Assembly: GCF_028463845.1 (NCBI RefSeq)
Contig: NZ_CP116805.1
Span: 806,001-870,000 of the forward strand
Direction of reading: 5' to 3'
From: Gimibacter soli
GTDB lineage: Bacteria > Pseudomonadota > Alphaproteobacteria > Sphingomonadales > Kordiimonadaceae
DNA: 64,000 nucleotides
This document shows positions 1 through 64,000 of the stretch, in pieces. Under the pieces are notes generated by a model. It saw only the letters and a list, made by a program, of their open reading frames with translations. It did not search any database and had not been told where the DNA came from. Both the position numbers and the translations under genes were made by a program. Position 1 is the stretch's first letter, and each line of letters starts with the position of its first letter.

Positions 1-84
1 TGGATGACCGGCCGCCTGAAACCCGCGCTTGAAGAAGCCGACAAGCTTTACGCGGGCGGCACCGGGGCCGTGAACCGGGTCTGA
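1..84 (+). CDS. C-terminal end of an unidentified protein (partial)
   Basis: An open frame runs in from the left edge and stops at a TGA at 82-84, giving 27 residues that end in TGAVNRV. The codons are GC-rich and typical of the window, so this is very likely the tail of a real gene. Too little is present to name a family. It lies about 100 bases upstream of the sugar dehydrogenase gene on the same strand. Confidence 0.6.
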   Translation, partial: WMTGRLKPALEEADKLYAGGTGAVNRV

Positions 85-180
85 CGTCGCTTCACCGCGC
101 GACTGCAGCGGTCTGTCGCCAAACTGTCGTCTCCTTTGCGCCGCCGTGCGAGCGTCCTGCCTGTGGCAAAGGGGGCATTT

Positions 181-1341
181 ATGCACGGATCGGTGAAAAC
201 AAGGGCTTTCAGTGGTGTGCTTGCGGCGTTGGTGTGGTTTGCTGCGCCAGCAGAGGCGGCTTGGGCGGCGGATTCCGAACCGATCGTCAGCGAGGCGGCA
301 ACTTTCAAACTGGAAACCGTCGCAGAGGGGCTCGAGGTCCCCTGGAGCTTCGCTTTCCTGCCCGATGGCCGCGCCCTGATTGGCGAGCGCGAGGTCGGAC
401 GGCTCAGTATTCTTGACCTGACGAGTGGCACACGGGAGCCCGTTGAAGGGCTGCCGGACATGCTTCGCGATGGTTCCATCAGTGCCGGGCTTTTTGACAT
501 TGTGCCGCATCCCGATTTTGCCACCAACCGGCAGATATATCTGGTGCATGCGGTGGGCAGCATCGAGGCAAGCGGCCTTGCCATTACGCGTGCTGAACTG
601 GAAAACGACAAGCTTGTCCACTTGCAGCAACTATTTGAAACCGGGCCTCGTCTGGCGGGGAAGTGGCACTTCGGCGGGCGGCTGGTGCTGCAGGGTGGCT
701 ATATGTTCCTGACCACGGGGGACGGTTACGAGTTCAAGGCGCTGTCACAAGACCTGTCGACCCATGCGGGCAAGATCATCCGGCTTCATGATGACGGCAA
801 GGTGCCAACCGACAATCCTTTCGTGGGCAAGCCCGATGCTCGCCCGGAAATCTGGGCCTACGGGCTGCGCAATCCCCAATCCATGACGCTTCAGCCGGCG
901 ACGGGCGCCTTGTGGACGGTTGAGCATGGTCCACAGGGTGGTGACGAGGTGAATGTCATCAAGCCCGGCCGCAATTATGGATGGCCCGTTATCACATATG
1001 GCGAGGAATATGGCGGTGGTCCCATCGGTGATGGCATCACCCACAAGGAAGGGATGGAACAACCGCTATATTATTGGCGGCCCTCAATCGCGCCGAGCGG
1101 TGCCACATTCTACACCGGGGCCAGCTTCCCGGGTTGGCAGGGCAGCCTGTTCGTCGGGGCACTGGCGCAGACCCACCTCAACCGCCTTGTCGTCGAAGAT
1201 GGCCGCGTGATCCACGAGGAGCGTTTGCTGGCAGATCAGGGATGGCGCGTACGCTTCGTGGTCGAAGGACCTGACGGATGCCTTTACATCGGCAACGATG
1301 ATGGACTTATCGTTCGCCTGCGCGCTGCGGCGAATGACTGA
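181..1341 (+). CDS. PQQ-dependent sugar dehydrogenase, secreted
   Basis: A 386-residue protein of the glucose/sorbosone dehydrogenase family, a soluble periplasmic beta-propeller that normally oxidises aldose sugars with pyrroloquinoline quinone. The start is the ATG at 181, preceded by an AAGGGGGC ribosome site; an upstream in-frame TTG at 136 has no such support. Residues 1-30 form a signal peptide ending near AEAAWAA. Family landmarks are the first blade (VPWSFAFLPDGR), GKIIRLHDDG, the WAYGLRNPQ stretch, and the EHGPQGGDEVN and GRNYGWP motifs of the active-site region. The 3' end overlaps the convergent gene at 1307 by 35 bases. No PQQ biosynthesis gene is visible, so the sugar substrate is unknown. 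Confidence 0.88.
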   Translation: MHGSVKTRAFSGVLAALVWFAAPAEAAWAADSEPIVSEAATFKLETVAEGLEVPWSFAFLPDGRALIGEREVGRLSILDLTSGTREPVEGLPDMLRDGSISAGLFDIVPHPDFATNRQIYLVHAVGSIEASGLAITRAELENDKLVHLQQLFETGPRLAGKWHFGGRLVLQGGYMFLTTGDGYEFKALSQDLSTHAGKIIRLHDDGKVPTDNPFVGKPDARPEIWAYGLRNPQSMTLQPATGALWTVEHGPQGGDEVNVIKPGRNYGWPVITYGEEYGGGPIGDGITHKEGMEQPLYYWRPSIAPSGATFYTGASFPGWQGSLFVGALAQTHLNRLVVEDGRVIHEERLLADQGWRVRFVVEGPDGCLYIGNDDGLIVRLRAAAND

Positions 1342-2155
1342 CCGGGTGATTTGCGGTCGCATCGACACCATAGCGCTGGAGCAGCTTTGACCATTCCGGG
1401 CTTTCCGTGAGTGTCCTGAGGCGCGCCTCAAGGTCGGGCCGCGTGGGCGGGATCATGGCTTGCAGCATATAGCTGGAAAGCGGGGTGGTGACTTCCTGCA
1501 CATATTGCAGTTCGGTGGCGATATCCGCCCGGTGCCGACGAGCAAAGCTGATGGTTGAACGCATGATGTAGGTAAATTCCGCCCGGTCGGAAAGTACGCG
1601 TTTCAGCAGGGCATGTGTGCCCTCGCCGTCCTGCCGGGCAACGAGGCCTTCTGTCACCATACGATCCAGCGGTGGTGGCAGGCGGTGCCCGCGGGTAGCC
1701 GCAATTGTCAGCCCCGTGAAACTGGAAGGCCGCGATGGATCGACCATGATCCCCGGCTTCGCCAGAAGAATGTTGGCATCGGGATACAGATCCACCCACC
1801 GGAACCGGGTGTCGGCATCCTCACCCCATCCCCATGCAGGTGTGGCCCAGAGGACGATCCAGCCATCTTCACATGAGACGCCTTCAGCCGGGCAATTTCC
1901 GGATATCCAGCTTTCGAGATTGCGATTCAGCCGTACCCGCGAAAGGACAACAGCTTCGTAGCTCAGGCCGTCGTTTTCTGCGGCCTGAAGCATCGTTGTT
2001 ACGTCGGCAGTGAGGCCCGGAAGCCCCGGCAGGTCCTGCAAGACATTGAAGGGCGGCTGCTCGTGATAATCGAGAATCCGGACGATTTCAGCCCTCGCGG
2101 CAGAGGCAGCAAACAAAAGCAGGAACACAGCGAAGATCGTCGATTCTTTTCTCAT
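1307..2155 (-). CDS. Periplasmic substrate-binding protein-like
   Basis: A 282-residue protein with a clear signal peptide (residues 1-22, ending AARA) followed by a fold like the bacterial family 3 solute-binding domain: an early ILDYHEQPPFN segment, a central domain with the LTIAATRGH element typical of the lobe hinge, and a C-terminal helix resembling ESPEWSKLLQRYG. No permease or ATPase lies nearby, so it is either an orphan binding protein or a sensor-type homologue. It converges on the sugar dehydrogenase with a 35-base overlap, so the two transcripts are antisense at their ends. The family call is moderate and the ligand unknown. Confidence 0.65.
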   Translation of the reverse strand: MRKESTIFAVFLLLFAASAARAEIVRILDYHEQPPFNVLQDLPGLPGLTADVTTMLQAAENDGLSYEAVVLSRVRLNRNLESWISGNCPAEGVSCEDGWIVLWATPAWGWGEDADTRFRWVDLYPDANILLAKPGIMVDPSRPSSFTGLTIAATRGHRLPPPLDRMVTEGLVARQDGEGTHALLKRVLSDRAEFTYIMRSTISFARRHRADIATELQYVQEVTTPLSSYMLQAMIPPTRPDLEARLRTLTESPEWSKLLQRYGVDATANHPVSHSPQRAGER

Positions 2156-2345
2156 AGTCCGTTTTGTCGCTGTTGCCTGATTGCGGGTCAGGGTTGGTCT
2201 TTACGGGTCGGGAGTCAAGATAAGGCGACAGTTTGAACCATAGGGCTGTGAAAATGCCTTAAATCTTCCCATTCATTGACATGAATCCGCCCTTTCAGGT
2301 AGCCATAATACAAGCATTGATCGCATTTTGCGTTGGAGCTTTCCC

Positions 2346-4250
2346 ATGCGCATTCCGCCTATCTCCCTTGTATTGCTGGCGCTTGTTGCCGGCTGCGCGT
2401 CGATGCCGACGCACCAGCTGCCGGGCGTTGAACCCTCGGCACCGTCCCTTCTTGTCGGCGAGGAACTACCGGTTTGCCAGGCGTTCGTTCGCTCCTGGCA
2501 GACGGTCCATGCCGGGCCGGGGCTCGCTGAAGAATGGGACTTCGATCCACGCCAGATATTCGGTGACGCCAGTGTCACCTCTGTGCCGGATGCCCGGAAA
2601 GAGAATGTTCGGAGTACGCTGTATGGTGTTTCACGGACATTCCCGATCGACTTTGACGGCGATGGTGACATGGAAATCATCCATATGCAGGGTGAATCCT
2701 ATGGCTGGCGGCTTCGCGGAGCCAATTTTCTGCTGTTCGAGGACTGGCCCACATTCTGGGCGACAGCTGAGGAGCGGGGAACGCTTCATTACAAGTTCCG
2801 GGACCGGGTGAGGAAAACCTATCGCGGCAGGGGAACGGGCCTGAGGCCCGAGGAAAAGGCTGAAATCGAGCGTCAGGGTGTTTGGGCCAACGGGCTTGAA
2901 ATATATCCACCTAAAGAAAAGCGCGAATTTGTCCAGAATCTGCTGAGCCTGCGCGGGGCCGAACGTGCTGTGCTGATCAATGATAATGGCGTCTTATACA
3001 CTATGAGCGCGCCTTACATGGGCTTCAGTCACCGTTACAATCTCTCCGAACTTCATCGGTTGAACGGTGCCGATGGGCCGATGCTTGCCTGCAGGGTTCA
3101 GGTGCTGCCGACCTATGAAAGCCTCGCTGCGTTCAAGGAGCAGTCGGCCTTCTACCATATCCTCAGTCGCATGTATGCGGCGGGAAGCGGCAGTGCATGT
3201 CAGGGGTCGATGGGCTGGACGGCGCAGCCGCTGGAGCATCCTTTCCTGATGGCGTTTCACCGGCCGCAGGCGATGCAGGCAGAACATGAACGAGAGAATG
3301 ACAAGGTGGAAAGCCTTCGGCCTGACGTGCGCCAGATGCTGCTGATGACATGGGGTGCATCGGACCCGCAAAGCTGGCAGGTATATCTGAGGCTGAAAGA
3401 TGCCAGCGCCGAATTCATCGCGCAGCTGGCAGCATACTACAGGCAGCATTTCCCAGCTCTCGCGGAGGGGGCAGAAGGCCACGCGGCAGAGGCCTACAGG
3501 CTGATCATCGACAGCCTGATCTATAATCCCGCAAGGATTGACGGCGCTGACTACAAGTTGCTCGGCAACAAGGCCATTCCGGCGCAGGGCGTGCGGGACG
3601 ACGACAGTCCGGCCGCAATCGCACGTGCCTTCAATCACTATTACCGGACGGAACGAGGTGGCTCCAGTTCACCTGCGGCGATTGCGGCAGCGCTTTACAC
3701 AAGGCAGGATGTAAAGGAAATCGAGGTGCTGGTGAAGGCAATGCGCCAAAGGTGGCTCCTGTCCGCACAGGAGAACGCACGTCGCCGCAACGAACCCGAG
3801 CCGACCGAGCTGCTGCCCTTGCCATCGGAAATTGTGCTCGCGAGTCTCGGCGACGTCGTGTTGATGGATCTGATCGCCCGCGAGGGGGGTGATTTCAAGG
3901 CACCGACCAATCATTTCGGCAAAACACCGCTGATGTATGCCGCGCAGGCAGACGATGCGGTTTCAGTGCGCTATCTGATCGCGGCGGACGCCGATATCAA
4001 CGCGCGCACGAAGAGCACCGACCGCTGCAACGCCCTCAGGCAGGATCACCGTTCGGCCTTGATGTATGCCGCAGAAAACGCGGGAGAAGAGGTCATTCGT
4101 CTTCTTGTCGGGGCGGGCGCAGATACAAGCGTGAAGGATAGCCAGGGCAACGGTTTGCAGTGGTATCTCGCCCGTAACCAGATACTGGGGGATGCAGCCA
4201 AGGCCCGGATGGCTGCTGTGTTGGGGCCACCGCAGCCGCTCAGTCGTTGA
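2346..4250 (+). CDS. Large lipoprotein with C-terminal ankyrin repeats
   Basis: A 634-residue protein. The ATG at 2346 is chosen because it begins directly with a lipoprotein signal peptide (LVLLALVAGC, lipobox cysteine near residue 18); the in-frame TTG at 2328 would only add six residues. Around residue 105 there is a DFDGDGDMEII motif, which looks like an FG-GAP or EF-hand type calcium loop. The middle part is not recognised. The last roughly 120 residues contain at least two ankyrin repeats (KTPLMYAAQADD, SALMYAAENAGEEV), normally used for protein binding. The protein is expected on the outer or inner membrane facing the periplasm. It is divergent from the binding-protein gene across about 190 bases. 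Confidence 0.7.
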   Translation: MRIPPISLVLLALVAGCASMPTHQLPGVEPSAPSLLVGEELPVCQAFVRSWQTVHAGPGLAEEWDFDPRQIFGDASVTSVPDARKENVRSTLYGVSRTFPIDFDGDGDMEIIHMQGESYGWRLRGANFLLFEDWPTFWATAEERGTLHYKFRDRVRKTYRGRGTGLRPEEKAEIERQGVWANGLEIYPPKEKREFVQNLLSLRGAERAVLINDNGVLYTMSAPYMGFSHRYNLSELHRLNGADGPMLACRVQVLPTYESLAAFKEQSAFYHILSRMYAAGSGSACQGSMGWTAQPLEHPFLMAFHRPQAMQAEHERENDKVESLRPDVRQMLLMTWGASDPQSWQVYLRLKDASAEFIAQLAAYYRQHFPALAEGAEGHAAEAYRLIIDSLIYNPARIDGADYKLLGNKAIPAQGVRDDDSPAAIARAFNHYYRTERGGSSSPAAIAAALYTRQDVKEIEVLVKAMRQRWLLSAQENARRRNEPEPTELLPLPSEIVLASLGDVVLMDLIAREGGDFKAPTNHFGKTPLMYAAQADDAVSVRYLIAADADINARTKSTDRCNALRQDHRSALMYAAENAGEEVIRLLVGAGADTSVKDSQGNGLQWYLARNQILGDAAKARMAAVLGPPQPLSR

Positions 4251-4304
4251 TCGCTGTTTCCTGCATTTTCTGCGCATCAACGTGGGCTGCGGAAAACGCG
4301 TGTC

Positions 4305-5855
4305 TTAGTGTTTGTTCTTGCCCCAGGCCCAGTCTTTCTGCTGGGTGAAAAAAGGTACGACTGGTGCGAAGCGCGTGTCGGGACTGGCGCTGCGCCAAGC
4401 TTGCCATAATGCGACCTGGTCGGCGAAGAAGAAGCAGAAGCGTTCCGGGTCAGCCAGCGATCGCCGCATGTGGAAATATAGTGCTTGCGCGGTAAAACGC
4501 GCAAAGTCCCGGCCTGCTGCCGTGGCATTGACGCTGAAATTGCCTGCGGAGATCGCCTCCCATGGTAGCCGCATCGGGCGCCGGGCCTTGCCCAGAACCC
4601 CGGCCACCAGCTGCACATCGGCTTCCTCCGGAGCGGAGAAGCAAGGCGCTTGCATCAACTGTCCATCGATATCTGCTACCGCGATGCGGGCGTAATGATC
4701 CAGATACCGGTGCAGGAACAGATAGCGGGCCCCGGCGAAATACCCGGTGCGGGCGTCGCGCTGCCAGCCGGACATGTCCACCGGATCGACGGTGATCCTG
4801 ATCTCCATCCCTGCATGTTGTGCCAGCAGCTTTTCATCCGGCCGAAAGCCAACACAATGAAGGTGAAGGCAGGTCCGGCCCAGAACCCTTTCTGCCGAGG
4901 CAAGAAAGGTTTCTCCGTACCGCCTGAAATATTTCTCGTCTGTGGAAACCAGTACTGCGTCTTGTTCGGGTATCGCCCGGACCGGGGGCGTTTCGCAGGC
5001 CAGCCACAAATCGTCCGGCAGGGCAGCGGCCGCCAGGGTGGTCGGGGCAACCAGCATCCGGTGCGGCTGGAAGATGCCGATGCAACACCCTTGTGAAGAG
5101 GCAGCATCGGCAAAGGCTGCTTCGGCAGCGATCAGGTCCCCGGCTGACTGCGCGGCGATCGCACGGTGAAGCGGGATTGTGGTGTTGGTGGCAATGCGTT
5201 GTATCCGGCCTTGGATCCATGCCTGCAGTGTGGCAAGGCTTTCCCGGGCTCTGCGACGCAAGGCAGGGCGACTGGGCCTGCCGTGACCTGTAATATAGGG
5301 CAACAGGCGCCGATAACGGGCGAGCAAGGCAAAGTCGGCGACGGTGGAAACCTGGTGGGGCAGCAATAGCTGGCGGTCTGGACTGGCCAGCATGCGGCAC
5401 GCAGTTTGTTCAAGTGGCCGCCACAATCGCATGACCCGGAGTTGCCAAGCCAACTCATATTGGAGTTGCAGGTCGAGTTTCGAGGTATGCAGAATTCGAA
5501 GTCGAGCAATAAGTGGGGCTGACCAGTCGGCTTCATACAGCCGAATTGCGACCCCCACTGCACATACAACTACCTCTAGCGGGGCTTCGGGCGTGCAGAA
5601 GCGGGCGACGAGCTGGCGTGCGATCTCGCCGACGTTCTCCTCTCCCTGATACCTTGCACTCCAGTTCGGGTAGGGAGGTCCAACCGTCACCCGTGCACCG
5701 ACATCATCTGATTCGACGACGTGAAATTCCCGAAGCAGGGTTGTCAGGGCTTCCGGATCACTGATCGTGGCTGCCCGATGGAGGGCTGAACTGCAGGTAT
5801 TGGCGTCGGTTGAGGACAGAGACATAAGCAAGCCCGTTTGAGTAGGGTCCGGCAT
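4305..5855 (-). CDS. Glycosyltransferase-like protein of unknown function
   Basis: A 516-residue protein with no family I can name firmly. The start at 5855 is preferred because AGAAGG lies six bases upstream; the longer in-frame extension (to 5975) reads like non-coding sequence. The N-terminal half is helical and may be repeat-like. The C-terminal half from about residue 270 looks like a GT-A fold: a VLVSTDEKYF strand-turn, LHLHCVGF, a VADIDGQL stretch that could hold a DxD-type metal site, and a FFFADQVALW segment. This resembles sugar-nucleotide transferases that act on surface polysaccharide, but this is inference. It converges on the ankyrin lipoprotein and diverges from the TSUP gene across about 210 bases. 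Confidence 0.55.
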   Translation of the reverse strand: MPDPTQTGLLMSLSSTDANTCSSALHRAATISDPEALTTLLREFHVVESDDVGARVTVGPPYPNWSARYQGEENVGEIARQLVARFCTPEAPLEVVVCAVGVAIRLYEADWSAPLIARLRILHTSKLDLQLQYELAWQLRVMRLWRPLEQTACRMLASPDRQLLLPHQVSTVADFALLARYRRLLPYITGHGRPSRPALRRRARESLATLQAWIQGRIQRIATNTTIPLHRAIAAQSAGDLIAAEAAFADAASSQGCCIGIFQPHRMLVAPTTLAAAALPDDLWLACETPPVRAIPEQDAVLVSTDEKYFRRYGETFLASAERVLGRTCLHLHCVGFRPDEKLLAQHAGMEIRITVDPVDMSGWQRDARTGYFAGARYLFLHRYLDHYARIAVADIDGQLMQAPCFSAPEEADVQLVAGVLGKARRPMRLPWEAISAGNFSVNATAAGRDFARFTAQALYFHMRRSLADPERFCFFFADQVALWQAWRSASPDTRFAPVVPFFTQQKDWAWGKNKH

Positions 5856-6068
5856 AACATGCCTTCTGATTGTATGTCGAGGCACGTTCTTGGCGAGTAG
5901 CTGGAAACGAAGCAGGCCCCGGAGCGTGGCATGGAGGCCGCAGGATGTGCGAAAAGCTGGCCGGGCGGCCCGCAACCGTTTGCATCCGCGCGGTTTTTTC
6001 GGTAGGACAGAAGGACGATCCCGTTCTACCCGGCGGCCGCGATCCGGTCGCTACGCGCAGGGTCCCCG

Positions 6069-7010
6069 ATGCCGCTTTATCTGCCCATCGCCGAGCTTTC
6101 GATGAACATCTTCCTCGTGGTTTCCATGGGGGGTGCTGTCGGCTTTCTGTCGGGCATGTTCGGGGTCGGTGGCGGCTTCCTGATGACCCCATTGCTGATG
6201 TTCGCCGGCGTGCCGCCAACCGTGGCGGTGGCAACAGGTGCGAACCAGTTAACGGCGGCGAGCGTGTCGGGTGCGATGGCGCACTGGCGGCGCGGCGGGG
6301 TTGACCTCAAGATGGGGCTGGTGCTGACGGCCGGTGGCGCGGTCGGCGCCTTTGTCGGCGCTTTCCTCTTCAAGCTTTTGCGCGCGGCCGGGCAAGTGGA
6401 CCTGATGATCTCGCTTGCCTATGTCCTGTTCCTTGGCGCGGTTGGCGGGCTGATGTTTGTGGAAAGCGTGCGGGCGATCCTGCGCGCGCGGGCCGGCACC
6501 CCGCCCCCGATGAAGCCGCGCGAGGAACGCCACAAGGCCTGGATCCACAAACTGCCGTGGAAGATGCGGTTCAAGAAATCGCGGCTTTATATCTCGGCCC
6601 TTCTGCCGATCGGGATCGGCTTTCTGGTCGGTATCCTGTCCTCGATCATGGGGGTGGGCGGCGGCTTCATCATGGTGCCGGCGATGATCTATCTCCTTGG
6701 CATGCCGACGGGCGTGGTGATCGGCACCTCGCTTTTCCAGATCATTTTCGTGACAGCGCTGACCACCATCTTCCATTCGGTGAATACGCAAACGGTGGAT
6801 ATCCCGCTTGCCATCCTCCTGCTGATCGGTGCGGTGACAGGGGCGCAGATCGGCGCCAAGGTCGGCATGCGGCTGAAGCCCGAACAGATGCGGGCGCTGC
6901 TGGCGCTTATCGTGCTGCTCGTGGGCCTGCGCATGGCGGTCGATCTGGTGATCGAACCCGATGAGCTTTACAGCATCAGCGATATGGACGGTGCGGAGGA
7001 GCGGCCATGA
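6069..7010 (+). CDS. TSUP (TauE/SafE) family sulfite/organosulfonate exporter
   Basis: A 313-residue inner-membrane protein of the TSUP family, which moves small sulfur anions such as sulfite or organosulfonates. The two halves each begin with the family signature: GMFGVGGGFLMTPLLM near residues 30-45 and SIMGVGGGFIMVPAMI in the second half, each followed by several hydrophobic helices. A cytoplasmic basic loop (RKAWIHKLPW region) separates the halves. The stop overlaps the start of the next gene by ATGA, so the two are translationally coupled. The pairing with TIGR02186 and a nearby TusA suggests a sulfur role here. Confidence 0.88.
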   Translation: MPLYLPIAELSMNIFLVVSMGGAVGFLSGMFGVGGGFLMTPLLMFAGVPPTVAVATGANQLTAASVSGAMAHWRRGGVDLKMGLVLTAGGAVGAFVGAFLFKLLRAAGQVDLMISLAYVLFLGAVGGLMFVESVRAILRARAGTPPPMKPREERHKAWIHKLPWKMRFKKSRLYISALLPIGIGFLVGILSSIMGVGGGFIMVPAMIYLLGMPTGVVIGTSLFQIIFVTALTTIFHSVNTQTVDIPLAILLLIGAVTGAQIGAKVGMRLKPEQMRALLALIVLLVGLRMAVDLVIEPDELYSISDMDGAEERP

Positions 7011-7756
7011 AACGCTGGCTCACGCTCCTCGCCCTTCTCGCTTTCAGCGCGCCGGCATCCGCGCTGGTGACCGATATTTCGGAGCGGCGGATCGAAATCC
7101 GCTACAGCTTCAACGGCGCCGATCTCATCCTCTTTGGCGCTGTCGGCTCCACGGTGCTCGGCTCGGATACCTCCGGCATCGATATCGTCGTTGTGGTGCG
7201 CGGGCCCGAAGCCCCCACCAAGCTCCGCCGCAAGGATCGGGTTGCCGGCATATGGGTGAACCATGCCTCGCTGACCCTGCCGTCTGCCCCCGGCTATTAT
7301 GCCGTGGCGGCCAACCGGCACTTGGCGGACATCGCCACCCCTGACCTGTTCACGGCCTCCGGCATCGGTTTTTCAAACCTGCGGCTCGCCTACAAGGGCG
7401 GTCCGGGGAAGGCTGAAATGGCACCTGATTTCATGAGCGCCCTGAAGCGCCTGCGGGCTGAGGACGGGCTCCTGAGGGAAGAACTGGACGCCGTGAAGAT
7501 CATCGGCGAAGGGCTGTTTCGCACCAATGTGCGCCTGCCTGCCAATGCGCCCGTTGGCCAGTATCAGGTGGATGCCTTTGTCTTTCAGGACGGGCAACTG
7601 CAAGCCCGCAACCGCATCGACATGACGGTCGACAAGGAAGGCTTCGAACGCGCGGTTTATAGCTTCGCGCACGAATGGCCTTTCTTTTACGGGCTTACCG
7701 CTGTGCTGATCGCCCTGATGGCAGGGTGGGTCGCCGCGCTTGTCGGGCGGCGCTAG
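7007..7756 (+). CDS. TIGR02186 family membrane-anchored protein
   Basis: A 249-residue protein with a signal peptide (residues 1-20, ending SAPASA), a periplasmic domain, and one C-terminal transmembrane helix (about residues 222-243, GLTAVLIALMAGWVAALVG). The ISERRIEIRYSFNGADLILFGAV segment right after the signal peptide is characteristic of TIGR02186, a conserved alphaproteobacterial family of unknown function. The family is regularly encoded next to a TSUP transporter, as here with a 4-base overlap. A role as an accessory to sulfur-compound export is inferred from that linkage only. Its stop overlaps the convergent tusA-like gene by four bases. Confidence 0.85.
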   Translation: MKRWLTLLALLAFSAPASALVTDISERRIEIRYSFNGADLILFGAVGSTVLGSDTSGIDIVVVVRGPEAPTKLRRKDRVAGIWVNHASLTLPSAPGYYAVAANRHLADIATPDLFTASGIGFSNLRLAYKGGPGKAEMAPDFMSALKRLRAEDGLLREELDAVKIIGEGLFRTNVRLPANAPVGQYQVDAFVFQDGQLQARNRIDMTVDKEGFERAVYSFAHEWPFFYGLTAVLIALMAGWVAALVGRR

Positions 7757-8007
7757 CCGGCGCTTTCGCCCGCGCCCTTTTCAATATCGAAATGGTAGAT
7801 GCCGTCCTTCACCTCGGCCATCAGTAGCCGATGGCCGGCGATGGTGCAAAAAGCCGGGATGTCGTTCGCCGTCGCCGGATCGGAAGCGGTCAGGTGGAGC
7901 CTGTCGCCGGGCTTCAGGTCGTCAAGCGCGCGCCGCAGCCGCAGTACCGGCATCGGGCACTTCAATCCTCGCGTATCAAGTCCGTGCATTATCTTTATCT
8001 GGTCCAA
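7753..8007 (-). CDS. TusA-family sulfurtransferase
   Basis: An 84-residue TusA/SirA-type protein. The diagnostic motif is GLKCPMPVLRLRRAL near residue 15, where the cysteine of CPxP carries a persulfide that is handed to partners in thiolation or sulfur metabolism. The rest fits the family beta-alpha-beta-alpha layout, including the conserved LTASDPATANDIPAF stretch. It is cytosolic. It converges tail to tail with the TIGR02186 gene, overlapping by four bases, which adds to a local sulfur theme. Which TusA subtype (tRNA thiolation or sulfur oxidation) cannot be told. Confidence 0.88.
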   Translation of the reverse strand: MDQIKIMHGLDTRGLKCPMPVLRLRRALDDLKPGDRLHLTASDPATANDIPAFCTIAGHRLLMAEVKDGIYHFDIEKGAGESAG

Positions 8008-8112
8008 TCGTCCTCGTCCCTTCAGCTTAGACCCCGAAAGGTCAACAGGGGATTAATAGGCGCGGACAGATGAAGCGGAGATGAAGGGCGTTTATGCACG
8101 CCAGAAAAGGAA

Positions 8113-8139
8113 GAGGCCGGCATGGGTCGTGCCGGCCTC
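8113..8139 (-). terminator. Rho-independent terminator of the gene at 8213-8437
   Basis: A perfect 10-base-pair stem (GAGGCCGGCA with TGCCGGCCTC) around a 7-base loop. Read on the minus strand it is followed by TTCCTTTTCTGG, a T-rich tail, so it ends transcription of the small minus-strand gene just upstream. Confidence 0.75.
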
Positions 8140-8212
8140 AAGGACAGGGTCATGCGGGTTCGGGTGCTGAGTGACGCCCCTGTCCAAACGGGTTGATCGG
8201 AAAACGCGAAGC

Positions 8213-8437
8213 CTAGTGCAGGACGGCTTCTTCGCCGACGATGGCTTCGGTGGCCTTGGCATTCAGATGCTCGTGGATCGAAAGCCAGATATCGAAACCT
8301 TCGTCGTCGCCCAGCGCCTTCATCTTCTGCAGGGCCTGATCGGACATGAAGAAGGCATGGCTGCCGAAGTTCTTGAGGAGGTTTTCAGCCACGATGCCGT
8401 AATAGATGTTCGGGTCGAAAGGCAGGGGCTGTTGCAT
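8213..8437 (-). CDS. Small conserved-looking hypothetical protein
   Basis: A 74-residue protein of unknown function. The start at 8437 is set by AGGAGA six bases upstream (GAGGAGACGCACG then ATG). The sequence is acidic-amphipathic, with no signal peptide or membrane segment, and contains VAENLLKNFGSHAFFM and an IHEHLNAKATEAIVG helix. It has its own terminator downstream and a candidate promoter and palindrome upstream, so it is probably expressed as a single gene. I do not recognise the family. Confidence 0.6.
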   Translation of the reverse strand: MQQPLPFDPNIYYGIVAENLLKNFGSHAFFMSDQALQKMKALGDDEGFDIWLSIHEHLNAKATEAIVGEEAVLH

Positions 8438-8488
8438 CGTGCGTCTCCTCATGGGCGGTTGGATCGTGCCGATAGAGGAGCAACAGGC

Positions 8489-8503
8489 GTGCCAACTTGG
8501 CAC
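8489..8503. promoter_or_regulatory. 15-base palindrome upstream of the 74-residue gene
   Basis: GTGCCAA-C-TTGGCAC is a perfect dyad with 7-base arms, 52-66 bases upstream of the start at 8437. It has the size of a dimeric regulator site. A minus-strand TTGACA at 8548-8553 could be the -35 element; no clear -10 follows it. Confidence 0.4.
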
Positions 8504-8616
8504 ACGGCAGAAACGCTGGATCGTTCGCGGGTCGGTACAAACCGGATTGTCAAAATCTGCCGGGCGGGCGGCAAGGATGGCGGGGCAAAGCTTGCCTTGT
8601 AGCCGGGGACCGTCCC

Positions 8617-9291
8617 TCAGCTGAGGAGATGGGTCAGGTCCGGCGCGTGCGTCCAGGGCTTGTCGCCCTTGAGGCGCGGCAGGGCCATCACCGGCAGGCG
8701 CACAAGCTTCGAAAGCGCTTCGGCGCTTTCGTAAAGGTCCGGATGGCCTTCACCCGCACTTTCGCTCATCACGATGGCTTTTACCGCAAGGCCGCGGGTT
8801 GCCATGGCCTCAAGCGTGGCGATCGAGTGCGACAGGGTGCCGAGATAGCTGCCGGTGACCATCAGGCTCGGCAGTTTCAGGTCAGCGATCCAGTCAGCGA
8901 CAAGGGTGCGACCGGAAAGCGGTACGAAGGCCCCGCCGACGCCTTCGATGAGCCGGATGCCATCCAGCGCGAGGAAGCCGCTGCACACCTTCAGGAGGTC
9001 GCCATAATCAAGCGTGCGGCCCTCGGCTGCTGCGGCCATCGTGGGCGCGAGCGGCGCTTTGTAGCGGAAGGGCGACAGCGCATTCAGGGTATCAAGGCTG
9101 GCGGGCAGGCCGAGCGCATCAGCGATGATGCCGCTGTCGCTTGTGGCCCAGTCATCATCCGTGATGCCGCTGATGATGGGCTTCAGGGCACGGACCTTTT
9201 CACCCGCAGCGCCAAGCTGATGGCAAATCGCTGCGGTCACCAGCGTCTTGCCGATCTCCGTGCCTGTGGACGTGATGAAAAAGGCGCTCAT
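8617..9291 (-). CDS. bioD: Dethiobiotin synthetase
   Basis: A 224-residue enzyme that uses ATP and CO2 to close the ureido ring of 7,8-diaminopelargonate, giving dethiobiotin, the third step of the biotin pathway. The N-terminus FFITSTGTEIGKT is the family P-loop (GTxxGKT, residues 8-15). Further matches are LKPI near residue 37 and EGVGGAFVPL with the conserved glycine-rich loop near residue 117. It starts with an ATG inside the bioF stop (ATGA overlap at 9288-9291), so bioF and bioD are co-translated. Confidence 0.93.
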   Translation of the reverse strand: MSAFFITSTGTEIGKTLVTAAICHQLGAAGEKVRALKPIISGITDDDWATSDSGIIADALGLPASLDTLNALSPFRYKAPLAPTMAAAAEGRTLDYGDLLKVCSGFLALDGIRLIEGVGGAFVPLSGRTLVADWIADLKLPSLMVTGSYLGTLSHSIATLEAMATRGLAVKAIVMSESAGEGHPDLYESAEALSKLVRLPVMALPRLKGDKPWTHAPDLTHLLS

Positions 9292-10475
9292 TCGGCGGCC
9301 TTTGTGAGCGCGGAGAGCCCAAGCGCGCGAACGGCGGCGATCAGCCCCGTCACGTCCTCGTCCCTATGGCTTGCCGAGAAGCAGAAGCGCAGCCGCGAGG
9401 TGCCCTCTGGCACGGTCGGCGGGCGGAAGGCCGTGACCTTGTAGCCGGCCTCGGCAAGGGCTGCAGACGCTGCCATGGCATCCGCCTCGGCGCCGATGAC
9501 CAGCGGCACGATGGGCGTTTCGGGTGCGGGCAAGCCGAGTGCTTCGGTGAAGCGACGGGCCAGCATCACGGGGCGGGCGACCATCTCGGCGTCCGCTTCG
9601 ATCAGCTCCAGTGCCTTCAGCGCGGCGGCGACCGTACCGGGCGGCAGGCCGGTGGTGTAAACCAGCGAGCGGGCACGGGTCTTCATCAGGTCGATAACCA
9701 CGCGGCTCGCGGCCAGATAGCCGCCATAGCCGCCGATGGCTTTGGAAAGCGTACCCATCTGTAGGTGCACAAGGCCTTCAGCGCCCATCGCCGCCACGGC
9801 ACCACGGCCAGCGCCGATAGTGCCAAGCCCGTGGGCGTCGTCGCTCATCAGCCACACATCATGGCTGGCGCAAAGCTCGCCGAGCGCCTTGAGGGGGGCG
9901 ATATCGCCGTCCATCGAGTAAACGCCGTCTACCACCATCAGGGCGCGGTCGAACCGGCTGCGCTCGGCGTCAAGGATTTCCGCGGCGTGGGCCACGTCAT
10001 TGTGGCGGAAGAAGCGGACAGTGGCGCCCGAAAGCTTCAGCCCCGCATGGATCGAGGTATGGATCAGTTCGTCCGCGAGGATGACGTCAGATTTGCCCAC
10101 GAGCGCCGGGATGATGCCGCTGTTGGCGAGATAGCCGGAGCCGAAAACGATGGCGGCTTCCATGCCCTTGAAGTCAGCAATCTTGGCTTCGAGTTCGGCA
10201 TAAAGCGGATGGTTGCCAGTGACGAGCCGGCTGGCGCCGGAGCCTGCGCCGTAGCGCTGCGTGGCTTCGACGGCAGCGGCCACCACAGCCGGATGCGTTG
10301 AAAGGCCCAGATAATCGTTATCCGTGAAGCTGATCATGTCGCGCCCGCCGGCAGTCAGCGCCATGGCGGGGCCGCGGGCCGCGCTTGTCAGTTCGCGGCG
10401 GCGGTTCGTGGCTTCAAGGGCCTTCAGCTTGGCGTTCGCGAAAGCATCGAGGCTGGATGTGGGCTTGTGGGTCAT
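9288..10475 (-). CDS. bioF: 8-amino-7-oxononanoate synthase
   Basis: A 395-residue PLP enzyme that condenses pimeloyl-ACP or -CoA with alanine, the first committed step of biotin ring assembly. The start at 10475 (MTHKPTSSLDAFANAKL) gives the usual family length; the longer in-frame extension is non-coding in character. Landmarks are FTDNDYLGLSTHP, GSGASRLVTGNHPLY, DGVYSMDGDIAPL, SDDAHGLGTIG and the PLP lysine in GTLSKAIGGYGGY. No Shine-Dalgarno sequence precedes the ATG, and the best promoter places the start of transcription almost on the ATG, so the mRNA may be leaderless. Confidence 0.93.
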   Translation of the reverse strand: MTHKPTSSLDAFANAKLKALEATNRRRELTSAARGPAMALTAGGRDMISFTDNDYLGLSTHPAVVAAAVEATQRYGAGSGASRLVTGNHPLYAELEAKIADFKGMEAAIVFGSGYLANSGIIPALVGKSDVILADELIHTSIHAGLKLSGATVRFFRHNDVAHAAEILDAERSRFDRALMVVDGVYSMDGDIAPLKALGELCASHDVWLMSDDAHGLGTIGAGRGAVAAMGAEGLVHLQMGTLSKAIGGYGGYLAASRVVIDLMKTRARSLVYTTGLPPGTVAAALKALELIEADAEMVARPVMLARRFTEALGLPAPETPIVPLVIGAEADAMAASAALAEAGYKVTAFRPPTVPEGTSRLRFCFSASHRDEDVTGLIAAVRALGLSALTKAAE

Positions 10476-10482
10476 GCGCACC

Positions 10483-10556
10483 GGCTTAGGCGCTTGTCTC
10501 CGAGCCGTCAAGCACCCCCTTTTCACTTGACTATGCGCTGGCCGAGGGGCAAGGGT
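10483..10556. promoter_or_regulatory. Divergent bioFD / bioBA promoter region
   Basis: For bioFD (minus strand) TTGACG at 10506-10511 and TAAGCC at 10483-10488 are 17 bases apart. For bioBA (plus strand) TTGACT at 10527-10532 is followed after 18 bases by AAGGGT at 10551-10556. A short GGGGCA/TGCCCC hairpin lies at 10546-10561. I found neither a BirA-type operator nor the TTATNNATAA box of BioR. The assignment rests on pattern only. Confidence 0.45.
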
Positions 10557-10588
10557 GCCCCGAGTTGCCGGCCTGTCGGAGACACGAG

Positions 10589-11569
10589 ATGAATGCACCC
10601 ACCCCCATCGATCCTGCAATCGCGCCCGTTCGCCACGACTGGAAGGTCGAGGAGATCGAAGCCCTGTTCGCGCTGCCCTTCATGGAACTGATGTTTCAGG
10701 CGCAAACGGTGCACCGGCTGTATCACGATCCGAACAAGGTGCAGCTTTCGCAGCTGATCTCGATCAAGACGGGCGGCTGCGCCGAGGATTGCGGCTATTG
10801 CTCGCAGTCGGCCAAGCATTCGAAAACAACTGGCCTTTCGGCCTCCAAACTTCTGGAAGTCGAGCGCGTGATTGCGGCGGCCAAAAAGGCCAAGGAAAAC
10901 GGTGCCTCGCGCTATTGCATGGGTGCGGCCTGGACCAGCCCCAAAGACCGTGACATGGATACGCTTGTCGCTATGGTCGAAGGCGTGAAAGACCTTGGCA
11001 TGGAAACCTGCATGACGCTTGGCATGCTTGATGACCATCAGGTTGGTGCGCTCAAAACCGCAGGCCTCGATTACTATAACCACAATGTGGATACGTCCGA
11101 GGAATTCTACGGCGAGATCATCACGACCCGCACCTATCAGGACCGCCTTGATACGCTCGAACGCGTGCGCAACGCCGGCATCAATGTGTGCTCGGGCGGC
11201 ATCGTCGGCATGGGCGAAAGCATCCGCGACCGTGCCGGTATGCTGAAGACGCTCGCGAACCTGCCGAAGCATCCCGAAAGCGTGCCGATCAACATGCTCG
11301 TCGCCGTGCCCGGCACGCCGCTCGAACATGTTGAAGCGCTTGATCCGTTCGAGTTCGTGCGCACCATCGCGGTTGCCCGGATCGTGATGCCGAAATCGGA
11401 AGTTCGCCTGTCGGCCGGTCGCCAGACCATGAGCGAAGAAACGCAGGCCCTGTGTTTCCTCGCCGGTGCCAGCTCGATCTTCTACGGGGAGCAGCTCCTG
11501 ACCACGGCGAACCCGGAAAACAGCCGCGACCGCAAGCTTTTCGACAAGCTCGGCCTGCAGCCCGCCTGA
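10589..11569 (+). CDS. bioB: Biotin synthase
   Basis: A 326-residue radical SAM enzyme that inserts sulfur into dethiobiotin to make biotin. The radical SAM cluster motif CAEDCGYC (CxxxCxxC) is near residue 60, and the family blocks [37 protein letters not shown] and the terminal RLSAGRQTM are all present, so both iron-sulfur sites look intact. The start at 10589 follows CGGAG; upstream residues are not coding in character. The stop is one base before the bioA ATG, so bioB and bioA form an operon. Confidence 0.96.
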
Positions 11570-11570
11570 A

Positions 11571-12827
11571 ATGGCAAACCCCGGCTGGTATGATGAGGGC
11601 CGCCCGCACCTGTGGCTGCCCTATACCCAGATGAAAACGGCGGTGCCGCCGCTCGCGGTAGCTGCCACCAACGGCGTGACGCTGACGCTCGCTGACGGCC
11701 GCACCCTTGTGGACGGCATCGCCAGCTGGTGGACCGCCGCCCACGGCTATAACCATCCCCACATCATCGAGGCCGTGAAGGCCCAGTATGATGTGATGCC
11801 GCACGTGATGTTCGGCGGGCTAGTACACGCGCCTGCCGCCAAGCTTGCCACGCGGCTCGCCAATCTTTTGCCCGGCGATCTGAGCAAGGTCTTCTTCGCG
11901 GAATCGGGCTCGGTGAGCGTCGAGGTCGCCATGAAAATGGCGCTGCAGTATCACCTCAATCGCGGCGAACGCCGGCCGAAATTCGTGCATTTCCGCAAGG
12001 GCTATCACGGCGACACCTTCGCGACGATGGCGGTGTGCGATCCGACCGAAGGCATGCATGCCAAGTTCGCCGGGATGCTGGCGAACCATCTGATCGCTGA
12101 CCTGCCGCGCACGGCAGCAGAGGCCGAGCGTTTTGCCGACTGGCTGAAGGCGGAAGCGCATCAGGTCGCGGCGGTCATCACCGAGCCGCTCGTTCAGGGC
12201 GCGGGCGGCATGATCTTCCATGGTGGCGAGACGCTGCGCTGGCTGCGCGAGGCCTGCGATGCGGCGGGGGTTCTCCTGATCCTCGACGAGATTTTCACAG
12301 GCTTCGGACGTACGGGCGCGATGTTCGCGTGCGAAGCCGCCGGGATCGTGCCCGAAATCGTCACACTGTCGAAAGCGCTGACCGGGGGTGTCTGCCCGCT
12401 ATCGGCCACCATCGCCACGGCGCGCGTGTATGAGGCCTTCCATTCGGACGAGGGCAGCCACGCGCTGATGCACGGCCCCACCTATATGGCGCATGCGGCA
12501 GCCTGCGCGGCGGCGAACGCCAGCCTCGACCTCTTTGAGCAGCATGACCGTCTGTCTCAGGCGAAGGCCATTGAAGCGCAGCTGAAGGCCGAGCTTGAAC
12601 CTTGCCATACCCTCCCGGGCGTCAAGGATGTGCGCGTGATGGGCGCCATCGGCGTGGTGGAACTGGAAGCTGGCCGCAACCTTGAAGCCCTGAAGCCGAA
12701 GTTCGTGGCAGAAGGCGTGTGGATCAGGCCCTTCGGCAATATCGTCTATCTGACCCCCGCGCTCACCATCGGTGCCGATGACCTGTCGAAATTGACGGGC
12801 GCTATTTTCAGGGTCCTGTCGGCCTAG
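11571..12827 (+). CDS. bioA: Adenosylmethionine-8-amino-7-oxononanoate aminotransferase
   Basis: A 418-residue class III aminotransferase that converts 8-amino-7-oxononanoate to 7,8-diaminopelargonate with S-adenosylmethionine as amino donor. Landmarks are HLWLPYTQM at the N-terminus, SWWTAAHGYNHP, the FFAESGSVSVEVAMKMA cofactor loop, KGYHGDTFATM, LILDEIFTGFGRTG (PLP-binding Asp) and the Schiff-base lysine in LSKALTGG. The HGPTYMAHAAACAAA segment is typical of BioA. It follows bioB by one base. With bioF, bioD and bioB, all four ring-assembly steps are here; no bioC or bioH lies in the window. Confidence 0.95.
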   Translation: MANPGWYDEGRPHLWLPYTQMKTAVPPLAVAATNGVTLTLADGRTLVDGIASWWTAAHGYNHPHIIEAVKAQYDVMPHVMFGGLVHAPAAKLATRLANLLPGDLSKVFFAESGSVSVEVAMKMALQYHLNRGERRPKFVHFRKGYHGDTFATMAVCDPTEGMHAKFAGMLANHLIADLPRTAAEAERFADWLKAEAHQVAAVITEPLVQGAGGMIFHGGETLRWLREACDAAGVLLILDEIFTGFGRTGAMFACEAAGIVPEIVTLSKALTGGVCPLSATIATARVYEAFHSDEGSHALMHGPTYMAHAAACAAANASLDLFEQHDRLSQAKAIEAQLKAELEPCHTLPGVKDVRVMGAIGVVELEAGRNLEALKPKFVAEGVWIRPFGNIVYLTPALTIGADDLSKLTGAIFRVLSA

Positions 12828-13918
12828 ACCTTCAATATCCAGCCCTGCCGCCGCATCACGGCCACCGGCGCCCATGTCAGCACGATCACGAGTGCATAGG
12901 GAAGAAGCGAGGCCGTGCGGTCGGGCAGGATTGTGGTGCCGAGGTCATAAAGCGCCTTGGCAGCGCCGCTCGCCAACACCGGCCCCATCAGATAGGTGTG
13001 CAGCACATAGGCGGTGATCGCATTGATGCCGTAAGCATGCGGGAAGGCGATGATGGCGGGCCGCCAGCTTTTCATGTCCAGCGCCCACAGAAGCACCGCG
13101 AATACGATCAGCGTGGCGCCGGAGGTGACGGCGACGAAGCTCGAGCTCCAGATCGATTTCACGATGGGGAAGGCGAAGGACCAGGCGATGCCGAGGACGA
13201 GAAGGGCAGTGCCCGCGAGTGCCAGCCGTGCCACACGCTGCGCGTCCGCCTCGCCCGTTTTCACATAGAGCCCGGCGAGCACGCCGATCAGCGCCTGCGC
13301 GAGCGTCGGCAGTGTGCCCATCAGGCCTTCGGGGTCATAGGGCAGCGGGGCCGTCTTGGCATAGACATGGGCGCCAAGGATCAGGCGGTCCAGATAGCTT
13401 GAAAAATCCTGGCCGGGCACATGGAGGTTCGCCGCGCCCGCATCCGGCACCGGCATGAGGCACAGGCCCCAGTAGGCGACGAGCAACCCGGTAGCGGTTG
13501 CTGCGATCTGACGGGGGCTCAGCTTGATGAAAAGGATGGCCGCCAGCACGAACGTGATGCCGATCCGCTGCAGCACGCCCATGATGCGCAGGTCATCCGG
13601 CAGGCCGACGAAGCTGATGGTAAGCAGAAGCCCGATCAGAAAAAGCAGCGCCCCGCGCTTCAAAAGGCGTAAGGCCAGTTCGCCGGTCAGCCCCTCGCTT
13701 TTCGCCGACGACAGCGCGAAGGGGATCGAGGCGCCGACCATCAGGATGAAGGCGGGGAAAACGAAGTCCGCAAGCGTGAGACCAACCCAGTCGGCATGCA
13801 GGAGGATCGGGAAGGCGGGAAAGGCCCCGGCGCCGACCGCCGCGCTGTTCACCAGCACCATGCCGATGACGGTGAGGCCCCGCAACACATCAAGGCTCAT
13901 CAGGCGTTGTTTTGACAT
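12824..13918 (-). CDS. Heparan-alpha-glucosaminide N-acetyltransferase-like membrane protein
   Basis: A 364-residue polytopic inner-membrane protein with about ten hydrophobic segments, of the HGSNAT/NagX (COG4299) acyltransferase family. The N-terminus RLMSLDVLRGLTVIGMVLVN is the family hallmark, followed by HADWVGLTLADFVFPAFILM, including the HADW histidine region involved in acetyl transfer. A later GINAITAYVLH block also fits. Homologues transacetylate amino sugars during peptidoglycan or chitin use. It is convergent with bioA, overlapping by four bases. Confidence 0.85.
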   Translation of the reverse strand: MSKQRLMSLDVLRGLTVIGMVLVNSAAVGAGAFPAFPILLHADWVGLTLADFVFPAFILMVGASIPFALSSAKSEGLTGELALRLLKRGALLFLIGLLLTISFVGLPDDLRIMGVLQRIGITFVLAAILFIKLSPRQIAATATGLLVAYWGLCLMPVPDAGAANLHVPGQDFSSYLDRLILGAHVYAKTAPLPYDPEGLMGTLPTLAQALIGVLAGLYVKTGEADAQRVARLALAGTALLVLGIAWSFAFPIVKSIWSSSFVAVTSGATLIVFAVLLWALDMKSWRPAIIAFPHAYGINAITAYVLHTYLMGPVLASGAAKALYDLGTTILPDRTASLLPYALVIVLTWAPVAVMRRQGWILKV

Positions 13919-14003
13919 CGTTGTCTCCCCCGGTTTCCGCGGAGATTATCGCATGTGATCGGGGTTGGAAAGGGGCGTTGCGCACGAGGGCTGCCACAAA
14001 CAA

Positions 14004-14027
14004 AAAGCCCGGCCGGAGCCGGGCTTT
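14004..14027 (-). terminator. Rho-independent terminator after the Bax inhibitor-1 gene
   Basis: The stem AAAGCCCGGC/GCCGGGCTTT with a 4-base loop; the minus strand continues into TTTTTGTTTG. It lies 25 bases past the stop at 14052. On the plus strand the hairpin is followed by only three Ts, so it works mainly for the minus strand. Confidence 0.85.
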
Positions 14028-14051
14028 CGCGTAGTCTTCTGTCCGCTGTTC

Positions 14052-14774
14052 CTATTCGCGGCTGGTGCCAACGAAGCGCAGCAGCATCAGGAACATGTTG
14101 ATGAAGTCGAGATAGAGGCTGAGGGCACCCATGATAGCGCCTTTGGCCTGCAGTTCGCCGTGGCCGGCGAGCTCGAAATAGCTGTTCTTGATGCGCTGGG
14201 TATCGTAGGCGGTGAGGCCCGCGAAGATCAGCACACCGGCAACCGAGATGATGAAGTCCATCATCGTGGATTGCATGAAGAGGTTCACGAGGCTCGCCAC
14301 GATCAGGCCGATCAGGCCCATGATCAGGAACGTGCCCATGCCCGACAGCGACTTCTTGGTGGTGTAGCCATAAAGGCTGAGACCACCGAAGGCGACGGCG
14401 GTGATGAAGAAGGTGCGCGCGATGCTCTCGCCCGTGTAGGCAAGGAAGATCGTCGACAGGGACAGACCCATCACACCCGCATAAGCCCAGAAGAGCATCT
14501 GCAGGGCGCTGGCCGACAGGCGGTTCACGCCGAAGGACAGCACCATCACGAAGACGAGCGGTGCGAACATCACGATATAGGCCTGCGGGCCGCCGAAGAT
14601 GGCCGTCAGCAGCGTTTCGGACTGGCTGACGAGCATGGCGACGATACCGGTCAGAAGAACGCCGGAGGCCATATAGTTATAGACCTTCAGCATGTAGGCG
14701 CGAAGGCCGGCATCAAACTCGGCTGCGCCCGTGCGGGCGCCGGTCTGATAGACAGTGTCGTAACGGTTGTTCAT
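14052..14774 (-). CDS. Bax inhibitor-1 / YccA family membrane protein
   Basis: A 240-residue integral membrane protein with seven hydrophobic segments. The start is the ATG at 14774 with GGGGAG four bases upstream; the longer frame adds 27 non-coding-like residues. Family landmarks are LRAYMLKVYNYMASGV near the N-terminus, FGVNRLSASALQMLFWAYA, and the C-terminal GLTAYDTQRIKN with the conserved aspartate, followed by ALSLYLDFINMFL. Members are proton- or calcium-linked membrane proteins that interact with FtsH; the exact role in bacteria is uncertain. Confidence 0.92.
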   Translation of the reverse strand: MNNRYDTVYQTGARTGAAEFDAGLRAYMLKVYNYMASGVLLTGIVAMLVSQSETLLTAIFGGPQAYIVMFAPLVFVMVLSFGVNRLSASALQMLFWAYAGVMGLSLSTIFLAYTGESIARTFFITAVAFGGLSLYGYTTKKSLSGMGTFLIMGLIGLIVASLVNLFMQSTMMDFIISVAGVLIFAGLTAYDTQRIKNSYFELAGHGELQAKGAIMGALSLYLDFINMFLMLLRFVGTSRE

Positions 14775-14873
14775 TTTTGCTCCCCAAATATTCAAGGACC
14801 GTTTGACGGTAATATGGGGTGGGTCCGGCCCCCCTGCAAGGGAAACCGGACACACTTCATACCGATTTTCCCT

Positions 14874-17405
14874 CTATTCGTCGCGCAGTACCCGGTTTGG
14901 CGGCACCGCAAGCGCCCGCGAGCTGGAGATAAGGCCGAGCCCGATGGTCACCACTAGGCCCGCCGCGAGCGTGCCAAGGACAGGCGTCCACAGCAGCTGG
15001 AACTTCATGTCCCAGACACTGGTGACAACCAGCCAGCCGGCGATGCTGCCAAGCCCTAGCGCGATGGTGGCGGTGAGAAGGCCAAGAAGCAGATATTCCA
15101 TCAGATAGGCCATCAGCACCTGCCGGCGGACAGCCCCCACCATCTTCAGGATCACGCTTTCATAGACCCGCTGCCGGAACCCGGCTGCGATGGCACCGGC
15201 CAGCACCAGGATACCCGCCACGATGGCGACCACTGCAGTTACCCGGATGGCGAGCCCGATATCCTTCAGCATGGCATTGACGGTGCCGAGCACCTCTTTC
15301 ATGCGGATCGCGGTGACGCCCGGATAGGCGCGGGTGAGGGTGCGGTGGGCCAGTTCCTCGGCGTCGGTCGCCGCCTTCAGCGTTGCCATATAGGTATGGG
15401 GCGCGGCTTTCAGCGTATAGGGGTCAAACAGGATCACGAAGTTGAACCCGAAGGTGCCCCAGTCGATCTGGCGCAGCGAACGGACCTTCGCCGTGATGTC
15501 CCGGCCCATGATATTGATCGTGATCGTATCGCCGATCTTGAGGCCAAGCCCGATGGCTTCCTCGCGCCCGAGGCTCACTTCCGGCTCGCCCGAATATCCA
15601 TCCGGCCACCAGTCGCCTTCGACAAGCGTGGAGGTATCCGGCAGGCTGTCGCCGTAGGAAAGGCCGCGGTCGCCGCGCAGGATCCATTTGAACTCGGGAT
15701 CGATGACCGCTTCTTCCGCCGGTACGCCGTTCAGGGAAACCACCTTGCCGCGCAGGTTCGGCACCAGCATCACGTCCTCGACACCCGGCACACCCTTCGC
15801 CGCCGCTTCGAACGCGTCGCGCTCGTGGCTCTGGATATCCAGCATGAAGAAGGCCGGGGCTTCGGACGGCACTTCATCCTGCAGCTGTTTCGTCAGGTTG
15901 CCTTCGATGAGCGAAAGGCTCGCGAAGAGGGTGAGCCCAAGCCCCATCGACAGGATCACGGCGCTCGTGGCCGCACCCGGCCGGTGCAGGTTGGCAATCG
16001 CCAGCCGCAGCAGGGCCTTGCGCGGACGCGGGCTGTTGGCAGCGAGTTTTTCAACCAGTTTGGCAAGGCCAAGGAGCAGGGCGAACGCGACAAGGCAGGC
16101 CGCGGCAAAGCCGGCTGCCATTGTCTTGTTGCCGGCGAAACCGACGGCAAGGGCCGCGATGCCAACGCCGGCAAGTGCGATCATCAGGACATAAACGAGC
16201 CTTGGCCGTTTGCGGTCCGGTGCCACAAGGGCCCGGAACAGGCGCACCGCCGGCAGGTCCCGCGCCTGACCGAGCGGCCATGCGGTGAAAGCTGCCGTGA
16301 TCAGGAAGCCGTAAAGCCCGGCTGTCAGCAGCGGTGCCGCAAACACGCCTGCATCCGGCTTCACCGGCAGGCTTTCGGGCAGGAAGTTCGCAAGGACACC
16401 CGGCAGCATCGCGCCGACCACCAGGCCGATGGCGATGGCACCGGCGGCAATCAGCATGATCTGCCACAGATAGGTCGCGAAAATGAGCCCGCCTTCGGCA
16501 CCGAGGATCTTGAAGGTGGCGATGGTGCGGGTTTTCTGGTCCATATAGCCCTTGACCGCATTGCCGACGCCGACACCGCCGACGACGAGCGCCGAAAGGC
16601 CGACAAGGGTCAGGAACATACCCATCTGGTCGACAAAGCGCCGGAGGCCCGGGGCACTCGTCGTCCGGTCAATGATCCGCCAGCCGTCAGTTTCGAACTC
16701 GTCCTTGATCTCGTCCCGAAGCGCCTTCAGGTCGGTCGCGGGGGCGACCCGCAGCTTGTAAAAGTGATCGATCAGGCTGCCCGGTACCACGAGGCCCGAA
16801 GACATCAGCGCCTCATGCGAGATGATCACGCTCGGCCCCAGCTGGAAACCGAGGTTTGCTTTATCGGGCTCGCGGGTGATCATGGCGCGGATGTCGGCGG
16901 TCAGGTTGCCGATCCGCAGCCGGTCGCCGAGCTTCACGCCCAGCCGGTCGGCCACCAGCGGATCGACCGCAATACCCCAGACATCGCCGTGGCGTTCGGT
17001 GATGGTCGGCGTTTCCAGCTGCGGGGTCGTCTCCAGCCGCCCGTAGAGCGGATAAAGCGTATCGACCGCGCGAAGCTCGATAAGCGTTGCCTCGCCCGCT
17101 TCAGACCGCGCCATGGTGCGCAGCCGCGCGGACCGGCTGAGCGAGCCCTGGGTGCCTGCCCAGTTGATGAATTCGGGGCTCGCCTCCTGTTGGAAAATGC
17201 GGACCTCAAGGTCACCCCCAAGGATCGTCTGGCCCTCGCGGGCCATGCCGTCCTCGATGGCTTTGGTCAGCGAGCCGACAGCGGCAATCACCGCGACCCC
17301 AAGGGTGAGGCAGGCCGCAAAGATGCGGAATCCGCGCACGCCGCCCCGAAGTTCGCGCAGTGCGAAGCGGAGCGAAACCGGCAGCCCGGTATGTCGCGAG
17401 ATCAT
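14874..17405 (-). CDS. YbbP-type ABC transporter permease (FtsX/MacB-like, 843 residues)
   Basis: A large inner-membrane permease with two FtsX-like halves. Residues 1-45 include the first helix, followed by a long periplasmic MacB-type domain (about 50-240), three helices (about 255-390), a pair of helices (about 410-460), another helix near 480, a second periplasmic domain (about 510-690) and three last helices. The end PPNRVLRDE is typical of the YbbP family. It starts inside the stop codon of the ATPase gene (ATGA at 17402-17405). The order ybbP-ybbA divergent from a TesA-like gene is the same as in Escherichia coli. Homologues are thought to extract lipids or lipoproteins. Confidence 0.87.
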   Translation of the reverse strand: MISRHTGLPVSLRFALRELRGGVRGFRIFAACLTLGVAVIAAVGSLTKAIEDGMAREGQTILGGDLEVRIFQQEASPEFINWAGTQGSLSRSARLRTMARSEAGEATLIELRAVDTLYPLYGRLETTPQLETPTITERHGDVWGIAVDPLVADRLGVKLGDRLRIGNLTADIRAMITREPDKANLGFQLGPSVIISHEALMSSGLVVPGSLIDHFYKLRVAPATDLKALRDEIKDEFETDGWRIIDRTTSAPGLRRFVDQMGMFLTLVGLSALVVGGVGVGNAVKGYMDQKTRTIATFKILGAEGGLIFATYLWQIMLIAAGAIAIGLVVGAMLPGVLANFLPESLPVKPDAGVFAAPLLTAGLYGFLITAAFTAWPLGQARDLPAVRLFRALVAPDRKRPRLVYVLMIALAGVGIAALAVGFAGNKTMAAGFAAACLVAFALLLGLAKLVEKLAANSPRPRKALLRLAIANLHRPGAATSAVILSMGLGLTLFASLSLIEGNLTKQLQDEVPSEAPAFFMLDIQSHERDAFEAAAKGVPGVEDVMLVPNLRGKVVSLNGVPAEEAVIDPEFKWILRGDRGLSYGDSLPDTSTLVEGDWWPDGYSGEPEVSLGREEAIGLGLKIGDTITINIMGRDITAKVRSLRQIDWGTFGFNFVILFDPYTLKAAPHTYMATLKAATDAEELAHRTLTRAYPGVTAIRMKEVLGTVNAMLKDIGLAIRVTAVVAIVAGILVLAGAIAAGFRQRVYESVILKMVGAVRRQVLMAYLMEYLLLGLLTATIALGLGSIAGWLVVTSVWDMKFQLLWTPVLGTLAAGLVVTIGLGLISSSRALAVPPNRVLRDE

Positions 17406-18151
17406 TTGGATTTCCCGAGCTTGAGATCGCTGGAGTCGGTCTCGCCGACGGTTGCCGTGTTGCCGGTATCGTCGACAATCTTGCCGTCACGCATCGAGAT
17501 GACACGGTCGCAGCGGTCGGCGAGCTTGGCATCGTGAGTGACGAGCACCAGTGTCGTACCCCGCCGCTTGGCGAGATCGAAGAGCAGGTCGATGATGGTG
17601 CGGCCGGTGGCGCTATCGAGGTTGCCGGTCGGTTCGTCACCGAAAAGGATCGGCGGTTCGCTGACAAGGGCGCGGGCGAGCGCCACGCGCTGTTGCTCGC
17701 CCCCTGAAAGCTGGGCCGGATAATGGTCCATCCGGTGGCCGAGGCCAACCGCGTCCAGCTCCTTCGCGGCGCGGTCGAACGCGTCGTTGACGCCGGCAAG
17801 TTCCAGCGGCACCGCCACATTCTCAAGCGCTGTCATCGTCGGGATCAGGTGAAACGCCTGCATCACGATGCCGACACGGGCGAGTCGGTGCCGGGCAAGC
17901 TCGTCTTCGTCCGCGCCCGAGAAGGCAAGGCCGTCGACATCGACGTCGCCGTCCGATGCCTGCTCAAGCCCTGTCATCAGGCTCATGAGCGATGATTTGC
18001 CCGAGCCCGAAGGCCCGATGATCCCGACCGTTTCGCCGCGCGAAATGGAAAAGGATATATTTTTCAAAATATTGACGGGACCTGCGCCGGATTCGAGCGT
18101 CAGGCTCACGCCAGAGAGTTGAATGATTGGGGTTCTATCAGCCATTGTCAT
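17402..18151 (-). CDS. YbbA-type ABC transporter ATP-binding protein
   Basis: A 249-residue ATPase that powers the adjoining YbbP-like permease. It has a complete set of ABC motifs: Walker [10 protein letters not shown] near residue 45, Q-loop ([17 protein letters not shown]), signature [15 protein letters not shown] near 148, Walker [13 protein letters not shown] near 168 and the switch histidine in LVTHD near 202. The LolD/MacB subfamily is shown by EPTGNLDS. An ATG at 18145 is an equally possible start. It is divergent from the tesA-like gene. Confidence 0.9.
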
Positions 18152-18180
18152 TTTCTTTCCTCGCTGCCACCTTTACGGAA

Positions 18181-18205
18181 ACGAACCGCCCCCGGATCGG
18201 TTCGT
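18181..18205. promoter_or_regulatory. 8-base inverted repeat before the tesA-like gene
   Basis: ACGAACCG and CGGTTCGT are perfect arms separated by 9 bases, ending 20 bases upstream of the GTG at 18226. It may be an operator in the divergent tesA/ybbA region or a hairpin in the tesA leader. A TATAAA follows at 18210-18215. Confidence 0.4.
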
Positions 18206-18225
18206 CCCCTATAAAAAGGCTAGGA

Positions 18226-18897
18226 GTGACGCCGTTGCCGGTCAATCGACTTCCCCGATTTTTTTGTTTTCTCGTGATGACATTTCTGTGTGTCGCGCCG
18301 GTTTCTGCGGTTCGCGCCGATGCGGAGGGTCCAAAAATCATGGCGTTCGGCGACAGCCTGACTGCGGGTTATGGCCTGCCGGCGGGGCAGGGCTTCACGG
18401 ATCGGCTGCAGGTATGGCTGCGCGAGAACGGCCTGCCCGAGGCGAAAGTGATCAATGCCGGTGTGTCGGGCGACACAAGCTCGGGCGGTCGGTCGCGGCT
18501 TGAATGGGCGCTCGCGGGGGTGCCGGGCGGCAAGCCGGATCTGGTGATCCTCGAGCTTGGCGCCAACGACGGCCTGCGCGGTGTGACGCCGACGATCACG
18601 CGGGAAAACCTGACGGCCATGGTCGCCGCCTTCAAGGAGAAGGAAATCCCCATCCTGCTCGCCGGCATGCTGGCCCCGCCGAACCTCGGGCCTGATTATG
18701 CCGCCGTCTTCAACCCGATCTATCCGACGCTGGCGGAGCAGGACGGCGTGACGCTCTATCCCTTCTTCCTCGACGGCGTGGCGGCGGACCCCACGCTCAA
18801 CCAGTCGGATGGCATGCACCCCAACGAGGAAGGCGTAGCGATCATTGTTTCGAAAATCGGCCCCGAGGTCCTCAAGCTGCTGACGGAGGCGCCATGA
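18226..18897 (+). CDS. tesA: Secreted SGNH arylesterase / lysophospholipase (TesA-like)
   Basis: A 223-residue periplasmic GDSL hydrolase. The GTG at 18226 is chosen since AAGG lies six bases upstream and it begins a signal peptide ending SAVRA near residue 31; an ATG at 18277 would truncate the signal. Block I is FGDSLTAGYG with the catalytic serine, block III is GANDGLRG and block V is DGMHPN with the catalytic Asp and His. Homologues hydrolyse acyl-thioesters, esters and lysophospholipids. Divergent placement from ybbA-ybbP is conserved across proteobacteria. The stop overlaps the thpR start by ATGA. Confidence 0.9.
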   Translation: MTPLPVNRLPRFFCFLVMTFLCVAPVSAVRADAEGPKIMAFGDSLTAGYGLPAGQGFTDRLQVWLRENGLPEAKVINAGVSGDTSSGGRSRLEWALAGVPGGKPDLVILELGANDGLRGVTPTITRENLTAMVAAFKEKEIPILLAGMLAPPNLGPDYAAVFNPIYPTLAEQDGVTLYPFFLDGVAADPTLNQSDGMHPNEEGVAIIVSKIGPEVLKLLTEAP

Positions 18898-19454
18898 TCC
18901 GCCTGTTTGTCGGCCTTGAAATCCCGGCGCGCCTGCGACCCGCCCTGCAGATTGCCCGCGGCGGGGTGGAGGGCGCGCACTGGCAGCGGGACGATCAGTT
19001 CCACATGACGCTTGCCTTCATCGGCGAGGTGGAAGGCCATGTATACCGCGAGATTATCGATACGCTGAGTGGCATCAGCTTCACGCCTTTCGAGCTTGCC
19101 TTCGAAGGCGTTGGCGTGTTTGGCAAGCCCAACCAGCCGAAGGCCCTGTGGGCGGGGGTGCGTGACCCGGCACCAATCATCCATCTGCATGAAAAGATCG
19201 CCCACGCGCTGGAGCGGATCGGCGTGACGGTCGACCAGCGTCGCTACAAGCCGCACGCCACCATCGCGCGTTTCGGCAAGGGCAGCCATGCCCGTGTGGC
19301 CGAATGGCTTTCGAACAACGAGCTCCTCAGGTCCGATACCGAGCTTGTCTCGCAGTTCGTGCTTTTCTCCAGCCGGCGGACCAGCGAAGGCGGCTTCTAT
19401 GCTGTCGAGGAACGGTTTGGCCACGATTATGACGATGAAGACGAGGGCGAATGA
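18894..19454 (+). CDS. thpR: RNA 2',3'-cyclic phosphodiesterase (2'-5' RNA ligase family)
   Basis: A 186-residue member of the 2H phosphoesterase superfamily. Both HxTx motifs are visible: HMTLAF near residue 38 and HATIAR near residue 122, which line the active site that opens 2',3'-cyclic phosphates. The N-terminus IRLFVGLEIPARLR is the standard ThpR opening. It sits inside a string of genes that overlap by ATGA (tesA, thpR, cobB, phhB). The acidic tail (DDEDEGE) is unusual but short. Confidence 0.92.
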   Translation: MIRLFVGLEIPARLRPALQIARGGVEGAHWQRDDQFHMTLAFIGEVEGHVYREIIDTLSGISFTPFELAFEGVGVFGKPNQPKALWAGVRDPAPIIHLHEKIAHALERIGVTVDQRRYKPHATIARFGKGSHARVAEWLSNNELLRSDTELVSQFVLFSSRRTSEGGFYAVEERFGHDYDDEDEGE

Positions 19455-20173
19455 GCGTGCCACGCTACGGCCATATCGTGGTGCTTTCGGGGGCCGGGCT
19501 CAGCGCTGAATCGGGCCTTTCCACCTTCCGCGACAATGGCGGGCTCTGGGACAGTCACCGGGTCGAGGACGTGGCAACGCCCGAGGCCTATGCCCGCAAC
19601 CCCGATCTGGTACAGCGCTTCTATAACGAACGCCGGGCGAAGCTCGCGGACGTGCAGCCGAATGCGGCGCATAGGGCGCTTGGCCGGTTGCAGCAGGCAT
19701 TTGACGGGCAGGTCACCCTCGTGACCCAGAATGTGGATGACCTGTTGGAGCGCGGCGGTGCGCGGGACGTGATCCATATGCACGGCGAGCTGTTGAAAGT
19801 TCGCTGCGTCCCTTGCGGCACCGTGCATGGCTGGCGGGATGACTGCACCCAGGCCACGCGCTGCCCTGCGTGTGGCGCGGCACCCGGCATGCGCCCTGAT
19901 ATCGTCTGGTTCGGGGAAATGCCCTATCATCTGGACCGGATCTACGCAGCCCTTGGCGACTGTGACCTGTTTGTCTCCATCGGCACCAGCGGCAATGTCT
20001 ATCCTGCTGCCGGCTTCGTGGCCGAGGTGCGCCGTGCGGGTTATGCCCATACGGTTGAAATCAATCTTGAACCTTCGGCGGGGGTCAGTTACTTCGCTGA
20101 ACGTCGCCACGGCAAGGCGGGCGAAATTGTTCCCGACTTTGTCGAAAGCCTGCTCAAAGGAGAAGCGCCATGA
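19451..20173 (+). CDS. cobB: NAD-dependent deacylase (CobB sirtuin)
   Basis: A 240-residue class III sirtuin that removes acyl groups from protein lysines using NAD. Motifs are [18 protein letters not shown] (NAD pocket), [12 protein letters not shown], the catalytic histidine in HMHGEL, and four zinc cysteines in CVPCGTVHG and CPACGAAPG. The stretch FYNERR carries the Tyr-x-x-Arg pair that in CobB and SIRT5 binds succinyl and malonyl lysine, so desuccinylase activity is likely. It overlaps thpR and phhB at both ends. Confidence 0.95.
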
Positions 20174-20466
20174 CCCGCCCGACCCTTCTGCCCGATGCCG
20201 CCCGCAAGGAAGCGCTCGAGGGCCTTTCCGGCTGGACCTATGACGCGCCCGCCAAGGCCATCTCCAAAACCTTCAAGTTCAAGGATTTCAGCGAGGCCTG
20301 GGGTTTTATGAACCGCGCCGCCTTGAAGGCGGAGGTGATGGATCACCATCCCGAATGGTTCAATGTCTATAACCGGGTCGAGGTGAAACTGACGACGCAT
20401 GACGCCGATGGCGTCACGCGCCTTGATATCGAACTTGCGGCTGCGATGGATGCCTTTGCCGGCTGA
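20170..20466 (+). CDS. phhB: 4a-hydroxytetrahydrobiopterin dehydratase
   Basis: A 98-residue pterin-4a-carbinolamine dehydratase, which recycles the pterin cofactor of aromatic amino acid hydroxylases. The active-site motif [18 protein letters not shown] near residue 55 is intact. Length and the N-terminal [15 protein letters not shown] also fit. It is the last gene of the tesA-thpR-cobB-phhB run and its stop directly abuts that of the convergent glutaredoxin-MauE gene. No phenylalanine hydroxylase is in the window. Confidence 0.95.
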
Positions 20467-21240
20467 TCAGCCAGCGAGAAGGCCAATTCCCGTCCAGCGG
20501 GCCCCCATCCAGAGGGCCATGGCGACCATCATCAGGTTTTCGGTCAGCGAAATGAAGCCGAGCGGCACACTGCCCGAGCCGCCGACGCAGGCACATTTCA
20601 GGTCCCGCCGGTCGATATAGACCGCCTTGAACACCGAAGCTGCCCCGATGGTGCCGATGAAAAGCGCTACCGGCACCGACAGCCATGTCAGGACACCTGC
20701 CAGCATCAGGACACCCGCCGCCCCTTCTGCGAACGGATAGATATAGGCATAGGGCACCCAGCGCTTTGCCAGCAGGTCATAATTCAGGAACATGCTGGAG
20801 AAAGTCTCCACATTCTGCAGCTTCAGCATGGCGAGCATGATCATGCTGATCGCGATGAACCATTCCAGCGCGTGCAGGGTGAAAGGGTTGCCAAAGGCAA
20901 TATGGCTGACCGCCAGCGCCATCAGTGCCGTCATGCTGAAAAGCGCGATCACGGGCGTGTAGCTTTTGGCGTCCGGGTCGGGGACATGCTTGCCGAAATG
21001 GCGGCGCAGGTCGTCATAACCGCCGATCCGCTGGCCACCGATGAAGGTTTGCGGCGTGGTCCGCACGCCGTGTTCGGCCTTGAAGGCATCTGTGGCGTCG
21101 CGGGTGGTGAGCCAGCGGTCATCGACCTCGAAGCCTTGGCTTTTCAGCAGGTGTAGGGCTTTCAGGCCGTAGGGGCAAACATGATGGTCCATCACCATGC
21201 GGTAAAGGGTGGCTGTTGGTTTCTGTGTTTTCGCTGTCAT
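20467..21240 (-). CDS. Glutaredoxin domain fused to a MauE/DoxX-type membrane domain
   Basis: A 257-residue fusion. Residues about 10-85 form a glutaredoxin domain with a CPYG active site (HVCPYGLKAL; a single cysteine, CPYG rather than CPYC) and the cis-proline in RTTPQTF. Residues about 92-255 carry four to five hydrophobic helices of the MauE/DoxX redox-associated family, with a CxC pair in DLKCACVGG near residue 216. In the family, such proteins move disulfide or thiol electrons across the membrane. It is divergent from a MerR-type regulator and driven by a mer-like promoter, so expression is probably induced by a thiophilic metal or thiol stress. Confidence 0.82.
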   Translation of the reverse strand: MTAKTQKPTATLYRMVMDHHVCPYGLKALHLLKSQGFEVDDRWLTTRDATDAFKAEHGVRTTPQTFIGGQRIGGYDDLRRHFGKHVPDPDAKSYTPVIALFSMTALMALAVSHIAFGNPFTLHALEWFIAISMIMLAMLKLQNVETFSSMFLNYDLLAKRWVPYAYIYPFAEGAAGVLMLAGVLTWLSVPVALFIGTIGAASVFKAVYIDRRDLKCACVGGSGSVPLGFISLTENLMMVAMALWMGARWTGIGLLAG

Positions 21241-21282
21241 GATCTCGGCTTTCTTATGATGGCTTGAGCTTCATACGGGACG

Positions 21283-21314
21283 AGCGTAACATCCGTACTA
21301 TGGTACGGAGTCAA
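21283..21314 (-). promoter_or_regulatory. mer-type promoter/operator (19-20 base spacer with dyad)
   Basis: On the minus strand TTGACT (21309-21314) is followed by CCGTAC-CATA-GTACGG and a -10 element TACGCT (21283-21288). The full dyad is TCCGTAC/GTACGGA at 21292-21309. The over-long spacer with a dyad inside is the hallmark of promoters twisted open by MerR-family activators. From memory the half-sites and -35 match the Tn501 mer promoter. It would drive the glutaredoxin-MauE gene, and it also ends only 8 bases before the regulator's own ATG. Confidence 0.85.
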
Positions 21315-21317
21315 GGC

Positions 21318-21701
21318 ATGAATTTGACCATCGGAAAATTTGCGAAAACGGCAGACGTGGGCGTGGAAACGATCCGCTTCTACCAGCGCAAGGGCCTTCT
21401 GGAAACGCCGGAAGGCTTTGGTGGCATGCGCCGCTATGGCCCTGAGGACGTGCGCCGCCTGCGGTTCATCCGCAAGGCGCAGAAGGCTGGCTTCACGCTC
21501 GAGGAGATCAAGGAACTGATCGACCTCGACGCTGGCGAGGACCGCCAGCGGGCGCGGGAACTGGCGAGGGCGCGAATGGCCAAGCTGGACGAACAGATTG
21601 CGGAACTGGCGCGGGCGCGCGACAGCCTGAAGCGGCTGGCCACAGCTTGCTCGGGCAGTGACAAAGGCCCGTGCCCGATCCTCGTGGCGTTCGACGACTG
21701 A
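21318..21701 (+). CDS. MerR-family metal/thiol-responsive regulator
   Basis: A 127-residue MerR-type activator. The start at 21318 has GGAG seven bases upstream; upstream in-frame starts lie in the operator. The DNA-binding head (LTIGKFAKTADVGVETIRFYQRKGLL) closely resembles mercury MerR. The helix that carries Cys82 in mercury MerR has Arg or Asp here. The only cysteines are Cys111 and Cys119 in ACSGSDKGPCPIL, a Cys-x7-Cys loop as in CueR-type sensors of monovalent Cu/Ag/Au. It therefore combines a mer-like DNA head with a two-cysteine sensor loop. Divergent from its likely target. Confidence 0.88.
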   Translation: MNLTIGKFAKTADVGVETIRFYQRKGLLETPEGFGGMRRYGPEDVRRLRFIRKAQKAGFTLEEIKELIDLDAGEDRQRARELARARMAKLDEQIAELARARDSLKRLATACSGSDKGPCPILVAFDD

Positions 21702-21829
21702 ACTGCCTGTCCCTGTCGGGAAGCCGTCGCCACGCCGGGAAAAAAGAGATCCAACTTTATATGATCATTGACAGAATCTGACCCCTTGGCTTCCAATCGA
21801 CTTTCGTTACAAGTGAATTGGGGGCGTGA

Positions 21830-22837
21830 ATGTCGAACGACTGGCAGCGGAATCACGAATTTCTGGCCACACTCAGGCAATATTATTTCCTCGCGTCCAT
21901 TTTTGGAGAGCAGGGCGCCTGGATCATCATCCGTATCGCGGGCTATCTTGGGGCGGGGTTCTTTGTAGGCCTGATTGGTACAACCAGCGGATACTGGGAC
22001 TTCGAGGTTTTTGCGGCACTCTGGCTCGGGCTGCCGGGTAGCTACTATGTCCTCAGGATACTGTTCGATCGGGGAAGCGTGCCCCTGCCGGAACCCCACA
22101 AAAACGGTCGCACATTGGGCGACTATCATATGGCAACGCCCGTTCGCCATTTCCCGGGTGGCACCGTGCTGCGGCTTGAAGACGGGGAAGACGCAACCTT
22201 CAAGCATGGCGAATTGCCGTTTGAACCTGTGCAGGTGCGGATCGTTCTGATCAATCCCTCGGGCACCACGATGGTTGAGCCCGATCCGACGCCGAAGGAA
22301 GACCAGCTTGGGGCAACCGAAAGGCCGGCCACGTTCAAGGAACTCTACTGGTGTACGCTCCTGACGCTCGTAGCCTTCTTTTTTGTTGTCGGGGGGATCG
22401 TCGAGGCAATCGAATACGAGCGATTCATTGAAGGATGGGTGATTTTCGCAATCGTCGGCGCCCTGATCGGCGGGTATCTGACGATCGGGCTTTTCTTCGA
22501 CCTCTTCAATTACCGGCGCAAAGTAGCGCTGAGAATGGATTTCGAACTTCAGCAGGCCTTGGCTGATGCGGCCACACGAACGGAAATCCTGAAGGAAACG
22601 GAGGAAGACCTGAAGGTGCAGGCCGAATGGACGGGCTTTGTTGGCGCGCTCACAGGGCTTGCCTTCCTTCTGTTCGCAATCGGCGCGGGTCTGGCGTTGA
22701 CCGGAAGCAACGCAAAGGGATCGAATGGTGCCCTGATGTCGTTCTTCCTTGTGATCTTGCCTGTCTTCCTCGCCATGTATTACCGCTACCGGCAGGCCAA
22801 GGTGGCATTCGGCAAGCTGAAATCGGGCAACGACTGA
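21830..22837 (+). CDS. Hypothetical multi-pass membrane protein
   Basis: A 335-residue protein of unknown function. Two hydrophobic segments lie at about residues 30-52 and 60-77, followed by a soluble loop to about 167 that is proline- and charge-rich. Two more helices (about 172-192 and 200-228), a charged amphipathic or coiled segment (about 229-265, rich in Asp, Glu and Arg) and two last helices to about 322 complete it. No motif is recognised. It is preceded by about 130 bases without clear signals and converges on nudC. Confidence 0.7.
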   Translation: MSNDWQRNHEFLATLRQYYFLASIFGEQGAWIIIRIAGYLGAGFFVGLIGTTSGYWDFEVFAALWLGLPGSYYVLRILFDRGSVPLPEPHKNGRTLGDYHMATPVRHFPGGTVLRLEDGEDATFKHGELPFEPVQVRIVLINPSGTTMVEPDPTPKEDQLGATERPATFKELYWCTLLTLVAFFFVVGGIVEAIEYERFIEGWVIFAIVGALIGGYLTIGLFFDLFNYRRKVALRMDFELQQALADAATRTEILKETEEDLKVQAEWTGFVGALTGLAFLLFAIGAGLALTGSNAKGSNGALMSFFLVILPVFLAMYYRYRQAKVAFGKLKSGND

Positions 22838-22848
22838 AGGGCCGGTCC

Positions 22849-23763
22849 TCAGCCTTCCTTCACCCACGCGGTGATCAGGTCGCGGGCGATGGCGATGGTG
22901 GGGGGCAGCATGAAGGTGGGGTCCATGCCCTTGAGGCCTTCCTTGGCCTCGGCTTTCGTCACCCAGCGTGCTTCCACCAGTTCCGTCATATCGAGCGTGA
23001 CTTTATCGTCCGCCACATCGGCGATGCAGCCGATCATCAGGCTTGAAGGGAAGGGCCAGGGCTGGCTCGCCACATAGCGCACGGACGTGGCTTTCACGCC
23101 GGCTTCTTCCATCAGTTCGCGGGCGACGGCCTCTTCGATCGTTTCGCCGGGCTCCACGAAGCCCGCAAGCGCCGAGAAGAAACCGGGCGGCATCTTGGCG
23201 TTGCGGGCGACAAGCGCCTTGCCGCCATGGAGTGCCAGCATGATGACGACGGGGTCGGTGCGCGGAAAATGGCTGGCGCCGCAGCCGCGGCACTGGCGTT
23301 CGTAACCTGCCTTCACCATATCGGTGGGCGCGCCGCACTGGGCGCAGGCGCGGTGGCGCTGATGCCAGTCGAGCATGGATTTGGCCTGCGCGAGGATGCC
23401 AAGCTCGGGGTCCGGCCAGCCGGCCTTGAGGCCGATGCCGCGCACGTCGCGGAACTTGAGGCCGGCGAGCGGCAGGTCAGCGTCCATCGCTTCGGTCGGC
23501 CATAGGATGGCGTAGCGTTTGGTGCCGTCTTCGGCGATGCCGAGGAACAGGGTTTCTTCCGCCGGATAAAGCCCGATGCCGATATAATCGAGCCAGGCAA
23601 GGCCGCCGGCATCGAGGGTGAGGAAACGGTCGCCCGCCATCACGGTGAACCGGCTGCCGATCTCTTTCGGCCCGTCACTCATCAGCGCAGGGTCACCGCG
23701 CAGCTGGTCCGCGCGGTCGAGCGGGTTGCCGGAATAGAGCGTCTGGATGGCGGCAAGCGACAT
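22849..23763 (-). CDS. nudC: NAD(H) pyrophosphatase / NAD-RNA decapping Nudix hydrolase
   Basis: A 304-residue NudC. The start at 23763 has GAGGTG upstream and removes 24 non-coding-like residues. The zinc ribbon has CAQCG and CRGCG, the Nudix box is GFVEPGETIEEAVARELMEE and it is followed by the NADH-specific SQPWPFPSSLM motif. NudC splits NAD(H) into NMN(H) and AMP and removes NAD caps from RNA. It converges with the upstream membrane protein gene and is divergent from the SRP RNA gene. Confidence 0.95.
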   Translation of the reverse strand: MSLAAIQTLYSGNPLDRADQLRGDPALMSDGPKEIGSRFTVMAGDRFLTLDAGGLAWLDYIGIGLYPAEETLFLGIAEDGTKRYAILWPTEAMDADLPLAGLKFRDVRGIGLKAGWPDPELGILAQAKSMLDWHQRHRACAQCGAPTDMVKAGYERQCRGCGASHFPRTDPVVIMLALHGGKALVARNAKMPPGFFSALAGFVEPGETIEEAVARELMEEAGVKATSVRYVASQPWPFPSSLMIGCIADVADDKVTLDMTELVEARWVTKAEAKEGLKGMDPTFMLPPTIAIARDLITAWVKEG

Positions 23764-23829
23764 GGGGGCACCTCGGCGGGGAGAACAGAAAATCTTGTCG
23801 GGCGCGAGCCTAGGCCCTGAAGATTCTCC

Positions 23830-23858
23830 TTGCAAGCGGGGTTATCAATCCCCATATA
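23830..23858 (+). promoter_or_regulatory. Promoter of the SRP RNA gene
   Basis: TTGCAA at 23830-23835 and CATATA at 23853-23858 are separated by 17 bases. Transcription would begin about seven bases later, exactly where the paired 5' strand of the SRP RNA begins (about 23865). Confidence 0.6.
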
Positions 23859-23863
23859 AGCCC

Positions 23864-23958
23864 TCGGGAGAGCCAGCGGACTGGCCCCTCGCCAATCCGG
23901 TCAGGACCGAAAGGTAGCAGCCGTAACGAGTAAGGTCGGGGTCGTTTGGCCCTCCCAC
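23864..23958 (+). ncRNA. ffs: Signal recognition particle RNA (small bacterial 4.5S type)
   Basis: About 95 bases with the conserved apical domain GGTCAGGACC, GAAA tetraloop and GGTAGCAGCCGTAACGAG, which binds the Ffh M domain. The 5' strand GGGAGAGCCA (23866-23875) pairs with the 3' strand TGGCCCTCCC (23947-23956) to close the rod. It lies between nudC and dnaX, the usual place in alphaproteobacteria. The ends are set from pairing and could move by a few bases. Confidence 0.92.
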
Positions 23959-24081
23959 CCCATCCCCCGAAATCACATCACGCGGCCACGCTGCAATCCG
24001 CCCTTTGCGGGGGCGCGATTAGCTGCTAGTCATGACCCGAACCCGTCCGTCCGATCATCAGCTTGGGGACCTCGCGACCGT

Positions 24082-25845
24082 ATGGCCAAGGCACCGACCA
24101 CCGCAGAATACCGCGTTCTGGCGCGCAAATACCGGCCAAGCGACTTCGATGCGCTGATCGGCCAGGAAGCGATGGTGCGGACCCTTTCGAACGCCATCGA
24201 AAGCGGACGCCTCGCCCATGCCTTTGTGTTGACCGGGGTGCGCGGGGTGGGCAAAACCACCACCGCCCGGATCATCGCCAAGGCGCTGAATTGCACGGCC
24301 ACCGACGGCCCCTCGATCAACCCCTGCGGCAAGTGCGAATCGTGCACCGCCATCGCCGAATCGCGGCACGTTGATGTGCTGGAAATGGATGCCGCCAGCC
24401 GCACGGGCGTCGATGATATCCGCGAGATTATCGAAAGCGTTCGCTACGCGCCGGTGTCGGCCCGCTACAAGATCTACATCATCGACGAAGTCCACATGCT
24501 GTCGAAGAACGCCTTCAATGCGCTTCTGAAGACGCTCGAAGAGCCGCCGGCGCATGTGAAATTCATCTTCGCGACCACCGAAATCCGCAAGCTGCCGGTC
24601 ACGGTGCTGTCCCGCTGCCAGCGGTTCGACCTGAAGCGGGTGGAATCGGATGTGCTGGTTGCCCACCTCAAAAAGCTTTCCGAAGCTGAAGGCAGCAAGA
24701 TCGATGAAGGCGCGCTGAAGCTGATTGCGCGCGCCGCTGAAGGTTCGGTCCGCGACAGCCTGTCGCTCCTTGATCAGGCGATTGCGCACGGCGCGGGTGA
24801 AGTGAGCGAGGATCAGGTTCGGTCCATGCTCGGCCTTGCCGACCGCACGCTGGTGCTTGATCTCTTTGAAGCCGTCATGAAGGGCGATGTGGCAGCGGCC
24901 ATCGGCCAGCTCCGCGCGCAGTATGATCGCGGCGCCGACCCGGCGGTCGTCATGTCCGATCTTCTCGAGGTCACCCACTGGCTGACCCGCCTGAAAGTGA
25001 CACCAGAGGCAGGCGCCGACACACTCGTTTCGGAAGCGGAAAAATCGGTCGGTGGGCGGCTTGCCGAAGGGCTCGATATGCCGCACCTGACGCGGGCATG
25101 GACGATGCTTCTCAAGGGCCTTGGCGAAGTGAAAATGGCGCCCTCGCCGATTGCGGCGGCCGAAATGGTGCTGATCCGCCTCGCTTACGCCGCCAACCTG
25201 CCGTCGCCTGCTGACCTTGTAAAGCAGATGCAGTCGGGCGGTGGCGCCCCCGTGCGCGGCCCTCAGGCCCCGGTCGGCGGCGGCAATGTGACCGCAATGG
25301 CGGGTGCGAGCGTCGGTGGCCCTGCGAACGGCGGGCCGACCATGAGCCGCACGGCAACGATCCTTGCCTTCCAGCCGGGCAGCGACGGCGACCACCCGCA
25401 GCATCCGATGCCGATCAGCTTCGAGAAGATGATCGCGCTTTTCGAAGCGCAGCGTGAACCGGTGATCGCCGTAACGCTGAAGGATCAGGTACGGCTTGTG
25501 GACTATGCGCCAGGCAAGGTTGTCCTGAATCTAGGCCCCAATGTGCCGCCGACGCTGTTCAGCCAGATGAAGGTCTGCCTGAAGCGCTGGACGGGTAACG
25601 ACTGGATGATCAGCACGTCGAGTGAAGGCGGCGCCCAGACGGTGAAAGAACAGGAGCAGGTCAAGGCTGCGATCATGAAGGACGAGGCGCTGGCCGAGCC
25701 CCTTATCCGGTCTTTCCTTGGCCTTTTCCCCGATGCCGAGCTGCTGGCTGTGCGCGAAACGCGCCTCGCGGACCTTGATGTGCTCGACGAGGAAGCAGAT
25801 GATATGCCGGGGGTCGAAGACGAACCCGGCGAGTTCGATTTCTGA
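24082..25845 (+). CDS. dnaX: DNA polymerase III subunit gamma/tau
   Basis: A 587-residue clamp-loader ATPase. The opening YRVLARKYRPSDFDALIGQEAMVRTL is nearly invariant. Walker A is GVRGVGKTT near residue 52, the zinc module has the cysteines of ALNCTAT and CGKCESC, Walker B is IIDEVHMLS near 133 and the sensor and arginine finger are in TVLSRCQRFDLKR near 177. Domain III ends near residue 375, then a Gly/Pro linker and a tau-like C-terminal domain follow. No slippery A-run is seen that would give a short gamma form. It leads the dnaX-ybaB-membrane protein-recR group. Confidence 0.96.
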   Translation: MAKAPTTAEYRVLARKYRPSDFDALIGQEAMVRTLSNAIESGRLAHAFVLTGVRGVGKTTTARIIAKALNCTATDGPSINPCGKCESCTAIAESRHVDVLEMDAASRTGVDDIREIIESVRYAPVSARYKIYIIDEVHMLSKNAFNALLKTLEEPPAHVKFIFATTEIRKLPVTVLSRCQRFDLKRVESDVLVAHLKKLSEAEGSKIDEGALKLIARAAEGSVRDSLSLLDQAIAHGAGEVSEDQVRSMLGLADRTLVLDLFEAVMKGDVAAAIGQLRAQYDRGADPAVVMSDLLEVTHWLTRLKVTPEAGADTLVSEAEKSVGGRLAEGLDMPHLTRAWTMLLKGLGEVKMAPSPIAAAEMVLIRLAYAANLPSPADLVKQMQSGGGAPVRGPQAPVGGGNVTAMAGASVGGPANGGPTMSRTATILAFQPGSDGDHPQHPMPISFEKMIALFEAQREPVIAVTLKDQVRLVDYAPGKVVLNLGPNVPPTLFSQMKVCLKRWTGNDWMISTSSEGGAQTVKEQEQVKAAIMKDEALAEPLIRSFLGLFPDAELLAVRETRLADLDVLDEEADDMPGVEDEPGEFDF

Positions 25846-25856
25846 GGAGTAGGCAG

Positions 25857-26180
25857 ATGAAGAACCTGTCGCAGATGATGAAAAAAGCCCAGGAAATGCA
25901 GGCCAAGATGGCCGACATGCAGGCCGGGCTTGATGACCTGACCGTTGAAGGCGTGGCCGGCGGCGGCATGGTGAAGGTCACCCTTACGGGCAAGGGCGAC
26001 ATGAAGGCGATCAATATTGATCCCTCGCTTTTCTCGGGCGAGGAAGCCGAAGTCCTTGAGGACCTGATCATGGCCGCCCACGCGCAGGCCAAGGCCAAGG
26101 CCGAGGAAGCGATGAAGGCCCAGATGGCGGAACTGACCGGCGGGCTCGGCCTGCCGCCGGGCTTCAAGATGCCCTTCTAA
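25857..26180 (+). CDS. ybaB: YbaB/EbfC nucleoid-associated protein
   Basis: A 107-residue DNA-binding protein that forms tweezer-like dimers on DNA. Landmarks are the N-terminal helix MMKKAQEMQAKMADMQ, the VEGVAGGGMVKVTLTGKGDM beta sheet and the helix AKAEEAMKAQMAELTGG. A ribosome site GAGGAG lies before the ATG, 11 bases after dnaX. The dnaX-ybaB-recR grouping is conserved in bacteria and suggests a link to replication or repair. Confidence 0.95.
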   Translation: MKNLSQMMKKAQEMQAKMADMQAGLDDLTVEGVAGGGMVKVTLTGKGDMKAINIDPSLFSGEEAEVLEDLIMAAHAQAKAKAEEAMKAQMAELTGGLGLPPGFKMPF

Positions 26181-26207
26181 AAGGGGCGAAGACGAGGGGG
26201 AAGAACG

Positions 26208-26678
26208 ATGGGCGTTTACACGCAGCAAACGGAACGCAAGCGGCCGCTTGTCCTGATTTATGGCGGCTGGTTCACCGGGCTTTATATCGCGCTTCTCGTC
26301 CTCGTGAATTTCCTCGCCTTCGGGCTCGGGCTTGATCTTGGGGTGCTGGGCGGCCTGCTCACCGTCATCATTGCGGCCTTCGGCACCGGGCTCGTTTTCG
26401 TGCGGCGGGAAAAGACGGCGCTCGAAAAACCCGTGCAGATGCGCATCGCCATCTTCGGGATCGTGGCGGCGACCATCTTTTCGCTCCTGATGAGCTTTAT
26501 CGTGCTGCCGAAAATCTCCGGCACCGGCGCCAATCCCTTCACCCAGTTCGACGGCATGTTTGAAAGCTTCGTCTGGGTCTTCATCATGCTGCTGATCACC
26601 GGCATCAATTTCCTGCTGATCCATTATTTCCTCGGACTCGGCTCGGCGAACGCCAAGCCGGCCTCGGACAAGGCCTGA
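26208..26678 (+). CDS. Small four-helix membrane protein
   Basis: A 156-residue protein with four hydrophobic helices at about residues 18-40, 43-65, 82-104 and 122-146, with basic residues between the second and third ([14 protein letters not shown]). No enzymatic motif is visible. Size and topology are similar to the ABZJ_00895 family, but I would not insist on it. It lies between ybaB and recR on the same strand with short gaps, so it is probably co-transcribed with them. Confidence 0.7.
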
Positions 26679-26685
26679 CGCCAGC

Positions 26686-27291
26686 ATGCCCCGCTCCCAC
26701 GGCGCCGACATTGATGGTCTGATCCAGCTGCTCTCGCGCCTGCCGGGGCTGGGGCCGCGGTCGGCCAAGCGCGCGGCCTTGCAGATGCTGAAGAAGAAAG
26801 ACAGCGTGATGGTGCCGCTGGCCCGTGCGATGGCCGATGTGGCCGAGCGGGTTGTCACGTGTGGCACCTGCGGCAATATCGATACCCACGATCCATGCCA
26901 TGTGTGCGCCGACGCGCGCCGCGACCGCGCCACTATCTGCGTGGTCGAGGATGTCGCTGACCTCTGGGCGCTCGACCGCTCCGAAAGCTTCCGGGGGCTT
27001 TATCATGTGCTTGGCGGCACGCTATCGGCGCTTGACGGGGTGGGGCCGGAGGACCTGAATATTGCCGGGCTCCTCGCCCGGGTGGACGTCGGTGGGGTCA
27101 GCGAGGTTATCCTCGCGCTCAATGCCACGGTCGACGGCCAGACGACGAGCCACTATCTGGCTGAACGCCTGAAGGCGTCGGGCGTGAAGGTCACGGCCCT
27201 TGCCCACGGTGTGCCGGTTGGCGGGGAACTGGATTATCTGGACGATGGCACCCTCGCTGCAGCACTCCGCGCCCGCGGATCGGTTGGATAA
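26686..27291 (+). CDS. recR: Recombination mediator protein
   Basis: A 201-residue RecR, which with RecO loads RecA at gapped DNA. The N-terminal helix-hairpin-helix reads [17 protein letters not shown], the zinc finger is [18 protein letters not shown] and the Toprim domain starts at [14 protein letters not shown], with [18 protein letters not shown] and the C-terminal Walker-B-like [16 protein letters not shown]. It starts 7 bases after the membrane protein gene. Confidence 0.97.
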
Positions 27292-27446
27292 AGGGGCATG
27301 GCCCCGCCAGTGATGACACAGCAAGGGTCGTCCGTCGGCTTCAGCAATTTCCGCATGACATAGCCTTCCCTTTGCCATCACCCGTTCAGGCTGAACCGGG
27401 CGTGGGGCGAAAGGAGGGCGGTTTCGGGGCAGGCTTGGCCGCCGGG

Positions 27447-28469
27447 TCAGATCCAGCCGGCGAGTTCTTCCCGCGTCAGCGTTTCCAGCAGCGAAATCCC
27501 GGCAGGATCGGCATTCAGGCAAGGCACATAATCGAACTTTTCGCCACCTGCCGACAGGAACGTGTGGCGCAGTTCCATATTGATTTCCTCAAGCGTTTCA
27601 AGGCAATCGGCCAGGAAGGCCGGGGCCAGCACCAGGATGCGCTTCACGCCTCTCGCGGCCAGTTCCTCCACCTTGCGGTCGGTATAGGGGCCAACCCATT
27701 CGGTGGGGCCGACGCGCGACTGGAAGGTCGAGATCAGGCCCTCGCCCTTGGCGCCGAGGGCCTCTTTCAGCAGCCGTGTTGTCTTGAAACATTGGCAGGG
27801 ATAGGGGTCGCCCTTGTCCCAATAGGCCTTGGGGATCGAATGATAGGAAGCGAGGATCGCCTCGGGCTGCCAGTCGAGGCCGGCAAGCGCGGTTTCGACA
27901 CTCGCTTTCAGGCCGCCGATATAGTGCGCGTGATCATGGAAGGCGGGCATGGTGCGGATCGCCGGTTGCCAGCGCATCTTTTTCAGGATGCGGAAGGCTT
28001 CGTCGTGCACAGAGGCCACCGTCGTGGCGCTATATTGCGGGTAGAGCGCGAAAATCAGGATACGGTCGCAGCCCTTGGCTTTCAGTTCTTCAAACGCCCC
28101 TTCCATCGAAGGATTGCCGTAACGCGCTGCCCATACCACATGCGCGTCGTCGCCCATGGCGGCGGCCAGCCCTTCGGCCTGTGCACGACTGATGGTGCGA
28201 AGCGGCGACTCGTCCGCTTCCCGGTTCCAGACCTTGGCGTAAGCGCGCGCCGACCGCGCCGGGCGGAAGGTCAGGATCGGGCCGTAAAGTACCGGCAGCC
28301 ACAAGGGTTTCGGCATTTCCACCACGCGCGGGTCCGACAGGAACTCGGCCAGATAGCGGCGTACGGCGCCGTAGGTCGGCGCGTCCGGCGTGCCCAGATG
28401 GACAAGCAGCACACCCACCTTGCCTTGGGGGTTTGCGGGATGATCGGCAGGGCGGAGAGGGTCGGTCAT
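27447..28469 (-). CDS. hemH: Ferrochelatase
   Basis: A 340-residue enzyme that inserts ferrous iron into protoporphyrin IX, the last step of heme synthesis. Landmarks are VLLVHLGTPDAP, RRYLAEFLSD, the catalytic histidine in LASYHSIPKAY and the metal-site glutamate in ADCLETLEEI. The C-terminus is intact. About 155 bases without an evident gene or terminator separate it from convergent recR; upstream it is divergent from a small unknown gene. Confidence 0.96.
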   Translation of the reverse strand: MTDPLRPADHPANPQGKVGVLLVHLGTPDAPTYGAVRRYLAEFLSDPRVVEMPKPLWLPVLYGPILTFRPARSARAYAKVWNREADESPLRTISRAQAEGLAAAMGDDAHVVWAARYGNPSMEGAFEELKAKGCDRILIFALYPQYSATTVASVHDEAFRILKKMRWQPAIRTMPAFHDHAHYIGGLKASVETALAGLDWQPEAILASYHSIPKAYWDKGDPYPCQCFKTTRLLKEALGAKGEGLISTFQSRVGPTEWVGPYTDRKVEELAARGVKRILVLAPAFLADCLETLEEINMELRHTFLSAGGEKFDYVPCLNADPAGISLLETLTREELAGWI

Positions 28470-28625
28470 GAAACTTTTCCGGGCTGAGTATCGTGCGGAT
28501 TTCTTTACGGCTTTTACGGCCTGAAGGCCAGCGCCGGATCACATTTCAGGCCGCAGATTCGCGTGCCGCGTGCCGATATGATAGGCTTTATCCATCAGGA
28601 CCAGCAGAAAAAAGGAGGGACCAAT

Positions 28626-28817
28626 ATGCAAGAACAGAATGCTCACACCTTCGCCCGCCGCCTGTTTGACCGGATGGGCCACCGGGCCGAAGCCTATGTC
28701 GCCCAGAAGATCGAAGAGCTCGACAAGGTATCGGACGACCAGGGCGTTGCCGACTGGCAGCGCGTGCGCCGCGCCATGCAGATCATCCGCCAGGAAGAGC
28801 TGCGCCAGATTCACTGA
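28626..28817 (+). CDS. 63-residue hypothetical protein
   Basis: A small soluble protein with a strong ribosome site (AGGAGGGACCAAT then ATG at 28626). It is mostly helical: ARRLFDRMGHRAEAYVAQKI, then GVADWQRVRRAMQII. The DxxGVxxW pattern resembles short alphaproteobacterial proteins grouped as DUF6961, though I hold this only weakly. The gap to the convergent gene at 28829 is 11 bases. Its promoter is shared with hemH in the 156-base divergent gap. Confidence 0.65.
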   Translation: MQEQNAHTFARRLFDRMGHRAEAYVAQKIEELDKVSDDQGVADWQRVRRAMQIIRQEELRQIH

Positions 28818-28828
28818 CGCCTGACGCA

Positions 28829-29878
28829 CTAGCGCAGGATGCGCACCAGCATCGCGCCCGGCTCGCGCCGCGGGTCGGTCGCGACCGACAACACATGCCC
28901 TTCGTGCGGCGCCCGGTAAGTCGCGATTTCACGCCCGAACGGGTCGTAAAGCGTGGCGAGCAGCTGGCCCTGTTTCACCGGGTCCAGAAGCGCCACATGG
29001 ATGACCGCAAGCCCCCCCTCATCCGTCGTTACATTGCTGTAACTGGAGCCGACAATCGGTTGCCGGGCGGGCGGCATGGCGCGCCCGGTGATCATCTCGG
29101 CGCGGCGCATCAAGTTGATGATGCCATCGTGCGCACGGGTGGTAAGCGCGGGATCGAACCGTTCCGGCATGCCGATCTCGAAAGTGACGGCGGGAATGCC
29201 CGATTTCATGAAGGTGGTTTCCACCGTGCCGCCTTCGCCCGGATCGTTCTTGATCATGTCGGGCATCAGGTCGAACGCCATCTGGCGCGCCACGGCGTTT
29301 GAAAAATCGGCAAACACGAATAGCGGATAGGCGGTGCCGCGCGTCTGGGTATGCAGGTCCACCACGCGGTCGACCTGACCGGCCATCACGCCGTGCCAGA
29401 GGTCGGCGGCGTAACGCTCGGCCGCGTCGCCCTTCATCTCGCCGGGCATGGTGCGGTTCAGGTCGGTGCGGAAGCCCGATCCCGATCCCGATATGAAATG
29501 ACGGTTGCCGGCCTCGAGCCCCGGCTGATTGAGCCCCGGCACCATCAGAAGCGTGCCTTTCAGTGTTTTGGGGTCGATCCCTGCGGCAAGCTCATGGATC
29601 ACGCGGATGCCGGCAAGCTCGTCGCCGTGGATCGCGGCAAAGAGCCCGAGACGCAGGCCGGGCTCGGCGCCTTTCAGCACGATGACCGGCACCAGATACG
29701 GCTGGCCGGAGGCGCGCGCCGCGACGGAAAGATAGAAATCATGACGCCCGGTGGGAAGGCCCGCAGCCTCGATTTTATCGACCACGGGCACGTCCTTGCC
29801 GGGCACAGCGGCAGCGCGGGCAGGGGCGGCGAAGGCGGCGGCAAGGGCCAGAAGGGCGATCAGATATCGTATCGTCAT
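28829..29878 (-). CDS. Secreted succinylglutamate desuccinylase/aspartoacylase-family protein
   Basis: A 349-residue zinc-dependent hydrolase-like protein with a signal peptide (residues 1-22, ending ARAAA). The metal-binding pair is in FAAIHGDELAG (HxxE) near residue 85 and the third ligand is in VVDLHTQTRG near residue 165. RTDLNRTMPG (substrate-binding Arg/Asn) and FEIGMPERFD (likely catalytic Glu) follow. A C-terminal barrel begins about residue 265. Secretion is unusual compared with cytosolic AstE and ASPA and suggests an extracytoplasmic N-acyl or peptide substrate. The long upstream extension in this frame is rejected. Confidence 0.82.
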   Translation of the reverse strand: MTIRYLIALLALAAAFAAPARAAAVPGKDVPVVDKIEAAGLPTGRHDFYLSVAARASGQPYLVPVIVLKGAEPGLRLGLFAAIHGDELAGIRVIHELAAGIDPKTLKGTLLMVPGLNQPGLEAGNRHFISGSGSGFRTDLNRTMPGEMKGDAAERYAADLWHGVMAGQVDRVVDLHTQTRGTAYPLFVFADFSNAVARQMAFDLMPDMIKNDPGEGGTVETTFMKSGIPAVTFEIGMPERFDPALTTRAHDGIINLMRRAEMITGRAMPPARQPIVGSSYSNVTTDEGGLAVIHVALLDPVKQGQLLATLYDPFGREIATYRAPHEGHVLSVATDPRREPGAMLVRILR

Positions 29879-29954
29879 GAAAAGGCTTTCGAGGTTTCCC
29901 GTCCATGGTAGCCCGAAAGCGCTGCATGGCAAGTATGCACGACCCACTTTGGGG

Positions 29955-29983
29955 TTGCCTTGGGTGCGGCCCGCGTGCCTAAT
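29955..29983 (+). promoter_or_regulatory. Candidate promoter of the cation transporter gene
   Basis: TTGCCT (29955-29960), a 17-base spacer and CCTAAT (29978-29983), giving a leader of about 27 bases before the ATG at 30017. Confidence 0.4.
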
Positions 29984-30016
29984 GAACCATAGACACTGGA
30001 TTTTCAGGAAGGACCC

Positions 30017-30706
30017 ATGGGCGCCAACTGCTGCTCGGCCGAGGTGAAGTTCGACGGGATGAGCCCGGCCTATCGCCGTGCGCTTGTCGCCGTGATCGTC
30101 ATCAATGCCGTGATGTTCGCGGTGGAGATGCCCTCTGGCTTCATCGGCAACAGCCATGCGCTGAAGGCCGACGCGCTCGATTTCGCAGCTGATACCGCGA
30201 CCTACCTGATCTCCCTTCTTGTTATCGGCAAATCGCTGAAGGTGCGGGCAACCGCCGCGCTGGCCAAAGGCATCAGCATGGGCCTGATGGGGATCGGTGT
30301 GCTTGTCGCCACCGCCTGGTCGGTTTTCGTGACCCACGAACCGGTGGCCCCGGTGATGGGGTCAGTGGGGTTTGCCGCGCTCATTGCCAATGTGGCAAGC
30401 GTGCTGCTGCTCGTCCGCTTCAAGGACGGCGACAGCAATGTGCGCTCGGTGTGGCTGTGCAGCCGTAACGACGCCATCGGCAATCTGGCTGTTATCCTTG
30501 CTGCCTCGGGCGTGTGGGCGACCGGCACCGGCTGGCCGGACCTGATCGTCGCCGGCCTGATGGCGAGCCTTTTCCTGTCGGGCTCGGTCGCCGTCGTGCG
30601 CCACGCGCGGGAAGACATGGCAACCGCCCGCGCGGCCAAACAGCCGCCGCATGACGGGCACGATCATGAAGGCCATGGCCACCGCCATGGCTCCCCCGCG
30701 GAATAG
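30017..30706 (+). CDS. Cation diffusion facilitator-like transporter
   Basis: A 229-residue inner-membrane protein with six hydrophobic helices and no C-terminal cytoplasmic domain of the long CDF type. The helix-2 metal site reads SHALKADALDFAADTATY, where the usual His-x3-Asp is Asp-x3-Asp; the helix-5 site reads WLCSRNDAIGN, where His-x3-Asp is Cys-x3-Asp. The N-terminus carries a CC pair (MGANCCSAE) and the C-terminus a His-rich tail (HDGHDHEGHGHRHG). These features suggest export of a divalent metal with altered selectivity. The next gene follows after 12 bases. Confidence 0.85.
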   Translation: MGANCCSAEVKFDGMSPAYRRALVAVIVINAVMFAVEMPSGFIGNSHALKADALDFAADTATYLISLLVIGKSLKVRATAALAKGISMGLMGIGVLVATAWSVFVTHEPVAPVMGSVGFAALIANVASVLLLVRFKDGDSNVRSVWLCSRNDAIGNLAVILAASGVWATGTGWPDLIVAGLMASLFLSGSVAVVRHAREDMATARAAKQPPHDGHDHEGHGHRHGSPAE

Positions 30707-30718
30707 GCCCGCAGCATC

Positions 30719-32008
30719 GTGGCGGGGAGCGCTTTCCATCTTCTGAAAGAACGGGGCTTCCTTTCGCTGTTCGTCACCCAGTTCCTGGGCGCCTTCAATG
30801 ATAACCTGTTCCGGTCGGCGCTGATCATGCTGATCACCTTCCGGCTGGCGAACGATGTGGATGTGGCGCCGGCGATCCTCAACAATCTGGCGATCGGGCT
30901 TTTCATCCTGCCCTATTTCCTGTTCTCCGCCTTCGCGGGCGAACTGGCCGACAAGTTTGAAAAGGCGCGGCAGGTGCTTTTCATCAAGCTATGGGAAGTG
31001 GGGCTCGCCCTTTTCGGCGGCGTTGCTTTTCATATGGCGAACCTGCCATTCCTGATGGCGGTGCTGGCCGGCCTCGGGCTGCAGTCCACCTTCTTCGGCC
31101 CCATCAAATACGGCATCCTGCCTGATCTGGTGAAACGCGAGGACCTTCTTGCCGCCAACGCGCTGATCGAGGCGGGAACCTTCATTTCGATCCTCCTTGG
31201 CACGCTTGTGGGCGGGCTTCTGATCCTTACCGATGAAGGGATCGAATCTGTCACCACCCTCGTGCTGGTGGTTGCGGTGCTTGGCACCATCAGCGGTGCC
31301 CTTGTCCCGAAAATGGGGGCAGCAGCCCCGCATATCCGCATCACCCCGAATATCTTCGCCTCCACCCGGCGTGAGCTGAAGGCAGCGTGGGCGAGCGATA
31401 TCGTGCGCCCCGCCATCATCGGCATCAGCTGGATCTGGGCGCTTGGCTCGATTTATCTGACCCAGCTTCCTGTGCTGGTGCACGACAGGCTTGGCGGGGA
31501 CGAAACGGTCGTCACCCTGTTCCTTGCCGTCTTCTCGCTCGGCATCGGGGTCGGATCATTCCTTTCGAACCAGCTTCTGCGAGGCAATGTCTCGGCGAAA
31601 CTCGCGTTGCCGGGCCTCGGGCTTCTGGCCGCCTTCTCGCTGCTGTTGCCGCTTGTGGTGCCCGCCATGCCGCCGCTCGGTGCCGCCCCCCTTGATTTCA
31701 CCGGCTTCCTTGGGCTTCCCGAAGGCTGGATGGTGCTTGCGCTTGTCACCCTCACCTCGCTTGCGGGCGGGCTTGTGATTGTGCCCCTTTACACGCTTCT
31801 GCAGGAACGCACCCCGCGCGAAGGGCGGTCGCGGGTGATTGCGGTCAATAATATCGTCAACAGCGGCTTCATGGCGGGCTCGGCAGGCATCGCCGCGCTT
31901 CTGGCCGCTTCGGGGCTCGACAGCCTCGGAATCCTGATCGCGACGGCCGCAGGCAGCCTCCTCGCGATCCTGCCCTTGAAGCCTCTCGACAAGCGGCTTC
32001 AGGCCTGA
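30719..32008 (+). CDS. MFS transporter, LplT-like
   Basis: A 429-residue major facilitator with about twelve helices. The N-terminus FLSLFVTQFLGAFNDNLFRSALIMLI and the GPIKYGILPDLV block match the LplT/Aas-type family that flips lysophospholipids, often fused in other species to an acyltransferase. Here no acyltransferase is attached. Translation starts at a GTG at 30719; the preceding context (ATAGGC) is a modest ribosome site. It is followed by a lysoplasmalogenase-like gene, which supports a role in lysolipid handling. Confidence 0.82.
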   Translation: MAGSAFHLLKERGFLSLFVTQFLGAFNDNLFRSALIMLITFRLANDVDVAPAILNNLAIGLFILPYFLFSAFAGELADKFEKARQVLFIKLWEVGLALFGGVAFHMANLPFLMAVLAGLGLQSTFFGPIKYGILPDLVKREDLLAANALIEAGTFISILLGTLVGGLLILTDEGIESVTTLVLVVAVLGTISGALVPKMGAAAPHIRITPNIFASTRRELKAAWASDIVRPAIIGISWIWALGSIYLTQLPVLVHDRLGGDETVVTLFLAVFSLGIGVGSFLSNQLLRGNVSAKLALPGLGLLAAFSLLLPLVVPAMPPLGAAPLDFTGFLGLPEGWMVLALVTLTSLAGGLVIVPLYTLLQERTPREGRSRVIAVNNIVNSGFMAGSAGIAALLAASGLDSLGILIATAAGSLLAILPLKPLDKRLQA

Positions 32009-32056
32009 CGGGCAACCTGCGGTTGGGCTGCCTACAAATGGCCTTAAATCAAGGTC

Positions 32057-32085
32057 TTGCAACCGCGCGCCGTGGCTGACACAAT
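32057..32085 (+). promoter_or_regulatory. Candidate promoter of the lysoplasmalogenase gene
   Basis: TTGCAA (32057-32062), a 17-base spacer and CACAAT (32080-32085), with a leader of about 17 bases to the GTG at 32109. Confidence 0.45.
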
Positions 32086-32108
32086 CCGCCGCAAAAGGGG
32101 GCCTGCGA

Positions 32109-32819
32109 GTGACCAGGATTTTTGCCAAGAAACGTTCCGCGTTCCATTCTGTTGCCATCCAGCTGGTGCTTGGCCTGTCTCTGATCGGCGCCGTGCTTTA
32201 TGGCCTTGGTACCTACCCTCTTGCCGATGATCCGCTCATCCATCTGATCATGAAAGCCACCGGTGTTGGCTTCCTTGCCGCTTATGCGGCCCTGAATGCG
32301 CGGGCGAGCGATCACTGGATACTGGCGGCGGCGCTGGTGGCTTCCACCTTCGGCGATGTGCTTCTCGAAGGATCGTTCCTGCGCGGCCTTGGCGCCTTCC
32401 TTGTCAGCCATATCATCTATGTGCTTCTTTATGCCCGCAACCTGCGCGGCAAGGGCGAGACCGGGCTTGTTCGTGTGGCGATCGTGGCGGTCGTCTGGCT
32501 CGCCAGCGGCGCGGTTGCCTATTTCCTGATGCCCTCGCTTGGCGAGATGCGCTGGCCGGTCGTTGCCTACAGCGGCGTGATCACGCTGATGGCGTCCCTT
32601 GCCATCCTCAGCCGCTATCCCTTCTGGCTCACCGGGATCGGCGCGCTTCTCTTCCTGTCGTCCGACACGATGATCGCGATGGACCGCTTCCTGCAGGTGC
32701 CGCCGCCCTTCCCGCATGCCATCTGGGTCACCTATTATGGCGGCCAGCTTCTGATGGCCATCGGCGTGCTGCGCGCGCAGGCGCCGACCGAGGTTCGTGG
32801 CGGCTACAGATTTGACTAA
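32109..32819 (+). CDS. Lysoplasmalogenase-like membrane protein (YhhN/TMEM86 family)
   Basis: A 236-residue protein with about eight hydrophobic helices. The KATGVGFLAAYA, STFGDVLLEGSFLRGLGAFLVSHIIYV and LFLSSDTMIAMDRF blocks carry the conserved acidic residues of the YhhN family, whose members hydrolyse the vinyl-ether bond of lysoplasmalogens in eukaryotes; the bacterial substrate is uncertain. The start is a GTG at 32109. The stop overlaps the promoter of argB. Confidence 0.85.
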   Translation: MTRIFAKKRSAFHSVAIQLVLGLSLIGAVLYGLGTYPLADDPLIHLIMKATGVGFLAAYAALNARASDHWILAAALVASTFGDVLLEGSFLRGLGAFLVSHIIYVLLYARNLRGKGETGLVRVAIVAVVWLASGAVAYFLMPSLGEMRWPVVAYSGVITLMASLAILSRYPFWLTGIGALLFLSSDTMIAMDRFLQVPPPFPHAIWVTYYGGQLLMAIGVLRAQAPTEVRGGYRFD

Positions 32820-32840
32820 TGCGCCACAGGGTCGCATAGT
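32812..32840 (+). promoter_or_regulatory. Promoter of argB
   Basis: TTGACT (32812-32817), a 17-base spacer and CATAGT (32835-32840). The -35 box lies in the last codons of the preceding gene. A short dyad starts immediately after the -10 box. Confidence 0.55.
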
Positions 32841-32856
32841 CGCCAACTTATTGGCG
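32841..32856. promoter_or_regulatory. Dyad over the argB transcription start
   Basis: CGCCAA-CTTA-TTGGCG is a perfect inverted repeat that covers the predicted +1 of argB. It could be an operator or a short hairpin at the 5' end of the mRNA. It lacks the AT-rich look of an ArgR box. Confidence 0.4.
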
Positions 32857-32876
32857 CCAAAATCAAGACCGGACCC

Positions 32877-33779
32877 ATGATCACCGTGACCACCGACCAG
32901 CAAACCCTGCAGCGCAAGGCAGCAACCCTCATCGAGGCGCTGCCCTATATGAAGAAATATGCCGGCGAAACTTTCGTCATCAAGTATGGCGGCCACGCCA
33001 TGGGAGATGCCGACCTCGCAAGGCAGTTTGCTGAAGATGTTGTGCTGCTTAAACAGGTGGGCATCAATCCGGTGATCGTGCATGGCGGCGGCCCACAGAT
33101 CGGCAGCATGCTGAAGCGGCTCGGCGTACAGAGCGAATTCATCGATGGCCTGCGCGTGACTGACGCCGCAACCGTCGAGATCGCCGAAATGGTCCTTTGC
33201 GGCTCGATCAACAAATCGATTGTGGCGGATCTGAACGCAGCAGGCGGTCGCGCCATCGGGCTTTCCGGCAAGGACAGCGACATGGTTCTGGCGCGCAAGG
33301 TTTCGCGCACCAAGCGCGACCCGGACAGCAATATCGAACAGGTGATCGACCTTGGCTTCGTGGGCGAGCCCTGCATGGTGGACCCGACCTTCCTGAAATC
33401 GAGCATGGCGGCGGGCATCATCCCGGTGATCGCGCCGATTGCCATGGGCGAAGACGGCAAGACCTACAATATCAATGCCGACACGATGGCGGGCGCCATC
33501 GCGGGGGCGCTGAAGGCCCGTCGCTTCTTCCTGCTGACGGATGTGGCCGGTGTGATGGACAAGGAGAAAAATCTCCTGACCGAGCTTGGCCAGACCGATA
33601 TCGAAGAGCTGATCGCGGACGGCACCATTTCGGGCGGCATGATCCCGAAGGTCGAGACCTGCCTGATGGCGGTTGAAGCCGGGGTGCGCGGGGCGGTCAT
33701 CCTTGATGGCCGCGTGACCCACGCGATCCTTCTTGAAATCTTCACCGAACGCGGCGCCGGCACCATGATCCGCGCCTGA
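32877..33779 (+). CDS. argB: Acetylglutamate kinase
   Basis: A 300-residue amino acid kinase that phosphorylates N-acetylglutamate in arginine synthesis. Landmarks are [65 protein letters not shown], and [10 protein letters not shown] followed by [11 protein letters not shown]. The N-terminal helix ([15 protein letters not shown]) is of the arginine-sensitive hexameric type, so feedback inhibition is likely. It stands alone, with its own promoter and a stop-codon hairpin at the 3' end. Confidence 0.97.
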
Positions 33780-33790
33780 GGCGCGGGTTT
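33770..33790 (+). terminator. Hairpin around the argB stop codon
   Basis: CCGCGCC (33770-33776) pairs with GGCGCGG (33780-33786) and the loop is the stop codon TGA itself. Only three Ts follow, so termination may be weak. Confidence 0.45.
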
Positions 33791-35088
33791 CAGGGCTGGT
33801 CGAGGAAATAGCTGAGATGCCAATCTAGCTCGTCGGCATCGATCGGATAATTGCGTCCGTCTTTCGGATGCAGCAACTGGGCTGAAGGCACCAGCGCGAA
33901 TTTCACCTGCAGTTCATAAGCCGTCCGCATCGACAGTTGGGCACGCCATGCGAGGGCGGTGACAGCGCGGCCGGATTTCGAATGGATGATGCGGCGGATG
34001 GTGGCAACCGGCAGGTCGGACGCCAGCGCTAGGCACTGGATCAGCAGTTCGCGCCGCCCGCTTTCGATCTGCTGGTGTACGAACTGGTCGTTGATCGCGC
34101 TGCGTTCATAAAGATCAAGCGCCGTTTTATAAAGCTTTGCTTCCTCGTCCTCGCCGACCCGTTCGCCGGCCAGACGCTCGCGCACGCGGTCCAGCAGGTC
34201 TTCGGCGTCGGCTTCGGTCAGCGCGCTGCCGTCCACCATCGCATGGACAAGGGCGGAGGCCACAAAGCCTGCGATGCGCTTCATGGCACGGATCGACAGC
34301 TGCGGCCGCATGGCTAGCGGCTGGTGCAGCGCCTCCACACCCTTCGCCTGATCGATGATCTGGTCGAGCGTGGCTTCGCGGATCTGGGCATTCTGGTTGG
34401 TCAGCAGTGCAGCAATCGCCGGAATATCGAGCGTGGCGGCGATATCTTCCGACACACCTTCCGACACGACGGCACGGCGCGCGATGGCAGATAGCGCCGC
34501 GCTTGATGCGCCTGCCGCGATGATCTCGCGCAGGTCATCGTCATTCAGGAGCGGCGAATATTCGAGGATCGGGGCGGCGACCATGTCTTCGATATCGCGG
34601 GCGAGCTTGTCGACCATCGGTTTCGGGACATTGGGGCTCGTCTTGATCTCGTCAGCGATGATGGCGCGGACCTTCGGCAGTTGGTCAGCCGCCAGCGCTT
34701 CGAGCACATCGATGGCGCGTTCGCGGATCGCCGTCTGCTCGCCGGGGGCAAGGCCCGGGACCAGCCGGGCAATCTTGCGGGCAAGTTCAAGCCGGACTTC
34801 GTCGTCCTCGTCGGCCACCAGTTTTTCGTCGGCATGGATCGGGGTCGAGGGGTTCGAAGCGATGATCTGACGGACCTGCGGCGAGGCATCGTCGGCGAGA
34901 TAATAAAGCACTTCGGGCCGCGCATCGGTGCGTGCCGCCAGCGCCTTGCGTTCGCCAAGGCTGCCGTCCTTCAGGATCTGCTGTTCCTTTTCAGACGTCA
35001 GTGCGGGCGGCAGCACGGCGGGTGCTTCGGCCTTGCCCTTGCCGCCATCCTGCCCCATCAGTGATTTCAACCGGTCAAACAGACCCAT
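33790..35088 (-). CDS. DUF2336 protein (HEAT-like helical repeats)
   Basis: A 432-residue cytoplasmic protein. The ATG at 35088 is used; an upstream TTG at 35097 is possible. The DUF2336 features are the repeated short helices with SPQVRQIIASNPSTP, DDEVRLELARKIARLVP, LPKVRAIIADEI and EYSPLLNDDDLREII, a pattern of alpha-helical repeats that would form a curved binding surface. The family is restricted mostly to alphaproteobacteria and has no settled function. It lies 17 bases behind the GGDEF gene on the same strand, so a role linked to cyclic di-GMP is inferred. Confidence 0.82.
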   Translation of the reverse strand: MGLFDRLKSLMGQDGGKGKAEAPAVLPPALTSEKEQQILKDGSLGERKALAARTDARPEVLYYLADDASPQVRQIIASNPSTPIHADEKLVADEDDEVRLELARKIARLVPGLAPGEQTAIRERAIDVLEALAADQLPKVRAIIADEIKTSPNVPKPMVDKLARDIEDMVAAPILEYSPLLNDDDLREIIAAGASSAALSAIARRAVVSEGVSEDIAATLDIPAIAALLTNQNAQIREATLDQIIDQAKGVEALHQPLAMRPQLSIRAMKRIAGFVASALVHAMVDGSALTEADAEDLLDRVRERLAGERVGEDEEAKLYKTALDLYERSAINDQFVHQQIESGRRELLIQCLALASDLPVATIRRIIHSKSGRAVTALAWRAQLSMRTAYELQVKFALVPSAQLLHPKDGRNYPIDADELDWHLSYFLDQP

Positions 35089-35105
35089 AAACCCCAACCC
35101 CTAGC

Positions 35106-36737
35106 TCAATCGAGGACAGCGACGGCAACTTCGCCGCGGCCCGCCTTCTTGACCTCATATAGTGCATGATCGGCCTTTTCCGCCAGCCGGTCGAAATCGG
35201 CCCCGCCGCCCGGCTTGCTTTCGCAGACACCGATCGAGGCACCAAGCGCCAGATCGGGCTGGCCGAGCGCGGCTTTCACGCCCTTCATACAGTCGATCAG
35301 TTGCCGGCCTTTCTCGGCGCCCACGTCTGCGCCCACACCTTCAAGCCAGATGACGAACTCGTCGCCGCCGTAGCGGGCGGCAAGGTCGGTTGGCCGGATG
35401 ATGGCGGTCAGCGCCTTCGAGAAGGCGACCAGCGCCTGATCGCCCGCTGCGTGGCCGAGCGTGTCGTTCACTTCCTTGAAGTGATCAAGATCGACAAAGA
35501 CAAGGCACCCGTCCGATCCGGTGCGGGACTGGTTTGTCAGTCGCCGGTTCACCATGTCGCGGAAGGCGCGGCGGTTGAGAAGCCCGGTCAGCTCGTCCGA
35601 AGATGACAGCCGCGAAAGCTTCTCCACAAGGTCGGCCTTGGCGAGGGCGGCGGTCAGCATGCTGCCGATACCGGCCAGAAGCTCGCGTTCCTGATCGGCC
35701 CACGGGCTTACGCCTGTGTCGCGCGACAGAACGACCGCCCCTTGCGCATTACTGCCCTGCGACAGGTGCAGCAAAAGATGGCTGCGGCCAGGGGCATCCA
35801 GCTCGAAAACTGCTGTGTCGGGCTTGGCGGCAATCGCGGCGGCGATCCAGTTTTCGGAAAGCTCGACCTGCGTTTCACCGGCCACCCCGGCGAGGAGGAA
35901 GGTGCGGCCAACCTGTTCGAACACCCACACGGTATCGGCGCGGAAAAGATCGGCGCAGAGGCGGGCGGCGCGGTCGCGCAGTTCATCGGCGCCGACGACC
36001 TCGTTCAATAGTTCGGCAATCCGCTGCAGCATGGTGAGGCGGAGGTTGGTGACGCGCATGGCGCGGTCGGCGTCCACCCGTTCGCTGACGTTTCTTACAG
36101 TACCGCGCACACCGGCCGGGCGGCCGTCGCTGTCGGTCACCGGCTCCACCGCGAAATCGGCATAAAGCCGGTCACCGAAGGCATCAATGGGAAGTGCCTC
36201 GAACGTGCGTGCGCTGCGGCTCATGAACGGATTGTGTGCGGGGCCGGCGCTATCCGGCCAGAAGATCGGCCGTGCGTCGGCGCCGATCCAGTCGTCGGTT
36301 TCCTGCCCGAAAGCATGGGCCGGGCTCACGAAACGGAAGCGGCCATCGGTATCCACCTCGAACGACAGATCGACGGTGCGGTCAAGGAGCCCCTTGAGGA
36401 GCGCGCGGCTGTGGATGAGCGCGTCCGTTGTGCGGTCGGCGAGCGTGGTTTCGCGCGCTACCAGCAGCACGCCTTCGGCTTCGGGGATAGCAACAAGCCA
36501 ATAGTTGCCGGTTGCCTCGCCGGTCAGGCGGTCCTCGGCGGGCAGGCCGGTTTCCATCGCGCGGCGGATGACCCGCATCACGGGTTCGGATTGGCTGGCA
36601 TAGGCAAAAGCGAGGATATCAGCAGAGGCCGAGCGCTCGACAAGGCGGCCGTCAGCGGCGAGCCTGAGCGCGATGATGTCGGCCGATTTCAAAGCTTTCG
36701 GCCCCGGATTTTGCCTGTTTCCGGCGGTCTGGGTCAT
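35106..36737 (-). CDS. PAS-GAF-GGDEF diguanylate cyclase
   Basis: A 543-residue cytosolic signalling protein that should make cyclic di-GMP. The start at 36737 has GGGAAG eight bases upstream; an ATG at 36758 is an alternative. There is an N-terminal region of PAS type (about residues 110-225, including DLSFEVDTDGRFRFVSPA), a GAF-like domain (about 235-375, LCADLFRADTVWVFE), then a GGDEF domain from about 385. The active-site motif RYGGDEF is intact, and RPTD five residues before GGDEF is the RxxD inhibitory site. DELTGLLNRRAF marks the domain start. A perfect CtrA box lies just upstream. Confidence 0.9.
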   Translation of the reverse strand: MTQTAGNRQNPGPKALKSADIIALRLAADGRLVERSASADILAFAYASQSEPVMRVIRRAMETGLPAEDRLTGEATGNYWLVAIPEAEGVLLVARETTLADRTTDALIHSRALLKGLLDRTVDLSFEVDTDGRFRFVSPAHAFGQETDDWIGADARPIFWPDSAGPAHNPFMSRSARTFEALPIDAFGDRLYADFAVEPVTDSDGRPAGVRGTVRNVSERVDADRAMRVTNLRLTMLQRIAELLNEVVGADELRDRAARLCADLFRADTVWVFEQVGRTFLLAGVAGETQVELSENWIAAAIAAKPDTAVFELDAPGRSHLLLHLSQGSNAQGAVVLSRDTGVSPWADQERELLAGIGSMLTAALAKADLVEKLSRLSSSDELTGLLNRRAFRDMVNRRLTNQSRTGSDGCLVFVDLDHFKEVNDTLGHAAGDQALVAFSKALTAIIRPTDLAARYGGDEFVIWLEGVGADVGAEKGRQLIDCMKGVKAALGQPDLALGASIGVCESKPGGGADFDRLAEKADHALYEVKKAGRGEVAVAVLD

Positions 36738-36759
36738 GCCTTCTGCTTCCCGTCCCATT

Positions 36760-36775
36760 GTTAAGTGCACCTTAA
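36760..36775 (-). promoter_or_regulatory. CtrA binding box (TTAA-N7-TTAAC)
   Basis: On the minus strand the sequence is TTAAGGTGCACTTAAC, a perfect match to the full CtrA consensus. It lies 23 bases upstream of the GGDEF start at 36737 and about 80 bases upstream of the divergent nucleotidase gene. It is the only full match I found in the window. Confidence 0.75.
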
Positions 36776-36852
36776 TCGGCACTGCGATAGGATCAGATAC
36801 TAGAGGGCAAATCAATGCCATAGAAGCCCCTGATGCGAGACGCGAGGAACTT

Positions 36853-37551
36853 ATGAACGAATATAACGCCGCCCTGCACCCCGACCAGCGCGATACCTGG
36901 GTCTTCGATCTCGACAACACCCTGTATCCTGCCGAGTGCGATCTTTTTTCGCAGATCGACCGCAATATCGGCACCTATGTGGCGGACCTTCTGAAGCTGT
37001 CGCCCGAAGATGCCCGCAAGGTTCAAAAAGGCTATCTCCTTGAGCATGGCACCACGCTCAAGGGCCTGATGGTAAACTATAGCGTCGATCCGCATCATTA
37101 TCTGGCGGCGGTGCACGATATCGATTTCTCGCCGATCCGGCCGGACCCGCACCTGAAGGCGGCGATCGACCGGCTGCCGGGCAAAAAGTATGTCTTCACC
37201 AATGCCGACCGGCCTTACGCCGAAGAGGTGCTGCAGCGCCTGGGGCTCGTTGACACCTTCAGCGGCCTTTTCGATATCCATGATGCCGAGTTGCACCCGA
37301 AGCCGGTGATCGAGACCTATCACCAGTTCCTGAAGGACCACGGTGTGAACCCGGCGCGGGCTGTGATGTTTGAGGATATGGCGCGCAACCTGATCCCCGC
37401 CCATGCGCTGGGGATGGGGACTGTCTGGATCGACACGGGCTCCCCCTGGAGCCGCGCGGATCATGACCCGGCCCTTATCCATGCGGAAACGGACGGCCTC
37501 ACCGGCTGGCTTGATGCCTATAGCCGCGCGGTTGAAAAGCACCATAGCTGA
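36853..37551 (+). CDS. Pyrimidine 5'-nucleotidase (HAD superfamily)
   Basis: A 232-residue HAD hydrolase of the SDT1/pyrimidine 5'-nucleotidase type, which removes phosphate from UMP or CMP. The start at 36853 has GAGG five bases upstream. Motif I is FDLDNTLYP (nucleophile Asp), followed by the LEHGTTLKGLM helix cap, motif II VFTNADRPYA, and motif III/IV in HPKPVIETY and MFEDMARNLIPAHALGM. It is divergent from the GGDEF gene and precedes dapD by about 118 bases. Confidence 0.87.
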   Translation: MNEYNAALHPDQRDTWVFDLDNTLYPAECDLFSQIDRNIGTYVADLLKLSPEDARKVQKGYLLEHGTTLKGLMVNYSVDPHHYLAAVHDIDFSPIRPDPHLKAAIDRLPGKKYVFTNADRPYAEEVLQRLGLVDTFSGLFDIHDAELHPKPVIETYHQFLKDHGVNPARAVMFEDMARNLIPAHALGMGTVWIDTGSPWSRADHDPALIHAETDGLTGWLDAYSRAVEKHHS

Positions 37552-37597
37552 CCATAAGCGTAAGCTCAGCTTGCCAGCCTGAAAACCCAAGGTGACG

Positions 37598-37625
37598 TTG
37601 ACTTGGGGGGCAGCATCGCTATTGT
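37598..37625 (+). promoter_or_regulatory. Promoter of dapD
   Basis: TTGACT (37598-37603), a 16-base spacer and TATTGT (37620-37625), giving a leader of about 38 bases to the ATG at 37670. Confidence 0.5.
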
Positions 37626-37669
37626 CGTCGCACCCTGAGAAAATCCCTGTGCGCCGAGGATAGACGCCC

Positions 37670-38515
37670 ATGTCCCTTCACGAGCTTGAAGCCACCATCG
37701 ATGCCGCGTTCGACGAGCGCGACACCATCACCTCCCACACCCGCGGCGCCGTGCGCGAAGCGGTTGAGGCTGCCCTGACGCTGCTGGATAACGGCGAAGT
37801 GCGCGTGGCCGAGAAACAGGACGGCAAATGGGTGGTCAACCAGTGGCTCAAGAAGGCGGTTCTGCTGTCGTTCCGCCTGAATGAGATGGAACTGATCAAG
37901 GGCGCGCCCGGCGAGGCCGCCTACTGGTGGGACAAGGTGCCGTCCAAATTCGATGGCTGGTCCGATCGTCACTTCACCAAGGCCGGCTTCCGGGCCGTGC
38001 CCGGTGCCATCGTCCGCCGCTCCGCCTTCATCGGCAAGGGTGCCGTCTTGATGCCCTCCTTCGTGAATCTCGGCGCCCATGTGGGCGAGGGCACGATGGT
38101 GGATACCTGGGCGACCGTCGGCTCGTGCGCGCAGATCGGCAAGCATGTGCACCTCTCTGGCGGTGCGGGCATCGGCGGCGTCTTGGAGCCCCTGCAGGCC
38201 GGCCCCGTGATCATCGAGGATAACTGCTTCATCGGTGCGCGCGCCGAAGTTGCCGAAGGTGTGGTTGTCGAGGAAGGTTCCGTCCTTTCCATGGGCGTGT
38301 ATCTGGGCGCTTCCACCAAGATCGTTGACCGCAATACCGGTGAGGTCTTCATGGGCCGCGTGCCTGCCTATTCGGTCGTCGTGCCCGGCACGCTGCCCGG
38401 CAAGCCGTTGCCGGATGGCACGCCCGGCCCCAATCTTTACTGCGCGGTGATCGTGAAGCGGGTGGACGAGAAAACCCGTTCCAAAACCTCGCCGAACGAA
38501 CTCCTGCGCGACTAG
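37670..38515 (+). CDS. dapD: Tetrahydrodipicolinate N-succinyltransferase
   Basis: A 281-residue enzyme that succinylates tetrahydrodipicolinate in lysine/diaminopimelate synthesis. It has the left-handed beta-helix of hexapeptide repeats in the second half ([37 protein letters not shown], a positive hallmark as a whole) and the [12 protein letters not shown] block with the C-terminal [14 protein letters not shown]. It precedes dapE by 8 bases, so the two form an operon for consecutive but non-adjacent steps. Confidence 0.97.
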
Positions 38516-38523
38516 GCCGAAAA

Positions 38524-39660
38524 ATGATTGATCCGGTTGCGCTCTCGCAAGCCCTGATCCGCCAGCCGAGCGTCACGCCCGATACGGGCGACGGCCTTGA
38601 TGTGCTGATCCGCGCGCTGGAGCCCCTCGGCTTCACCTGCCACCGGCTGGTGTTTGAGGAAGAAGGCGAGGAAGCGGTCGCCAACCTGTATGCCCGCATC
38701 GGCGAGGGTAGCCCGCATCTATGCTTCGCCGGGCATACCGATGTGGTGCCCGTGGGTGCGCACGGCCAGTGGTCGGTCGACCCCTTCGCGGCAGACGTGA
38801 AAGACGGCCAGCTTTACGGGCGCGGGGCGGCGGATATGAAATCCGCCATCGCCGCCTTCGCCGCCGCCGTTTCGCGGCGTTTGGCGAGGGGTGACCTGAA
38901 GGGCAGCATTTCCTTCCTCATCACGGGGGACGAAGAAGGCCCGGCGATCAATGGCACCCGCAAGGTGCTGGATTGGCTCAGGGCGCGCGGCGAGGGCATC
39001 GATTTCTGCGTGGTGGGTGAACCCACAAACCCGCAGGCGCTCGGCCAGATGATCAAGATCGGGCGGCGTGGCAGCCTGCATGGCATCATCCGGGTGGCGG
39101 GCGTGCAGGGCCATGTGGCCTATCCGCATCTGGCGCACAATCCGATCCCTGATCTGGTGAAAATCCTCTCGGAGCTTACCGCCGAACCGCTCGATCAGGG
39201 CAATGCGCATTTCCAGCCCTCGAACCTCGAGGTCGTGAATGTGCATGTCGGCAACGAAAGCCACAATGTGATCCCCGCCGAGGCGACGGCGCGCTTCAAC
39301 GTGCGCTTTTCGTCCGATTTCACGCCCGATGCCCTGCAGGCGGAACTGACCCGCCGCATGGACCGCGCAGGCGTGAAATATGCCATCGACTGGTGGGTTT
39401 CGGGCGACAGTTTCCTCACCGAACGCGGGCCGCTGACCGACGCCGTCGTGGCGGCGGTCGAGGCCGTGACGGGCCAGACCCCGGAGCTGTCCACCACCGG
39501 CGGCACCTCGGATGCGCGCTTCATCAAGGATATGTGCCCGGTCGTGGAATTCGGCCTCGTGGGCGCCACCATGCACAAGATCGACGAGCATGTGGCCGTC
39601 GCCGACATCGAAGCCCTCGCCAAGATTTACGAGGGCGTTATCGAGCGGCTGGTGGGGTAG
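38524..39660 (+). CDS. dapE: Succinyl-diaminopimelate desuccinylase
   Basis: A 378-residue dinuclear zinc peptidase of the M20 family that releases L,L-diaminopimelate. Metal ligands are in [28 protein letters not shown] (catalytic Glu and ligand) and the C-terminal [10 protein letters not shown]. The dimerisation domain has [11 protein letters not shown]. The SVTPDTGD opening is typical of DapE. It shares the dapD promoter. Confidence 0.97.
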
Positions 39661-39714
39661 TAATCGGGATCACCTATTAGCTTTCATGGTTTAGATATTG
39701 ACAGAGAAGCATGT

Positions 39715-40449
39715 TTATCTTGCGCGAGGGGCAGGCGGCTCTTGATCGACGGCAGTTGTTAGCCGGGCAATCTCTTCGCTTACTTCATTAGGCGAGCGTC
39801 TGGGGCGTCCGTGATCTGCAAAACAGTCAAAATCATGGGCCAGCTTGAATATGGCGTCCATTAAGTCTCGATAGTTCTGTTCGACTTCAGTAATTGCCGG
39901 TTCAATGGGGTCAGGTAAAACGGGCCACATAAGCCCTCTTTCATTTGGAGGGGCTGTCAAAAACCAGTGATTAATTCTATTGTGATTTATAATTCTAAAT
40001 AATTTTTCAATATTTTTCCGCATCTTATGATTAAATAGTTCATCTGATTCGGAGCTAATTTGTCTGTAGATAGGATAGTGTTTACGGATATCGTTTGCAC
40101 ATCTATTTAATTCGTTCAAAAGTTTGTCTGGGTCTCGGTGAAGACGGGCGGATCTGGACATTGAATAAAGTTCATCAGAAAGCCGACACGCCAAGTCAAT
40201 TTTACGTTCATTTTGCTCCATGCGGCTCTTTCTGTTTAATCGAAGGTCCGCCAAACGCGCCGCGTATATGGCTAGCAATACGGTCGCGAGGACTTGTGCC
40301 CAGTCCGAAAGTGACCCTAGTTTATCGGCATCCCAAGACTGCCAAGGCCATTGGAAGCCTACGGCGCCGATCCAATGCCCAATTATCAGGGCTATGCCTA
40401 TATAGAATGAAATGTCGAGTGGGCGACGGCCTAAGGGTTCATTGTCCAT
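39715..40449 (-). CDS. AT-rich hypothetical membrane-anchored protein
   Basis: A 244-residue protein of unknown function. Two hydrophobic segments (about residues 15-32 and 46-62) are followed by a long charged helical region (RKSRMEQNERKIDLACRLSDELYSMSRSARLHRDPDK and on). The DNA is clearly richer in A and T than its neighbours, and codons such as ATA, AAT and TTA are frequent. It looks horizontally acquired. The ATG at 40449 is used; a GTG at 40461 would overlap the preceding stop. It lies directly behind the double cupin gene. Confidence 0.6.
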   Translation of the reverse strand: MDNEPLGRRPLDISFYIGIALIIGHWIGAVGFQWPWQSWDADKLGSLSDWAQVLATVLLAIYAARLADLRLNRKSRMEQNERKIDLACRLSDELYSMSRSARLHRDPDKLLNELNRCANDIRKHYPIYRQISSESDELFNHKMRKNIEKLFRIINHNRINHWFLTAPPNERGLMWPVLPDPIEPAITEVEQNYRDLMDAIFKLAHDFDCFADHGRPRRSPNEVSEEIARLTTAVDQEPPAPRAR

Positions 40450-40457
40450 TCTTTTGA

Positions 40458-41240
40458 TCACTCCTCCAAAACCAGATCGAGCTTTGTCTTGCCCCAGATC
40501 AGCAGCAGGCTGTCTTCAAGGGCCACGTTCGGGCCGTGCGGGGTGTGGTTCGCGGCGTAGCTGAAGTGGCCGGGGGCGGCGATGGTGTCGCCGAACTGCA
40601 TCCGGCCCGAGATCAGGTAGGTGCCGTGGTCGCCATTGGTGTGATGGTGGCGGGGCTCGCGGAAGCCTTTCGGGAATTTCAGCAGGGCAATACCGCCCCC
40701 CGTTTCCGGGTAGCTATAGAGGCGTGCAGCCATCATGCCTTCGGGGAAGCCTTCGGCCTTCACCGGCTGCCACTCGACAGTGCTCGTATCCACCGCCACG
40801 ATGGGGGCGCCCGGCGTGGCGGGGTCACCGAGATGCAGGTCCAGGGGGCCATCGGCCCAGCGCAGCAGCTCGGTTTCCTCCAATGCGTCATTCGGCCCGT
40901 GCGGGGTGCCTGCCGGGAAATAAACGAAGGCGCCGGGGCCGACGATCCTGCCGCCCGAGTTCAATTTGCCTTTCAGGATGAAGCCCGTGTGGCCGCTGGT
41001 GGTGTGATAATGCCGGGGCTCCAGATAGCCCTTCGGGAATTTCACGATGGCCACACCCGGCGTGCCGGGGGCATCCTGAAAGATGAAACGCTGGGTCAGG
41101 CCCGGCGGGAAGGCGCTGGCGCCCGCCGGCACCCACGCGAGGGTGCTTGTGTCGATCTCGACCGTGGTGGGCCAGTCGTCACTGCGTGCCGGAAACGAAA
41201 AAGCCGCCACAAAGGCGGCGGCCAGAAACAGATGTTTCAT
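40458..41240 (-). CDS. Secreted double-cupin protein
   Basis: A 260-residue protein with a signal peptide (residues 1-20, ending FPARS) and two tandem cupin domains. Each half has a similar core: FPKGYLEPRHYHTTSGHTGF then PAGTPHGPND in the first, FPKGFREPRHHHTNGDHGTY then ANHTPHGPNVALED in the second. The histidine-rich motifs would bind a metal in each barrel. The two halves are clearly an internal duplication. It belongs to the DUF4437-like periplasmic cupins; substrate unknown. It may be co-transcribed with the AT-rich gene. Confidence 0.82.
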   Translation of the reverse strand: MKHLFLAAAFVAAFSFPARSDDWPTTVEIDTSTLAWVPAGASAFPPGLTQRFIFQDAPGTPGVAIVKFPKGYLEPRHYHTTSGHTGFILKGKLNSGGRIVGPGAFVYFPAGTPHGPNDALEETELLRWADGPLDLHLGDPATPGAPIVAVDTSTVEWQPVKAEGFPEGMMAARLYSYPETGGGIALLKFPKGFREPRHHHTNGDHGTYLISGRMQFGDTIAAPGHFSYAANHTPHGPNVALEDSLLLIWGKTKLDLVLEE

Positions 41241-41316
41241 CCCTGATCCCCCTTATGCCCGTGGGGCGAGCATAGGTAATCACAGGGGTGGTGTCTATCG
41301 GGGAGAGCTTCTGGCT

Positions 41317-41423
41317 CCGTTCGGTCTGAGGAGGGCCGTGAGGCCCGTCTCGAAGACCGCGGCGAGTTTCCATGCCCTTCGAGACGCCCGGCGCCATGGC
41401 GCAGGGCTCCTCAGGGCGAACGG
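41317..41423. repeat. REP-like imperfect inverted repeat pair
   Basis: The arm 41317-41355 (from CCGTTCGGTCTGAGGAGGG to CGTCTCGAAG) and the arm 41377-41423 (CTTCGAGACGCCC to GGGCGAACGG) are inverted copies of each other with a few indels, separated by about 20 bases. Each arm also has internal dyad symmetry. This is the usual appearance of intergenic REP/BIME elements, and CTTCGAGAC with CTCAGG is a common theme of such repeats in alphaproteobacteria. It fills most of the gap between the cupin and GFA genes. Confidence 0.7.
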
Positions 41424-41445
41424 CGGAATTGCCTGCGGACGCGTG

Positions 41446-41826
41446 TCAACGAATGCTTTCCACATTCTGCTCCCAGTTGGCGCCGTCGAAGGGCACCACG
41501 GTCATCTCGGTTACCGTGTCGCCTTCAAGGCAGCCGGCGTGGACGCTGTAGGCGTGCGGGTGGCTTCTCGGCACATAGAAGCTTTTGATGCCGCAGGTCT
41601 TGCAGAAGAAATGGCGGGCGGTGCGGGTGCCGAAATTGTATTCCGCGATATTTTCCCACGGGGTCAGCAGGCGGAAATCGGCCTTTTCGACAAACAGGTG
41701 CAGGAAGCCCGTTTTCTTGCAGATGCTGCAGTTGCAGGCATGCACTTCCATCGTCGCGGGCGCGTCGATTTCGAACCGGACGGCGCCGCAGTGGCAGCCG
41801 CCGGTGTGGGTCACTTTATCGGTCAT
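41446..41826 (-). CDS. GFA-family zinc protein
   Basis: A 126-residue protein of the glutathione-dependent formaldehyde-activating enzyme fold. Zinc cysteines are CHCGAVRFEI, CNCSICKKTGF and CKTCGIKSFY (CxC, CxxC and CxxC), the standard GFA set. Many members do not act on formaldehyde, so the reaction is left open. It lies 11 bases behind the copper chaperone gene on the same strand. Confidence 0.88.
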   Translation of the reverse strand: MTDKVTHTGGCHCGAVRFEIDAPATMEVHACNCSICKKTGFLHLFVEKADFRLLTPWENIAEYNFGTRTARHFFCKTCGIKSFYVPRSHPHAYSVHAGCLEGDTVTEMTVVPFDGANWEQNVESIR

Positions 41827-41837
41827 TTGAACTTTGC

Positions 41838-42326
41838 TTAGTGCTTGTGGTGGTCGCCGTGTTCGCCGTGGCCGCCCTTCATGCCGTCCATGCCGGTGAC
41901 GGTGACGATAACCGGCACGTTGCCGGCCTTGTCGAAGGTCAGCGTTACGGGGAAGACATCGCCTTCCTTCAGGGGCTCGGTGAGGCCGATCAGCATCACG
42001 TGATAGCCGCCGGGTGCGAACTCGATGGTTTCGCCCGGCGCGATGGGCAGGCTTTCAAGCATGCGCATCTTCATCACGCCGCCTTCTTCGCTCGACTGGT
42101 GGATTTCAGCGGCCTTGGCGCGCTCGGTCGCCACGCCGGTCAGCGTCACCATTTCGTGGCTGCCGTTTTTCACAGTCATGTAAACGGCACCGGCGCGGGT
42201 CATGGTGCCCGTGGTGCGTGCCCAGGGATGTTCCACCATCACGCCGTCATGATGGCCGTCCTCGTGCGCGAGGGCGGGGGCGGCGAGCGAAAGGCTCATG
42301 AAAAGGGGGGCAAGGAAACGGCGCAT
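41838..42326 (-). CDS. Periplasmic copper chaperone PCu(A)C
   Basis: A 162-residue periplasmic protein (signal peptide 1-20, ending PALA). The start at 42326 has AGGAG eight bases upstream. The PCuAC features are HPWARTT, GAVYMTVKNGS, AAEIHQSSEEGGVMKMRML and GGYHVMLIGL, giving the H-x(n)-M-x(n)-H-x-M copper site. The C-terminal GGHGEHGDHHKH tail and N-terminal HEDGHH add histidines. It normally delivers Cu(I) to cytochrome oxidase. It lies between pip and the GFA gene. Confidence 0.92.
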   Translation of the reverse strand: MRRFLAPLFMSLSLAAPALAHEDGHHDGVMVEHPWARTTGTMTRAGAVYMTVKNGSHEMVTLTGVATERAKAAEIHQSSEEGGVMKMRMLESLPIAPGETIEFAPGGYHVMLIGLTEPLKEGDVFPVTLTFDKAGNVPVIVTVTGMDGMKGGHGEHGDHHKH

Positions 42327-42350
42327 GGGATGGCTCCTCAAAGGTGCGTA

Positions 42351-43325
42351 TCAGGGAAGGATCAGGTTGTCGGTCGCCTTGATCAGCTCATGGCGGATGC
42401 CGGGCTCGAAGGCGGAATGGCCGGCGGCGGGCACCACTTTCAGCGTCGCCCACGGCATGGCCTGTGCCAGCTCGAAGGCGGAAACCGGCGGGCAGATGGC
42501 ATCGTACCGGCCTTGCACGATGGTGGTCGGCACATGGGCCAGCCGGTCGGCATCGCGCAGGATCTGGTTGTCGGTTTCAAGGAAGCCCTTGTGGACAAAA
42601 TAATGGGCCTCGATCCGCGCGAAGGCGAGGGCGAACTCGGGGTCCACCGACAGGCGCTGCTGGCCTTCGTCGGGGATCAGCGTCACCGAACTGGCCTCCC
42701 AAAGGCTCCATTCCTTCGCGGCCATCAGGCGCTGGCCGGAATAGTCGGGGTCGGTCAGGCGGCGGTGATAGGCCGCGATGATGTCATCCTGTTCGTCATC
42801 GGGGATCAGGGCGCTGAACCTTTCCCACGCCTCGGGGAAGATGGCGCGGGTGCCGTATCCGTAAAACCAGTCGAGCTCGCGCTGACGCATCAGGAAGATG
42901 CCACGGAGCACCAGATGCGTCACCCGGTCGGGGTGCGTTTCGGCGTAAAGGAGCGCGAGGGTCGAGCCCCAGCTGCCACCAAACAGCGCCCAGCGCTTGA
43001 TCGCGAACTTTTCGCGGATCAGTTCCATATCCGCGACGAGATGCCAGGTCGTGTTGTTTTCAAGGCTCGCATGCGGGCGGCTGCGGCCACAGCCGCGCTG
43101 GTCAAACAGGATGATCCGGTAGCGCGCGGGATCGAAGAAGCGGCGCTGCATCGGGCTGGTGCCGCCGCCGGGGCCGCCATGCACGAAAAGGATCGGATAG
43201 CCATCCGGGTTGCCGGACTGCTCGACATAAATCTCGTGGCCATCGGGCGTGCGGATATGTTCCCGCGCGAAGGGCTCGATGGCGGGATAGAGGGGGCGTC
43301 TCTCTTCTAGCGTGAAGGCGTCCAA
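42351..43325 (-). CDS. pip: Proline iminopeptidase
   Basis: A 324-residue S33-family alpha/beta hydrolase that removes N-terminal proline. The TTG at 43325 is preferred as start: AAGGAG lies six bases upstream and the product begins about ten residues before LYP, as in the family. An ATG at 43412 would add 29 unlikely residues. Landmarks are VHGGPGGGTSP, FDQRGCGRSRPHASLENNTTWHLV, the nucleophile in FGGSWGSTLAL, the Asp of GRYDAICPP and the His of AGHSAFEP. It precedes the copper chaperone by about 25 bases. Confidence 0.88.
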   Translation of the reverse strand: MDAFTLEERRPLYPAIEPFAREHIRTPDGHEIYVEQSGNPDGYPILFVHGGPGGGTSPMQRRFFDPARYRIILFDQRGCGRSRPHASLENNTTWHLVADMELIREKFAIKRWALFGGSWGSTLALLYAETHPDRVTHLVLRGIFLMRQRELDWFYGYGTRAIFPEAWERFSALIPDDEQDDIIAAYHRRLTDPDYSGQRLMAAKEWSLWEASSVTLIPDEGQQRLSVDPEFALAFARIEAHYFVHKGFLETDNQILRDADRLAHVPTTIVQGRYDAICPPVSAFELAQAMPWATLKVVPAAGHSAFEPGIRHELIKATDNLILP

Positions 43326-43497
43326 GCCCTGCTCCTTGTCGCTGCGGTCTATCCTGCAGCATAAAAGCGGGGAAGGCGGGGCGCAAGCGCACTTGCGACC
43401 CTTGATCTGCATGACGTGCCCCTCAATTGCCGGGCGGGCTCTAGGTGCGTTGCGCGCCCCTCAAGCGCCGGGCGGGCTGATTGGGGGCGTCGCCGCT

Positions 43498-44334
43498 TCA
43501 GGCTGCCACGCTGCGGTCGCCTTCGCGTTCCTTGAGGCGGGCCTCGATAAATTCGTACGAGACAAGGTCGTCAGCATCGATGGGCGCATCGGCGAACGGC
43601 AGGCGCACGCAGTGGGCCTTGATGCCGAATGCCTTGCCGGCGCGCTTCTCGAGCCCCGACAGCGTGGTGAGGCCGTAGCGATACAGAAGGAACGACCACA
43701 GGCCGACCATCGGCAGCAGCGCGCGGCGCTTCTTCTTGTTGCCGAACTGGCCGCCGGCGCGGAACAGCTCGATGGCGCCAAGCGCCCTTTCGGTGACCAC
43801 TGAATAGATATTGCAGTTGGACCAGATGGCATCGCGGAGCACATGGCGGCCGGTGATCTTGCCGGTGCCGGGATAGGTTTGCTGGATGAGGGCGTCATCC
43901 GTCATGCCCCATGCGGCTTCGGCGCCGGTGTTGATGATGTCCTTCAGGAAGTAGGACACGATCTCGGCCGAATGCAGGCAGTTGTCTGCGGTCGTGATAA
44001 AGAGCGGCAGCGCCGACGGGCCGCCCAGTTCGTCAATCGCGCCCACCACGCTCTGCGACAGGGTCTGGCGGCTGGTGGTGAAAACGATCCGGCCCGCATC
44101 ATGCAGCTTCTTCACGCCGGGGAGCGCGAGGGCGATGGCAGGGTCCTCGATCGAAACGGCGATGCGGTCGACCTCCGGCACATCGGCGAGATAGCCGACG
44201 ACGCGGTCAAGCATCGGGGTGCCGTTGACCGGCAGGGTGCATTTGTGGCTGACGCCAAAGTGCGAAGCGAGGGCATTCACGATGCCCGGACGCTGGGCGG
44301 CAAGCACCAGCGCTGTAAAACGGAGGGTGGTCAT
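43498..44334 (-). CDS. MobA-like nucleotidyltransferase, copy 1
   Basis: A 278-residue protein with an NTP-transferase fold. The usual GxGxR-xPK entry loop is modified to LAAQRPG ... GVSHKCTLPVNG near residues 12-39, then MLDRVVGYL. The metal aspartate sits in FITTADNCLHS near residue 114, and the C-terminus has PFADAPIDADDL, like the DIDTPED end of MobA and IspD relatives. It is clearly a paralogue of the gene at 45551, which shares GVSHKC, the TT(A/G)DNxLH block, the SNCN/SSCNLY block, GGQFG and the end. Divergent from the ATP-grasp gene. The nucleotide and acceptor are unknown. Confidence 0.75.
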   Translation of the reverse strand: MTTLRFTALVLAAQRPGIVNALASHFGVSHKCTLPVNGTPMLDRVVGYLADVPEVDRIAVSIEDPAIALALPGVKKLHDAGRIVFTTSRQTLSQSVVGAIDELGGPSALPLFITTADNCLHSAEIVSYFLKDIINTGAEAAWGMTDDALIQQTYPGTGKITGRHVLRDAIWSNCNIYSVVTERALGAIELFRAGGQFGNKKKRRALLPMVGLWSFLLYRYGLTTLSGLEKRAGKAFGIKAHCVRLPFADAPIDADDLVSYEFIEARLKEREGDRSVAA

Positions 44335-44376
44335 TCTGGCTGTCCTATTGTCCCTTTTTTGGGACTTTCCTAGTGC

Positions 44377-44405
44377 TTGACAGGGTGAAGGGCAAGCTCT
44401 ATTGC
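44377..44405 (+). promoter_or_regulatory. Strong promoter of the ATP-grasp gene
   Basis: TTGACA (44377-44382), a 17-base spacer and TATTGC (44400-44405). A dyad GTCCC-T6-GGGAC lies just upstream at 44350-44365, between this promoter and the divergent nucleotidyltransferase gene. Confidence 0.55.
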
Positions 44406-44463
44406 GCTTTCCTTAGCCTCCAGTGACTTATGCTTGCCAAATTTTGTGGCCTGGCTGACACAC

Positions 44464-45546
44464 ATGACACAAAGGAACGCCGATTTGTCCGGTATTGCGC
44501 TCGAGCACCTGCTTTTCGAAGGGGGTGCCCCCCTCCGTCTCAAGCCTGAAGACAAGGCACGCCTGAAGGTCCTGTTCCTGGCCAAGCATGCGCTCGCCGG
44601 CGGCCAGTTCGATAAAACCGACGGCACGCACTCGATGTATCATGATGAAATCAAGTCTTGCCTTGAGGGGCTCGGGCTCGATGTGGTGGCGTCGAACAGC
44701 TATGAAGCGCTGTTCCATTCAAAGATCGACCAGAATTACGTCTTCACGCTTTTCAACCGCGGCGGCTTCCGCAACAGCGAGATTCTGGCTTCGTGCCTGT
44801 GCGAATATCTGGGCGTGCCCTATATGGGGGCCGCTCCTTCGATGCGCGGTTTTGCCGATGACAAGCATCTGGTGAAAACCATGTACCGCGATCAGGGTAT
44901 CCCGACGCCCGAGTGGCAGATTTACCGCACCGCCGACCAGTCGGCCCCGGCCCCGGATTTCAAGGCCGAACGCTATGTGGTGAAGCCGAACAACAGCTCG
45001 GCCTCCTATGGGCTCGCGCAGGGCACCGACTGGGAAGAGCTGAAACCGCAGGTGCTGGCGCTTCTCGCTGAAAACCATGATGTGATCGTCGAGGAATATG
45101 TGCCCGGCATCGATGTTTCGGTGCCTGTGGTAGCGGCTGGCAAGCCGTGGATCCTCTATCCGATGATGAACCCGGCCACCGAAGGCGAGTTCGTGGTGAC
45201 CTACGAACAGAAGCGCGGCTTTGCCTCGGTGCCGCCCATCGAGTTTTTCAAGGATCATGAAAAGTACCCGGCCCTCGTCGACTATACGCAGCGGGTCAAT
45301 GCGATGGTCTGGCCCTATGATTATGCCCGGTTCGACTATCGCATCGATCCGACCGGCAAGGTCTGGGGCTTCGAGTTCAACGTCTCGTGCAACCTTGGCG
45401 CCAAGCGGGCGATCTGCCAGTCGGCCAAACTGCTCGGCTATGAGCAGAGCGATATTGTCGAATCGGTGATTGCAAGCAGCCTCGAGCGTCAGCGCTTCAT
45501 GTTTGAAGCTGCGCTCGAAGGCCGCAAGATCCGCTACAAGACGTAA
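44464..45546 (+). CDS. D-alanine-D-alanine ligase-like ATP-grasp enzyme
   Basis: A 360-residue ATP-grasp ligase. It resembles Ddl at FTLFNRGGFRNSEILASCLCEYLGVPYMGA, DDKHLVKTMYRDQGIPTPEW, the ATP loop YVVKPNNSSASYGL, VIVEEYVPGIDVSVPVV and the metal site FDYRIDP ... FEFNVSCNLG. The N-terminal 60 residues and the acceptor region differ from true Ddl, so the amino acid or carboxylate joined is unknown. The ATG at 44464 lacks a good ribosome site; a TTG at 44485 behind AAAGGA is an alternative. It lies between two paralogous nucleotidyltransferase genes, so a shared pathway is inferred. Confidence 0.78.
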   Translation: MTQRNADLSGIALEHLLFEGGAPLRLKPEDKARLKVLFLAKHALAGGQFDKTDGTHSMYHDEIKSCLEGLGLDVVASNSYEALFHSKIDQNYVFTLFNRGGFRNSEILASCLCEYLGVPYMGAAPSMRGFADDKHLVKTMYRDQGIPTPEWQIYRTADQSAPAPDFKAERYVVKPNNSSASYGLAQGTDWEELKPQVLALLAENHDVIVEEYVPGIDVSVPVVAAGKPWILYPMMNPATEGEFVVTYEQKRGFASVPPIEFFKDHEKYPALVDYTQRVNAMVWPYDYARFDYRIDPTGKVWGFEFNVSCNLGAKRAICQSAKLLGYEQSDIVESVIASSLERQRFMFEAALEGRKIRYKT

Positions 45547-45550
45547 AAGC

Positions 45551-46363
45551 CTATTCGGCCGCCATCCGGCGCGCTGTCAGGATTTTCTCGGCCAGCTTCA
45601 CGTCACCCGGATTATCCACATCGATGGGGGCATCCGCATAAGGCATGCGTACCACTTTCACCGTGGCGTGCCAGCGGTGCGACAGAAGCTTCGCAAGGCC
45701 GTGGATGGTTGCGAGCCTGAAGCGGTACAGAAGCATGAACGACAGGCCGAACGCCTTGCGGATACGTTCCGGCCGTTTGCCGAACTGGCCGCCGCCTTCA
45801 AACACCTTGGCGGCGCCGAGCGCGCGAACCGAATTCAGCGCATAAAGATTGCAGCTCGACCAGCCGCCGTCCTTCAGTTCGTGGAAGGCGCGCTTGCCCT
45901 CGGGGTAGGCTGCCAGAATGTCTGCCGCCGGTGTCATGGCGACGCCGACGTCTGCCGGGTCCCGCGCCAGTTCAGCGCAGAAGTGATCGATCATATCCGG
46001 CGTGTGCAGCGGATTATCGCCCGTGGTGATGACAAGCGGATAGGGATTGCTGATCACGGCGACACCGGTGGTGACCGACGCGAAGAGATTGTCGGCGCTC
46101 GGCACGAAGGCGATCCGGCCTTCATCAAGCCATGCCTTCAACTGCGGCACGCTTTCCAGAAGTTCCCTGCTTTCGATGGAAACGAAGATGCGGCCGACGG
46201 ACTGCGCCGCGATCAGGGTTTCGACAACCCGTTCCAGCATCACCTTGCCGTCCAGGCTGATCAGGCATTTGTGGCTGACCCCCTGCAGTTTCGCCACAGC
46301 GTCTTCCGCGCCCCGCCGGCTGGCCGCCAGCACGAGCGCGGTAACGGTACCATTTTTGCTCAT
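45551..46363 (-). CDS. MobA-like nucleotidyltransferase, copy 2
   Basis: A 270-residue paralogue of the protein at 43498. The start at 46363 has GGGAGA eight bases upstream. It shares ALVLAASRRG, GVSHKCLISLDGKVMLERVV, the metal site VITTGDNPLHTPDMI, WSSCNLYALNSVRALGA, GGQFG and PYADAPIDVDNPGD. It lacks the canonical GxGxR loop in the same way, so the pair forms a distinct subfamily. It converges on the ATP-grasp gene with a 4-base gap and is followed upstream on the same strand by the MmgE/PrpD gene. Confidence 0.75.
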   Translation of the reverse strand: MSKNGTVTALVLAASRRGAEDAVAKLQGVSHKCLISLDGKVMLERVVETLIAAQSVGRIFVSIESRELLESVPQLKAWLDEGRIAFVPSADNLFASVTTGVAVISNPYPLVITTGDNPLHTPDMIDHFCAELARDPADVGVAMTPAADILAAYPEGKRAFHELKDGGWSSCNLYALNSVRALGAAKVFEGGGQFGKRPERIRKAFGLSFMLLYRFRLATIHGLAKLLSHRWHATVKVVRMPYADAPIDVDNPGDVKLAEKILTARRMAAE

Positions 46364-46390
46364 TTCGGTTCTCTCCCTGCCCCTCATGGG

Positions 46391-47788
46391 TCAAACCAGT
46401 TGTTTGTGAAGTTCCCTCACTGGCATGTCGCTGTCCATCTCTTTCAGCATGGCCTTCACCTTGTCCCGGCGGTCGGCGTCCAGAAAACCTGCAACGCAGG
46501 CATCGAACTTGTCCCATAGTTGCGCTTCTGTGAGCGGATGGATCGTGCTGCCGACAGGGAAATCAACCTCAGTTGATACCGTGCGGCCGTCTTTGAGTGT
46601 TACATGGACCTGCGTGGAAAACTCGGATTCGAGCTTTTCGACATAATCCTTCCGGACGAGGGGCAACAGGGCCGTCACCTCGGGGCGGGCGATGGCCTCA
46701 AGCTCATAATCGCCAAGACCGGCGTTCCCGGTGAGAAGCCCGACCGCGAGGCCATACTCTAGGCTGAATTTGGCTTCGGCAGATGTCACCGGGCGCTCAT
46801 ACATCAGGTTGCGGAGGTGCGCGGCAGGGGCGCGGACCAGAATATGGTCCACATCCGCCGGGCCGAAGCCATGCTTGGCGCGCAGTTCCAGAAGCCCATC
46901 GAGCGCGCGGTGGACGCTGCCGCAGTTCGGGAAGCGCTTCACCTTCAGGCCGTATTTCTCGATCATCAGCGGATTGCCGATGTCCCTGGCGCTGAATTCG
47001 ACCTTCTGGCCATATTCATCGATGTTTTTCATGCGCTCGCGGAGTTCAGCCACATCGGGGCCGACCATCAGCGCGCCCATCCCGTGGGGGCCATGCAGCG
47101 TGTTGGCGCCCGCTGTGATCCCGGCTTCTGCCATCAGGGCGGCTTCCACGGCGCCGCGGGCTGCGAGGCCGGCGTGCAGGGGCTTTGTCATGGTGCCGAA
47201 CTGGCTCATGAAGCCGCCGGCGAGGCTGGTGGCGATGCTGACGGCGTGCGCGGCGCGCTCGGCATCAAGCCCGATCAGACGGGCGACCCCGGCGGCTGAC
47301 CCGACGGCGCCGACCGTGGCGGTGGCATGCCAGCCGCGGCTGCGGTGGAACGGGTTCACCCCTTGCCCCACCCGGCCGATGATCTGCAGGCCGACGATAT
47401 AGGCGTCGATGAGCGCCGCACCCGTCATGCCGCGCGCTTCGGCCACAGCGAGAAGGGCCGGGGCCAGCACGGCGGTGGCGTGTGCCTTGGCGGGATCGAA
47501 ATTGTCATCGAAATCGAGCGCGTGCGCGGCTGTGCCGCCGACAAGGGCGGCCATCGGTGCCGAAAGGCCTTGCCCGTAGCCGACGGTGCGGCAATCGCCG
47601 CGGCCCCAGTCGGCCGCCAAGGGGATCAGGCGGCGGGTCACGTCTTCGTGGGCGCCGGGCACCATGCAGGCAATCACATCGATGAAAGCATCGCGGGCGC
47701 GGGTGCGGGCGAGCGGCGACCAGGCATCAGGCGTTTCTGCCGTCCAGCGGGCGATCGCGTGCAGCGGGTTATCTGGATCGAATGTCAT
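46391..47788 (-). CDS. MmgE/PrpD family protein
   Basis: A 465-residue member of the 2-methylcitrate dehydratase (PrpD) / MmgE / cis-aconitate decarboxylase fold. Landmarks are ALDFDDNFDPAKAHATAVLAPALLAVAE, HRSRGWHATATVGAVGSAAGVARL, GTMTKPLHAGLAARGAVEAALMA, KRFPNCGSVHRALDGLLEL and AEAKFSLEYGLAVGLL, all in family order. No prpB or prpC is nearby, so the methylcitrate cycle is not implied; the enzyme probably acts on another hydroxy acid. It lies 27 bases from nucleotidyltransferase copy 2 and may be co-transcribed with it. Confidence 0.87.
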   Translation of the reverse strand: MTFDPDNPLHAIARWTAETPDAWSPLARTRARDAFIDVIACMVPGAHEDVTRRLIPLAADWGRGDCRTVGYGQGLSAPMAALVGGTAAHALDFDDNFDPAKAHATAVLAPALLAVAEARGMTGAALIDAYIVGLQIIGRVGQGVNPFHRSRGWHATATVGAVGSAAGVARLIGLDAERAAHAVSIATSLAGGFMSQFGTMTKPLHAGLAARGAVEAALMAEAGITAGANTLHGPHGMGALMVGPDVAELRERMKNIDEYGQKVEFSARDIGNPLMIEKYGLKVKRFPNCGSVHRALDGLLELRAKHGFGPADVDHILVRAPAAHLRNLMYERPVTSAEAKFSLEYGLAVGLLTGNAGLGDYELEAIARPEVTALLPLVRKDYVEKLESEFSTQVHVTLKDGRTVSTEVDFPVGSTIHPLTEAQLWDKFDACVAGFLDADRRDKVKAMLKEMDSDMPVRELHKQLV

Positions 47789-47939
47789 GGAATATATAGG
47801 ATTTTTCTGATTGTTCGTTATGATGCGTGAAGCAGTCCGATTTTAGTCCATTGCGGGTAAGGAATAAAGGCCGCACGCACACTGATGGCGCGTTGGCAGA
47901 AACCTTTCGAGGAGAATCATCATCGCCGCCGCACCGGAA

Positions 47940-49115
47940 GTGGATGCCACTAGCCCGGCCGCCGATGCCGGACCGCCGCCCGACACCTTCGTGTGCGTGG
48001 GCGATGCAGGGCCGACATGTGTCGTCGCCCTGAACGGTGCATGGACGCTCGCCAATGCGGAAGTGATCGACCGGCACGTGCGGGCAGCCCTCCGCTATGC
48101 CGCGCGGCAGGCCGGGGAGCGACCGATGATGATCGACTGCAGCGGTATCGACACGCTGGATACGACCGGCGCCGTCCTCATCCGCCGTTTCGCCGCATCG
48201 CTGGAGGAAAAAGCACCGGCGATGGTGACCGGCATTGCGGCGCGCCACAAGCGGCTTCTGGAAGTTATCAACTGCCGCCAGCCGGCTGTTGCCATCGCGC
48301 CCGACATGCTGCCGTGGCACCTGCGCCTTCTGGAGGATGTGGGCATCGCGAGCATGCGGCTTGCGAACGAAACCGCGAACCTCCTGTCCTTCATCGGCAA
48401 CGTGCTTGTCCGCTTCTTTGGCCTGTTCCTCAATCCTTCCCGGCTTCGGGTCACGGCCCTTGTTCACCAGATCGATGTGGTGGGCGTGCGGGCGATGGGG
48501 ATTGTGGGGCTTATTTCCTTCCTCATCGGTGCCGTGATGGTCAACCAGGGGGCGGTGCAGCTGGCCAAGTTCGGGGCCGATATTTTTGTGGTCGACATGC
48601 TGGGCATTTCGCACCTGCGCGAGCTTGGCATCCTCCTCACCGCCATCATCGTGGCCGGTCGGTCCGGCAGTGCTTTCACCGCCGAAATCGGCTCGATGCA
48701 GCTGCATGAAGAAATCGACGCGATGAAGACGATCGGCATGAACCCGATCGATGTGCTGGTGCTGCCGCGCCTGATGGCGCTGATGCTGGCCTTGCCGCTC
48801 CTCGGTTTTTACGCCGACATGGTGGGGATTGCCGGGGGCTCGCTGATGGCATGGGTGCAGCTTGGCATCAGCCCCGCCAACTTCTTCATCTATTTCCGCG
48901 AGGTGATCTCGATCGACCATTTCATCGTCGGTCTTGTGAAGGCGCCCTTCTTTGCCGCCGTGATTGTGGTCAGCGGCTGCTATCAGGGGCTGACGGTTGA
49001 AGGCAGCGCCGATTCGCTGGGCCGCCACACCACGCGGGCGGTGGTCGAATCGATCTTTCTGGTGATCGTCCTCGACGCGCTTTTCTCGATTTTCTTCACG
49101 GCTATCGATTTGTGA
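47940..49115 (+). CDS. Mla-type ABC permease with N-terminal STAS domain
   Basis: A 391-residue MlaE-family permease for phospholipid transport between membranes. Residues about 20-115 look like a STAS domain (DCSGIDTLDTTGAVLIRRF), in place of a separate MlaB. The permease has the family core GVRAMGIVGLISFLIGAVMVNQGA, ELGILLTAIIVAGRSGSAFTAEIG, EEIDAMKTIGMNPIDVLVLPR and VKAPFFAAVIVVSGCYQGL. The first standard start is the GTG at 47940, but a perfect GAGGAGA sits at 47909-47915, 6 bases before an in-frame ATC at 47922. It heads an operon with the three next genes. Confidence 0.88.
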   Translation: MDATSPAADAGPPPDTFVCVGDAGPTCVVALNGAWTLANAEVIDRHVRAALRYAARQAGERPMMIDCSGIDTLDTTGAVLIRRFAASLEEKAPAMVTGIAARHKRLLEVINCRQPAVAIAPDMLPWHLRLLEDVGIASMRLANETANLLSFIGNVLVRFFGLFLNPSRLRVTALVHQIDVVGVRAMGIVGLISFLIGAVMVNQGAVQLAKFGADIFVVDMLGISHLRELGILLTAIIVAGRSGSAFTAEIGSMQLHEEIDAMKTIGMNPIDVLVLPRLMALMLALPLLGFYADMVGIAGGSLMAWVQLGISPANFFIYFREVISIDHFIVGLVKAPFFAAVIVVSGCYQGLTVEGSADSLGRHTTRAVVESIFLVIVLDALFSIFFTAIDL

Positions 49116-49125
49116 GGGGCAGGGC

Positions 49126-49950
49126 ATGACAACCGAAACCGACCTGATCGAAAAACCTGAAGCGGAGAGCGACGTGCCGGCTATCCGCGTGCGCGGACTG
49201 GTCACGGGCTTCGGCCCGCAGATCGTGCATGACCATCTGGACCTTGACGTGAAACGCGGCGAAATCCTCGGCGTGGTCGGTGGCTCGGGCACTGGTAAAT
49301 CGGTGCTTCTGAAGGCCATCATCGGACTGATCACGCCGATGGACGGCGAGATCGAGATCAACGGCGTGAACCAGCATCGGCTGGTGGGTGATGCGGCACA
49401 GGCGGCCCGGCGCGAATGGGGCGTGCTCTTTCAGGACGGGGCGCTTTTCACCTCGCTGACCGTTGCCCAGAATGTGCAGGTGCCGCTGCGCGAGCATTTC
49501 CGGCTGGCGGAAGACCTGATGGACGATATCGCCCGCTCCAAAATCTCGATGGCGGGCTTGCCGCTTGATGCGGCGTGCAAATATCCGTCCGACCTTTCAG
49601 GGGGCATGCGCAAGCGTGCGGCCCTTGCCCGGGCGCTGGCGCTTGATCCGTCGATCCTCTTCCTCGATGAGCCGACGGCAGGGCTTGACCCCATCGGCGC
49701 CTCGGCTTTCGACCAGCTCATTCTCGACCTCAAGGCAGCCCTTGGCCTCACCGTCTTTCTCGTGACCCATGATCTTGATACGCTGCACACGATCTGCGAC
49801 CGGGTGGCGGTGATCGCCGAGAAGAAGGTGCTGACCATCGGCACGCTTGATGAGGTCGCCCGCTTCGATCATCCCTGGGTGCGGGACTATTTCTCCGGCC
49901 CCCGTGCCCGTGCCGCCGGCATCACCTCCGGCAAAGCGAAGGAAGTCTGA
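49126..49950 (+). CDS. Mla-type ABC transporter ATPase
   Basis: A 274-residue MlaF-like ATPase. Walker A is GGSGTGKSVLLKAI near residue 53, followed by WGVLFQDGALFTSLTVAQNV (MlaF Q-loop), signature LSGGMRKRAALARALAL near 160, Walker B ILFLDEPTAGLDPIGA and switch VTHDLDTL. The GMRKR and DPIGA forms are MlaF-specific. It follows the permease by 10 bases and precedes the MCE gene by 4 bases. Confidence 0.93.
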   Translation: MTTETDLIEKPEAESDVPAIRVRGLVTGFGPQIVHDHLDLDVKRGEILGVVGGSGTGKSVLLKAIIGLITPMDGEIEINGVNQHRLVGDAAQAARREWGVLFQDGALFTSLTVAQNVQVPLREHFRLAEDLMDDIARSKISMAGLPLDAACKYPSDLSGGMRKRAALARALALDPSILFLDEPTAGLDPIGASAFDQLILDLKAALGLTVFLVTHDLDTLHTICDRVAVIAEKKVLTIGTLDEVARFDHPWVRDYFSGPRARAAGITSGKAKEV

Positions 49951-49954
49951 CGTT

Positions 49955-50929
49955 ATGGAAACACGCGCATCCCACGTTCTGGTTGGCGGCTTCGTGCTCC
50001 TTTTCATCGCGGGGCTCATCGGCTTTGCCATCTGGCTCGCCAAGGTGGATCTGGACCGGGAATATACCGATTATGACATCTATTTCGATGGCACGGTTTC
50101 GGGCCTCTACAAGCGCGGGACCGTTTACTATCTCGGTATCCCGGTCGGTGAAGTGCGCGATATCACGCTGGCGCCCAACGACCCCCGCAAGGTGCGGGTC
50201 TGGGTGCGGCTCGATGGTGACGTGCCGGTGAATGAAGGGGCGACCGCGCGGCTCGAGTTTCAGGGGCTCACGGGGGTTGCCTATGTGGAAATCAAGGGCG
50301 GGGACCCGAGCCGCCCGGTGATCGAGGCGATGGACGGCGCGCCGCGCCCGGTGATCCCGTCCGAAGCGTCGGCCTTTCAGGAGCTTTTCGAAAGCGCGCC
50401 GAACCTGATCAACGAAGCGATCATGACCGTGGTGCGCCTGCAGATGCTGCTGTCGGACGAGAATCTGGCGAGCGTGCGGGACACGCTGGCCAACCTCAAC
50501 AAGGTTTCCGGCAATGTGGCCGCGGCAAGCGAGGATATCGGCGGCCTTCTGGTCGATACCCGCGCCACGCTGCAGGCCGCGGCAGTGGCGGCTGAAAACC
50601 TTGGCAAGCTGGCGGACAGCGGCAATGCGCTCCTTGAATCCGATGGCAAGCGGATGGTCGACGAGGCCGTCGCCACGATGGAAACGGCACGCGCCATGCT
50701 CGCCCGGATCGACGGGCTTGTGGCTGCCAACGAAGGCACCGTGACCCAGTTTGTGGGCGGCACGCTGCCTGAGGTATCGCGCATGGTGATGGACCTGCGC
50801 CGTGCCAGCCGCAACCTTTCGCGCCTCATCGGGCGGATCGAACAGCGGCCCGGCGATGTGCTGTTCGGACCGGGTCCGGAACAATATGACATGAAGAATC
50901 GCCCGAAACAGGAAGGGGACGATCAATGA
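49955..50929 (+). CDS. MCE-domain lipid-binding protein (MlaD-like)
   Basis: A 324-residue single-pass periplasmic protein. The ATG at 49955 has GGAAG about nine bases upstream. Residues about 8-30 are the anchor helix (VLVGGFVLLFIAGLIGFAIWLA). The MCE domain (about 40-118) has YDIYFDGTVSGLYKRGTVYYLGIPVGEVRDI and GLTGVAYVEI. A long helical part (about 150-290) follows, as in longer MCE proteins. It would form the lipid channel ring of the Mla complex. The stop overlaps the lipoprotein start by ATGA. Confidence 0.93.
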   Translation: METRASHVLVGGFVLLFIAGLIGFAIWLAKVDLDREYTDYDIYFDGTVSGLYKRGTVYYLGIPVGEVRDITLAPNDPRKVRVWVRLDGDVPVNEGATARLEFQGLTGVAYVEIKGGDPSRPVIEAMDGAPRPVIPSEASAFQELFESAPNLINEAIMTVVRLQMLLSDENLASVRDTLANLNKVSGNVAAASEDIGGLLVDTRATLQAAAVAAENLGKLADSGNALLESDGKRMVDEAVATMETARAMLARIDGLVAANEGTVTQFVGGTLPEVSRMVMDLRRASRNLSRLIGRIEQRPGDVLFGPGPEQYDMKNRPKQEGDDQ

Positions 50930-51564
50930 CCAGCCTCAGGACGCTTTCGCTTGTCTCCCTTCTGGCGCTGGGTGCCTGCGCCCCGCTCATCAACCTTGGT
51001 GGCAGCGAACCGGCGACGGCATACGGACTGCGCTATCCCGGCGGGCGGGCGCTGGCGGCCGAAGGGGCGCCGGTCATTTATGTCGACGAGCCGGTGATGA
51101 CCGAAGGCCTTGGCGGGCGCGACATTGTGGTGCGCGGCGCCGACGGCAGCCAGAGCGTGCTGAAGGGTGGTCGCTGGACGGCACCGGCGAGCGACATGGT
51201 GCGCTATTATCTCGTTCAGGCTTTGGAAGACCACACAGGTGCCCGCATGATCGGCGAAGGCGGGCTTGATATCAATGCCGCCTGCCGCACCCATATCACC
51301 GTCTGGCATTTCGAGATGGTGCCGGGCGCGGGCGGCACGCCGGACAAGGCCGTGGTCGGCCTCGAGCTATCGCTCGTTCACCTTGATACCGGTGAGATGC
51401 TTTTCCGCAACCGGTTCGACCGCACGGCCGATATCACCGGTAACGAGCCATCTACCGTGGTTGCCGCCTTCCAGTATGCGATGGAAGGCCTCTCGGGCGA
51501 ACTTGCTGAAGGCATGAAAGACAAGGTCGCGGCTTGCGGGGTGGAAACCGCACCGGCAGGCTGA
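50926..51564 (+). CDS. ABC-type transport auxiliary lipoprotein
   Basis: A 212-residue lipoprotein with a lipobox LALGAC (Cys near residue 18). The protein has the layout of the ABC transport auxiliary lipoprotein family (PqiC/LetA-linked): RYYLVQALEDHTGARMIG, the CRTHITVWHFEM strand and a late FRNRFDRTADI. It likely sits on the outer membrane and forms the far end of the Mla-like pathway. It is co-translated with the MCE gene and ends the operon. Confidence 0.85.
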   Translation: MTSLRTLSLVSLLALGACAPLINLGGSEPATAYGLRYPGGRALAAEGAPVIYVDEPVMTEGLGGRDIVVRGADGSQSVLKGGRWTAPASDMVRYYLVQALEDHTGARMIGEGGLDINAACRTHITVWHFEMVPGAGGTPDKAVVGLELSLVHLDTGEMLFRNRFDRTADITGNEPSTVVAAFQYAMEGLSGELAEGMKDKVAACGVETAPAG

Positions 51565-51586
51565 ATTTCTGCAGGCGGTATGGCTG

Positions 51587-52633
51587 TCAGCGTAGGCGGG
51601 CGGCGAGGGCGCTGATCTGGCGGTCCATCCGGTCGAGCCGCTTTTCCTGCTCCACCAAGAGGCCACCAAGCAGGTTGGTGATACTGTCGAGATCGAGCGA
51701 TGCGGCGGCTTCTTCGAGGCTGATATAGGGCTTTTCCCGCGCAGGGAAGAGCGGGCCATCGATGCAAAGCTGGCGGGCGAGAGCATCGTTTTCCGCGGCA
51801 AAATGACCGGCGATTTTTGCAGTCAGGGCCGGCGGCAACAGGGTGCGCGCCGTGCCTGAAAGGCGGACATCTTCCTCAAGGGCCGCAAGCGCGCCGACGA
51901 TCTGGTCCGAGAAGGATTGAGGGGGCTTTAGCCGGTTCAGGCGCAGCAGCAGCGGCAGATATTTGTGCGGCAGGCTGGCGTTGATTGTCTCCGCGGGCTG
52001 CTCGAGTGTGGCGGGGTCAACACCGAGGTAGGCCGAGGCGGTGGCAAACAGGTCGTCCGCCGGATAGCGGTGCACGCGCACATTATCTTCCCCCGCGATG
52101 GCCTGCAGGCCTTTCACGAAGGTGCCGAAATGGAGGTGCAGGAAATCCTTGTAGATAGCGCCGATATAGCTTTCGGGGTCTGCCGTCAGCGCCCGGCGTT
52201 TCACATGCTGCACATAAAGCGATTCGAGATAGGCCGCCTGGTCGCGCACATAGAGAAGGATCTTGAGCCCGTATCCTTGCGCGGCGGCGACGTCCGCCAA
52301 TCGCTGCATCTCGGCGGGTTCGATATCAGAGAAGAACTCGCTTGAAAGCAGCAGGTCCCGGCCTGCGCCATTACCCAGCATCTCGGCGAAAAGCTTCAGC
52401 TGGGCGTCGCGCGTATCGGCGCGCTGCATGAAATTGCTTTTGGGCAGCAGGCTGCGCGCGAGCCACACGCCGTTGCCGGACGTGATAAGGCCGGCCTCTG
52501 CGCGCTTGCGGTTGCCCGTATCGGGGTAGCGGATGCCGGCAGCGGCAAGCTTCTCGGCGTTCCGCGCGAAATAGACCTGCAGGGCCGATGAGCCTGTCTT
52601 GAAAATGCCGATATGCAGGTAGCAGGTATTCAT
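51587..52633 (-). CDS. Sulfotransferase-like protein
   Basis: A 348-residue cytosolic protein. The N-terminus YLHIGIFKTGSSALQVYFARN has the K-T-G-S-S form of the PAPS 5'-phosphosulfate loop, and the later ILLYVRDQAAYLESLYVQHVKR has the 3'-phosphate-binding Arg. This fits the bacterial sulfotransferase fold that includes capsule- and lipid-modifying enzymes. The substrate is unknown. The C-terminal 60 residues are helical and probably form an extra segment. Tail to tail with the Mla operon, and right behind the drug exporter gene. Confidence 0.72.
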   Translation of the reverse strand: MNTCYLHIGIFKTGSSALQVYFARNAEKLAAAGIRYPDTGNRKRAEAGLITSGNGVWLARSLLPKSNFMQRADTRDAQLKLFAEMLGNGAGRDLLLSSEFFSDIEPAEMQRLADVAAAQGYGLKILLYVRDQAAYLESLYVQHVKRRALTADPESYIGAIYKDFLHLHFGTFVKGLQAIAGEDNVRVHRYPADDLFATASAYLGVDPATLEQPAETINASLPHKYLPLLLRLNRLKPPQSFSDQIVGALAALEEDVRLSGTARTLLPPALTAKIAGHFAAENDALARQLCIDGPLFPAREKPYISLEEAAASLDLDSITNLLGGLLVEQEKRLDRMDRQISALAARLR

Positions 52634-52645
52634 CGCCTTCGTCCC

Positions 52646-53878
52646 TTAGCCCTTCGTTTCGATGCGCTGCGCACTGCGCTTGACGGTCAGCCAGCCCCAC
52701 ACTGCGAGGGTGAAGGCGGCAAGGCCCACAAAGGCATAGGGAAGTGCCGGGTGCGCGTCCGAGAAAAGGAGGCCTGCCGCCAGCGGCCCGGCGACACGGC
52801 CAAGGGCCGCGACCCCGTTCGAGAAGCCGAGCGCGGTGCCCTGTGCCTCGGGCGGGGTGCTGTGCGAGATCATGCCGTTGATGCCGGGGAAAGCGACGGT
52901 GAGCCCGAAGGTGATGAGGCTGAGGCCGATGAGCGTGGCGATCACATGCGGCGGGGAGATCAGCACAACGAGCGTGCCGGTCACCGCGATCAGGGCGCCC
53001 GTCTCCACCACCTTTCGCTCGCCGTAGCGCTTGAACAGGCGGCCAAGCGTGCCCGACTGGAAGATGGCAATCGACAGGCCAAGGAACATCAGGAAGCCAC
53101 CGACCTGACGCTGGGTCCAGCCGTGGGCCGCTTCCATCCAGAAGGGGCTGATCGAGAAGTTGGCGCTTTGCGCCATGGAGGCCACCAGAAAGACGGAAAC
53201 AAGCAGGATGAAGCCCGGCCCCTTCAGTATGCTTGATAGCGACGGTTTGGGCGTGGGGGCGGCGTCTGCAGCCTTGGCCGGTGCGTCCTTGCGTTTGGAG
53301 GGGTGCGTTTCCGGCATCACGACAAGGGCGAGGATACCGGCAATGCCCGAAAGGGCAGCGGCAGCCAGCGCCGGCAGGAAGACCGAACCGGTGCCCCCAA
53401 GGCCCGAAAGAAGCCCGCCAAGGCCGGGGCCGAAGGCGAAGCCGAGCCCGAAGGCGGCGCCAAGCTTGCCCATGGCGGCGGCTCGGTCCTCGTGGCTCGT
53501 GATATCGGCAAGGGCCGCGGAGCCAATCCCCACGTTGCCGCCCATCGCACCCGATAGGGCGCGGGCCACAAAAACCATGGCGAGGTTCGTTGAAAAAGCC
53601 AGAAGCACATAGGCGCAAAGGCTGCCGAAGAAAGTGATGGCAAGCGCCGGGCGGCGGCCGATCCGGTCCGAGAGGTGCCCCCAGACCGGGCCCATCACGA
53701 AAGAGCAAAGCGAATAGATCGAGAGAAGGGCTGTGCCGGTGAGCGCATCGCCGCCGAATTCGAGCGTCAGGAACGGCAGGATCGGCACGATCATGCCGAA
53801 GCCGACCAGATCGACAAAGATGGCGAGAAGGATGACGATCATAAGCGCGCACGGCCCCCGGGGTTCACAAGGCCCCAT
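52646..53878 (-). CDS. TetA-like MFS drug transporter
   Basis: A 410-residue twelve-helix transporter of the TCR/Tet type. Motif A is GPVWGHLSDRIGRRPAL between helices 2 and 3, and the antiporter motif is GPGLGGLLSGLG in helix 5. The first helix is VILLAIFVDLVGFGMIVPILPF, which resembles TetA. Possible substrates are tetracycline-like or other small drugs. Two ATGs compete: 53878 (12 residues before the first helix) and 53842 (one residue before); neither has a clear ribosome site. It follows phaR by about 25 bases. Confidence 0.85.
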   Translation of the reverse strand: MGPCEPRGPCALMIVILLAIFVDLVGFGMIVPILPFLTLEFGGDALTGTALLSIYSLCSFVMGPVWGHLSDRIGRRPALAITFFGSLCAYVLLAFSTNLAMVFVARALSGAMGGNVGIGSAALADITSHEDRAAAMGKLGAAFGLGFAFGPGLGGLLSGLGGTGSVFLPALAAAALSGIAGILALVVMPETHPSKRKDAPAKAADAAPTPKPSLSSILKGPGFILLVSVFLVASMAQSANFSISPFWMEAAHGWTQRQVGGFLMFLGLSIAIFQSGTLGRLFKRYGERKVVETGALIAVTGTLVVLISPPHVIATLIGLSLITFGLTVAFPGINGMISHSTPPEAQGTALGFSNGVAALGRVAGPLAAGLLFSDAHPALPYAFVGLAAFTLAVWGWLTVKRSAQRIETKG

Positions 53879-53903
53879 GGGGCCGGATGGCCTTCTATAA
53901 CCC

Positions 53904-54518
53904 TTAACGGGTCAGCGCGTCGACCTTGCTTTTGAGGGCAGCGAGTTCGGCCTGAAGATCCTTCAGTTCCTTGTCCTTCTCGCCGGTTTCTTCTGCGGCG
54001 GGCGGGACAGGGGCGTTGGTGTCTTCCTTCATCGAAGGGCCGGTGGTGCCATAGGCGCCGGGGGAGAACATGCGCATCGCCTGCTGGAACATCGCCATAT
54101 TCTGGCGGGTCATTTCCTCGACAACCGGCATGAAGTTCGCGGAGCCGCCTTCGATGCTGAAGGCCTTGCGCATCTGTTCCTGATTCCGGGTCAGGTTTTC
54201 CATGGCATGTTGCAGATAGCCCGGCACCACAGCCTGCAGGCCATCACCATAGAAGGAGATCAGCTGGCGCAGGAACGGCAACGGCAGCATGGTGCTTTCG
54301 TCTTTCTGTTCCTTTTCGAAGATGATCTGTGTCAGTACGCTGTGGGTGATGTCTTCGCCCGATTTGGCGTCAACCACGACAAACTCTTCGTTATCCTTCA
54401 CGAGATCGGCCAGATGATCGAGCGTGACATAGCTCGACGTCGCTGTGTTATACAGCCGGCGGTTCGCGTATTTCTTGATAATGATCGGGTCGCCCGGTTG
54501 CCGCCCTTTGCGTGCCAT
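53904..54518 (-). CDS. phaR: Polyhydroxyalkanoate synthesis repressor PhaR
   Basis: A 204-residue PhaR. The start at 54518 has AGAGGA six bases upstream. The N-terminal PHB accumulation regulatory domain is intact: IIIKKYANRRLYNTATSSYVTLDHLADLV, with VVDAKSGEDITHSVLTQIIFEKE and SMLPLPFLRQLISFYGDGLQ following. The C-terminus is Pro- and Glu-rich and then coiled coil (about residues 180-204). It would repress phaC and phasin genes and bind PHA granules. It is divergent from a small gene and phaC. Confidence 0.93.
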   Translation of the reverse strand: MARKGRQPGDPIIIKKYANRRLYNTATSSYVTLDHLADLVKDNEEFVVVDAKSGEDITHSVLTQIIFEKEQKDESTMLPLPFLRQLISFYGDGLQAVVPGYLQHAMENLTRNQEQMRKAFSIEGGSANFMPVVEEMTRQNMAMFQQAMRMFSPGAYGTTGPSMKEDTNAPVPPAAEETGEKDKELKDLQAELAALKSKVDALTR

Positions 54519-54626
54519 AACCATTCCTCTTCCTGTACCTTCGGCTCGATGCTGCAGCGAATGCTGCGCCCGGCCGATTAATTTGCGGCCAGTGTACCGG
54601 TCTTCGCCGCACTGCCGCAACAAAAA

Positions 54627-54642
54627 TTGTGCGACCGCACAA
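54627..54642. promoter_or_regulatory. Palindrome between phaR and the phaC operon
   Basis: TTGTGCG-AC-CGCACAA is a perfect 16-base dyad in the divergent intergenic region. It is a good candidate operator, most simply for PhaR autoregulation and phaC control. A TATAGT that could be a -10 box lies at 54675-54680. It does not read exactly as the CTGC-N3-GCAG PhaR site known in rhodobacters. Confidence 0.5.
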
Positions 54643-54697
54643 ATATCGCGGTGGCGGAGAGACGCTTGGCTTCCTATAGTGTTAGCCGGAGGACGCG

Positions 54698-54874
54698 ATG
54701 GCGAAGAAAGGCGACAGGGACGAAGGGCATTCGGGCGATGCAGCTGCACCTGAAACGGTGCTGGCGACCCTTTTCCTCGACCTTTGGCAGGCCAATCTCA
54801 AGGCCTTCGCGCTGGACCAGCAACGCGATGACGATGCTGCGGGTGATGCGGCTGCGAAGGAGAGCGGGCAATGA
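54698..54874 (+). CDS. 58-residue protein translationally coupled to phaC
   Basis: A short gene with a perfect ribosome site (GGAGG, 5 bases, ATG at 54698) and an ATGA overlap with phaC at 54871-54874. The protein begins MAKKGDRDEGHSG, has an amphipathic centre TLFLDLWQANLKAFALDQQ and an acidic, alanine-rich end. The centre could be a granule- or partner-binding helix. It resembles no family I know. Its place suggests a PhaC accessory, perhaps in the way PhaE or PhaM serve other synthases. Confidence 0.7.
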   Translation: MAKKGDRDEGHSGDAAAPETVLATLFLDLWQANLKAFALDQQRDDDAAGDAAAKESGQ

Positions 54875-56106
54875 CCGACGGCCTTGAGTTTGCAGCCATC
54901 ATGGCGCGGGCGTCGCGGGGGCCGCGCCCCATGCCGCTGCATCTTGCCAATGCCTTCGGGCTATGGGCCGGCGCCACGCCCGCTGCGGGTGCGCTTTCCG
55001 CAGGTGCCCTGATGATCCACCCGAGCCTCGCAGACGGTTTTGCCTCGCTGCGTGCCATGGTCGAGAAAAGCGGTGGCTGGCCGGCCTTCGTCGGGGCGGT
55101 CGCCATGGAATCGTCCACCCGCACCGCGCAGTTTCTGGAAGGGGTGAACCGCTATCTCACCCATCCCTATAACCGGCCCGAAAGCGACGTGGCGGTGGCG
55201 GCGGAAGTCGGCACCATGCAGCTTCTGGATTATGGCGGGGACGGCACCCCTGTCCTGATGATCCCGAGCCTGATCAATCCCCATTATGTGCTGGACCTGA
55301 TGCCGGGCCGCAGCATGGCGGCCTATCTGAAGGAACGCGGCTTCCGGCCTTTCCTTGTTAACTGGAACGAACCGGGCGATGACGAGACCCGCTTCGATAC
55401 CGGCACCTATGTGATGGCGCGGCTGATGCCGGCGCTTGGTACTGTGGCGGCGGTGGCGGGCGGACCGGTGCCGGTGATCGGCTATTGCATGGGCGGCACG
55501 CTCGCCATGGGGCTGGCCGCGCGGGCGGGCGGGATGCTGTCGAAGCTTGCGCTTCTGGCGGCGCCCTGGGATTTCGAGGTGAGCCGCGCCCACGCTGGCC
55601 GCCGCATGGCACCGACGCTGACTGCCATGGTGCAGGGCATGCCGCTGCAGGCGCCGGTGAGCGTGGATTATCTGCAGGTCTTTTTCGCGAGTCTTGACCC
55701 CACCCTTGGCGACAACAAGTTCCGCAAGTTTGCTGCGATGGATCAGGACAGCGATGCCGCCCGCTTCTTCGTGACGCTGGAGACATGGGCCAACAGCGGC
55801 GCGTCTCTCGCACGCCCGGTGGCCGAGGAATGCCTTGGCACCTGGTACGAAGGTAACGCGCCGGGGCGCGTCAACTGGATGGTGGCAGACCGGCCGGTGG
55901 ACCCGGCAGAGGTAACTGCGCCTGTCTTCGTGGCCGCCCCGAAGGCCGACCGGCTGGTGCCGCAGGAAAGCGCGCTCGCGGTGGCGAAAAGCCTGCCGAA
56001 CGCGGTGACGCATGATCCGGGTGCGGGGCATGTGGGCATGGTGGTGGGCTCCCGGGCCAAGGCCGGCCTCTGGGCGCCGCTCGCCGACTGGCTGAAGGAG
56101 GGCTGA
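54871..56106 (+). CDS. phaC: Polyhydroxyalkanoate synthase-like (PhaC)
   Basis: A 411-residue alpha/beta hydrolase of the PHA synthase family, which polymerises hydroxyacyl-CoA into storage polyester. The nucleophile is cysteine in the lipase-like box GYCMGG (Cys206), followed by aspartate in KADRLVP and histidine in GAGHVGM. VNWNEPGDDETRF near 165 is the family NxxxP region. It is longer than class III synthases (about 360) and much shorter than class I (about 590). No phasin is visible beyond the 58-residue gene. The divergent phaR supports this call. Confidence 0.88.
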   Translation: MTDGLEFAAIMARASRGPRPMPLHLANAFGLWAGATPAAGALSAGALMIHPSLADGFASLRAMVEKSGGWPAFVGAVAMESSTRTAQFLEGVNRYLTHPYNRPESDVAVAAEVGTMQLLDYGGDGTPVLMIPSLINPHYVLDLMPGRSMAAYLKERGFRPFLVNWNEPGDDETRFDTGTYVMARLMPALGTVAAVAGGPVPVIGYCMGGTLAMGLAARAGGMLSKLALLAAPWDFEVSRAHAGRRMAPTLTAMVQGMPLQAPVSVDYLQVFFASLDPTLGDNKFRKFAAMDQDSDAARFFVTLETWANSGASLARPVAEECLGTWYEGNAPGRVNWMVADRPVDPAEVTAPVFVAAPKADRLVPQESALAVAKSLPNAVTHDPGAGHVGMVVGSRAKAGLWAPLADWLKEG

Positions 56107-56109
56107 TCG

Positions 56110-56820
56110 ATGGTGCGGCCTGATGTCCTCAGCCTTTCGCGGTTTTACCGCACGCCGCTTGGCCTCAGTGCTGCGCAGGTGCTGGGCGATACGATTGCCC
56201 GCCTGTCGGACGTGCCGGAAGGCGGTACTGTTGTCGGTCTCGGATTCGCGCCGCCAGTCCTTGCCCGGTTTGAGGATCATGCCCGGACCGTTGCCCTGAT
56301 GCCGGCCCGCCAAGGTGTTTGCCACTGGCCGAGCCACGCGAAAAGCCGCACCGTGCTTGTCGATACCCAAAGCTGGCCGATTGCCGATTCGTCCGCCGAT
56401 ATGGTGATCCTGATCCATGCGCTGGAGCATGCGCAGCTGCCGACCCAGCTTCTGCGGGAGGCATGGCGGGTGCTGGTGCCGAACGGGCAGGTCGTGGTGG
56501 TGGTGCCGAACCGCCGCCGCATGTGGTCGGCGCTGGACCGCACGCCGTTCGGCTATGGGCGGCCCTATTCGAAGGGGCAGCTTTATACCCTGATGGAAGA
56601 TCACATGCTGCCGCCCGATGGCTGGACAACGGCGCTGATGGTGCCGCCGCTTGCTTTGCCCGGCATCGGTCGGCTGTTGCGGCTCGGGGAAAAGCCGTTT
56701 CGCCTGATGGGAAAGAACCTTGGCGGCGCGCTGATCGTACACGCCCGCAAGCATGTTTACGGGGCGCTGCCGAAGGGCAAGGCTGTGAGGGCAGGGGTTG
56801 AGGCCGTCTCCGGCATTTAG
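56110..56820 (+). CDS. SAM-dependent methyltransferase-like protein
   Basis: A 236-residue protein with a class I methyltransferase pattern of Methyltransf_11 type. The VVGLGFAPPVLARFEDHARTVALMPARQG stretch stands for motif I and II, SADMVILIHALEHAQLP for motif IV and LREAWRVLVPNGQVVVVVPNRRR for the post-IV segment. Motif I lacks the typical DxGxG, so activity needs proof. It follows phaC by 4 bases and could be the last gene of the PHA operon. Confidence 0.8.
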   Translation: MVRPDVLSLSRFYRTPLGLSAAQVLGDTIARLSDVPEGGTVVGLGFAPPVLARFEDHARTVALMPARQGVCHWPSHAKSRTVLVDTQSWPIADSSADMVILIHALEHAQLPTQLLREAWRVLVPNGQVVVVVPNRRRMWSALDRTPFGYGRPYSKGQLYTLMEDHMLPPDGWTTALMVPPLALPGIGRLLRLGEKPFRLMGKNLGGALIVHARKHVYGALPKGKAVRAGVEAVSGI

Positions 56821-56845
56821 TGGAATCACAAGTTCCGAAAGGCTC

Positions 56846-56874
56846 TTGCAAGCGCCTGATGCGGCCCATAAGGT
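56846..56874 (+). promoter_or_regulatory. Promoter of the small gene and rraA
   Basis: TTGCAA (56846-56851), a 17-base spacer and TAAGGT (56869-56874), about 55 bases upstream of the ATG at 56929. Confidence 0.5.
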
Positions 56875-56928
56875 CGGGACAGGAAGGGTTGCCCGGATGG
56901 TCGGGCGCCAGAGGACGAGGAGACGACG

Positions 56929-57144
56929 ATGACAAGCGACGATCTGAATGACGGCCCCAGCATGGGCACCGATCAGGAAGCCGCAATCCGCCGCGTGGCA
57001 AACGCTCTGCACCGGCTCAATGATGCGGTGATCGGCGCGGTCCAGCAGGGTGTCACCGTCGAACTGATGCGCGCCTCGCGCTATCACAACGAGGCTGGCG
57101 CCTGGGGCGACATGCTGGTGCCCATCATCCACAAGAAGGACTGA
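56929..57144 (+). CDS. 71-residue hypothetical protein
   Basis: A small soluble protein of unknown function, helical in the middle (AAIRRVANALHRLNDAVIGAVQQGVTVELMRASRYH). The context GAGGAGACGACG before the ATG is a good ribosome site. It has no cysteines or membrane segment. It lies 3 bases before rraA on the same strand and behind its own promoter, so they form a two-gene unit. Confidence 0.68.
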   Translation: MTSDDLNDGPSMGTDQEAAIRRVANALHRLNDAVIGAVQQGVTVELMRASRYHNEAGAWGDMLVPIIHKKD

Positions 57145-57147
57145 GGC

Positions 57148-57669
57148 ATGGCTGGCAAGCAGCAGCAAAGGCCGCTCTTGCCGGTGCCGCGCCTCGCCAC
57201 GGCTGACGTGTGCGATGCGATGGGCGACGCCGTTCAGGTCGTTGCCCTGCCTTTCAGCGATTACGGCGGCCGGCTCGATTTCGCCGGCCCCGTTGCCACC
57301 GTCCGCACGCTTGATGACAACAGCTTCGTCAAATCCATGCTGGAAACACCGGGCGAGGACCGGGTTCTGGTGGTGGATGGCGGCGCCAGCCTGCGGTCGG
57401 CCCTTGTGGGCGGGAACCTTGCCGGGCTTGGCGTGAAGAACGGCTGGGCCGGGATCATCGTCAACGGCCTTGTGCGCGACGCCCATGAACTGATCGCCGC
57501 CGATATCGGCATCAAGGCGCTGGGGCTTTATCCCAAAAAGTCCGAAAAGCTCGGCCGCGGTGAAACCGGTGTAGCCATCACCATGGGCGGCGTGATCATC
57601 GAGCCCGGCATGTGGCTCACCGCCGACACGGACGGCGTGGTCGTCACGAAGTCGATCCCGTCACTCTGA
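57148..57669 (+). CDS. RraA family protein
   Basis: A 173-residue protein of the RraA / 4-hydroxy-4-methyl-2-oxoglutarate aldolase fold. Landmarks are TADVCDAMGDAVQVV near the N-terminus, FAGPVATVRTLDDNS, VLVVDGGASLRSALVGGNLAGLGVKNGWAG and NGLVRDAHELIA with the catalytic-type Arg-Asp, ending DTDGVVV. Whether it is an RNase E regulator or an aldolase cannot be told; the G-x20-R-D residues needed for aldolase activity are present. A terminator hairpin overlaps its stop codon. Confidence 0.87.
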   Translation: MAGKQQQRPLLPVPRLATADVCDAMGDAVQVVALPFSDYGGRLDFAGPVATVRTLDDNSFVKSMLETPGEDRVLVVDGGASLRSALVGGNLAGLGVKNGWAGIIVNGLVRDAHELIAADIGIKALGLYPKKSEKLGRGETGVAITMGGVIIEPGMWLTADTDGVVVTKSIPSL

Positions 57670-57690
57670 CGGGATCGCTTATTTTTCCAG
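57654..57690 (+). terminator. Terminator overlapping the RraA stop codon
   Basis: GATCCCGTCA (57654-57663) pairs perfectly with TGACGGGATC (57667-57676) around a 3-base loop, followed by GCTTATTTTT. The 3' arm contains the stop codon TGA. It works only for the plus strand. Confidence 0.85.
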
Positions 57691-58275
57691 AAGGAACAAT
57701 GCCTGCTCGGCCATCAGGTTGGCGAGTTTCGGCCCCATGTCGAGCCGGCGGCCGTTGCGCATATGCGGCACAAAGGAACGCACCTTCAACCCTTCGGACT
57801 CGGCGAGGTCAAAGAGGTCGAGGATCGTGCAGAAATGGATGTTGTCGGTATTGTACCATGTTTGCGGCATGGACTTGGTGACCGGCATCCGGCCCCGGAA
57901 TAGAAGGTCGGCACGGACCTTCCACTGGGCGAAGTTCGGGATGGTGACGATGGCTTGCCGGCCGATGCGCAACAGATCAAGCAGCACTTCGCGCGGGCGG
58001 TGAACCGCCTGCAGGGTGCGCGACAGGATCACCAGATCGAAGCTCTGGTCCGGATATTCCTCAAGATCATTGTCGGCGTCGCCCTGCACGACAAACAGGC
58101 CGCGCGAGACGCATTCATTGACGCCCTTCTGGCTGAGCTCGATGCCGCGCCCGTCGATGCCGCGCTCGTTGACCAGATAGTCAAGGAGCTCGCCGTCGCC
58201 GCAGCCGACATCCAGAACCCGCGCGTTGGCAGGCACCAGATCGGCGATCAGTTGCAGGTCTTTCCTGATCGTCAT
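57679..58275 (-). CDS. metW: Methionine biosynthesis protein MetW
   Basis: A 198-residue methyltransferase-fold protein that partners MetX. Motif I is [16 protein letters not shown], followed by [28 protein letters not shown] and the family-specific [26 protein letters not shown] and [15 protein letters not shown]. In other bacteria MetW is needed for full homoserine acyltransferase activity. Its ATG lies in the metX stop (ATGA at 58272-58275). A putative terminator of RraA ends at its 3' side. Confidence 0.95.
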
Positions 58276-59486
58276 GCGCCTGTCCCCCCGGTCAGGCCGC
58301 GGGTGCGGGCAGCGGCGGCGATGAAGCCTTTCAGCATATGGTCCATCTCCGGCACATCGAGAAGGAAGCTGTCATGCCCGTGCGCCGCTTCGATCTCGGC
58401 GAAGCTGACGGGCACGCCGGCAGCGTTCAGTGCATGCACGATGCGCTTGTTTTCAATCGTCGGATACAGCCAGTCGCTGGTGAAGCTGATCACGCAGCAG
58501 CGCACATGGGATGCCCCCTTGAAGGCGTCGGAAAGCCGACCGCCATGCCGGCCCGCGATATCGAGATAATCAAGCGCGCGGGTGACATAAAGGTACGAGT
58601 TGGCATCGAACCGGTCCACGAAGGTCGAACCCTGATGGCGCAGATAGCTTTCCACCTGGAAGTCGGCATCGAAGCCGAAGCTGACGGCCTCACGGCCCTG
58701 CAGGTTGCGGCCGAACTTGGCGGTCAGTGCGTCTTCCGAAAGATAGGTGATATGGGCGGTCATGCGCGCAACGGCGAGGCCCTTTTCAGGCCGCGCGCCG
58801 GTATCGTAATAGCGGCCGTCCTGCCAGTTCGGGTCCGCCATGATGGCCTGACGCCCGACCTCGTGGAAGGCGATATTCTGCGCGGTATGGCGGGCGGCGG
58901 TTGCCAGCATCACGGCTGCATGCAGCCGGTCCGGGTAGGTTGCGATCCATTCCAGCACCTGCATCCCGCCCATTGATCCACCGATGACGGCCATGAGGCT
59001 TTCGACATTCAGGTGATCCAGCAGGGCGGCCTGCACGCGCACCATGTCGCGGATCGTGATCACCGGAAAATCGGTGCCCCAGGGCTTGCCGGTTGCCGGG
59101 TTTTCTTCCCACGGGCCGGTGGTGCCAAGGCAGCTGCCAAGCACGTTCGAGCAGATCACGAAATAGCGGTCGGTATCGATCAGTTTGCCGGGGCCGACGA
59201 TGCGTTCCCACCAGCCGGGTTTGCCGGTGATCGGATGGTCGCTCGCCACATACTGGTCGCCGGTCAGCGCATGGCAGATGAGGATGGCGTTCGAGCGCGC
59301 CCCATTGAGCGTGCCGTAGGTCTCGTAGCCCACGGTGACAGGCGACAGCATCGCGCCGCCATCGAGCGCGAGGGGCGTGTCCTTGAAGAGTGTCGCTGTC
59401 TTGCCTGCTGCGGGTCGCACGGGGCCGGTATCCTTGATGGTGTCGAAAGCTTGCCTCCATAAAGCGGGGGCGCGGCGAAAAGTCAA
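58272..59486 (-). CDS. metX: Homoserine O-acyltransferase MetX
   Basis: A 404-residue alpha/beta hydrolase that acylates homoserine (acetyl or succinyl) in methionine synthesis. Landmarks are [37 protein letters not shown], the nucleophile in [23 protein letters not shown] with the catalytic Asp, and [11 protein letters not shown] with the His. MetX of this type paired with MetW often uses succinyl-CoA. The only standard start upstream of the conserved core is a TTG at 59486 with a weak ribosome site. No SAM-II riboswitch is visible upstream. Confidence 0.95.
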
Positions 59487-59576
59487 CGCGGAGCTTCACT
59501 TTGTCTTTGCCAAGGCTGGGTATGGCGGCTAGTTCTATTGGCGTTTTGACGCCCGGACACCTTGAGGAGACCCGAC

Positions 59577-60677
59577 ATGAGCGCCCCGAAGCCCCACAGC
59601 TGGATCATGGACCTTGCTGCCTATGTGCCCGGCCGCGCGAAGGTCGAGGGCGTCAAGGAAACCGTCAAGCTGTCGGCCAACGAATGCACGAGCGGCCCGA
59701 GCCCGAAGGCCGTGGCGGCCTACACGGCGGCGGCGAGCCAGCTGCTGCGCTACCCCGATGGCGGCTCTACCGAGCTGCGCGAGGCGATTGCGGGTGTTTA
59801 CGGCCTTGATGCCAGCCGCATCATCTGCGGTGCGGGCTCGGACGATATCCTCACCGTGCTGATCCATGCCTTCGCCGGCCCCGGCGACGAGGTGATCTTC
59901 AGCCAGTATGGCTTCATGGTCTATCCGATCCAGACAAAGGCAGTGGGCGCCACCGGCGTGGCCGTGCCGAACCTGAAATGGGCGGCGGACGTTGATGGCA
60001 TCCTCAAAGCCGTGACGGCGAAGACCAAGCTTGTGTTCGTCGACAACCCCAACAACCCGACCGGCGCCTATCTGCCGATGTCGGAAATCGAGCGTCTGCA
60101 CGCCGGCCTGCCCGAGCATGTGGTGCTGGTGGTGGACAGCGCCTACGCCGAGTGCGTGACGGCTGAAGATTACGACGCCGGCGCCAAGCTCGTGGAGCGG
60201 TCGACCAATGTGATCATGACCCGCACCTTCTCGAAAATGTATGCGCTCGCCGGCCTCAGGGTTGGCTGGGGCTACGGCGGCCCGGCGATCATTGATGCGC
60301 TCAACCGCATCCGCATGCCCTTCAACGTCAACCTGCCGGCGCAGGTAGCGGCGGTTGAAGCCGTGAAGGATCAGGCGCATCTGGCCGAATCCGTGGCCTA
60401 CAACGCTGAATGGCGCGACAAGCTGACGGCGGAACTCGTCGCCCTTGGCCTTGATGTGGTGCCGAGCCAGACAAACTTCCTGCTGCTCGGCTTCCCCGAG
60501 GAGAGCCCCTTCACGGCGGGCGAGGCGAACACATATCTGAGCGAGCGCGGCTATCTGCTGCGCTGGCTGCCCGGCATGGGCCTCCCAAATCACCTGCGCC
60601 TGACGATCGGCGCGCCGCACGAGAACCGCACGGTGGTGGAACTGCTGCGGGCGTTCCTGAACGGATCGCCTGAATGA
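59577..60677 (+). CDS. hisC: Histidinol-phosphate / aromatic aminotransferase
   Basis: A 366-residue class I/II PLP aminotransferase. The start at 59577 has GAGGAG seven bases upstream. Landmarks are LSANECTSGPSPKAVAAY, RYPDGGSTELREAIA, VFVDNPNNPTGAYL, the Schiff-base lysine in TRTFSKMYALAGLRVGWG and the terminal HLRLTIGAPHEN. It works in histidine synthesis and, with prephenate dehydrogenase next door, probably in phenylalanine and tyrosine synthesis. It overlaps the next gene by 4 bases. Confidence 0.93.
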   Translation: MSAPKPHSWIMDLAAYVPGRAKVEGVKETVKLSANECTSGPSPKAVAAYTAAASQLLRYPDGGSTELREAIAGVYGLDASRIICGAGSDDILTVLIHAFAGPGDEVIFSQYGFMVYPIQTKAVGATGVAVPNLKWAADVDGILKAVTAKTKLVFVDNPNNPTGAYLPMSEIERLHAGLPEHVVLVVDSAYAECVTAEDYDAGAKLVERSTNVIMTRTFSKMYALAGLRVGWGYGGPAIIDALNRIRMPFNVNLPAQVAAVEAVKDQAHLAESVAYNAEWRDKLTAELVALGLDVVPSQTNFLLLGFPEESPFTAGEANTYLSERGYLLRWLPGMGLPNHLRLTIGAPHENRTVVELLRAFLNGSPE

Positions 60678-61594
60678 GCGACAGCCACTTTGATACCGTC
60701 GCGATTGTCGGCATCGGCCTGATCGGCTCGTCGCTTGCCCGTGCCGTGGCGCGCGGCAAGCTTGTGGGCCGCATCGTCATCGCCGACCGCGACGTGGCGG
60801 CGCTCGCCGAAGCCGAACGGCTGGGCCTCGGCCAGGCTTATGAAAGCGATGTGGCAGACGCAGTGAAGGACGCGGACCTTGTGGTCCTGTGCGTGCCTGT
60901 GGGCGCGATGGAGGCGATCGGCAAAGCCATGGCCCCGACGCTGAAGCCGGGTGCCATTGTCTCTGACGTCGGCTCGGTGAAGGCGAGTGTCCTGAAGGCG
61001 CTCTCCGCCACGCTGCCGGCCCACGCCCATATCATCCCCGGCCACCCGGTTGCGGGAACCGAGAAATCAGGCCCCGGTGCCGGCTTCGCGAGCCTCTTTG
61101 ATGGCCGCTGGTGCATCCTCACCCCGCCTGAAGGCGGGGATGCCGCGGCTGTTGCGAAACTCAAAGGCTTCTGGGCCGCCATCGGCGCCGAGGTCGAGAT
61201 GATGGACGCTGCGCACCATGATCTGGTGCTTGCCATCACCAGCCACGTGCCGCACCTGATTGCCTACAATATCGTGGGCACGGCCTCGGACCTTGAAACG
61301 GTGACCGATTCCGAGGTCATCAAATATTCGGCAGGCGGCTTCCGGGATTTCACCCGGATCGCGGCATCGGACCCGACCATGTGGCGGGACGTGTTCCTGA
61401 ACAACAAGGAAGCCGTGCTTGAAATGCTTGGCCGCTTCACCGAAGACCTGACAGCCCTGCAACGGGCGATCCGCTGGGGCGACGGCGATGCGCTTTTCGA
61501 GCTTTTCACCCGCACCCGCGAAATCCGCCGCCGCATCATCGATGCCGGGCAGGATAGTGCGGCGCCCGATTTCGGACGCCCGCACGAGGAATAA
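60674..61594 (+). CDS. tyrC: Prephenate/arogenate dehydrogenase
   Basis: A 306-residue NAD(P)-dependent enzyme of tyrosine synthesis. The Rossmann loop is VAIVGIGLIGSSLARAV near residue 10, then VLCVPVGAMEAIG, VSDVGSVKASV, IIPGHPVAGTEKSGP (catalytic His region) and ITSHVPHLIAYNIV. The GGFRDFTRIAASDPTMWRDVFLNN block is the family hallmark. It is co-translated with hisC, whose enzyme can transaminate the products. It converges with the DUF2125 gene by 3 bases. Confidence 0.95.
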   Translation: MSDSHFDTVAIVGIGLIGSSLARAVARGKLVGRIVIADRDVAALAEAERLGLGQAYESDVADAVKDADLVVLCVPVGAMEAIGKAMAPTLKPGAIVSDVGSVKASVLKALSATLPAHAHIIPGHPVAGTEKSGPGAGFASLFDGRWCILTPPEGGDAAAVAKLKGFWAAIGAEVEMMDAAHHDLVLAITSHVPHLIAYNIVGTASDLETVTDSEVIKYSAGGFRDFTRIAASDPTMWRDVFLNNKEAVLEMLGRFTEDLTALQRAIRWGDGDALFELFTRTREIRRRIIDAGQDSAAPDFGRPHEE

Positions 61595-61597
61595 GGC

Positions 61598-62557
61598 TTA
61601 TTTCGCGATTGGCGTCATCTTGCCGACGAGCACCCCGTCGGCGCTGATGCCCCCGCCTTGCAGCATCACCGAAACGGGCCGGACGGCCGGCTGGTCGGCG
61701 AAGGCGTTTTCAGCCCCCTTCATCAGGAGGCCGGCACCGGCGAGGGCTGCGGCGGCGCTACGGCCATCCGTTACCTTCAGGCTGAAGCTGCCAAGCGGCA
61801 TGGCATTTTCGTCAAGCGTGATGCTGCCGCTGCCTTGAATCCGGCCTTTGGGGATGGTGAGATCGATCTCGCTGAAGTCGATGAGGCCACCGGCGTTACC
61901 CCAGCCTTCAAGATCCTTCTTCGACCAGCCTTCGGGCGGGGTGCCGGATGCGGTGCCAAGCAGAAGCAGGCGACCATTTGCGGTGTCTGCCGTGATCCGG
62001 AAATCGGTGCCTTTTTCTTCATGCAGGCCGGTGGCGGCGTCAGCTTGCGGTGCATGCAGGCGCGCCGAGATCAGCCAGTTGGTGAGGGTTGCTGGTGTTA
62101 CCATATAGGGCGCTTCGACGAGGCTGAAATCGCTGGTGTCGCCGCTCGAATCGATGGCGATAATCTCGCTGCCGTCATCGTCCTTGCGCCAGCTGCCGCG
62201 GATCTTGTCATCGGTGAAAGCGATCCGCCCGCCGCCGACCGAGGCCTTCACGCCTTCGGCTTCGCCCATCCAGTGACGCGGGGTCCAGAGATGGCTGATC
62301 AGCGTCACCTTGTGCGCCCGGAAAAGGACTGCCTTGCCCTTGCGGGTGATTTCCACATCCTTGGTATCGAGGACGATGCGATAGGGGAAGCCGGTGACGA
62401 CCACGTCCGAAGCCTTCACCTCGTGCCCTTCTGATGACCAGCGGTTGAAGGTGGCTTCCACCGATTTGGCGGCGCCCATGGCGCTGGTCCACCACAGGCC
62501 GCTATAGCCGAGGATGAGGAAAAAGAGGGCGCCGATAAGATATTTCAGGCGGTTCAT
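61598..62557 (-). CDS. DUF2125 protein
   Basis: A 319-residue protein with an N-terminal anchor helix (about residues 5-24, LIGALFFLILGYSGLWW) and a long beta-rich periplasmic part. VVTGFPYRIVLDTKDVEI and LISHLWTPRHWMGEAEGVKAS are typical of DUF2125, an alphaproteobacterial family of unknown function related in style to YdgA-like barrels. A KKDLEGWGNAGGLIDFSEIDLTIP block and a GSGSITLDENAMPLGSF repeat follow. It ends the ftsX-ydcF-DUF2125 string. Confidence 0.88.
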   Translation of the reverse strand: MNRLKYLIGALFFLILGYSGLWWTSAMGAAKSVEATFNRWSSEGHEVKASDVVVTGFPYRIVLDTKDVEITRKGKAVLFRAHKVTLISHLWTPRHWMGEAEGVKASVGGGRIAFTDDKIRGSWRKDDDGSEIIAIDSSGDTSDFSLVEAPYMVTPATLTNWLISARLHAPQADAATGLHEEKGTDFRITADTANGRLLLLGTASGTPPEGWSKKDLEGWGNAGGLIDFSEIDLTIPKGRIQGSGSITLDENAMPLGSFSLKVTDGRSAAAALAGAGLLMKGAENAFADQPAVRPVSVMLQGGGISADGVLVGKMTPIAK

Positions 62558-62580
62558 GGGGCGGTCTCCTTGCGGCGCGA

Positions 62581-63144
62581 TCAGATGCCGGCGGCGTCGC
62601 TCGCCAGTGTGAAGAGATACTTGTGATATTCTTTAAGCAGATAAGTTGTCGAAACTGCGGCCTGCACGGGATAGGCCTCCACGCGCACTTCCGGCATGGC
62701 GCGCCTGAGGACGATCAGACTGCGCGGCATATGATAGGCGGCGGTAACGAGCACCACCCGGTCGAACCCGTTCTTGCGCGCCCAAAGCGCAGTTTCGCGT
62801 GCGTTGCCAAGGGTGTCGGTGGAGGTGCGGTCAAGATCGACACAGCATTCATACAAGGGGGCTTCTTCGCCCGAGATAGCACTGAGTTCGGCCCGGAGGA
62901 CGGCGGGGTTGACGCCCGATATCAGCAGCCGCGCGCCCGGATTGGCCTTGAGGATGGCAAGCCCCACATCGATACGGCGCGCACCGCCCGTCAGCACCAC
63001 CACGGCGCGGGCGTCGGGCATGGCAGCGGGTTCGTCAACGAGCGCGCGAGAGAGGAAATAAAGGAAGCCCGAAAGCCAGGCAACCAGCGCCACGAACAGG
63101 ATTGTGCCGACAAGGCGGGAGAAAACGGATCTGTTGCGGGTCAT
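62581..63144 (-). CDS. YdcF/ElyC-family membrane protein
   Basis: A 187-residue protein with one N-terminal helix (about residues 9-32) and a DUF218 domain. Landmarks are RAVVVLTGGARRIDVGLAILKANPGARLLISGV, STDTLGNARETALWARKNGF (the conserved Thr-x-Asn/Glu element) and VLVTAAYHMPRSLIVLRRAMP. Such proteins act in envelope biogenesis. The ATG at 63144 lies just behind the ftsX stop. Ribosome site is weak. Confidence 0.9.
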   Translation of the reverse strand: MTRNRSVFSRLVGTILFVALVAWLSGFLYFLSRALVDEPAAMPDARAVVVLTGGARRIDVGLAILKANPGARLLISGVNPAVLRAELSAISGEEAPLYECCVDLDRTSTDTLGNARETALWARKNGFDRVVLVTAAYHMPRSLIVLRRAMPEVRVEAYPVQAAVSTTYLLKEYHKYLFTLASDAAGI

Positions 63145-63154
63145 GGCGAGGGTT

Positions 63155-64000
63155 TCACACCAGTTCCAAAAGGGCCCGCCGCACCGTGATACGGGCCGTG
63201 CCCATGGTGACGGCACCGGCGATCACCGGCAACAGCAAAAGCCACCACAGCACACCGGAGCCCGGCAGCGATGCAGTGAGAAGGCCCTGACCCATCTCTT
63301 CCGCCAGATGCAGGAGGGCGAGGATCACAAGGATCGCCATGATGATCCCGCCAAGCCCGCCAACAAGGCCGTGAAGCAGGTAGCGCCGGTCGAAGGCACT
63401 GGCGATCATGCTGTCCTCGGCGCCCATCATATGCATGATCTCGATACTGTCTCGGTGGGTGGCAAGACCGGCCCGGCAGCCGAAAATGACAATGGCGACG
63501 GTCGACAGCACGATCAGCACCACGATCCCGACAAGCAGCAGGCGAAGGGCGGTGACAAGCTCGAGGATCGAAGCCATCCAGGCCTGATGATCATCAAGCC
63601 GCGCGCCTTTCGCGGTTGCCCGCAGGCGTTCGGCCAGCCCTGCCGTGTTCACGGCACCGGCCTTGTCGAGTTCGACATGGATCAGGGTCGGTACCGGCAG
63701 GCCGGCATCGATGGGCAGGTCACCAAGCCACGGCGAAATCAGCGCCATCACATCGGCGTCCGCCATCACTTCGGCCTTGGTCACCCCGGGCGTGGCGCGC
63801 AGCATCTTCAGCGCGTCCTCGGTCTGGCGAGCCCGGACGGCGGCATCGGCGTCCACGATCTGTACGGTCAGCGTGGTGGCCAGCCCCTCGGACCAGCGAT
63901 CAAGTCCTTGGCCCAAAGCGAGGCCCATGGCGGTGGCAAGGCCGGTGAGGAAAAGCATGACGCCAATCACCCACGGCAGCAGGCCGTCGCCCGCCTGATC
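63155..64000 (-). CDS. ftsX: Cell division protein FtsX (partial at window edge)
   Basis: A 281-residue C-terminal part that continues beyond the right edge of the window; the first codons seen read DQAGDGLLPWVIGVM. It is a four-helix permease of the FtsEX complex, which activates peptidoglycan hydrolases at the division septum. The first helix is VMLFLTGLATAMGLALG, followed by a periplasmic domain (about 35-145), and then three helices with FGCRAGLATHRDSIEIMHMMGAEDSMIASAF, the hallmark of FtsX. A periplasmic cysteine-free domain is normal. ftsE is expected next upstream. Confidence 0.93.
   Translation of the reverse strand, partial: DQAGDGLLPWVIGVMLFLTGLATAMGLALGQGLDRWSEGLATTLTVQIVDADAAVRARQTEDALKMLRATPGVTKAEVMADADVMALISPWLGDLPIDAGLPVPTLIHVELDKAGAVNTAGLAERLRATAKGARLDDHQAWMASILELVTALRLLLVGIVVLIVLSTVAIVIFGCRAGLATHRDSIEIMHMMGAEDSMIASAFDRRYLLHGLVGGLGGIIMAILVILALLHLAEEMGQGLLTASLPGSGVLWWLLLLPVIAGAVTMGTARITVRRALLELV

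Follow-up and report, generated by a model that had tools for sequence, protein, structure and literature searches.

Two nucleotidyltransferase modules, one with a Ddl-like ATP-grasp enzyme and one with an MmgE/PrpD-family enzyme, with a possible role in cell-envelope decoration in Kordiimonadaceae

The DNA that we analyzed, a stretch of 64,000 nucleotides hereafter termed the window, derives from a close relative of Pseudokordiimonas caeni. Two MobA-fold paralogs, NT1 (positions 43498 to 44334, minus strand) and NT2 (45551 to 46363, minus strand), flank a gene for a D-Ala-D-Ala-ligase (Ddl)-like ATP-grasp enzyme (GRASP) on the plus strand. The gene for an MmgE/PrpD-family enzyme (MmgE; 46391 to 47788, minus strand) lies upstream of NT2 on the same strand at a distance of 27 nt, and NT2 has an alternative, longer ATG start at 46387. 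NT2 and GRASP are convergent, with 4 nt between their stops. GRASP ends at 45546 and is open from a TTG at 44434, but the start that it has in common with P. caeni, and likely its true start, is the ATG at 44464. These open reading frames and their Pfam families agree with an initial annotation of the DNA, which had described two paralogous nucleotidyltransferases around a Ddl-like ATP-grasp gene together with an MmgE/PrpD gene. The same annotation placed GRASP under a strong promoter, which is unsupported, since a promoter scan of the 99-bp divergent NT1/GRASP intergenic region (44335 to 44433) scored no site for GRASP; the gap contains TTGACA and, after 17 nt, TATTGC, which matches the -10 element at three of six positions.

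Synteny places these genes within a site common to the Kordiimonadaceae, bordered on the left by pip (prolyl aminopeptidase; 42351 to 43412, minus strand) and on the right by mlaE-mlaF-mlaD-like genes (47940 to 50929, plus strand), the latter named from sequence. Both borders probably lie outside the pathway. A mobile or phage origin was rejected, as no relative of GRASP was confirmed in viral contigs and plasmids gave no match at 1e-20.

Both nucleotidyltransferases (NTs) match Pfam family PF12804 (34.6 and 49.7 bits versus a gathering cut-off of 27). They are 39% identical and have in common the motifs AAxRxG, SHKC, and PIDxD, which read AAQRPG, GVSHKC, and APIDAD in NT1 and AASRRG, GVSHKC, and APIDVD in NT2. 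The agreement exceeds chance: AAxRxG and SHKC were present in all 15 NTs picked from GRASP or MmgE loci, among which GxGxR, the canonical entry loop of MobA-like enzymes, was not encountered. Residues R15, K31, D117, D253, and D255 were invariant in the same 15 sequences; these include what we take, partly from the paper on CpgD, to be the catalytic Arg and Lys and the metal-binding Asp. The altered entry loop that had been proposed for both paralogs is thus evident in its motifs, but because R15 and K31 are kept it is rearranged rather than lost. In a wider set, SHKC was found in 39 of 70 NT sequences, comprising 39 of 50 in one clade of the tree (type A) and none of 20 in another (type B), and therefore marks most, but not all, of type A. 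Phylogenetic reconstruction also largely separates GRASP-linked from MmgE-linked NTs; NT1 groups with other NTs that are divergent from GRASP, and NT2 belongs to the MmgE-linked clade.

The MobA-like name of PF12804 and weak matches to IspD and KDO cytidylyltransferase could mean that the NTs serve ordinary cofactor or isoprenoid synthesis (molybdopterin, F420, or IspD) and that their neighbors are accidental. We regard this as highly improbable. The NCBIfam models for IspD, KDO cytidylyltransferase, MobA, and MocA scored at best 29.6 bits versus a cut-off of 234 among the matches listed, on which ground a cofactor identity was rejected; furthermore, genomes with a match encode one to four such NT genes, and the presence of NTs tracks that of GRASP or MmgE (see below).

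A fold search with the predicted model of NT2 (pLDDT 86.5) placed TTHA0179 of Thermus thermophilus (PDB 2dpw), an uncharacterized protein, first (Z 24.2, 227 of 231 residues), followed by GlmU (UTP) and the cytidylyltransferases IspD and TarI. A profile search likewise gave TTHA0179 as the closest solved structure among the matches listed (E 2e-23 and 4e-14). It differs in that it is only 22% identical and has GVGSKA where the NTs have GVSHKC; TTHA0179 was not found by name in a literature search that covered mostly open-access papers. The NTs share with IspD, KdsB, and TarI the fold, K31, D117, and a Ser, invariant in 15 of 15 NTs, that is aligned to the Ser in the IspD ‘SV’, but they score far below the cut-offs of those families and have other neighbors. 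Sister NTs score lower, and many are near CDP-transferase-like genes. Collectively, the fold, the position of the Ser, and the neighbors of the sister NTs suggest that the NTs are most likely cytidylyltransferases that activate a small phosphorylated acid or alcohol, although the similar folds also include GlmU (UTP) and CobY (GTP), which counts against CTP.

GRASP carries the PF07478 C-terminal domain (46.6 bits versus 24), while its scores to NCBIfam Ddl/Van models were all under the cut-off among the 25 of 37 matches listed (best 66.9 versus 245.65). The motifs of Ddl are Arg-x-Asp and Glu-x-Asn. In an alignment of 21 GRASPs, Glu-x-Asn (E314 and N316) was invariant and R299 nearly so, in likeness to Ddl; position 301, in contrast, is Asp or Glu, and the segment after Glu-x-Asn holds an invariant Cys, mostly as CNL, where Ddl carries TLPGMT. 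The predicted model of GRASP is poor (pLDDT 60.5). A protein of ~500 amino acids adjoins GRASP in eight of the 16 fetched loci of family f5; the members screened had no match in Pfam (L049 and L055) or NCBIfam (L049 and L076) and only chance-level rows in the PDB (L049), and a motif in the sequence may be read as that of a PLP-type enzyme.

MmgE matches PF03972 and PF19305 (176.8 and 109.7 bits versus 32.1) but scores far below the NCBIfam equivalogs for the 2-methylcitrate dehydratase PrpD (39.3 versus 950 and 37.8 versus 575). Its family also includes cis-aconitate decarboxylase/IRG1 and iminodisuccinate (IDS) epimerase (2hp3), a degradative enzyme that is its nearest solved relative. His99 of IDS epimerase corresponds to H103 of MmgE, whereas the second base, Y145, is replaced by R149; both H103 and R149 are invariant in 20 of 20 orthologs, and the two-base pair His99 and Tyr145 is thus not found in MmgE.

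Co-occurrence was evaluated among 147 genomes of the order, with score cut-offs that were set after the scores had been seen. Type-A NTs were defined by at least 230 bits to A4. This cut-off falls between neighboring scores of 231 and 212, and raising it to 240 bits would lose four genomes (G019, G035, G080, and G097). MmgE orthologs were defined by more than 430 bits to A3, which leaves out G066 and a second match in G100, and GRASP counts take in all 36 matches, including the distant G060 and G086. Three of the genomes (G093, G099, and G104) are 76–80% complete.

Type-A NTs were detected in 50 of 53 genomes that encode GRASP or MmgE versus four of 94 that encode neither (G007, G013, G019, and G026). 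They accompany GRASP in 33 of 36 genomes, the exceptions being G059 and the distant G060 and G086, versus 21 of 111 genomes without GRASP (p 3e-15), and they were present in all 26 genomes with MmgE; since the genomes are related, the p-values overstate independence. Outside of the Kordiimonadaceae the pattern was retained for both GRASP (16 of 19 versus 12 of 99 without) and MmgE (8 of 8 versus 20 of 110 without), and within the family a type-A NT was found in 26 of 26 genomes with GRASP or MmgE and in none of the three with neither. GRASP and an NT lie within 400 bp of each other in 22 of 33 genomes (or in 23 when G146 is counted by its second GRASP copy), as do MmgE and an NT in 20 of 26. 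These observations favor the earlier suggestion that activation by a nucleotide and ligation of a carboxylate to an amine are functionally linked.

GRASP and MmgE, however, showed no association over the 147 genomes (both in nine, p 0.21), and a single four-gene pathway, as had been envisaged, was therefore rejected as a general rule. Among the fetched loci, those of the window, P. caeni, and K. sediminis were the only ones with the order NT1-GRASP-NT2-MmgE. Of the 26 Kordiimonadaceae genomes with GRASP or MmgE, 17 hold one of the two alone, and these single-partner sets usually occupy one site, between pip and mlaE; in five genomes MmgE occurs with NT1 but without NT2. The gene set comprises two modules, one that pairs NT1 with GRASP and one that pairs NT2 with MmgE. 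Independent occurrence of the genes, which the initial annotation named as a finding that would speak against its proposal, is contradicted for both NT pairings and is true of GRASP and MmgE within the order, although these two are found together in Oceanospirillum sediminis.

In O. sediminis, genes for PhnD- and PhnE-type transporter components and an NtrC-like regulator precede GRASP and MmgE, which are separated by an MFS gene, and a type-A NT is absent (best score 26 bits). Transporter genes in such a position would fit catabolism, as would the degradative role of IDS epimerase, and GRASP and MmgE might then process an imported acid or amide with the NTs as incidental neighbors. This appears distinctly unlikely given the strength of the NT pairings over the 147 genomes, the bond-making, ATP-using character of the GRASP family, and the invariant Arg that aligns with a catalytic base of the epimerase.

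The neighborhoods of related NTs fit the suggestion that the product is a lipid headgroup or sugar. Among 20 type-B NT loci examined, a PF04464-like family was present in 11 and a CDP-alcohol-transferase-like family in three, as named from Pfam searches of a few members. A Wzx-type flippase family is beside the NT in six of eight fetched loci (of nine) in sphingomonads where the NT is far from GRASP. MmgE and NT2 are near a GT2 gene in four genomes of another alphaproteobacterial family, part of which also encode a UDP-sugar dehydrogenase and a sulfotransferase-like protein; the latter family gave one Pfam match below the cut-off (one member) and one chance-level PDB row. It is absent from all 29 Kordiimonadaceae genomes, including that of the window, and those glycan neighbors are therefore not the window's own.

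The closest described context is synthesis of the CPG2 headgroup in Caulobacter crescentus, where CC_1153 (CofC-like) and CpgD (CC_1152/CCNA_01210, a CTP:phosphoglycerate cytidylyltransferase) are alphaproteobacterial NTs for an anionic envelope lipid. The conserved residues reported for CpgD (R16, K26, and D112) have counterparts in the NTs of the window, as compared from the published description. According to the accessible portion of the source, CC_1153 is followed by CC_1154 (the N-acyltransferase CerS) and CC_1155/CC_1156 (LptG2/LptF2), and mutants in CC_1153 and CC_1152 lack CPG2 (PMC11324152); unlike at the window locus, neither an ATP-grasp nor an MmgE enzyme is named in that portion.

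The Caulobacter gene order is resembled by a locus outside of the order (L192), where an NT intermediate in score between types A and B (223 bits), and not placed in the tree, adjoins a 388-amino acid protein and LptF/LptG paralogs. The 388-amino acid family also adjoins type-B NTs in three of the 20 loci (L147, L148, and L152; 44% identical in L148), lies ~4 kb from NT2 in L123, and occurs in 28 of 29 Kordiimonadaceae genomes, including that of the window. The NTs could accordingly be relatives of CC_1153 in sphingolipid headgroup synthesis that provide ceramide lipids with an activated group akin to phosphoglycerate; MmgE and GRASP would then catalyze variant tailoring steps. We consider this unlikely: type-A NTs form their own clade, and the 388-amino acid family is at 2.5 Mb in the window genome, compared with 0.85 Mb for NT1 and NT2. 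Moreover, orthology to CC_1153 derives from gene order alone, the equation of the 388-amino acid family with CerS is itself indirect, and CpgD was not among the PDB matches listed for the NT profiles, from a database copy that may lack it.

Our preferred reading, to which we give slightly less than even confidence, is that the locus contributes two related modules to a pathway for decorating the cell envelope, with NTs that are most likely CTP-dependent. NT1 and NT2 would attach CMP to a small acid or alcohol that carries a phosphate, and the CDP-activated group would then be transferred to a lipid or glycan. MmgE, as partner of NT2, would make or remodel the acid by dehydration, hydration, or epimerization beside the carboxylate, and GRASP, as partner of NT1, would use ATP to link a carboxylate and an amine within that moiety. 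The observed basis comprises the genes, their families and motifs, the fold predicted for NT2, both NT pairings and their alternation at one Kordiimonadaceae site, and surface-glycan and lipid neighbors in relatives; from these we infer CTP as the nucleotide, a phosphorylated acceptor, the order of steps, and the envelope as target.

A more specific and rather doubtful version holds that the product is a new CDP-activated building block, either an acid shaped by MmgE or an amide made by the Ddl-like ligase, that a dedicated NT would cytidylylate before its attachment to a lipid or glycan of the envelope. The modules alternate at a single chromosomal site, and the headgroups of different species would then share one design but differ chemically. 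Should the proposed pathway be correct, amide-forming and carboxylate-remodeling branches would be added to the emerging CDP-activated headgroup chemistry of Alphaproteobacteria, gene content would predict envelope chemistry in a two-module system, and functional clues would be gained for uncharacterized nucleotidyltransferases of the TTHA0179 type. The literature search, over mostly open-access papers, returned no report that combines MmgE, a nucleotidyltransferase, and an ATP-grasp enzyme and none on Kordiimonas with a nucleotidyltransferase. Amide ligation by an ATP-grasp enzyme in the decoration of a surface polysaccharide is described, in the accessible portion of one source, for the HS:2 capsule of Campylobacter jejuni (Cj1438 C-terminal ATP-grasp and Cj1435), where a phosphorylated amine is used and the phosphate is later removed (PMC11800379). 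The likeness is one of analogy; the Campylobacter ATP-grasp is TupA-like and fused to a GT2.

The coordinates and protein families that the initial annotation gave for the four genes agree with the open reading frames in the window and with a Pfam search, and the motifs AAxRxG, SHKC, and PIDxD are indeed present in both MobA-fold nucleotidyltransferases, NT1 (43498-44334, -) and NT2 (45551-46363, -). The strong promoter proposed for the Ddl-like ATP-grasp gene (GRASP; 44434-45546, +) was not recovered, as a promoter scan scored none upstream of GRASP. NT1 and GRASP are divergent and separated by 99 bp (counted to the TTG start of GRASP), 4 nt lie between the ends of GRASP and NT2, and the ATG of NT2 at 46363 (-) is 27 nt past the stop of the MmgE/PrpD-family gene (MmgE; 46391-47788, -) on the same strand. 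The window spans positions 806001-870000 of the host genome, a single contig of 3.59 Mb, and the closest named relative found was Pseudokordiimonas caeni (L004; Kordiimonadaceae; 97% GRASP identity). A few kb from the locus, the sequence reads as a P-loop sulfotransferase-like gene (51587-52633, -), for which no match was detected in loci L004-L008 at 1e-5.

Among 147 genomes of the order, GRASP was detected in 36 (profile A2), NT in 95 (profile A4), and MmgE orthologues in 26 (one genome with a weak match was left out). NTs scoring at least 230 bits to A4 (54 of 95) were denoted type A and the remainder type B. GRASP was also detected in 5 of 385 genomes of a class sample, to which the order contributes two genomes (one being that of the window), and in 2 of 145 genomes of the Oceanospirillum order, counting O. 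sediminis itself. Co-occurrence across the 147 order genomes (both/first only/second only/neither) was 33/3/21/90 for GRASP versus type-A NT, 26/0/28/93 for MmgE versus type-A NT, 50/3/4/90 for either partner versus type-A NT, and 9/27/17/94 for GRASP versus MmgE (p 0.21). Within the Kordiimonadaceae (29 genomes), type-A NT was identified in all 26 genomes that encode GRASP or MmgE and in none of the 3 that encode neither. Since the genomes are related, p-values overstate their independence; more weight falls on the recurrence of type-A NT outside this family (16 of 19 genomes with GRASP and 8 of 8 with MmgE).

Phylogenetic reconstruction of 70 NT sequences, with groupings read from topology only, placed NT1 with other NTs divergent from GRASP, plus one (L121) with no GRASP on its contig stretch. 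NT2 grouped with MmgE-linked NTs, plus three (L122, L124, L139) with no MmgE called alongside. A third type-A branch comprised Kordiimonadaceae NTs directly downstream of GRASP and NTs of the sphingomonad-like family f5. Distances to NT were at most 400 bp for GRASP in 22 of 33 cases and for MmgE in 20 of 26; by match coordinates, an additional GRASP copy in G146 lies 129 bp away from the NT. The 26 Kordiimonadaceae genomes with a partner encode GRASP only (8), MmgE only (9), or both (9). The GRASP-NT pair sits between pip (prolyl aminopeptidase) and mlaE in 8 of 8 GRASP-only genomes; of the 9 MmgE-only genomes, 8 were covered (all but G104), and the MmgE-NT pair has pip on one side and mla genes on the other in 6 of these and adjoins pip on short contigs in 2. 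Five genomes (G034, G038, G073, G093, and G099) encode MmgE with GRASP-NT1 and without NT2, and MmgE is therefore not strictly tied to NT2.

In O. sediminis (L007 3916-11883), PhnD-/PhnE-type transporter genes are followed by GRASP, an MFS gene, and MmgE in one gene run, which suggests a joint transfer of GRASP and MmgE. Type-A NT is absent from this genome (best NT-profile score, 26 bits). GRASP and MmgE may therefore act jointly without type-A NT, or have a different function in O. sediminis.

Among 20 type-B NT loci, two of which (L006, L115) also hold type-A NT, a PF04464-like family was identified in 11 and a CDP-alcohol-transferase-like family in 3. Two members of the former scored 27.8 and 21.5 bits in Pfam (cut-off 22.1) and one member of the latter 45.2 bits (cut-off 22); the window genome's own PF04464-like member had no Pfam match at 0.001. 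The third NT of the window genome (G000:C1:1228039-1228815; L003, L009) is fused to a HAD-type phosphatase, and this fusion adjoins a protein of 397 aa, which falls into one cluster with PF04464-like transferases from other genomes.

The predicted model of NT2 best matched the fold of 2dpw, followed by GlmU and IspD. An invariant NT Ser aligns with a Ser of IspD that is a cytosine contact. CTP is most likely the nucleotide of these NTs, given also that CDP-transferase-like genes adjoin sister NTs. The invariant Arg, Lys, and Asp of the NTs fit the conserved R16, K26, and D112 described for CpgD, the product of which is given as CDP-glycerate (PMC12275187; structures in PMC13228409). Relative to IDS epimerase, for which residue roles are described in PMC7347537, MmgE keeps H99 and has Arg in place of Y145. 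GRASP retains Glu-x-Asn, and the segment that follows is altered.

Caulobacter CC_1153 and CC_1152 mutants are reported to make no CPG2, and CC_1154 is called an 'N-acyltransferase' (PMC11324152). An NT scoring 223 bits (L192), between types A and B, adjoins a 388-aa protein and LptF/LptG paralogues; members of the 388-aa family also lie beside type-B NTs at three loci (L147, L148, L152). Its size, position, and the term used for CC_1154 (PMC11324152) suggest that this family is CerS. Amidation of the Campylobacter HS:2 capsule (PMC11800379) serves as an analogy to the present system.

Five stretches outside the order came from four genomes of a single family, f46. MmgE adjoins NT2, with GT2 nearby, in four stretches, one per genome (L187, L188, L190, L191), joined by a UDP-sugar-dehydrogenase-like gene in L187, L188, and L191 and a sulfotransferase-like family in L187, L190, and L191. 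A second NT, this one NT1-like and lacking these neighbours, lies in L189, the remaining stretch. The sulfotransferase-like family scored above 450 bits in 10 of the 147 order genomes, none in Kordiimonadaceae and all 10 with type-A NT; four further order genomes, all lacking type-A NT, gave weak matches at 82 to 116 bits. Outside Kordiimonadaceae the family occurs near NT2 in L122-L124, L126-L128, L139, L187, L190, and L191; its P-loop reads SRCGSTL, and the single member run fell below the Pfam cut-off.

Nine f5 genomes carry type-A NT far from GRASP, and a Wzx-type flippase family (assigned by Pfam on L129 and L055) adjoins NT in 6 of the 8 such loci fetched, the exceptions being L130 and L142. 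G146 unites NT, two GRASPs, the flippase, and a ~500-aa protein (L055). The ~500-aa protein recurs beside GRASP (L049, L055, L057, L058, L074, L076, L078, L080); members run had no Pfam or NCBIfam match, and by sequence one motif looks PLP-type. Distant GRASP in L059 and L073 adjoins a family with a GATase_7 domain, which we read as asparagine-synthetase-like, and L059 also holds a flippase and a PF00291 enzyme. In another alphaproteobacterial family (L070, L071), a 363-aa gene is flanked by two diverged GRASP copies.
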